Virus record (IMG/VR): IMGVR_UViG_3300042557_000304
Location: 1-21,790 of that record
Source of the DNA: a virus
Direction: 5' to 3' (one strand)
Length of the DNA: 21,790 nucleotides
In this document: positions 1 to 21,790 of the stretch, piece by piece
Layout: each line of letters opens with the position of its first letter
Position numbering within the stretch: the first letter of the stretch is position 1
Made by a program: the position numbers and the translations under genes
Notes under the pieces: model-generated
What the model saw: the letters and a program-made list of their open reading frames with translations, nothing else
What the model was told of the DNA's origin: nothing
Database searches by the model: none

Positions 1-1003
1 CCTTTTTGATTTCTTTAGAATCTTCACAAAACACACCGAACGTTTTAATGTTATCGATTCCCTTTTTAACCACCTTGTTTGCATTCTGAACATCAAACCC
101 TGCATTGTTCATTTCTGCTATTATTTCCGGACGTGAGTAATCGGCTAATATGGTAATGTGTTTTTCTACTCCTAACTGATTCATCTTGTCGATTAGATTC
201 GTAGTAGTCAAATAGCTTTCGTAGATTACCTTCTCGATGAAGATGTCATTGTCTACCCAATAAACCCGAACCAATGCAGTAGGGTGATTATACCCGAAGT
301 CTAACCCATAAACATAATTAACGAATCGTGCCGGGCGATGGTTAATAAAGTTCCAATTCGAATAGATGTTTGATTTACTAATCGCCTTTTCACCGAGTGC
401 ATAGATTTGATATAACGATTCATCGGTACGTTTTAAATCCTCGATTTGTTTCTTGATGCTTTCAGGTAAAAACGGATTGTCACGATAAGTAGATTTAATT
501 AGAGTTGATTCGTCTTTTGGTAGTTCGTAAAGCCAACTTGAACTCTCGGATGGATTATAGTCAAATATCAATTTAAACTCGGTTCGCATATTTAATTGGG
601 TGAAGTCATCGTAATACAATTCATTGGCTTCATTGCACCAGGCGACATCTCTTTTACGTCCACGAATCTTTTGCTCGTCATCCACCGAAAAGAATTCTAC
701 TATCGACCCATTTTCAAACGTGTAGATATGTTCAGACTTATTATGTCGTTCTTGTGAATAGATGTTTAGTTCTTTTAAGATTTCGAAGAAGTCACGCATT
801 ACCGTGGCACGTAAAGCAGGAAAAGTTTTTCTAATTATCGAAACTACCTTGTTTGGATTTTGTAAACTATAAACGATTAGCAACTGACAAAGCGAATAAG
901 TCTTCGATGAACGTGAACCACCCTCGTTAATGATAAAACGCACCCCGTGTTCTTGAAGCGCGTTATAGTTCTTTTCAAATATAATTGTACTATTTAACTC
1001 CAT
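1..1003 (-). CDS. Phage terminase large subunit (3' end cut by window)
   Basis: ATPase-nuclease motor that packages phage DNA into the prohead. The frame is open for 334 codons from ATG at 1003 to the window edge, so the C-terminus is missing. Visible are a Walker A-like GGSRSSKT near residue 31 (the variant with S in place of G that I associate with PBSX-type terminases), a Walker B/coupling stretch containing WCNEANE near residue 125, and a nuclease-start motif YGLDFGYNHPTA near residue 230, whose first Asp would bind metal. A later Asp lies in ILADYSRPE. It follows the small subunit after a 47-base gap, the usual pairing. Family assignment is firm; the exact subfamily was not tested. Confidence 0.93.
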   Translation of the reverse strand, partial: MELNSTIIFEKNYNALQEHGVRFIINEGGSRSSKTYSLCQLLIVYSLQNPNKVVSIIRKTFPALRATVMRDFFEILKELNIYSQERHNKSEHIYTFENGSIVEFFSVDDEQKIRGRKRDVAWCNEANELYYDDFTQLNMRTEFKLIFDYNPSESSSWLYELPKDESTLIKSTYRDNPFLPESIKKQIEDLKRTDESLYQIYALGEKAISKSNIYSNWNFINHRPARFVNYVYGLDFGYNHPTALVRVYWVDNDIFIEKVIYESYLTTTNLIDKMNQLGVEKHITILADYSRPEIIAEMNNAGFDVQNANKVVKKGIDNIKTFGVFCEDSKEIKK

Positions 1004-1050
1004 TTGCACACTATTTGCATATTTCGGTTATACTTACCCTATAGATGCAT

Positions 1051-1494
1051 TTACAATTCGTTCGTATTTGTGTCACTTGGTTTAATGATATTTACCTTTA
1101 TTTCGTTTATCGATTCGCCATTCGTAGTAACATCGGTGCTTTCTTTTATTCCAAGTTTACGAGCGATTAAATTAGGATCAAACAATTTTACTGCTGCACC
1201 TTTGAAATTGTGAATGTAGCAATGTTTCCTTATATACGCGATGATGGGGGCATATTCCGAATATCTACCATCTTTATTCTTTGAGTAATCACCTAAATCG
1301 TTTATAATTCCTTTTTGAAATAGGTATACTTCGAATCCATCGAACGTTACAGGTGTTTCAAGGGGTGTTTTAACTTGCTTACCTTCTTTACCTACATATT
1401 CTATTCTATGCATTGGGTTTTCTGATTCGTGTTTTACATACTCTTTGAATAGTTCAAGTAGTTTTTCGGGTGTTTCTATTAGTTTAGGTTTCAT
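1051..1494 (-). CDS. Terminase small subunit, gp3-type DNA-packaging protein
   Basis: 147 residues. It would recognise phage DNA and hand it to the large terminase encoded just downstream. The N-terminal part (residues 5-20, TPEKLLELFKEYV) resembles the opening helix of gp3-type small terminases. The C-terminal half carries the family-like run YAPIIAYIRKHC then FKGAAVKLFDPNLIARKLG (about residues 80-117). The distal 30 residues (DVTTNGESINEIKVNII) resemble the acidic/beta tail seen in these proteins. The start ATG at 1494 lies directly on an AAACACGA motif, so the dispersed 9-mer described in the findings sits in its initiation region. Assignment is from recalled family features. Confidence 0.8.
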   Translation of the reverse strand: MKPKLIETPEKLLELFKEYVKHESENPMHRIEYVGKEGKQVKTPLETPVTFDGFEVYLFQKGIINDLGDYSKNKDGRYSEYAPIIAYIRKHCYIHNFKGAAVKLFDPNLIARKLGIKESTDVTTNGESINEIKVNIIKPSDTNTNEL

Positions 1495-1501
1495 TCGTGT
1501 T

Positions 1502-1702
1502 TTAGTTAGGGTTATATTGATAGGTTTTAAAATCTTCTTTTGATACAGCGTGAATTTCTAACGAGTATATCTTGTAGTCTATAAAGATACAATAATTGAT
1601 CTCTGCTACTTTCATAATTAAACGTAGTGCATTCCATTCGCTTTTATGTTTAGATGGGTTCATAAACACGATGTAGTAATCAGATGTTAAAAATGTTGTC
1701 AC
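1502..1702 (-). CDS. Hypothetical 66-aa protein
   Basis: I do not recognise this protein. It starts with GTG at 1702, and that GTG overlaps the TGA of the upstream gene (GTGA), which suggests translational coupling. The only in-frame ATG is at codon 14. The sequence alternates hydrophobic and polar residues (YYIVFM, NYCIFIDYKIYSLEI), consistent with a small alpha/beta domain, with no obvious signal peptide, metal site or membrane segment. It lies between the GDSE/WGG-motif protein and the small terminase and is probably co-transcribed with them. The role is unknown. Confidence 0.6.
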   Translation of the reverse strand: MTTFLTSDYYIVFMNPSKHKSEWNALRLIMKVAEINYCIFIDYKIYSLEIHAVSKEDFKTYQYNPN

Positions 1703-2172
1703 TTTCTTATTTGTTCGAGTTTACGTTGCGCCCATTCTATTCCAGCATCACCGCCCCAAGCCAACCACATTAAACGTCCGCATCCATCCCCAAGTTCCTT
1801 TTGTGAATTTTGCCTATGTCGTTCAAATGCTGCCATTCGTGCTATTGTATCTTCGCTTATTGGTTCGCCTTTTGCTAATTGATTCGCTCTTTGTTTTCCT
1901 ACAGGCGTCCCACAATCACCCCATCCGTTTTCTTCTGCGTATCTTAACGCTATTTTAGCGTTTTCCGTAGCTTGTTTAGGGTAATCGGTGTAGCTTTCTA
2001 ACTTCATAGCCTTTTTATAAAGACTTAAAGCAGACATTTTATCCTTTTCCCATTGGCTTTGACAAAATGCGTAACGTTGCTTTGCATCGGGAAAACTATT
2101 ATTAGCTTCCGAATCACCCATACATCGTTTTATGAATTCGTCTTTTTGTTCGTTAGGCTTCGGGTTCGGCAT
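1699..2172 (-). CDS. Conserved phage protein with CMGD/FPD and LxWGG motifs
   Basis: 157 residues in two recognisable parts. Residues 1-43 contain a Cys-containing segment (FIKRCMGD, then NNSFPDAKQRYAFCQSQW) that I have often seen at the front of, or fused to, phage head and protease proteins. Residues 55-155 contain a second module (YTDYPKQATENAKIAL, GTPVGKQRANQLAKGEPIS, MLAWGG-like LMWLAWGGDAG) that occurs in flavobacterial phage proteins, including some prohead proteases. No catalytic residues are evident. It overlaps the neighbouring genes at both ends, so it belongs to the terminase operon. A packaging or head-maturation accessory is an inference from location only. Confidence 0.7.
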   Translation of the reverse strand: MPNPKPNEQKDEFIKRCMGDSEANNSFPDAKQRYAFCQSQWEKDKMSALSLYKKAMKLESYTDYPKQATENAKIALRYAEENGWGDCGTPVGKQRANQLAKGEPISEDTIARMAAFERHRQNSQKELGDGCGRLMWLAWGGDAGIEWAQRKLEQIRK

Positions 2173-2392
2173 TTTTACGCTTTCTTTTAGGTTTAGTAAC
2201 TTCTTCTGCTTTCGTTTCTTGTTCTACTCCCGTGTAATTGATAGTTTCAGGTTCAAATAAATAACCTAAACCAATAGATTGATAATAAGTAAATCGCTTT
2301 GTATCTATCTTATTTACTTCGATTCGTCTTTCCCCAAGAACTGAATCATATTTTACTATTACCTTACCTTTAAATTCGTCTTTAATTTTCAT
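2153..2392 (-). CDS. Hypothetical 79-aa protein with basic C-terminal tail
   Basis: Function unknown. The open frame runs back to a TTG at 2398, but the ATG two codons later at 2392 is the more likely start. The N-terminal 55 residues are beta-rich (GKVIVKYDSVLGERRIEV, then RFTYYQSIGLGYLFE). The C-terminus is low complexity and charged: an acidic stretch (EQETKAEEV) followed by KPKRKRKN and EPEA, a possible nucleic-acid-binding tail. It overlaps the sigma-like gene upstream by 11 bases and the CMGD/WGG protein downstream by 20 bases, so it is part of the same operon. Small proteins of this shape are common next to head genes in Bacteroidota phages. Confidence 0.65.
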   Translation of the reverse strand: MKIKDEFKGKVIVKYDSVLGERRIEVNKIDTKRFTYYQSIGLGYLFEPETINYTGVEQETKAEEVTKPKRKRKNAEPEA

Positions 2393-2975
2393 TTTCAAGT
2401 TTTATTCGTTTTAAATCTTCTTTTATTTCTCTTATCCAATAGTGAGCAGTTACATACGGAAGGTTGAAATATTTACCCATTGCCCTGGCAGTAGTATAAC
2501 CTTTATCGTAGTAAGCTTCAAATATAATTAACTTAATCCTATCTTCAATCGTGTTTCTATAGATCTCAATACAAGATTTATATAACTGATATTTGCGTTC
2601 TTGCTCTATTTTATATATTAAATCGCTATCGTCATTTGTTTCGTTGTTCGTGTATTCGATAGCCGTGACTGATTCGTCTTTATTGCTTTGAGATGTGTTC
2701 CACAATATTTGCTTTTTGATAGTGTTTAGTAGATAGCTTTTAACTTCGTTTTCCGTGTTTAACTCGGGGTTTAGTTCTACTAAGTAAAGATATGCGTTAT
2801 TAATTACGACATCGGCGGTTATGGTGCTATTCATTCGCACCAAAAAATAGTTAGTGTATTTTCTAATCTCGGAGTAGTTCGTGTTTATGTATGTGTCAAG
2901 AATTGCTTTCAACCCATTGCATAAAATCCTTAAACCAAACTCGCCTTCTAACGTTGGAGCAAAAACATTCTCCAT
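2382..2975 (-). CDS. Sigma-like / HTH transcriptional regulator
   Basis: Probably a phage-encoded sigma-factor-like or DNA-binding regulator. The middle (INNAYLYLVEL, then a helix ending YLLNTIKKQILW) resembles sigma-region-2 helices, and the C-terminus (EAYYDKGYTTARAMGKYFNLPYVTAHYWIREIKEDLKR, read in pieces) fits a region-4-like helix-turn-helix with recognition helix near YVTAHYWIREI. The start is uncertain: ATG at 2975 makes the first 26 residues overlap the preceding gene, while a TTG at 2912 would give 176 residues beginning at the better-looking LKAILDTYINTNYSEIRKYT. It lies ahead of the terminase genes and could recognise the bipartite late element found at three structural genes; that link is inference. 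Confidence 0.7.
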   Translation of the reverse strand: MENVFAPTLEGEFGLRILCNGLKAILDTYINTNYSEIRKYTNYFLVRMNSTITADVVINNAYLYLVELNPELNTENEVKSYLLNTIKKQILWNTSQSNKDESVTAIEYTNNETNDDSDLIYKIEQERKYQLYKSCIEIYRNTIEDRIKLIIFEAYYDKGYTTARAMGKYFNLPYVTAHYWIREIKEDLKRIKLENEN

Positions 2976-3099
2976 CCTTTTTTCCCGTTTTTAGTTCTTT
3001 AATCTTCTTTAACTTATTCAGACTAACTTTTGAATATTTAATTACGTCCTGCGAAGCGTTTATTTCGTTTATTACTTCAAGTTCAATTTGTTCAAACAT
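2896..3099 (-). CDS. Small conserved phage protein, ECFCS motif
   Basis: 67 residues from ATG at 3099; an upstream TTG at 3135 would add residues that look unrelated (MFRCVNCFYYRY) and is rejected. The protein has a helical N-terminus and ends with GECFCSNVRRRVWFKDFMQW, a Cys-x-Cys followed by basic and aromatic residues. I recognise this ending as recurring in small Bacteroidota phage proteins located before sigma-like genes, but I know no function for it. Its 3' end overlaps the long form of the sigma-like gene by 80 bases, the main reason to doubt that gene's ATG start. Its start lies inside the last codons of the membrane-protein gene. Confidence 0.7.
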   Translation of the reverse strand: MFEQIELEVINEINASQDVIKYSKVSLNKLKKIKELKTGKKDGECFCSNVRRRVWFKDFMQWVESNS

Positions 3100-3326
3100 A
3101 TATCTATAGTAAAAGCAATTAACGCACCTAAACAAGCAAGTTCAAAACTACCCGTGTAAACCAATGTAGACCAAAAAGACCAACATTTCCAGCATCCCAA
3201 AGACGAATGAATATAGTTAGATAAATGAGTTACAGGAATTTGAGTAAATATAAAATCAAAAAGCAGTTGCAGGGGTTCGAAGTTAACAAACCACCAAGCA
3301 ACTGCTACAATCAGTATTAAATTCAT
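3072..3326 (-). CDS. Small membrane protein with CWKCWSFW motif
   Basis: 84 residues with two hydrophobic segments: residues 2-14 (NLILIVAVAWWFV) and about residues 55-75 (WSTLVYTGSFELACLGALIAF). Between them is GCWKCWSFW, a CxxC followed by an FW pair; a motif of this type is found in DUF1360-like small membrane proteins and in many Bacteroidota phages. The CxxC could bind metal or form a disulfide. The gene follows the zinc-ribbon gene after 3 bases and overlaps the next gene by 28 bases. A role in the host membrane is likely from composition; holin activity is possible but less likely than for the gene at 12796-13008. Confidence 0.7.
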   Translation of the reverse strand: MNLILIVAVAWWFVNFEPLQLLFDFIFTQIPVTHLSNYIHSSLGCWKCWSFWSTLVYTGSFELACLGALIAFTIDICLNKLNLK

Positions 3327-3329
3327 AGC

Positions 3330-3689
3330 CTAATTTTTGGCTAAGTTATTCAATTTTTTCTTATAATTTATTAAACGACCTAATCCACGTGCGCAAGTGT
3401 CTAACCTATAAACGTATTTTTCTGCTAATTCGTGTAATAATCCTTTCTTTGCAGTCATAATAAAGTCTGAATGTAATCGCATTCGTGTTTGCATTCCTTC
3501 GATCATATCATTAATTTCGTCAATACGTTCTTTGATTAATTCAATATCTAATTCTGCTCCCGTTCCTGAACACGACATACATTCGTAATCTACTATATCT
3601 TGTAAATAAGGAATGTCCGTTCCGTTGTGTTCAATTGTAATAGTTCCCCATCCGTCACATTCTTCGCAATGTTTAAGTAAATCTTTCAT
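3330..3689 (-). CDS. DnaJ-like zinc-ribbon plus coiled-coil protein
   Basis: 119 residues. The N-terminus has two CxxCxGxG knuckles, CEECDGWG (C8, C11) and CMSCSGTG (C37, C40), the signature of a DnaJ-type zinc ribbon with one zinc bound by four Cys. Residues 50-119 are charged and helical (KERIDEINDMIEGMQ, then KKKLNNLAKN), probably a coiled coil. It is the first gene of its operon: a Bacteroidota-type promoter lies 32-62 bases upstream, and an AACAATTAA leader ends 13 bases before the ATG. Free-standing zinc ribbons of this type are common in phages of this group; the partner protein is unknown. Confidence 0.7.
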   Translation of the reverse strand: MKDLLKHCEECDGWGTITIEHNGTDIPYLQDIVDYECMSCSGTGAELDIELIKERIDEINDMIEGMQTRMRLHSDFIMTAKKGLLHELAEKYVYRLDTCARGLGRLINYKKKLNNLAKN

Positions 3690-3700
3690 AATTTCTAATT

Positions 3701-3728
3701 TTTTAATTGTTAAACGTGTACAAATATA
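3701..3728 (-). repeat. 28-bp direct repeat, copy 1 (promoter/leader)
   Basis: Exact match to 5862-5889. It covers the TATATTTG -7 box, the palindrome TGTACA just after it and the AACAATTAA leader. The second copy sits in the same relation to the ERF gene, so two operons probably share one control element. Confidence 0.9.
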
Positions 3729-3751
3729 TTAATTAATATAATACAAACAAA
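3703..3751 (-). promoter_or_regulatory. Promoter for the 3689-1 operon (TTTG-N19-TATATTTG)
   Basis: Reading the minus strand, TTTG (3751-3748) is followed after 19 bases by TATATTTG (3728-3721), a full match to the Bacteroidota -33/-7 consensus TTG-N19-TAnnTTTG. Transcription would begin near 3714 and give a leader carrying AACAATTAA (3711-3703). The -33 box overlaps the T-tract of the preceding terminator, so one operon ends where the next starts. The stretch 3701-3728 is exactly repeated upstream of the ERF gene. Confidence 0.75.
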
Positions 3752-3779
3752 AAAAAGACGGAATTTTTTACGTTCCGCC
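3749..3779 (-). terminator. Intrinsic terminator after the Cro-like gene
   Basis: On the minus strand a 7-bp stem GGCGGAA/TTCCGTC (one G-U pair; arms 3773-3779 and 3757-3763) with a 9-base loop is followed directly by eight T (3756-3749). It ends the replication/recombination operon 8 bases after the stop codon at 3787. Confidence 0.85.
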
Positions 3780-3786
3780 TTAAAAT

Positions 3787-3990
3787 TTACTTACTGAAGA
3801 ACTCGCCTATCTTTTCAATTGACCTACTCGAAAGGCTTTTGCCGTTCATAAACTTATGCAAGTTAGGTTGTCTTATATCTACAATCTTTGAAAAAGCGTT
3901 AAGACTTAATTCGTGTTTTTGTAGGTAAAAACGAACCATCGAACGGGTAACTTCATTTGCTTCGCTTAAAACTTTTGCTTGTTCTCTCAT
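3787..3990 (-). CDS. Cro/C1-like helix-turn-helix protein
   Basis: 67 residues. The core VRFYLQKHELSLNAFSKIVD, then IRQPNLHKFMNGKSLSSRSIEKIGEFF, reads as a short XRE-family HTH: the second helix is LNAFSKIV, the recognition helix is QPNLHKFM, and the following loop with Gly (NGKSLS) is typical. It has no oligomerisation or protease domain, so it resembles Cro rather than CI. It is the last gene of the recombination operon and is followed at once by an intrinsic terminator overlapping the promoter of the next operon. It may bind the duplicated promoter element at 3701-3728 and 5862-5889, which is an inference from position. Confidence 0.8.
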   Translation of the reverse strand: MREQAKVLSEANEVTRSMVRFYLQKHELSLNAFSKIVDIRQPNLHKFMNGKSLSSRSIEKIGEFFSK

Positions 3991-3993
3991 AAG

Positions 3994-4200
3994 TTAAAAA
4001 GGTAAATCATTTTTTTCCGATTGCGGTTCGTCTTTTGGTTTGAAGTCATTAACGAATATTTTAAAATCAGGTTGTTTGTCATCTTTTTTGTAGTTGTTAA
4101 CCCACATTGAATACTTAACACCATTGATTGTAAAGTTAATCACTTCGCCTTTTGCCGTTTGCTTTTTCCAAGCACCTGTACTCCATTTTTTGTCTTCCAT
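3994..4200 (-). CDS. Small DUF736-like / SSB-like protein ending in DLPF
   Basis: 68 residues. The body (STGAWKKQTAKGEVINFTIN, then VKYSMWVNNYKKDDKQPDFKIFVN) follows the pattern W-K-K...G...N/K-x-x-K-x-x-x-x-P-D-[FY]-x-I seen in DUF736-like OB-type small proteins. The last residues, SEKNDLPF, look like the acidic C-terminal tip of single-stranded DNA-binding proteins (for example DDIPF), which docks repair and replication partners. The helicase at 8596-9540 ends similarly. It lies with exonuclease and ERF annealase genes, as would suit a ssDNA-associated protein. The ATG is overlapped by the stop of a tiny upstream ORF (TAATG). SSB activity is not proven. Confidence 0.65.
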   Translation of the reverse strand: MEDKKWSTGAWKKQTAKGEVINFTINGVKYSMWVNNYKKDDKQPDFKIFVNDFKPKDEPQSEKNDLPF

Positions 4201-4283
4201 TACTTAATATATTTTATTGGATTTATACTTTGAAGCCATTGCTTTAAGACTTCTAATTTACTTTTTACGCTTGTTTTACTCAT
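4200..4283 (-). CDS. Tiny ORF, 27 aa, basic
   Basis: A 27-residue ORF beginning MSKTSVKSKLEVLKQWLQ and ending INPIKYIK, fitted exactly into the space between its neighbours. Its ATG overlaps the upstream stop (ATGA at 4283-4280) and its own TAA overlaps the next ATG (TAATG at 4202-4198). Such perfect coupling at both ends is the reason to call it a gene. It would be a lysine-rich amphipathic helix of unknown role. It could instead be a short cistron that only carries ribosomes to the SSB-like gene. Confidence 0.5.
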   Translation of the reverse strand: MSKTSVKSKLEVLKQWLQSINPIKYIK

Positions 4284-4471
4284 TTCTTTTCAATATAAAG
4301 GTTCTTAAATCTTTCTTGACTGCAGCAAAATTCTGATATCGTGTTTTTGTCGTACTGCCTAATTACTTCGTACCAAAGTTTGCCACGTTGTAAAGCTTTG
4401 ATTTGAACAACTTGGTCGGGTCTACTTACGTTAATGTAATACCCCATTTCTTTTAATTCGTTTGTTTTCAT
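4280..4471 (-). CDS. Hypothetical 63-aa protein
   Basis: Function unknown. The frame stays open back to a GTG at 4534, but ATG at 4471 lies one base after the stop of the upstream gene and starts a plausible protein (MKTNELKEMGYYINVSRPDQ), so it is preferred. Strands such as QIKALQRGKLWYEVIRQY and a Cys pair (SEFCCSQERFKNL) suggest a small alpha/beta fold. It is tightly coupled to the genes on either side, ending with an ATGA overlap into the 27-residue ORF. It is probably a recombination-operon accessory by location only. Confidence 0.6.
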   Translation of the reverse strand: MKTNELKEMGYYINVSRPDQVVQIKALQRGKLWYEVIRQYDKNTISEFCCSQERFKNLYIEKK

Positions 4472-4472
4472 C

Positions 4473-4667
4473 TTATTCTGATTTAAAGGTTCTGTTGTAA
4501 TATTGTTCTGCTTCTTTTTCTCCATATCCACCACAAGTGTGAGCGATTTCTATCTGCTCCTTCTCCATTGCTTTGGCTTGTTCAAATATCTTTTCAATAT
4601 CATCCATTGAGATTGAATCATCAAATTCTAATTGGTCATATAACCATTTTACTGCTGTTTGTTTCAT
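4473..4667 (-). CDS. Hypothetical 64-aa protein (helical, acidic)
   Basis: A short helical protein: MKQTAVKWLYDQLEF, then ISMDDIEKIFEQAKAMEKEQI, then GGYGEKEAEQYYNRTF. The pattern [VI]-x-W-L-x-x-x-[LI] at the start, a middle AKxMEKxQI helix and a final AEQYYNxTF-like tail is one I have often seen in small proteins of Bacteroidota phages near recombination genes, but no function is known to me. The ATG overlaps the exonuclease stop codon (ATGA), so translation is probably coupled. Confidence 0.7.
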   Translation of the reverse strand: MKQTAVKWLYDQLEFDDSISMDDIEKIFEQAKAMEKEQIEIAHTCGGYGEKEAEQYYNRTFKSE

Positions 4668-5335
4668 AAATTTTCTATTAAATTGTTATAATACTCCCTG
4701 CATTCTTCTACTCGTTGTTTAATCTTTTTGATTGTTTCTTCGTCTTTTGCTATTTTAAAGGCTTTTACACGCTTTTCTTTCGGGATGTGGTCAAAGTTAT
4801 GTTTCTTCTGAACAAAATCTCTTACGTCTAAACTTTCGTCTATTAGGTTTTGTTTCCAATGTTCCCTTCTAACTTCGTCTTCTACTATCTGAAAAGGTGT
4901 ATTTACAAGGCAGTAACAAAGTAGTGCTTCCGTTTTACCTGTTAACCATAAATACCCTTGAAGCTGAAAATAGTAATCCTTGTTTGGAATATCCTCTTCG
5001 AAAAATGGGAAAGTAGTTGCATCAAAAGACGTCTTTACATCGAGTAATATTTCGTTCGTGTTTACGTCGGGTGTTCCAGTTATCCATTCGTTTGTTAGAT
5101 TCTCGTCATTTTTGTAAATAAACCCTAAATTAAGAACATCGTTAACGAGATCAATAGATTCATCTTCGCATTCGTTACCTTTGTCAGTGTATCTACTCCA
5201 AAACTCTTTTCGAATTCCGTATTTATGTTCGATTGCTAACTCCTGTAAGTAAGTTTTACAAGTCTTGGATAAAACTTCCCCTTTAGTTTTTGGGGAAGTC
5301 ATTATTTTGCCTAATTGTGATGCTCGGATTCTCAT
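4664..5335 (-). CDS. PD-(D/E)XK phage exonuclease (YqaJ/lambda-exo-like)
   Basis: 223 residues. Probably the 5'-3' exonuclease of a Red-like recombination pair, making 3' single strands for the ERF annealase encoded directly upstream. The nuclease core is readable: E55 in KGNECEDES, D90 in GTPD, D99-x-K101 in LLDVKTS, and Q124/Q126 in YYFQLQGYLWLTG, which is the order and spacing of PD-(D/E)XK exonucleases of the YqaJ type. The N-terminal RASQLGKIMTSP resembles the opening helix of these enzymes. An ATGA overlap links it to ERF. The nuclease class is firm; lambda-exo versus RecB-like subgroup is not settled. Confidence 0.85.
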   Translation of the reverse strand: MRIRASQLGKIMTSPKTKGEVLSKTCKTYLQELAIEHKYGIRKEFWSRYTDKGNECEDESIDLVNDVLNLGFIYKNDENLTNEWITGTPDVNTNEILLDVKTSFDATTFPFFEEDIPNKDYYFQLQGYLWLTGKTEALLCYCLVNTPFQIVEDEVRREHWKQNLIDESLDVRDFVQKKHNFDHIPKEKRVKAFKIAKDEETIKKIKQRVEECREYYNNLIENL

Positions 5336-5853
5336 ACTAACAACAATGATTTCTTTTGTACTTCGTTTAAATCGAACTTCGCCTGGAGTTCTTCAGCTGT
5401 AAATTCACCTGCTCTAATTGCTTCAATAGCTTTTAAAAATCGTTCACCTTCAATCTTAGGTTTCTTTTCCGTGTTTACGGCTTTTACTTGCTCACCTGCT
5501 GCGTCCGTGTCTTTATCAGTTACGATTCCTAAAATAGTTGAAAGGCAATAACGTCTATAATAAGTTATTCCCGAACCAAAACTTTGGTAATCGTTCATTC
5601 CTTTTAACTGAATCATTGGTATATCGGTTTTACTTTCGATGTTTTCACCACTTTCACAATGGAATAACACGGTAACTATTTGTTGCCCGTTAATTAATTG
5701 GGTGAACCCTAATCCGTGTTTTTGTAGTAACGGGTTAATCACTTCAAAGATTTTAGGTAAATCCGCATACGAATATCCATAACCTTGCGTTCCTTTGTGA
5801 ATTACAGGCACTTCTTGTTGGAAGTCTGCCAATGCTTTAAATAAGTGTTTCAT
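5332..5853 (-). CDS. erf: ERF-family single-strand annealing protein
   Basis: 173 residues. It binds single-stranded DNA and anneals complementary strands in phage recombination. The family signature is clear: GYGYSYADLPKIFEVINPLL (residues 24-43), the middle TVLFHCESGE, and GSGITYYRRYCLSTILGI followed by DKDTDA (residues 93-118). The C-terminal 45 residues are a linker plus a short helical tail. It heads an operon with its own promoter copy (28-bp repeat at 5862-5889); AACAATTAA ends 10 bases before the ATG. The partner nuclease gene follows with an ATGA overlap. Confidence 0.9.
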   Translation of the reverse strand: MKHLFKALADFQQEVPVIHKGTQGYGYSYADLPKIFEVINPLLQKHGLGFTQLINGQQIVTVLFHCESGENIESKTDIPMIQLKGMNDYQSFGSGITYYRRYCLSTILGIVTDKDTDAAGEQVKAVNTEKKPKIEGERFLKAIEAIRAGEFTAEELQAKFDLNEVQKKSLLLV

Positions 5854-5861
5854 AATATAGA

Positions 5862-5889
5862 TTTTAATTGTTAAACGTGTACAAATATA
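5862..5889 (-). promoter_or_regulatory. 28-bp direct repeat copy 2: ERF promoter/leader
   Basis: Identical to 3701-3728. On the minus strand TATATTTG (5889-5882) is a good -7 box; a clear -33 TTG at 19 bases is lacking (TTTATG is there instead). Behind it come TGTACA and the AACAATTAA leader. Conservation of bases between the -7 box and the leader suggests an operator or leader function as well as a promoter. Confidence 0.7.
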
Positions 5890-5927
5890 CTAAAAAGAAT
5901 AACATAAAGGCGAAAAAAGAAAAATAT

Positions 5928-6287
5928 TTATAAAAATTTCTTTAATCCTTCTGCGCATCGTTGAATTGAATTAGCACGTTCCTGTAACGACTTTATTTGT
6001 TCTGCTATGGTTTCGGTGCAATCGCTTGTAAAATACCCGTGTGACGTTGCAATCAGTGGTATTATGCCATTTGTTCGAATGTAGTTAACCATTTTACGCA
6101 ATCTCGGTTGTGTCATTTTGGTTTTAAAACCCCTTGCGGATAAAAATTCGTTCATTCGAGTAACGATTAACTCGGCTTTGATAGGGTTTTCTTTTTTATA
6201 GTTTCTAAATCCGTGAATTACTATTGGAAGTATCTCCATTTCTTCGTTCGTTAATTCACTTGTGTGTTCTTCAAAGTTTGTTATCAT
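5928..6287 (-). CDS. Putative winged-helix-like phage protein
   Basis: 119 residues. Residues 14-90 fit a winged-helix shape: helices LTNEEMEILPIVIHGF, KAELIVTRMNEFL and TQPRLRKMVNYIRTNG (likely recognition helix), then a short wing IIPLIATSHGYFTSD. The end (ETIAEQIKSLQERANSIQRCAEGL) is a helix that may dimerise. I have seen the GY-F/Y-x-S-D...SL-x-x-R-x-x-x-I pattern in Bacteroidota phage proteins near replication and recombination genes. DNA binding or replisome loading is plausible but not shown. Its promoter region (6311-6338) shares a 14-mer with the promoter at 11908-11938, and AACAATTAA ends 10 bases before its ATG. Confidence 0.65.
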   Translation of the reverse strand: MITNFEEHTSELTNEEMEILPIVIHGFRNYKKENPIKAELIVTRMNEFLSARGFKTKMTQPRLRKMVNYIRTNGIIPLIATSHGYFTSDCTETIAEQIKSLQERANSIQRCAEGLKKFL

Positions 6288-6310
6288 AATTTTAGGTTTA
6301 ATTGTTTCGG

Positions 6311-6338
6311 CTAAATTAATTATTCTTTTTAATATAAC
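6311..6338 (-). promoter_or_regulatory. Candidate promoter sharing a 14-mer with the 11.9-kb promoter
   Basis: On the minus strand GTTATATTAAAAAG (6338-6325), six bases, then TAATTTAG (6318-6311, one mismatch to TAnnTTTG), three bases and AAACAATTAA (6307-6298). The same 14-mer, spacing and 10-mer occur at 11895-11935, where the -7 box is perfect. The upstream part lies in the 3' end of the NinG gene. Confidence 0.5.
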
Positions 6339-6850
6339 TCTATTTCTTTAATCTTTTTTTTGTAGATAGCCATTATTTCTTTTAGTTCGTCTTTTGTAAA
6401 CTTTCGTGTTACCCTTGCTCTTGCTTCAAGTTGGCTAAATCGTTCCGCTCCTATCTTAATTAAAAGATTAGTTCTATATTCAATTAAATTACCAGATAAA
6501 TAACTATTGCATTTTTCACATTGAACGTGAACGTTATCTTCATCAAAACGAACGTTCCAATGGTTGTTAGCGTTCCAAAAATGACCTGCATTTATTTTCT
6601 TCGGAACTTGTTTACAGGAAATACATAATTCGTGTTTATCTCGGAATCGGATATATTTGTTAAAAATTATTTGTGTAGCTTTAATTAACTCTTGAACCGT
6701 CTCCAGTTCTTCTTTCATTTTTTGTTTCTTCTTTTTCCAATTTTTAATAGTAGCTTCTTGAACCCAAGCATCAACACACATTTTATTTAAGCAGTATTTT
6801 TGATTAAACTTTATAGGTTCAAACTTTTCTTTGCAGTTTTTACACCTCAT
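6329..6850 (-). CDS. ninG: NinG/Rap-like recombination protein
   Basis: 173 residues. It is related to the lambda NinG (Rap) Holliday-junction endonuclease. Zinc ligands are visible: C3-x2-C6 and C20 in the N-terminal finger, then C76-x2-C79, H90 in INAGHFWNANNHWNVRFD, and C111-x2-C114 in VQCEKCNSYLSGN, an HNH-like core. The following YRTNLLIKIGAERFSQLEA is also typical of the family. A basic coiled segment (residues 37-48) separates finger and core. It overlaps the methyltransferase gene by ATGA and precedes the winged-helix gene. It fits the exonuclease and ERF as a recombination set. Confidence 0.9.
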   Translation of the reverse strand: MRCKNCKEKFEPIKFNQKYCLNKMCVDAWVQEATIKNWKKKKQKMKEELETVQELIKATQIIFNKYIRFRDKHELCISCKQVPKKINAGHFWNANNHWNVRFDEDNVHVQCEKCNSYLSGNLIEYRTNLLIKIGAERFSQLEARARVTRKFTKDELKEIMAIYKKKIKEIELY

Positions 6851-8277
6851 AAGTTTAATTTTTTAAGTATTTTGTAAAGAACGTTAACTACTATTGAATT
6901 TCCTGCTTGTCTATATGCTTGAGTATCGGAACAAATCCAAGTAAATGTATCGGGAAAATCCATTAATCTAAAACATTCTCTTGGTGTCAATCTTCTTATT
7001 TTGTAACCATCCCATAATCTTGTTGTATTATGATTAGGTTCACATAATGTAGGTGCATTGTCTTGAACTTTTTTATTATATAAATCTAATGCTTTAACTT
7101 CGCCTATTTGTAATGTATTTTGCTCCAATGTTTTATTCAGTCTTTTAGATTTATAAATAACTGATTGATTACACGCTGGAACCCAACCAGAATTTAAACT
7201 TGGACTTAATCCATCGTTTCTATAAATTCTAAAATTTTGACCTATTAAAGGAGTGTTTTGTATTTCTTCAAGATTTGTATTACACGTTATAATTCTTGGT
7301 GTTTCTGAATTTGAAATATTAAAATTGATGCTATCTCCTTCGGATGCCTCTTCGAATCCTTTGGATGTGGGTGATTTTATTTGCACATATCCCATTGCAT
7401 ATCCGTGTGTCCCAGATGTCATTGTTTGAGATAAACCATTGCCAGAATAAACTGCACTTGCTTGAGTATCTTGATTAATAAATCCAACTTTCTTTATTTT
7501 CAAATAATTATCTTGTCTACCTATTTTAGCCATTTCAGTTCTTAATGACCTGGCTAAATCAGTATTATTAATCATTTCAGTATTTACTTCAAATTTATCT
7601 GATTCATAATTTTGTAAACAATCAATCATCTTATCACTCAAAAAATACTTTTCATCAACCTCATCTTCCAACACATCTTTTAATCTTTTACTTAAATGCT
7701 CTTCTCTTGGAAATTGAAAATGGTTATCCTTATCATCACGAATACCAATTAAGAAAACTCGCTCTCTATTTTGTGGAACACCGTGTTCTTTAGAATTTAA
7801 AACTTCCCAATATAAATGATATGGAACTGATTCTTCGTAAGGGAATAATATAGGAACACCATTAACTGATTTACCACCTAACATATTTACCCATTCACTA
7901 AATGTTCTTCCATTATCATCTGATAATAATCCTTTAACATTTTCAAAGATGAAATATCTTGGTTTGTTGACTTGAATAAATTCGTAACTATTAAAAAATA
8001 ATATACCTCGTTTATCGTCTTTTCCTAATCTTTTACCTGCGGCACTAAATGCTTGGCAAGGCGGTGACGTCATATAAATATCTAAACTATCCTTCGGAAT
8101 TTCACGTTCATAAACATTTGTCGGATAATATTCGGGTTCACCATAGTTATGTATAAATGTTTGTCGTGCGTATTTATCCATATCACAAGCAAAAACTTCT
8201 TTATATTCAATTCCTAATCGATTTAATGCCTGGTTAAATGCACCAACTCCACTGAAATCACTACCGACTCTTATCAT
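6847..8277 (-). CDS. DNA (cytosine-5) methyltransferase with repeat-rich target domain
   Basis: 476 residues. It transfers a methyl group from S-adenosylmethionine to C5 of cytosine. Motifs in order: I DFSGVGAF (7-14), IV SPPCQAFS with catalytic C74, VI FENVKGLL (111-118), VIII QNRERVFLIGI (169-179), IX RRLTPRECFRLMDFP (428-442), X RQAGNSIVV (456-464). The target-recognition region (about 215-425) is long and carries three or four echoes of a [GL]-x-[SA]-x-[TSL] unit. No restriction endonuclease gene is adjacent, so it is probably an orphan enzyme protecting phage DNA from host restriction. The gene has no TYCGTGTTT motif although its surroundings do, a possible sign of recent acquisition. 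Confidence 0.95.
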   Translation of the reverse strand: MIRVGSDFSGVGAFNQALNRLGIEYKEVFACDMDKYARQTFIHNYGEPEYYPTNVYEREIPKDSLDIYMTSPPCQAFSAAGKRLGKDDKRGILFFNSYEFIQVNKPRYFIFENVKGLLSDDNGRTFSEWVNMLGGKSVNGVPILFPYEESVPYHLYWEVLNSKEHGVPQNRERVFLIGIRDDKDNHFQFPREEHLSKRLKDVLEDEVDEKYFLSDKMIDCLQNYESDKFEVNTEMINNTDLARSLRTEMAKIGRQDNYLKIKKVGFINQDTQASAVYSGNGLSQTMTSGTHGYAMGYVQIKSPTSKGFEEASEGDSINFNISNSETPRIITCNTNLEEIQNTPLIGQNFRIYRNDGLSPSLNSGWVPACNQSVIYKSKRLNKTLEQNTLQIGEVKALDLYNKKVQDNAPTLCEPNHNTTRLWDGYKIRRLTPRECFRLMDFPDTFTWICSDTQAYRQAGNSIVVNVLYKILKKLNL

Positions 8278-8567
8278 AATTCTGCGTTTTTAATTTTTAA
8301 TTGAATTTCTAAATCTTTTACTTTAAACTTTTCCTCTATTAATAGTTTTTCAAGTCGGAAGTTTTGCTGTAGTGCTGCCCTTAGTTCTTTTTCGATCGCA
8401 TCGTAACTAATTTTAACTTGTTGTAAGTCTACTAAACTACGCTCCATTGAATCAATTAAATCAATTCTTGTTCCGTGTTTTTCTTTAATCTCCTCAAGGC
8501 TTATTTTAATTTTTAAATAGGTTGTGTCTAAATTTACTTTGCCTGTTATAATAGTTAATTCGTCCAT
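8274..8567 (-). CDS. Hypothetical 97-aa coiled-coil protein
   Basis: The second half is a heptad-like coiled coil (QQVKISYDAIEKELRAALQ, then NFRLEKLLIEEKFKVKDLEI). The first half is helical and acidic/basic with no Cys or recognisable motif. No function is known to me. It sits between the helicase and the methyltransferase, overlapping the latter by ATGA; the 28-base gap on the helicase side contains one AAACACGAA motif (8571-8579) just upstream of its ATG. It may be a helicase or replisome accessory, judged by location only. Confidence 0.6.
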   Translation of the reverse strand: MDELTIITGKVNLDTTYLKIKISLEEIKEKHGTRIDLIDSMERSLVDLQQVKISYDAIEKELRAALQQNFRLEKLLIEEKFKVKDLEIQLKIKNAEL

Positions 8568-8595
8568 TTATTCGTGTTTTTGCTTAGTTTAATAT

Positions 8596-9540
8596 TCAAA
8601 AAGGAACGTCTTTATTCATTTTTTCGCTAAACGAAAGTAATTCTTTTCCGTTTACTATATCGGGTTTAGAAGTTGGGAAGCTATTTGAAATTGGTTTCGT
8701 GTTTCTAATCGGATCAACTGAATTAATTTTAAATCCTAATCCGTTGTTAAATTCACAAAGTATTGGTTCATCTAATCTGGTATGCATTCCACCCGTGTCC
8801 ATATCTTTAACTTTTTCTACGTTTACCATTGTGTAATATTTCATTGATTCGTGTTTTATTAAACGATGAATAACAAACATATCATCACATCTATTTAGAA
8901 ATGCTTTACCACCTTCAACGTGGTCTTTTAAAGGTGGTTTAAGATGACCTTTCCACATATGGTTTTCAGGATATAAATTACCACTTCTACCACTTTCAGA
9001 ATTTGGATGCGTGTTTATGTAAATTGATATTCCTGTTTGGTTTACAAATTGCCGTGCTTCATTTAAGAAATTGTAGTTACCTTCAAAAGTCATCGACCTA
9101 TCTAACCCTGTAAACGGGTCAATTAATGCAGCATCGCATTCTGATTCTTTAAATAATTTTAAAAGTTCAGTAGGTTTATAAAGTTTATCGTTTGGAATGA
9201 AGTCAAAATACTGCTCCAAGTATGTAGCCGTGCTTAATATCTTTGAATCCTCTATTTCGGTAAACTTTTGCCCTAAATACATCTGAATCATATCACGCAG
9301 GATTTGCCCTTTTTGATTTTCACCGCTCCAAATACAAAAACGTAGTTCGTGTTTTACTGCCAACGTAAGAAAATACCAATTTATCCAATATGTTTTCCCG
9401 ACATTATCGTGACCGAGAATTATGTTTAACTGCTTACGTTTAAATCTAAGGTGATTATCTAAGTCACAGCCTATAGAATAACCTTTCTTAATCTTTCCGT
9501 GTTTATAATCAAGTAAGTATTGTGTTGAATCACCTTTCAT
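8596..9540 (-). CDS. RecA-fold replicative helicase / ATPase (DnaB-like)
   Basis: 314 residues, a single RecA-type ATPase core. Walker A is GHDNVGKT (43-50), a catalytic-Glu-like segment is WSGENQKGQ (71-79), Walker B is AALIDP (137-142), and sensor-like H178 lies in YINTHPNSESGRSG. A final motif near EGGKAFLNRCDDMFVIHR resembles the DnaB-helicase closing segment. It is shorter than full DnaB and lacks the N-terminal primase-binding domain, so it may be loaded by the adjacent DUF6291-like protein. The C-terminus (SEKMNKDVPF) mimics an SSB tip, like the protein at 3994-4200. The start overlaps the upstream gene by ATGA. Confidence 0.8.
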   Translation of the reverse strand: MKGDSTQYLLDYKHGKIKKGYSIGCDLDNHLRFKRKQLNIILGHDNVGKTYWINWYFLTLAVKHELRFCIWSGENQKGQILRDMIQMYLGQKFTEIEDSKILSTATYLEQYFDFIPNDKLYKPTELLKLFKESECDAALIDPFTGLDRSMTFEGNYNFLNEARQFVNQTGISIYINTHPNSESGRSGNLYPENHMWKGHLKPPLKDHVEGGKAFLNRCDDMFVIHRLIKHESMKYYTMVNVEKVKDMDTGGMHTRLDEPILCEFNNGLGFKINSVDPIRNTKPISNSFPTSKPDIVNGKELLSFSEKMNKDVPF

Positions 9541-10124
9541 AATCCTAATTGCTTGTTAACGTATTCAACTAAATGGTCGGTTTCGTTTTTTTGGTATTGT
9601 GTAGGGTTTCTATTAAACCACGTTCTTAATCTTTGTTCAATACCGAATGTTTTTTCTTTTTCAAATCTAAGTTTTTTATCATTCGTTCCGTGTTCCGTCC
9701 AATAGAAATAAAAATCATTTAGTAAATCCCTTCCGTAAGTTTCTAAAAAAGCAGAAAGCGAGTTAGCAAATTTTAATTTGCGTTCTTCTATACTATCATT
9801 CTTATTATCATTCTTATTATTATTATCGGCTTTTTTGGGTTCTTCTAAAACCATTTGGGTTTTTTCGGTTTCCTTGGGTTTCTTTGGTCTACCACCTTTA
9901 GAACCATTTGTTTTATTACGTTCACAGGTGTTTTCGTATTTTTCAAAATCACGAACGAATTGATTTTTAAACGGTAAAAATGCCATCTTCATAGCGAAAT
10001 CTAATTCAAGTTCAATACCTAAATTATAATCTCGAATGGCTTTAAATAAAATTCCTGCTTGTTCATTTGTCAGTTCATCTAAAACTGCTAACGAATCCAA
10101 ATGTAAAATAAATCCTGTTTTCAT
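9537..10124 (-). CDS. DUF6291-like replication initiator / organizer
   Basis: 195 residues. The N-terminus (FILHLDSLAVLDELTNEQAG, then LFKAIRDYN, AFLPFKNQFVRDFEKYE) matches the DUF6291-type domain that I associate with phage replication proteins, including the linker NGSKGGRPKKPKE. A low-complexity Asn/Lys linker (NNNKNDNKNDS, about residues 100-110) leads to a C-terminal helical domain with YFYWTEH and RLRTWFNRNPTQYQ, a pattern seen in helicase loaders and replisome organizers. It is the first gene of the replication operon, and its product probably recruits the helicase encoded next. A terminator ends just upstream (10138-10189); no consensus promoter is obvious between them. Confidence 0.75.
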   Translation of the reverse strand: MKTGFILHLDSLAVLDELTNEQAGILFKAIRDYNLGIELELDFAMKMAFLPFKNQFVRDFEKYENTCERNKTNGSKGGRPKKPKETEKTQMVLEEPKKADNNNKNDNKNDSIEERKLKFANSLSAFLETYGRDLLNDFYFYWTEHGTNDKKLRFEKEKTFGIEQRLRTWFNRNPTQYQKNETDHLVEYVNKQLGL

Positions 10125-10247
10125 ACTGCCCTAAATTAAAAAACGCCTTTAAACTTTCGGGGGGCAGCCCTACTCATCTAAAAGCGTTTGAATAATGTTT
10201 TTTAAGTTCCTGCCCGAACAATTACAAAACTACAAATTATTTTTTAA
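10125..10247 (-). other. Structured 123-base spacer
   Basis: It contains the terminator at 10138-10189 and additional inverted repeats: GTTC/GAAC, and GGGCAG near 10163 able to pair with CTGCCC near 10210. No ORF is supported. It separates the lipoprotein gene from the replication operon, and the extra pairing could form an alternative structure with the terminator. Confidence 0.4.
10138..10189 (-). terminator. Intrinsic terminator after the lipoprotein gene
   Basis: On the minus strand AAACGCTTTT (10189-10180) pairs with AAAGGCGTTT (10150-10141) with one mismatch. The 29-base loop is partly GC-rich, and T follows the stem for six bases (10143-10138). The long loop makes it weaker than the other terminators here. 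Confidence 0.6.
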
Positions 10248-10487
10248 TCACCAACTATCTACATTATAGACACAAAAATCGTCACCCACTTGATTATCAA
10301 ACCACGTTTGCTGGTCAAATATAAATGTTTGTGTGTTACCTGAACACGAATTCTTAATGCTTAACGTATACACTAACCCATTTGGGTTGCTATTTACATT
10401 ATCATCAGTAATAGTTCCGCAATTACAAAACTCTTCTTTCTTGCAGCTGCTCAATGCAACCAATCCAATAAATAATAACTTTTTCAT
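10248..10487 (-). CDS. Small lipoprotein (79 aa)
   Basis: ATG at 10487 starts a classic lipoprotein signal: MKKLL, hydrophobic FIGLVAL, lipobox LSSC with C15 as the lipidated residue, then charged KKEE. The mature part has three more Cys (FCNCG and NSCSG) and one near the end (DDFCVYNV), so a disulfide-stabilised small domain of about 64 residues is likely, in the periplasm or outer membrane. An open frame continues upstream to a TTG at 10568, but that would bury the signal peptide and is rejected. The gene is not needed for virion building, so it may be a moron that changes the host envelope, for example by superinfection exclusion; that role is a guess. Confidence 0.75.
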   Translation of the reverse strand: MKKLLFIGLVALSSCKKEEFCNCGTITDDNVNSNPNGLVYTLSIKNSCSGNTQTFIFDQQTWFDNQVGDDFCVYNVDSW

Positions 10488-10598
10488 TTTAATCGTTTTC
10501 GTTGTTTTTATAAAATTTATTCGCAATATTAACACGGATTCTCCATCGCTTAATAATACGATGTCCAATCTTCTGCTGTGGAGTAAATAACCTTGTTT

Positions 10599-10688
10599 TC
10601 ACCAATACTTAATTATAAAGTGAATAACTAAATACCAAAAGAACCCACCTACAAAGAAATAAAAGAAACAGCCTAAATAATTTCTCAT
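10599..10688 (-). CDS. Tiny membrane protein, 29 aa
   Basis: A 29-residue ORF that is almost entirely a membrane segment: after MRNYLG come CFFYFFVGGFFWYLVIHFI and IKYW. Its ATG overlaps the stop of the upstream gene (ATGA at 10688-10685), and AACAATTAA ends 9 bases before it, inside the upstream gene's end, the same leader seen before several other starts here. These two features support a real gene. Function unknown; a single-span regulator of a host membrane protein is one possibility. Confidence 0.55.
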   Translation of the reverse strand: MRNYLGCFFYFFVGGFFWYLVIHFIIKYW

Positions 10689-10912
10689 ACGTTAGATTTA
10701 ATTGTTATTACGTCTTTATTTACTACAAAGTTTCTCGTCTTTTTATACTCCTGCATAAATTGAAGATAGCGTTTCGCTCCGTTTGCGTCCATTACCATAT
10801 CTTCGAAGTATTCCTTACCTTGCATTAATTCTTCTTTTAGTCTATCAATCATCGATTCTAAAACATCGAAGTTCGTGTACTCAAAAACTATCGTTACTTT
10901 TTTAGCTTTCAT
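10685..10912 (-). CDS. Hypothetical 75-aa protein
   Basis: I do not recognise it. It begins with a beta strand (KKVTIVFEYTNF), followed by two helices (DVLESMIDRLKEELMQG, then AKRYLQFMQEYKKTRNF) and a final strand (VVNKDVITIKSNV). This could be a small ferredoxin-like or beta-alpha-alpha-beta fold. No Cys, metal or membrane features are present. It overlaps the zinc-peptidase gene by ATGA upstream and the 29-residue ORF by ATGA downstream, so the three are probably translated together. Early gene by position. Confidence 0.6.
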   Translation of the reverse strand: MKAKKVTIVFEYTNFDVLESMIDRLKEELMQGKEYFEDMVMDANGAKRYLQFMQEYKKTRNFVVNKDVITIKSNV

Positions 10913-11319
10913 ATTAAATACTTTGTAAGTTCGTAAATTTCTCGTGTTTCTTTTTCTGCCCAGGTAATCATTTCTTCTTCGAGTTCAATATCTTCATTAA
11001 ATCTATTAAAAGAAACGTGCATTAATTCGTGAAACAAATTACAAATCAAATCCAATTCGCTGTTACACCTATTCAAATTAATAAAACAAAACATTCTATC
11101 CGTTAATTTATATTCACCTTCGTGCGGGATATGATTAGCCCATCCACAAATATAACTACCTTCATTCGTGTTTGGGTGCTTTCTACAATCAGTTAAATTC
11201 AATCCGTGCATTTCTTCAACTCCATAATAGGTAAAAATGGAACACGCATCTACATTCATTAACAAATCGTAACCATCCCTATTTATCACCAACATAAGAC
11301 CAAGTTTTATTGTCATCAT
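10909..11319 (-). CDS. Putative zinc metallopeptidase (HELMH)
   Basis: 136 residues from the first ATG at 11319. A second ATG at 11295 (before LVINRDGYDL) would reduce the overlap with the previous gene from 41 to 17 bases and may be the true start. HELMH (97-101) is a zincin motif with two His ligands and a catalytic Glu; downstream acidic residues in ELEEEMITWAEKE (112-124) could give the third ligand. Five Cys precede it (DACS, DCRK, YICGW, MFCF, NRCN). No signal peptide or membrane segment is seen, so it would act in the cytoplasm. Substrate unknown; cleavage of a host protein or a repressor is conceivable, as is an inactive zinc-binding role. Confidence 0.65.
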   Translation of the reverse strand: MMTIKLGLMLVINRDGYDLLMNVDACSIFTYYGVEEMHGLNLTDCRKHPNTNEGSYICGWANHIPHEGEYKLTDRMFCFINLNRCNSELDLICNLFHELMHVSFNRFNEDIELEEEMITWAEKETREIYELTKYLI

Positions 11320-11461
11320 TCCAACGTAATGTTCGTGCTTTTGCGTGGCAAACCTTCATATAATGCTGAATATCCATCCGCCCAGTATTATTCTTCTTTT
11401 GCTCCAACCAATAGTCAATTATTTCAATCAAAGTCGGATTCGCTTTTTTAGGCTTTCTCAT
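11279..11461 (-). CDS. Hypothetical 60-aa basic protein
   Basis: The N-terminus is strongly basic (MRKPKKANP). A helix follows (LIEIIDYWLEQKKNN), then a second part with HYMKVCHAKARTLRW and a terminal WSYVGDK. The many Lys, Arg and Trp residues suit nucleic-acid binding, but I see no named motif. Its ATG overlaps the stop of the 48-residue membrane ORF (ATGA at 11461-11458). Its end overlaps the peptidase start. Function unknown. Confidence 0.55.
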   Translation of the reverse strand: MRKPKKANPTLIEIIDYWLEQKKNNTGRMDIQHYMKVCHAKARTLRWNDDNKTWSYVGDK

Positions 11462-11604
11462 CGTATTAAAATAAAAAGTGATAGCAATGCACCAAACGTG
11501 CCAATAAATAGCGTTAAACCGAACGTAACGACCTTTAAAAACTCTTTGTGTTCATCGTTAGCTGGTGTGACTTGGTCTAACAAGTCTAAAAAGTAATTTT
11601 TCAT
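11458..11604 (-). CDS. Small single-span membrane protein, 48 aa
   Basis: ORF of 48 residues. After MKNYFLDLLDQVTPANDEHK there is one long hydrophobic helix (about residues 24-46: VVTFGLTLFIGTFGALLSLF then ILIR). The stop is coupled by ATGA to the next gene, and AACAATTAA ends 6 bases before the ATG, matching other starts in the window. These signs support a real gene. The topology is probably N-terminus in the cytoplasm with one span. Function unknown; it is not near the endolysin, so a holin role is not favoured. Confidence 0.6.
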   Translation of the reverse strand: MKNYFLDLLDQVTPANDEHKEFLKVVTFGLTLFIGTFGALLSLFILIR

Positions 11605-11652
11605 AATAAATTAATTGTTAATGTGCGTTACCGAGCCGCACCCCTCGTTTTT
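11605..11652 (-). other. 48-base spacer with hairpin and AACAATTAA leader
   Basis: It holds a 5-bp GC-rich stem GTGCG/CGCAC (11623-11627 and 11637-11641) and the leader motif AACAATTAA (11619-11611) before the 48-residue ORF. No T-tract follows the stem on the minus strand. On the plus strand a T run follows six bases after the stem, but nothing is known to be transcribed that way here. It may slow or partly stop transcription, or protect an mRNA end. Confidence 0.35.
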
Positions 11653-11883
11653 TTATTTTAATTTAACTTGTGTTAAGTGTTTGATTTTTTCACTTGTGTA
11701 TCCTTTTCTAACTATTAATTTTCCAGTTGTAATACTTTTACTTCGATTCTCATACTCACCACTAACAATTACAATTGCAGTTCCATTCTTTAATTGTGAT
11801 TGTTCTATTTTTTCAACTTTAAGAGATTGAAAACCTTGGACGATTGTCATTCCTACTTTGATGTCTTTAGCTTGAATTTTCAT
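11653..11883 (-). CDS. Hypothetical small beta-barrel-like protein, 76 aa
   Basis: ATG at 11883 is chosen over a TTG at 11910, because the TTG lies in the promoter. The pattern MKIQAKDIKVGMTIVQG, then LKVEKIEQSQL, GTAIVIVSGEYEN and SITTGKLIVRKG reads as an SH3-like or KOW-like small barrel. Similar KxxDIKVGM-x-I proteins occur in Bacteroidota phages; no function is known to me. It has the best promoter in the window (TTG-N19-TATCTTTG at 11908-11937) with AACAATTAA 11 bases before the ATG, so it is probably a strongly and early expressed gene. Confidence 0.65.
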   Translation of the reverse strand: MKIQAKDIKVGMTIVQGFQSLKVEKIEQSQLKNGTAIVIVSGEYENRSKSITTGKLIVRKGYTSEKIKHLTQVKLK

Positions 11884-11907
11884 AATTGTTTTTCTTAATT
11901 GTTTCAA

Positions 11908-11938
11908 CAAAGATATGTATACTTTTTAATATAACAAG
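11908..11938 (-). promoter_or_regulatory. Consensus Bacteroidota promoter (TTG-N19-TATCTTTG)
   Basis: On the minus strand TTG (11937-11935), 19 bases, then TATCTTTG (11915-11908), a perfect TAnnTTTG box. Transcription would start near 11901, at the AAACAATTAA leader. The 14-mer GTTATATTAAAAAG (11935-11922) is also in the promoter at 6311-6338. It drives the early small-gene operon directly after a strong terminator. Confidence 0.8.
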
Positions 11939-11978
11939 TTTTTTTTCAGTTTTTTTTAAAAATATTTTTTCTAAAACT

Positions 11979-12004
11979 AAAAAACCCCTACAGAAGTAAG
12001 GGTT
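11979..12004 (-). terminator. Strong intrinsic terminator after the lysis genes
   Basis: On the minus strand a 9-bp stem AACCCTTAC/GTAGGGGTT (12004-11996 and 11991-11983, one G-U pair) with loop TTCT runs into six T (11984-11979). A second T-rich stretch follows. It closes the late structural and lysis transcription before the early promoter at 11908-11938. Confidence 0.85.
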
Positions 12005-12051
12005 CTCGTTAACAATTAACCTATTCAATTATGAAGAATGGTGCAAATATA

Positions 12052-12279
12052 CTATTTTAATCTCTTAGTTATATATCTACCCAAAACTTTTCCAACAAAA
12101 TTCAATAACGGCTTCTCTGCATCAACTTTCACCTTGACTTGGTCGTCCGTTTTTGTAACTTCGATATCTAAGTTCTTAGTATCTAATTTCACTTCGCTAA
12201 TTGTTTCATCTCTTTTGATCTCTAACGATGCGTCATTCACCTGGATTTCTACATCTACATTCTTTTTTTTCTTTGCCAT
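12052..12279 (-). CDS. Hypothetical 75-aa charged beta protein, cationic amphipathic tail
   Basis: After a basic start (MAKKKKNVDV) come four alternating hydrophobic/charged strands (VDVEIQVND, SLEIKRDE, EVKLDTKNLDIEV, QVKVKVDAE). It ends in a cationic amphipathic helix (PLLNFVGKVLGRYITKRLK). I recognise no family. It directly follows the endolysin gene (one-base gap) and precedes a terminator, so it is the last gene of the late operon. The tail resembles membrane-active peptides, making an auxiliary lysis role thinkable; a structural role is equally possible. Confidence 0.6.
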   Translation of the reverse strand: MAKKKKNVDVEIQVNDASLEIKRDETISEVKLDTKNLDIEVTKTDDQVKVKVDAEKPLLNFVGKVLGRYITKRLK

Positions 12280-12280
12280 T

Positions 12281-12799
12281 TTATTGTTCGTTTGTTGTTA
12301 TTACTCCTTTTGGTGCTAATTTAATCTTTCTTACGCTTGTAGGTTGTGCAACTTTCCAAGCTGTTCTTCTTGCTTTGTGTAATCTGCTTTTAGCGATTCT
12401 TGAAACACTTACCGAATTACCTTGGTTACCGCCTAAAACGTGATAATGTGTTAAGTCTTCACCTACATAAATCCCTACGTGACCGCCACCAGTTCTTTTA
12501 AATGTTAATATATCACCTAACATTGGTTCGCTTGCCGGGTTACCCCACGTTGCCCACGATAAAGCCCATAATGGTTTGTCTACTACGTCAAGCCCTGCCA
12601 TTTTACAGCAATAAGCCACGAATAAACCACACCACGGAATTTCATCAGCGTTATAAACGCTTGCTAATTTTAGTTCACGCGCCCAAGATAAGATAACGGG
12701 ATTGTGTTCTTTACCTACAATCTCAGTTACCCCAAGTTGTTTAACAGCTTGAACTAAAACACGGGGTGCTTTTTCTTCTTTTAACCAATCGTAGTTCAT
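12281..12799 (-). CDS. Endolysin, TIGR02594-type NlpC/CHAP-like peptidase
   Basis: 172 residues. It probably cuts peptide bonds in peptidoglycan at lysis. The papain-like set is visible: C57 in EIPWCGLFVAYC, H107 in GGGHVGIYVGED, and N125 in VLGGNQGNSVSV. The preceding PVILSWARELKL and the segment LGDILTFKR before the His are also typical of TIGR02594-type proteins. There is no signal peptide, so export needs a holin; the holin-like gene lies just upstream with an ATGA overlap. The C-terminal 30 residues are basic (HKARRTAWK, RKIKLAPK) and may bind the wall. Confidence 0.9.
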   Translation of the reverse strand: MNYDWLKEEKAPRVLVQAVKQLGVTEIVGKEHNPVILSWARELKLASVYNADEIPWCGLFVAYCCKMAGLDVVDKPLWALSWATWGNPASEPMLGDILTFKRTGGGHVGIYVGEDLTHYHVLGGNQGNSVSVSRIAKSRLHKARRTAWKVAQPTSVRKIKLAPKGVITTNEQ

Positions 12800-13008
12800 T
12801 CTATTTCTAATTCGTCTTTCGGTACAACAGCAAAATTAGTAGTGTCATTAATTGGCTTCGAAGCCGTGTTATTACTTTTTCCATAACAATCGTATAAGCG
12901 GTGTTTTAATTCTTGCACTTCCGTGTGTGTGTAAAATAACCATAATGCTAAAACCCCCGTAGCACCTTGCTTTTTAATAATTTCGAAAACTTTGTTTAAA
13001 TCAATCAT
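12796..13008 (-). CDS. Holin-like small membrane protein
   Basis: 70 residues with one hydrophobic segment (GATGVLALWLFYTHT, residues 15-29), followed by an amphipathic charged stretch (EVQELKHRLYDCYGKS) and a polar tail. The N-terminal amphipathic helix (LNKVFEIIKKQ), the single span, the size and the position just before the endolysin (ATGA overlap) suit a holin or spanin-like lysis partner. The motif LYDCY after the span recurs in small membrane proteins beside endolysins of Bacteroidota phages. Direct evidence of hole formation cannot be read from sequence. Confidence 0.65.
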   Translation of the reverse strand: MIDLNKVFEIIKKQGATGVLALWLFYTHTEVQELKHRLYDCYGKSNNTASKPINDTTNFAVVPKDELEIE

Positions 13009-13015
13009 TTTGTTT

Positions 13016-13273
13016 TTAACTTGTTAATTCTACAATTCGTGCTAACCAACTTCCGTTCAATGGTTGGATTCCTTGATTGTTTGATAGTTTAATCGCAATA
13101 GATTGGTAAAGATTACCGTTTAAATTGTTTGCTCTTAATTTAATTGCGATATCTAATAAAATATTATCGTTTACCCGAATTGCTCTATATGCCTCTGCTA
13201 TTGCGTTAATCCAAGAACCATTTAAAGGTTCAGTAACTCCAATATTATTCGCCCAATCTTGTATTAAACTCAT
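13016..13273 (-). CDS. Small structural protein with LNGSW repeats
   Basis: 85 residues built from three related units: EPLNGSWINAIAEA (about 15-28), NNLNGNLYQSIAIK (48-61) and QPLNGSWLARIVEL (70-83), each LNG-x-[WL] followed by a short helix. I have seen NGSW units in small virion-associated proteins of Bacteroidota phages near the portal and connector, but the function is unknown. Its ATG overlaps the stop of the DUF6712-like connector gene (ATGA). No Cys or membrane segment. Confidence 0.65.
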   Translation of the reverse strand: MSLIQDWANNIGVTEPLNGSWINAIAEAYRAIRVNDNILLDIAIKLRANNLNGNLYQSIAIKLSNNQGIQPLNGSWLARIVELTS

Positions 13274-13824
13274 AAGATTAAAATTTGGTTATTATATCCA
13301 TTTCCGTTTTCATAATGGCAAGTTCCGTGACAGCATCCCGAACACCCGTGGCAGTCAATCATTGGTCTTAAATCCGTGTCCCTGTTTTCTTCAGATATAA
13401 ATTCGGGAAAAAGATTTTTGTTTTTAATTAACCATCTAATTAATCTTTGTTCAAAGAATGAAGCCTTTTGTGCGTAGTGTTCCATTCCGAAAGCTACTTC
13501 ACGCTGACTTACCGAACTTGAAAAATCCCCGTTTTGTGTTTGAAGACCTTTGTTTTTAAGTTGGTATGTTAAACCGAATACAGCATCTTCAGCACTTCGC
13601 CAAGCTACAATCGGTTGAATGAATTTAATTAGTGTTTCTTCGTCATTTGTAGCCGTTTGTTGGTTATAAACATCGAGCATATAATTAAAGAAGTAAGTTC
13701 CTAAAATTGGCATTACCCTAAGTTGTGCTTGTGTCGCTATGTAGGGAGTAACATCCGTAACGTCTACATTTGCCGTTATAGGTGTGTTCGTCTTTAGGTA
13801 GTTTTCAGTTATAAAATAAAGCAT
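13270..13824 (-). CDS. DUF6712-like head-tail connector with Cys/His-rich tail
   Basis: 184 residues. The start (YFITENYLKTNTPITANVDV, then PYIATQAQLRVMPILGT) and the middle (WRSAEDAVFGLTYQLKNKG, then FEQRLIRWL) match the DUF6712 proteins I associate with head-tail connection in Bacteroidota phages. Unusual is the end: residues 158-170 contain C, H, C, C, C, H, C and H in 13 positions, followed by an Asn/Gly stretch; this may bind a metal. The ATG is overlapped by the portal stop (TAATG). A connector role is inferred from family and from position directly after the portal. Confidence 0.75.
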   Translation of the reverse strand: MLYFITENYLKTNTPITANVDVTDVTPYIATQAQLRVMPILGTYFFNYMLDVYNQQTATNDEETLIKFIQPIVAWRSAEDAVFGLTYQLKNKGLQTQNGDFSSSVSQREVAFGMEHYAQKASFFEQRLIRWLIKNKNLFPEFISEENRDTDLRPMIDCHGCSGCCHGTCHYENGNGYNNQILIL

Positions 13825-15119
13825 TATACTGCAGGTGTTTCAGGTTTAACAATAGGTTTCAAAGATGCTAAAGAACGAATTTCATCGGGGGTCATATTTT
13901 CTAAAACCTTATTCAATAGTTCGGGATTTAATGAACTTAAACGTGTAGCCAATGCAGATGCTTCTTCATCTACTTCGACAATCGTTTCGTTAATGATTTG
14001 AAAGTTATTAATAACTAACTCACCTTTGACTTTAGCGATATGCAATAACTCGTTAAAGATATCCTGTACAATTTCTCGTAATGGTTTTACTACGTTCTTT
14101 TCAAATATCACATAAGCTTGTTTGATATCCGCACCGCCACCAAGTGAACCCGTAGTACGAACACCCATTAATATAGGATCAATCGTATGTGAAAAACATA
14201 TTTGTTCCGTGTTTAATGCTGAAGCTTCTTGGAATAACTTATCGTTTGAGTTAGTAGGTAGGCTTTCAATCTTAGGCATCTGCTCCGCTGAATTCGCAAA
14301 GAATGCAACTGCTTTTCCTGCGTTTTCCGCTCCTTTTAACTTGTCAATGGTACGTCTTAACACGTTCTTTTCTTCTTCGCTTTGCGGTCTTTTAGGGAAC
14401 ATCATAGCAAATGAAGGGAATATCGAGTTTTGAATATTAGATTTAGCTAAATAGCTAAGTTCACCACTTAAAAAAGCAAAGTTTAACGCACTTGAATACT
14501 GCGGAAGCGGGTAGTAATCTTGACCAATGCACGGTAACTCGAAGATATATAATTGTTCGTAGTCGTTACTTAATGGGTGATATGGTTTGATTTCAAAAAC
14601 ATCTATTCTCGATGCCCAATCTTCGCATATAAAGTAGGTTTTCCCGTCTTTAGAACGTCTTAATTTCTCGGGCGATAGGTTTTCTACTTTCGTAAGTTTT
14701 CCACGTTCTGAAAAGCACAATTTAAAGTAAACTCTATTATGAATAACTAACTGCTTTGTAACGATCGCAGCTACCTTTTTTAGTTTTATCTTCTTTTCGA
14801 ATGCGTAAAGTTCTAATTTTTCTTCGTTTGTTAGCTTTTCAGTTTGAATTGTAAACCCACCACCGATAACCGCATTCACTTTATAATCTACTATTGCGCC
14901 GTGTAAAGGTGAACTATAGTACATTTGGTTCAAAGTTTCAGGATAAAGATTGTCCTGCCCAAATGGAATGTATCCTGCGACTTGATAGCGTCCATTTACA
15001 TAAGGTAGTGCAAGATTTGCACCGCCCACTTTATAAAAAGGTGTAGAAAAACTTTGATAGCCATCCACAACTTCAATGCTTTCTTTTTCACTTTGTCTAA
15101 ATATATCGTACCAAGCCAT
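13824..15119 (-). CDS. Phage portal protein
   Basis: 431 residues. It forms the ring through which DNA enters and leaves the head. The N-terminal half carries FGQDNLYPETLNQMYYSSPL, then HGAIVDYKVNAVIGGGFTI (about 73-110), the pattern of Bacteroidota-phage portal proteins. An RSKDGKTYFICEDW beta segment, a conserved LPQYSSALN region and the C-terminal stem with RTTGSLGGGADIKQAYVIFEK (read in two parts) followed by PLREIVQDIFNEL fit the portal clip/stem order. The length is close to usual for the group. It lies between the 113-residue protein and the connector gene. Confidence 0.85.
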   Translation of the reverse strand: MAWYDIFRQSEKESIEVVDGYQSFSTPFYKVGGANLALPYVNGRYQVAGYIPFGQDNLYPETLNQMYYSSPLHGAIVDYKVNAVIGGGFTIQTEKLTNEEKLELYAFEKKIKLKKVAAIVTKQLVIHNRVYFKLCFSERGKLTKVENLSPEKLRRSKDGKTYFICEDWASRIDVFEIKPYHPLSNDYEQLYIFELPCIGQDYYPLPQYSSALNFAFLSGELSYLAKSNIQNSIFPSFAMMFPKRPQSEEEKNVLRRTIDKLKGAENAGKAVAFFANSAEQMPKIESLPTNSNDKLFQEASALNTEQICFSHTIDPILMGVRTTGSLGGGADIKQAYVIFEKNVVKPLREIVQDIFNELLHIAKVKGELVINNFQIINETIVEVDEEASALATRLSSLNPELLNKVLENMTPDEIRSLASLKPIVKPETPAV

Positions 15120-15122
15120 AAT

Positions 15123-15464
15123 TTAATCGTATATTGAATTTACAATAGTACCCGAAACAACCATTCGACCTTCTTCAATTACATCGCCTGTAGTATCTTG
15201 AATTGTTATAGGGGGAATAAGTGATTCATAAACCGAATAAGAATATTGACCCTTAATTAAATCCACGTCCACGGGTTCGTCTAACTCAAATTGATTAAAC
15301 CTTTCGGGATAAGCTGAAATGTCGGGAGTAGTGAATAAAATAGGTGTGCTTTCGGGATTCATTTCATTCTGAAACACGAATAAATAATAAGGATTCGATA
15401 ACGTACTAACTTCCGTTAACGTTAACACAATACTATTTAATTCGTCTTTGTTTATGTATATCAC
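15123..15464 (-). CDS. Conserved small virion protein (113 aa), GTG start
   Basis: The start is GTG at 15464; no ATG is available near it. The protein is beta-rich (YINKDELNSIVLTLTE, then NPYYLFVFQNE, then QYSYSVYES) and ends with an acidic EEGRMVVSGTI. The pattern INK...IVLTLTE...NPYYLF...VYE...EEGRM is one I recognise in flavobacterial phages among structural genes, often without assigned function. A terminator (15496-15521) separates it from the tail-tube gene, so it and the portal need their own transcription start or read-through; the element AACAAA-N14-TAATATAGT ends one base before the GTG. Confidence 0.7.
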   Translation of the reverse strand: MIYINKDELNSIVLTLTEVSTLSNPYYLFVFQNEMNPESTPILFTTPDISAYPERFNQFELDEPVDVDLIKGQYSYSVYESLIPPITIQDTTGDVIEEGRMVVSGTIVNSIYD

Positions 15465-15465
15465 A

Positions 15466-15494
15466 ACTATATTAAGTTAGTTCGTCTTTTTGTT
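15466..15494 (-). promoter_or_regulatory. Bipartite late element, copy at the 113-aa/portal operon
   Basis: On the minus strand AACAAA (15494-15489), 14 bases, TAATATAGT (15474-15466), one base, then the GTG start. It lies just after the terminator at 15496-15521, where a new start of expression is needed. The same arrangement is seen at 18070-18097 and 19762-19790. Confidence 0.6.
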
Positions 15495-15495
15495 T

Positions 15496-15521
15496 AAAAA
15501 AAAAGCACCCCGAAGGATGCT
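15496..15521 (-). terminator. Intrinsic terminator with TTCG loop
   Basis: On the minus strand a 7-bp stem AGCATCC/GGGTGCT (15521-15515 and 15510-15504, one G-U pair) closed by a TTCG tetraloop, followed by eight T (15503-15496). It lies 22 bases after the stop of the probable tail-tube gene and should cut the capsid operon off from the portal operon. Confidence 0.88.
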
Positions 15522-15543
15522 AATTTTCTTGGAGAAACGTAAG

Positions 15544-16062
15544 TTAAATCACTGAAGTAACCGCTGTTTGTGTAACCTCATATGCAAGATATTCGTTTTC
15601 TGCAGTCAAAGTTACGGAATACTTAGAACCATCGGCTCTCGCAGTTCCCGAACCTTCAGCTGCTCCCGTTAATTGCAAATAAGGGAAGTACCAATACTTT
15701 CCGTTAGCATCTTGAATTATTGCGTTCAAGTATTGCTGACCTGCTCCTAAAACTTTAATCGCTTGTGATTTAGATTGGTCACGGCGATGGAACATTAAAG
15801 TAATGGTTTGAGTGTAATAAGAAGAACCATTAACCAAATCGATGGCTGCTTCTTCAGTATAAGAACCCGTGTTTCTACGGATTTCGAATTCAGTATATGT
15901 ATTTGCGGGTGCAGTCAAGGCGATTGAATCAATTGTCCAAGTTAAAATCGAGTCAAGACCGATGCTCGAAATGTTATCTTGTTGGTTAATCCATACCTTG
16001 TAAATGCCCCCAGAATTGTTATCGCAAGATTTTACAATTCCTTCTAATGCTTCACACGACAT
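15544..16062 (-). CDS. Probable major tail tube protein
   Basis: 172 residues, beta-rich. Segments LDSILTWTIDSIAL, then YTEFEIRRNTGSYTEE, YYTQTITLMFHRRDQSKSQA, LNAIIQDANGKYWYFPY and KYSVTLTAENEYLAYEV give the pattern (FEFRRNT-S/G-xYTE, TQTI-x-L, ANGKYW, LTLT/LTAENE-x-AYEV) of a tube-like protein commonly found in siphophages of Bacteroidota. The gene follows the capsid gene and ends at a terminator, which suits a highly expressed virion protein. A capsid-decoration or tail-knob role cannot be ruled out from sequence alone. Confidence 0.6.
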   Translation of the reverse strand: MSCEALEGIVKSCDNNSGGIYKVWINQQDNISSIGLDSILTWTIDSIALTAPANTYTEFEIRRNTGSYTEEAAIDLVNGSSYYTQTITLMFHRRDQSKSQAIKVLGAGQQYLNAIIQDANGKYWYFPYLQLTGAAEGSGTARADGSKYSVTLTAENEYLAYEVTQTAVTSVI

Positions 16063-16091
16063 AAATATTATTTTTTTTAGTTATTTAAATA

Positions 16092-16109
16092 GGGGGTTTT
16101 TACACCCCC
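16092..16109 (-). terminator. GC hairpin between capsid and tail-tube genes
   Basis: GGGGG/CCCCC (16105-16109 and 16092-16096) with an 8-base loop, followed on the minus strand by AT-rich TATTTAAATAAC without a T run. It is perhaps a weak attenuator or an mRNA-stabilising hairpin that sets the ratio of capsid to tail-tube mRNA. Confidence 0.4.
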
Positions 16110-16127
16110 GTTATTATTTATTTTTGA

Positions 16128-17060
16128 TTAGTCAAAACAAGCTGCCCAAACTGAAATTTGCTCGGGGTTTGTATGATAAAATCCTGCTTTAACATTCGCA
16201 CGTGTACGGATATATGGTTCAGCTACCGTGTCAGTTAAGTTAACTGCTTTCAATGCTTTTGCATCACCTTCAGCGTCAAACGCATAAATCAAATCGTCTT
16301 TCAAAGAAGCTACGATTGTGTTATCGGGCATACCTTCACAAACAATTACTTTAATTCCTAAGTAAGTCATTTGCAATGGAGCAGAAACATATGTTAAAGT
16401 GTTACCAGATGCAGCAGCAAGTTCGTAAGCAGCAGCTACGTTAGAAGAAACACGGATTCTTAAGTCAGCTTTTTTGAATCGAACTGAAGCTGGAAGGCTA
16501 TTTACTACCGTGTTAAATGTAGCAAGTACGTTAGATGAGTTAACCGCACCGCCATTTGAATAAGCCAAGTTAGCACCATCAGCACAAAGTTTTACCAAGT
16601 GACCATCACATAAAGCCAAAAGCGGATTTTCGCTTGTTGTGTCACCTTGCCATCTAATCAATTCGATATCTTCTTCGATTTGCATAGCCATAACGCTCCA
16701 ATAGTAATTCATAAAAGAAGCTACTGAAAAATCGCCATTCGAACCTTGTGTCATTTGTAAAGCTACAAAAGATTGTTCCAAGTCGAATTGGCAAATTTGA
16801 GCCATTGCGCTGAATGCACAAACATCGATGTCGATAGCGTCAAGCGTGTCAGTTGGAGCGCTAAAGTTACAAGTTGAAGCCTGTAAAATTGAACCAAAAG
16901 CTACGTTAGCAATTCGAGCGCGGCTCTTAATTGAAGGCAAAGCACGATAAGAATCAGCTACATCAGCCGTTAAATAAGCTCTTGAATAGAACTCGTTAGG
17001 GTTAGGACAAAGTAAAGCGTTTGTTTCGATGTCCAAGTCGAATTTTAGTTTTCTTTCCAT
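16128..17060 (-). CDS. Major capsid protein
   Basis: 310 residues. It follows the protease/scaffold gene and precedes the probable tail-tube gene, the slot of the major capsid protein. The sequence is Ala-rich and evenly mixed, with features like NPNEFYSRAYLTADVADSYR near the start, ACAFSAMAQICQFDLEQSFV-like helices (about 80-105), SFMNYYWSVMAMQIEEDIEL (about 115-135), and a late beta domain with YLGIKVIVCEGMPDNTIVAS and the ending YHTNPEQISVWAACFD. This fits an HK97-type fold, but no unique motif exists; the call rests on context and size. Its mRNA may be stabilised by the following hairpin. Confidence 0.8.
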   Translation of the reverse strand: MERKLKFDLDIETNALLCPNPNEFYSRAYLTADVADSYRALPSIKSRARIANVAFGSILQASTCNFSAPTDTLDAIDIDVCAFSAMAQICQFDLEQSFVALQMTQGSNGDFSVASFMNYYWSVMAMQIEEDIELIRWQGDTTSENPLLALCDGHLVKLCADGANLAYSNGGAVNSSNVLATFNTVVNSLPASVRFKKADLRIRVSSNVAAAYELAAASGNTLTYVSAPLQMTYLGIKVIVCEGMPDNTIVASLKDDLIYAFDAEGDAKALKAVNLTDTVAEPYIRTRANVKAGFYHTNPEQISVWAACFD

Positions 17061-17079
17061 TTTGGATTTTTATTTGTTT

Positions 17080-18066
17080 TTAGTTATTACTTAATTTATT
17101 CAATGCGCTAAACTTTTCAGCGATTGACATTTTTACTTCCGATTTCATTTCTACTTCTTCTTCGGATCTTTCTGCTAACATTTCCTCCATTTGAGTTCTT
17201 AAGTCAGCAATGATTTTCAAAAGGTTGTTAACTTGTTCTTCAAGAACAGGAGTAACGATAGCTAAAACTGCTTCAGCATCCGCTGTTACATCAACTGCCA
17301 TTTCTTCTTCTTTAACAACTTCTTCAAGTTCTTCTGGCGCAGGTTGTTCGTCAATAGGTTCAGTTTCCGTAGTCACTTCTTCTTCGACAACACTATCCTC
17401 CATAGCCACTTCTTCTTTAGGTGCGTCCTTAATCTCGATAATCTCACCGCCTTTTACGACATAGATTTTACCTTCGATTAGGTGTTCCCCATCGGGTAGT
17501 TTGTTCATATTATATTTATTTATTTGATTACTTAGTTTAAGACCTAAAAACCCTTCGATTGAAAAACCTATTTGTTCGTTTTTTACTAACTCGTTGTAAT
17601 ATTCCTTATCGGTAATTTGAGCCGTTAACATTAACGTACCTTTAGGAACTTCAATTCCAAAAGTCGTAAATGCTTTATCTTGCTTTGGGTTATCTACTAT
17701 CCAAGATTCTAATATAAATGCAGGAACTTGTTGACTTTGGTCGTGTTCTAAATTGAAAATATCACGATTCTTTAAGTCTTGCATAAACTTGACGTGGATT
17801 TGTTCTATTGTTTCTGCGGTAAATTGAACGTAGTATTCTCCTGTTTCGTCATCCCTTCTATAAATTTCCATTGGAATCATAGCAGGAGCAGTAACACGGT
17901 ATTTTACATCGTCTGCAAACATTAATTTATTCGATTGATTAAATGCCATTCCTTTAACCTTTATAGCAGGGTTAGAAGTAAAAGCAATTTGCTCAATCCC
18001 TAAATCTTCGCCATCGGAATAATCGGGGTCAATAGTGATTTTATATATAGGTAAATCCTTTGTCAT
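17080..18066 (-). CDS. XkdF-like (S78) prohead protease fused to scaffold domain
   Basis: 328 residues. Residues 1-180 are an XkdF/S78-type prohead protease: IEQIAFTSNPAIKVKGMAF, then H108 in NLEHDQ, FILESWIVDN (117-126), and S169 in IGFSIEGFLG, giving the Ser-His core of phage maturation proteases. Residues 215-280 are an acidic Glu-rich linker, and about 260-328 form a coiled coil (VNNLLKIIADLRTQMEEMLA) of scaffold type. One polypeptide thus supplies core and protease, as in other protease-scaffold fusions. The ATG is 3 bases after TAATATAGT. The plus-strand gene pair starts 46 bases away, divergently. Confidence 0.88.
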   Translation of the reverse strand: MTKDLPIYKITIDPDYSDGEDLGIEQIAFTSNPAIKVKGMAFNQSNKLMFADDVKYRVTAPAMIPMEIYRRDDETGEYYVQFTAETIEQIHVKFMQDLKNRDIFNLEHDQSQQVPAFILESWIVDNPKQDKAFTTFGIEVPKGTLMLTAQITDKEYYNELVKNEQIGFSIEGFLGLKLSNQINKYNMNKLPDGEHLIEGKIYVVKGGEIIEIKDAPKEEVAMEDSVVEEEVTTETEPIDEQPAPEELEEVVKEEEMAVDVTADAEAVLAIVTPVLEEQVNNLLKIIADLRTQMEEMLAERSEEEVEMKSEVKMSIAEKFSALNKLSNN

Positions 18067-18069
18067 CTC

Positions 18070-18097
18070 ACTATATTAAAATTTATTTATATTTGTT
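18070..18097 (-). promoter_or_regulatory. Bipartite late element, copy at the protease/capsid operon
   Basis: On the minus strand AACAAA (18097-18092), 13 bases, TAATATAGT (18078-18070), three bases, then ATG. On the plus strand the same region holds TATATTTG (18088-18095), so both directions use this divergent spacer. Confidence 0.6.
18088..18095 (+). promoter_or_regulatory. -7 box of the plus-strand gene pair (TATATTTG)
   Basis: A perfect TAnnTTTG box 16 bases before the ATG at 18112. The nearest TTTG upstream (18059-18062) is 25 bases away, longer than the usual 19, so only the -7 part is convincing. Confidence 0.5.
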
Positions 18098-18111
18098 CAA
18101 AAATTATAAAG

Positions 18112-18654
18112 ATGATTGAAGTACTTGGGCGCAATATTGCCAATAAAATGAACGAGATTACCATTGAAGAATTCGAAAAGATTTCTAACATTCACAATAA
18201 TTCAGAACTCGATAACATCGAAAAACAAATCAAAGTTTTTGAAGTAGTAGGAATCGAAGAAGATGAATGGGATGATTTTAAATACTTCGTTGAAAAAACC
18301 AAAGAATTCAATACCGATAATTACGAACCTAAAGACCCTATCGGTGAAATAGAAATAGACGGATTTACTTATAAAGCGGAATTAAAACTTTCAGTAAAAG
18401 ATACGAAACTAATCGAGAAAATGATTACTAAAGAAAATAAACATTCCGTATCCGATATTATGGCTTTGATGTTTAAACGAACCGATTTAAGTAACACGGA
18501 ACACTACGATTCAGCGCACTTAAAACACAAATCTAAACTATTTAGAACTCAAGTAGCTGAAATCGCAATCCCTTATTTGAATTATGTCACAACTACAATC
18601 TCTGACCACGCTAAAAAACAAGCTGCCGAAAGCGTGGAATCAAATAACGATTGA
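18112..18654 (+). CDS. Plus-strand tail-assembly-chaperone-like protein A (180 aa)
   Basis: Begins MIEVLGRNIANKMNEITIEE. It has an N-terminal helical domain (ITIEEFEKISNI, then QIKVFEVVGIEEDEWDDFKY), a short beta section (IGEIEIDGFTYKAELKLSVK) and a C-terminal part (IMALMFKRTDLSNTEHYD, then FRTQVAEIAIPYLNYV). The next gene repeats this order. Position beside tail genes and tape measure suggests a tail assembly chaperone, as does the overlap of the two genes. Both genes lie on the plus strand, against everything else. The last 71 bases overlap the second gene in a different frame. Function is inferred from place only. Confidence 0.6.
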   Translation: MIEVLGRNIANKMNEITIEEFEKISNIHNNSELDNIEKQIKVFEVVGIEEDEWDDFKYFVEKTKEFNTDNYEPKDPIGEIEIDGFTYKAELKLSVKDTKLIEKMITKENKHSVSDIMALMFKRTDLSNTEHYDSAHLKHKSKLFRTQVAEIAIPYLNYVTTTISDHAKKQAAESVESNND

Positions 18655-19348
18655 AACATTTATAGAACTAAAGACCCTATCCGATGAAGATGGGGTTTTT
18701 AACTATCAAATTGATGTTCTTTGTACGTTGTTAGACTGCTACCCCGAAGACATTGAAGAACTTGCTATCGAAGAACTTGAAGAACTACTACTATCGGTAA
18801 AGTTTATACGGGATGAACCACCAAAAAACTACAAATCTGAACTTGGCGAATATAAACTAAAGCCATTTAACAAAATAACGTTAGGTGAATTTATAAGTTT
18901 AGAAGCTTATTTCTCGGATAACTACCTTTTAAAGCTACTTAACATCGTTGCTATTCTTTACAGGCGAGTTCGTGTTAATGAATGGGGTGACGAAACATTA
19001 GAACCTTACAATTATCATTCGAATGATCGCTTAGATTGGTTTTTAGACTTTCAAATAACGGATGTTTTCGGATTACTCCCCGAATATATAAAATTTCGTG
19101 AAGATATAATCGACCAATATAAAAACCTAATGACCGAAAGTTATGAAGATGACTTCGAAATCGATTCTAATATGGATGCCGAAGATTTAAAAGCAGCCGA
19201 AGAAGAAAAGAAGCAGCAGAAATGGGCCTGGGAAACTTTAATTTGGCATTTGTGCAATGAAGACTTAACTAAGTTTCACGCAGTTTGCGACCTTCCGTTA
19301 ATACTTGTGTTTAATTTCTTAGGAATGAAAAAAGAATTGAACGTTTAA
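18584..19348 (+). CDS. Plus-strand tail-assembly-chaperone-like protein B (254 aa), paralogue of A
   Basis: It repeats the plan of the gene before it: ITIETFIELKTL, then YQIDVLCTLLDCYPEDIEEL; a beta section ELGEYKLKPFNKITLGEF; and LNIVAILYRRVRVNEWGDE, then LEPYNYHSNDRLDWFLDFQI. An extra C-terminal domain (DDFEIDSNMDAEDLKAAEEE, then KQQKWAWETLIWHL) is not in the first. It is in the +1 frame relative to the first gene and starts with ATG 71 bases before that gene's stop. The stop TAA overlaps the opposing gene's stop. It may make its own start, or be reached in part by frameshifting; the domain repetition favours an independent gene. Confidence 0.6.
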   Translation: MSQLQSLTTLKNKLPKAWNQITIETFIELKTLSDEDGVFNYQIDVLCTLLDCYPEDIEELAIEELEELLLSVKFIRDEPPKNYKSELGEYKLKPFNKITLGEFISLEAYFSDNYLLKLLNIVAILYRRVRVNEWGDETLEPYNYHSNDRLDWFLDFQITDVFGLLPEYIKFREDIIDQYKNLMTESYEDDFEIDSNMDAEDLKAAEEEKKQQKWAWETLIWHLCNEDLTKFHAVCDLPLILVFNFLGMKKELNV

Positions 19349-19758
19349 TATTCCAATGCGCTCCAAAACTCACCGAATAACGGATTAAAGTCATAGATTA
19401 CATTTTGTTTTTTACGTAACATTCCTGCAACTTGAACAAGGGGATATTTAGAACCTAACCATTCTATATATTGTGCGTACATTTCAGAAATAATACCTTC
19501 TTGTTCTAAACGTCTATTGAATTGTCTAACTAAATGATAAGGTTCGATTGATATTGTTCCGTTATTTAGAAAGCCGAAGTAATATGCCGCAAGTATTTCG
19601 ATTCTTAAATTACCTTCAGTAGTGAATTTAGCATTAATACGGATTGATTCGTAAAGTGTTCCTGTATCTATTAACGCATCTTCTTTAATTACACGCTTTA
19701 GAACTTGGGCAGCTTTGTTCCGTATCTTATACTTTAGTTTAAATTCTTTATCGGGCAT
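19345..19758 (-). CDS. HK97-gp10-like tail completion / neck protein
   Basis: 137 residues. The N-terminal KYKIRNKAAQVLKRVIKEDA, then LIDTGTLYESIRINA, is the D-T-G-x-L-x-x-S-[IL] pattern of HK97 gp10-like proteins, which join tail to head or complete the tail. A beta strand follows (LRIEILAAYYFGFLNNGT). The C-terminal half, with YHLVRQFNRRLEQEGIISEM and YAQYIEWLG, is less typical. TAATATAGT lies 3 bases before the ATG. The gene converges on the plus-strand pair, with stops overlapping by 4 bases and no terminator seen. Confidence 0.65.
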   Translation of the reverse strand: MPDKEFKLKYKIRNKAAQVLKRVIKEDALIDTGTLYESIRINAKFTTEGNLRIEILAAYYFGFLNNGTISIEPYHLVRQFNRRLEQEGIISEMYAQYIEWLGSKYPLVQVAGMLRKKQNVIYDFNPLFGEFWSALEY

Positions 19759-19761
19759 ACG

Positions 19762-19790
19762 ACTATATTATTTTTAATCTTCGTTTTGTT
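19762..19790 (-). promoter_or_regulatory. Bipartite late element, copy at the gp10-like gene
   Basis: On the minus strand AACAAA (19790-19785), 14 bases, TAATATAGT (19770-19762), three bases, then ATG. Part lies within the end of the upstream gene. Confidence 0.6.
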
Positions 19791-20226
19791 TAGGAACTTG
19801 ACAATCCGTGTAATTATTTATTGAACACGTTAAAGTCATAACCCACCCCGCAGCATAGTCTAACAAGTCATTATTTAAAGGGGTCATAGTTGGAATTCCT
19901 ACAATATCGAAATCGTAATCGTCCGAGTTTAAAAACCAATTGTAAAGATCGTTTAATATTAAATGGCAATCGCTTAAAATTACGTTTATATTCGCTCGGT
20001 CTTTTTGTATAATATCAAAACAATATATCTCTAAACTTATTTCGGTAGTAAAACCCATTTCGCTCGGAATAGCATCTACAGGACAAATATAAACTAAAGG
20101 ATATTTTTCGTCTTTTGTAGCGAAGTTTTCTAATTGCTCCCTAAAATCCGAACCAACTTTTTTAACTTGTAAATGACTATCGTAAAAACCGATTATCTTA
20201 TTTACTAAACTTATATAACTTATCAT
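19774..20226 (-). CDS. Tail-terminator-like minor tail protein
   Basis: 150 residues. A helix-rich start (ISYISLVNKIIGFYDSHLQV) is followed by a beta segment (KYPLVYICPVDAIPSEMGFT, then TEISLEIYCFDI), helices (NVILSDCHLILNDLYNWFL) and a closing beta part (AAGWVMTLTCSINNYTDC). The D-x-x-A-G-W-x-M-x-L-x-C ending, with final CQVP, is a pattern I have seen in Bacteroidota phage proteins that lie by the tape measure. The domain order resembles gpU-like tail terminators. It overlaps the tape-measure gene by 4 bases (ATGA). Moderately sure of tail role, less of exact function. Confidence 0.55.
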   Translation of the reverse strand: MISYISLVNKIIGFYDSHLQVKKVGSDFREQLENFATKDEKYPLVYICPVDAIPSEMGFTTEISLEIYCFDIIQKDRANINVILSDCHLILNDLYNWFLNSDDYDFDIVGIPTMTPLNNDLLDYAAGWVMTLTCSINNYTDCQVPKQNED

Positions 20227-21790
20227 AGTGTCGCGTTTTGATTTATTTTAGCTATTTTATTTTGTGTCTTTGTTAGTTCGGTTTCACTAACTACGGCATT
20301 CACCGTTATTTCGGTTTGTTGGGATTGTGGACCGCCTACGTTATTCATATCGTTTCCTGCTCCAAACAAATTAAATGAAGGTGTAGCAGTTCCCGTTGTA
20401 GAACTCGATGAAGCTTCAGGAATTGTAGGTTGATTACCACCACCACCACCGCCCGTAGACGTAAATTGTGTAGATGCTATTTTAGCGATGTTAGCCGCAG
20501 ACGTTGCTGCCGTTGCTACGAGTGCAGCGATTCCACCTGGGCTTGGAACACCTAAAATTGTTAAAGGTGATGCAGCCAAAGAAGCAGTAATTGCTTTTCC
20601 TGCGTCAATAATCGCGCCCGATAACTGCATAGCTTTGTTGAACTTGAATTGTTTTTTAGCTAATTCTTCTTCTTCTTTACTTCCCTTTTTGACCTTCGCC
20701 ATTTTAGCACCGAAAGCAATATCACCAACCGCTTGAATAGCTTTAGTAGAATCTTCAGCAAGTTTTAAAGCAGCGTTTGCCGTGTCTAAAGCAGCTGCCC
20801 GTTTTTTGTTTTCAGCATCTAACGCATCCTTTGCTTGTTTGTCTGCATATTTTTTAGCGATGTCCGCAAGTTCTTTTTCCTGTTGTTCTTTTAACGCTTT
20901 AGTATCATATCCGAATTGTTCGGCTTTTGCTATTAACTGAAAATACTTTGAATTTACTGCGTCAACTTCTCGACCTTGTTCGTTCATTACTAAAAGTCGA
21001 TATTGCTCGTAGTAATCTTCTTCTGCTTGTTGCGCTGCTTCTTGGTTTGCTTTTACTAAATCATTTACCTTTTGTTGTTTAGCCTTTTCAGCGTCTATAA
21101 CGGTTTGTTCTTGTTTCTTTAGGTCTACTTGTAATTGTTGGTTATAAAGTTCAGCTAATCGAGTTTTTTCAGCTGCCGTTAATGCTTCGTTTTTTTGTAA
21201 ATCCTGCATTTGTCGGACATACTTTTCATTTATCGTAGCTATCTCACGTTCGTTATCGTTTGCAATTAATGATATTTCTAAGTCTGCTATCGTTCGTTGT
21301 GCGTTTATCCTATCTTCAGCAAATTTCTTAGCCGCATCCGCTGCTTTTTTAGCCGCATCCGCATTCGCTTTAGCTATCTTTTCATTATGTTGTTTTTGTT
21401 TGTCAAGTTCCTTTTGTTGTTCTTCGTCTTTTTTAACCGCATCTTCTGCGACAATTGCGTTACGTTCCCTTCTTTGTGATAGGATTGTATTTTTTTCTTC
21501 TTTAATTTGGTCTTTTAATTTCTTAATCGTCTTTTTGTCTGCATCTTCACCGAGTTTTTGTTGTGCATCTAACGCTTTTTCAGCTGCACTTAATCTTGAT
21601 TTTGCTTCCGAACCTATCGCTTTACTTTTTGCTAACTCTAAATCTAAAGTTTCCTGTCCGTATATTTTAGCCATTCGGATTTCATAATCGAAATTACCGA
21701 CAATCGTTTCTTGACGTGCTTTAGAACTTTCCATTATTTGTTCATTCGCTGCTAACATCTTTTCGGCATTTTCTTCAGCGGCAAAACTTG
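20223..21790 (-). CDS. Tail tape measure protein (5' end cut by window)
   Basis: The frame is open from the window edge (no stop to 21790), so the N-terminus is missing; an internal ATG at 21758 is not taken as the start. The visible 520 residues are mostly long Ala/Lys/Glu-rich coiled coil with repeated AAKKAADAAKKFAEDR-like and ADIAKKYADKQAKDAL-like segments. Then comes a hydrophobic helix-rich stretch (GAIIDAGKAITASLAA, then PGGIAALVATAATSAANIAK) and a Gly-rich linker (STGGGGGGNQP). The end is Ser/Thr-rich with a last charged helix. This fits the end of a tape measure, which sets tail length and enters the host envelope. Bacteroidota phages often show this Gly-rich tail. Confidence 0.8.
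   Translation of the reverse strand, partial: SFAAEENAEKMLAANEQIMESSKARQETIVGNFDYEIRMAKIYGQETLDLELAKSKAIGSEAKSRLSAAEKALDAQQKLGEDADKKTIKKLKDQIKEEKNTILSQRRERNAIVAEDAVKKDEEQQKELDKQKQHNEKIAKANADAAKKAADAAKKFAEDRINAQRTIADLEISLIANDNEREIATINEKYVRQMQDLQKNEALTAAEKTRLAELYNQQLQVDLKKQEQTVIDAEKAKQQKVNDLVKANQEAAQQAEEDYYEQYRLLVMNEQGREVDAVNSKYFQLIAKAEQFGYDTKALKEQQEKELADIAKKYADKQAKDALDAENKKRAAALDTANAALKLAEDSTKAIQAVGDIAFGAKMAKVKKGSKEEEELAKKQFKFNKAMQLSGAIIDAGKAITASLAASPLTILGVPSPGGIAALVATAATSAANIAKIASTQFTSTGGGGGGNQPTIPEASSSSTTGTATPSFNLFGAGNDMNNVGGPQSQQTEITVNAVVSETELTKTQNKIAKINQNATL

Follow-up and report, generated by a model that had tools for sequence, protein, structure and literature searches.

A two-part element before three late genes

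The window, by which we mean the whole 21,790-bp stretch of viral DNA analysed here, carries on its minus strand genes for a portal protein (13824–15119; phrog_11226, 2.7e-28) preceded by a small conserved gene (MIYxxK..., 15123–15464), a major capsid protein (16128–17060), an XkdF-like head maturation protease (17080–18066; PF14550, 3.7e-11) and an HK97-gp10-like tail completion protein (19345–19758; PF04883, 2.4e-5). No relatives of the capsid protein were found in 50,697 phage records. A search of the window for the pattern AACAAAN{12,16}TAATATAGT returned exactly three matches, all on the minus strand, with 0 expected from 100 shuffles. They lie at 15466–15494, 18070–18097 and 19762–19790 in the form AACAAA-N13/14-TAATATAGT, which are the positions given in the original prediction. 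Its accompanying observations also proved correct: TAATATAGT ends 1 nt before GTG 15464 and 3 nt before each of ATG 18066 and ATG 19758, and perfect copies occur in the window at these three places only. Copies with one mismatch are about as frequent as expected by chance (18 versus 12.6).

Each of the three matches was treated as a putative late promoter. Site 1 consists of AACAAA (15489–15494), 14 nt and the box TAATAT (15469–15474) followed by AGT, with 4 nt between the box and GTG 15464, and is proposed to drive the unit of the small gene and the portal gene. Directly upstream lies an intrinsic terminator on the same strand, a stem-loop (15521–15504) followed by 8 T with a dG of −14.4 kcal/mol and a z of −4.4, so that a new transcript has to begin within the following ~40 bp if the next gene is to be expressed. 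Site 2, composed of AACAAA (18092–18097), 13 nt and TAATAT (18073–18078) placed 6 nt before ATG 18066, is located inside the 45-bp spacer which separates two divergent start codons; it would drive the protease gene and, downstream in the same unit, the major capsid gene, whose own start lacks TAATATAG. Site 3 (AACAAA 19785–19790, 14 nt, TAATAT 19765–19770, 6 nt to ATG 19758) would drive the gp10-like gene. The contexts first assigned to sites 1 and 2, behind a terminator and in a divergent spacer, are thus present, while that of site 3 needs refinement: the preceding gene, 19774–20226, runs in the same direction and ends with a stop codon that overlaps the site, and no terminator was called there. 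Neither site 1, at most ~40 bp from the strong terminator, nor site 2, confined to its 45-bp spacer, leaves other room for a promoter. Most late genes of the window, the one for the major capsid protein among them, carry no such element at their starts.

Conservation and lineage-specific forms of the element

Relatives were collected by a capsid search, which gave 80 viral contigs of 69–97% identity, by an alignment search, which added more, and by a search with the sigma-like protein described below, which gave 80; they originate from uncultured freshwater viruses. Hundreds of related phage contigs carry the element before a small, recurring set of late genes: the gene after terminase, gp10, the tape measure gene, the unit of protease and capsid, and the small pre-portal gene. 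A survey of 27 phage genomes from six lineages comprised 233 distinct sites at these late genes. Upstream regions of orthologues carry the element at the same genes as the window; deeper lineages have it, in addition, before the tape measure gene and before the gene that follows the large terminase. In clade G, the contig behind L189 has the full set of four, at the terminase-next, gp10, protease and pre-portal genes; the terminase-next site of clade A is located outside this window. In the sampled genomes the equivalent of site 1 still precedes the small pre-portal gene, its box differing by lineage and the copies of lineage E being divergent.

The box reads TAATATAG in lineages A, B and G (often TAATATTG at the terminase-next site of clade A), TAATATTG/GG or TAATATGG in lineage C, (TA)CAATATAG in lineage D, TATTATAAG with the variants TATTATTAAG and TATT(C/G)TAA in lineage E, and CATTATAG or CATTAT(A/T)G in lineage F. 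Its versions across the lineages (TAATATAG, TAATATTG, TACAATATAG, TATTATAAG or CATTATAG) are shared by the sites of a lineage together. As the three to five sites of a genome are non-homologous and yet have the common box of their lineage, one trans-acting reader is indicated.

Across the 233 unique sites, the spacer from AACAAA to the box is mostly 13–15 nt long (14 nt at 22 of 22 gp10 sites, 13 or 14 nt at the protease, 14 nt at 33 of 40 s1 sites), whereas anything between 4 and 8 nt separates the box from the start codon; the commonest value, 4 nt, applies to almost every CAATAT site and to more than half of those with TAATAT. Of the 233 sites, 179 have AACAAA or a close variant of it. The match to AAC is weak at two positions, s1 in lineage D (AATTAA) and the tape-measure site in clade B. 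A fixed distance between AAC and box combined with a loose distance between box and start codon is promoter-like, while a translation signal anchored at the start codon should show the reverse.

Two groups of further candidates were set aside. Many relatives have another TAATATAGT 39 nt into gene s1, which was taken as coding sequence (GTA AAT AAT ATA GTG), and minus-strand copies of TAATATAG in L043, L047 and L080 appear from sequence and position to be the reverse strand of the host-type early promoter found at 11908–11937. A distant relative, L270 (Bacteroidetes MAG contig CAINWZ010000075.1; capsid 56% identical), has TTATAATATATAA-ATG upstream of its protease, apparently a further variant of the box.

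IMG/VR was also scanned without any protein query, using AACAAAN{13,14}TAATATAGTTATG (A/G-type) and a D-type pattern, and at least 133 distinct A/G-type sites and 29 D-type sites were obtained. Among the matches listed, nearly all precede, by inspection, the same structural gene families, which include gp10-like MAYKNTGEFN.., terminase-next MSNDVMK.. and MGWWGNW..; the one clear exception among them is L330, and a few sites are cut off by contig ends. As a practical by-product, the DNA pattern alone locates late genes and relatives of these phages.

A sigma-like protein encoded by the phage

An ORF at 2382–2975 on the minus strand had been put forward as a sigma-like gene starting at ATG 2975. 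The ORF exists, but it aligns unbroken to distant relatives only from residue 22, and the start common to the homologues is TTG 2912, giving a protein of 176 aa (2382–2912); in other lineages the start codon is ATG. The AlphaFold model (mean pLDDT 81, pTM 0.42) predicts helices at residues 2–26, 33–47, 54–76, 96–121, 125–135, 142–149 and 153–175, which form two helical domains (2–76 and 96–175), sigma2-like and sigma4-like, joined by a linker. Comparison with the PDB by Foldseek returned mostly ECF and other sigma factors (MtbSigH, SigL, AlgU, sigmaE, SigW) with a modest best E of 0.014, and matches in BFVD were mostly phage RpoE/sigma-70 proteins. Sequence models matched far less well: TIGR02937 gave 13.7–14.2 bits, far below its cut-off of 42.9, the TIGR02985, RinA and sigma-32 models gave weak matches below their cut-offs, and Pfam returned a weak Mga HTH only. 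A profile search against PDB chains yielded no sigma, which fold comparison alone gave, and no relative was found in 50,697 phage records. By predicted structure the 176-aa protein is an ECF-type sigma, with sigma2 and sigma4 domains and nothing else; given the sub-cut-off sequence score, we call it ECF-like and not a member. Its designation as a phage-encoded sigma draws on this fold and on the order of the domains, the sequence score by itself being weak.

The position of the sigma gene, between the early genes and the terminase genes, is usual for late regulators. Of 24 contigs from lineages B to G, 19 yielded the gene; the other five comprise four shorter contigs (16–25 kb) and G016 (29.7 kb). 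All 13 long contigs tested from the DNA-motif scan encode a homologue (E 5.6e-62 to 2.7e-86), a co-occurrence which is limited as proof, as shared ancestry can explain it. On each of the sigma, capsid and portal gene trees the type of motif needs a minimum of three changes, and sigma is not singled out. The ECF-like fold and the co-occurrence support the proposal that this protein is the reader of the element, and we infer that it very probably reads it.

Upstream, a small ORF (2896–3135, minus strand) overlaps the sigma start by ~17 nt, and the region before sigma is alike across lineages though the sigma frame there is broken by stops. This pattern suggests, at the level of sequence, a possible translational coupling of sigma with the upstream gene.

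Putative host-type promoters before early genes

A contig with a related capsid, in which TAATATAG stands directly before the pre-portal gene, is binned in a Bacteroidetes MAG; it supports Bacteroidota as the host phylum, with the usual caveat of binning. Promoters of the Bacteroidota primary sigma have the form TTTG/TAHHTTTG, and mRNA leaders in F. johnsoniae have a mean length of 33 nt (PMC6847099). Putative early promoters of this type (TAnnTTTG) occur on the minus strand of the window. The exact 20-mer TATATTTGTACACGTTTAAC is repeated upstream of two early genes (chance expectation 0.01), at 3709–3728, 31 nt from the box to ATG 3689 so that a leader is expected, and at 5870–5889, before an Erf-like gene and 28 nt from the box to ATG 5853. 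A further one, TTG-N19-TATCTTTG, lies at 11908–11937. Over the whole window, boxes of the host type are about as many as chance predicts (23 versus 23.6 expected), and therefore only the repeated 20-mer and the TTG-N19 case were used as host-type promoters. Early genes appear to be expressed from TTG/TAnnTTTG promoters with leaders of roughly 20–30 nt. The first gene behind one of the twin promoters (3330–3689, minus strand) encodes 119 aa, whose N-terminus resembles a zinc finger (CxxC-x(n)-CxxC); this protein has weak DnaJ, anti-TRAP and antiterminator Q-like matches and is another candidate regulator.

The element as a probable late promoter

The best explanation, and in our judgement a likely one, is that the element is the late promoter of the ECF-like sigma in a small (~30 kb) Bacteroidota phage family. 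AAC(AAA) would serve as the −35-type and TAATATAG as the −10-type element, spaced by 13–15 nt, and the phage's own sigma would switch on the structural genes through this private two-part promoter. The element is conserved, low in copy number, placed before late units and distinct from the host consensus. A −35/−10-like late promoter had been suspected from the start, and this is supported by the spacing from AAC to box, by the concerted changes of lineages at non-homologous sites and by the placement at starts of transcription units, whose late timing is presumed. The −10 register proposed at that time, TATAGT, had to be given up: transcription would then start beyond the start codon, yet the first residues of each protein are conserved. 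TAATAT, which conforms to TANNNT, fits better and places the predicted transcript start right at the start codon. In −12/−7 numbering, with TAATAT as the −10 box and 6 nt to ATG, the predicted +1 is the A of ATG, and with boxes ending 4–8 nt before the start codon, transcripts would generally begin at or within a few nt of this A. A TANNNT box is thus found about 10–12 bp before the start codon, CAATAT and CATTAT conforming only if C is accepted for the first T. Late mRNAs are probably leaderless or near-leaderless at their predicted 5' ends.

The earlier concern that transcription would begin at or within the start codon persists for the many 4-nt sites, the commonest case, at which the start would need a short discriminator. 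In clade A, a GTG stands directly behind site 1, and GTG is not the preferred codon of leaderless mRNAs. By analogy with phiEco32, where starts lie 6–8 bp downstream of the element (PMC8948821), transcripts from 4-nt sites would begin inside the codon, which counts against the promoter reading. More tentatively, the family may render its late structural operons leaderless by phage-sigma promoters abutting the start codon and so separate late translation from the leadered, Shine-Dalgarno-independent mode of the host, sigma and promoter having co-diversified over at least five lineages.

It is unlikely that these late promoters are read not by the phage sigma but by the host primary sigma with the help of a RinA/Ltr-like phage activator. 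TAATATAG, the clade A box, has T-12, A-11, T-7 and G-5 in common with the host −7 box TAHHTTTG; the RinA model is weakly matched by 6 of 27 sigma homologues, and Staphylococcus phage regulators of the RinA/Ltr kind drive one late unit (PMC13123087). However, the boxes of lineages D, E and F drift from TAnnTTTG while the host-type −7 box TATATTTG is unchanged in the same genomes. The late boxes lack T-8 and T-6, AAC replaces TTTG, and neither a TAnnTTTG box nor a TTTG ~19 nt upstream is found at the late sites. No upstream repeats were seen, and the modelled protein has both sigma2-like and sigma4-like domains.

A ribosome-recruiting element, raised as an alternative in the original prediction, is quite improbable. 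Transcripts would then begin upstream, and TAATATAGT would recruit ribosomes or a phage translation factor in hosts without Shine-Dalgarno use; TAATATAGT indeed abuts the start codon, and Bacteroidota use an A-rich context near the start codon in place of a Shine-Dalgarno sequence (PMC6847099). This reading is disfavoured by the loose distance to the start codon as opposed to the fixed distance to AAC, by the absence of the element from the majority of late genes, including that of the major capsid protein, and by its position at unit starts, two of which leave no space for an upstream promoter. Nor does it resemble a Shine-Dalgarno or structured ribosome-binding site, which would be GA-rich or structured and fixed in spacing: the distance is variable, and a conserved RNA fold was not found (z −0.2 to −0.7). 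Another alternative, in which a repressor or activator of late genes binds an operator over the start codon and the promoter lies elsewhere, would agree with a conserved bipartite site in few copies but is highly improbable, as the site is not palindromic, the 13–15 nt spacing and TANNNT-like core suit a promoter, and site 1 showed no further promoter candidate from the terminator to the start.

Relation to known promoters

For a late promoter of a phage sigma, the closest known counterparts are the promoters of phiEco32 gp36 and phage 7-11 gp47 (PMC8948821). The gp36 sigma of phiEco32 acts at middle and late promoters with the core tAATGTAtA, which has 6 of 9 letters in common with TAATATAGT; as here, a sigma-like protein is encoded by the phage and few well-conserved promoters precede late genes (PMC8948821). 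Unlike our case, phiEco32 has a single element and a sigma without recognisable region 4 (PMC8948821), whereas here an AAC element is added, the protein has a sigma4-like domain and the box stands 4–8 nt from the start codon. The late promoters of 7-11 gp47 (GTAAtg-16-aCTA) are likewise bipartite, and divergent relatives of this sigma go with divergent promoters; they differ in their sequences and in the enterobacterial host, and tight packing on start codons is not described in the part of the source consulted (PMC8948821).

ECF sigma promoters share AAC in the upstream element, which here is weak at s1 of lineage D, and are read by a two-domain sigma; that of Bacillus sigmaP has AACA at −35 and TA at −10 (PMC8791391). 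TAATATAG differs from the CGT-type −10 of ECF promoters in F. psychrophilum (PMC9723704). In position and sequence the box agrees with TANNNT ~10–12 bp before the start, a known sign of leaderless genes which is rare in Bacteroidetes/Chlorobi, with 1 of 37 genomes flagged (PMC3160421). Leaderless mRNAs make up 5.5% in F. psychrophilum (PMC9723704), whereas here the feature is limited to phage late genes.

If the promoter reading is true, sequence alone would provide a full transcription plan for uncultured phages of a poorly studied phylum: early promoters of the host type, a sigma of the phage's own and four or five late promoters. The lineages would provide a natural series of sigma/promoter pairs for work on specificity in bacteria in which standard promoters do not work, and would make it possible to test directly how well leaderless mRNAs are translated by Bacteroidota ribosomes.

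The divergent gene pair at site 2

Two overlapping genes of 180 and 254 aa (18112–19348, plus strand) run opposite to all other late genes of the window, and this inversion is retained in the lineages compared. From where they lie and how they overlap, they may encode tail assembly chaperones, although no family match was found. The first gene (18112–18654) is preceded by the host-type −7 box TATATTTG at 18088–18095 on the plus strand, which overlaps AACAAA of site 2. Within 18088–18097, TATATTTG shares DNA with AACAAATATA, the upstream element of site 2, in lineages A–D and G; in lineages E and F and in L119, TATATTTG also lies upstream of the divergent gene, there separate from the late element. 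The overlap of TATATTTG and AACAAATATA is possibly an either/or switch between the two late units.
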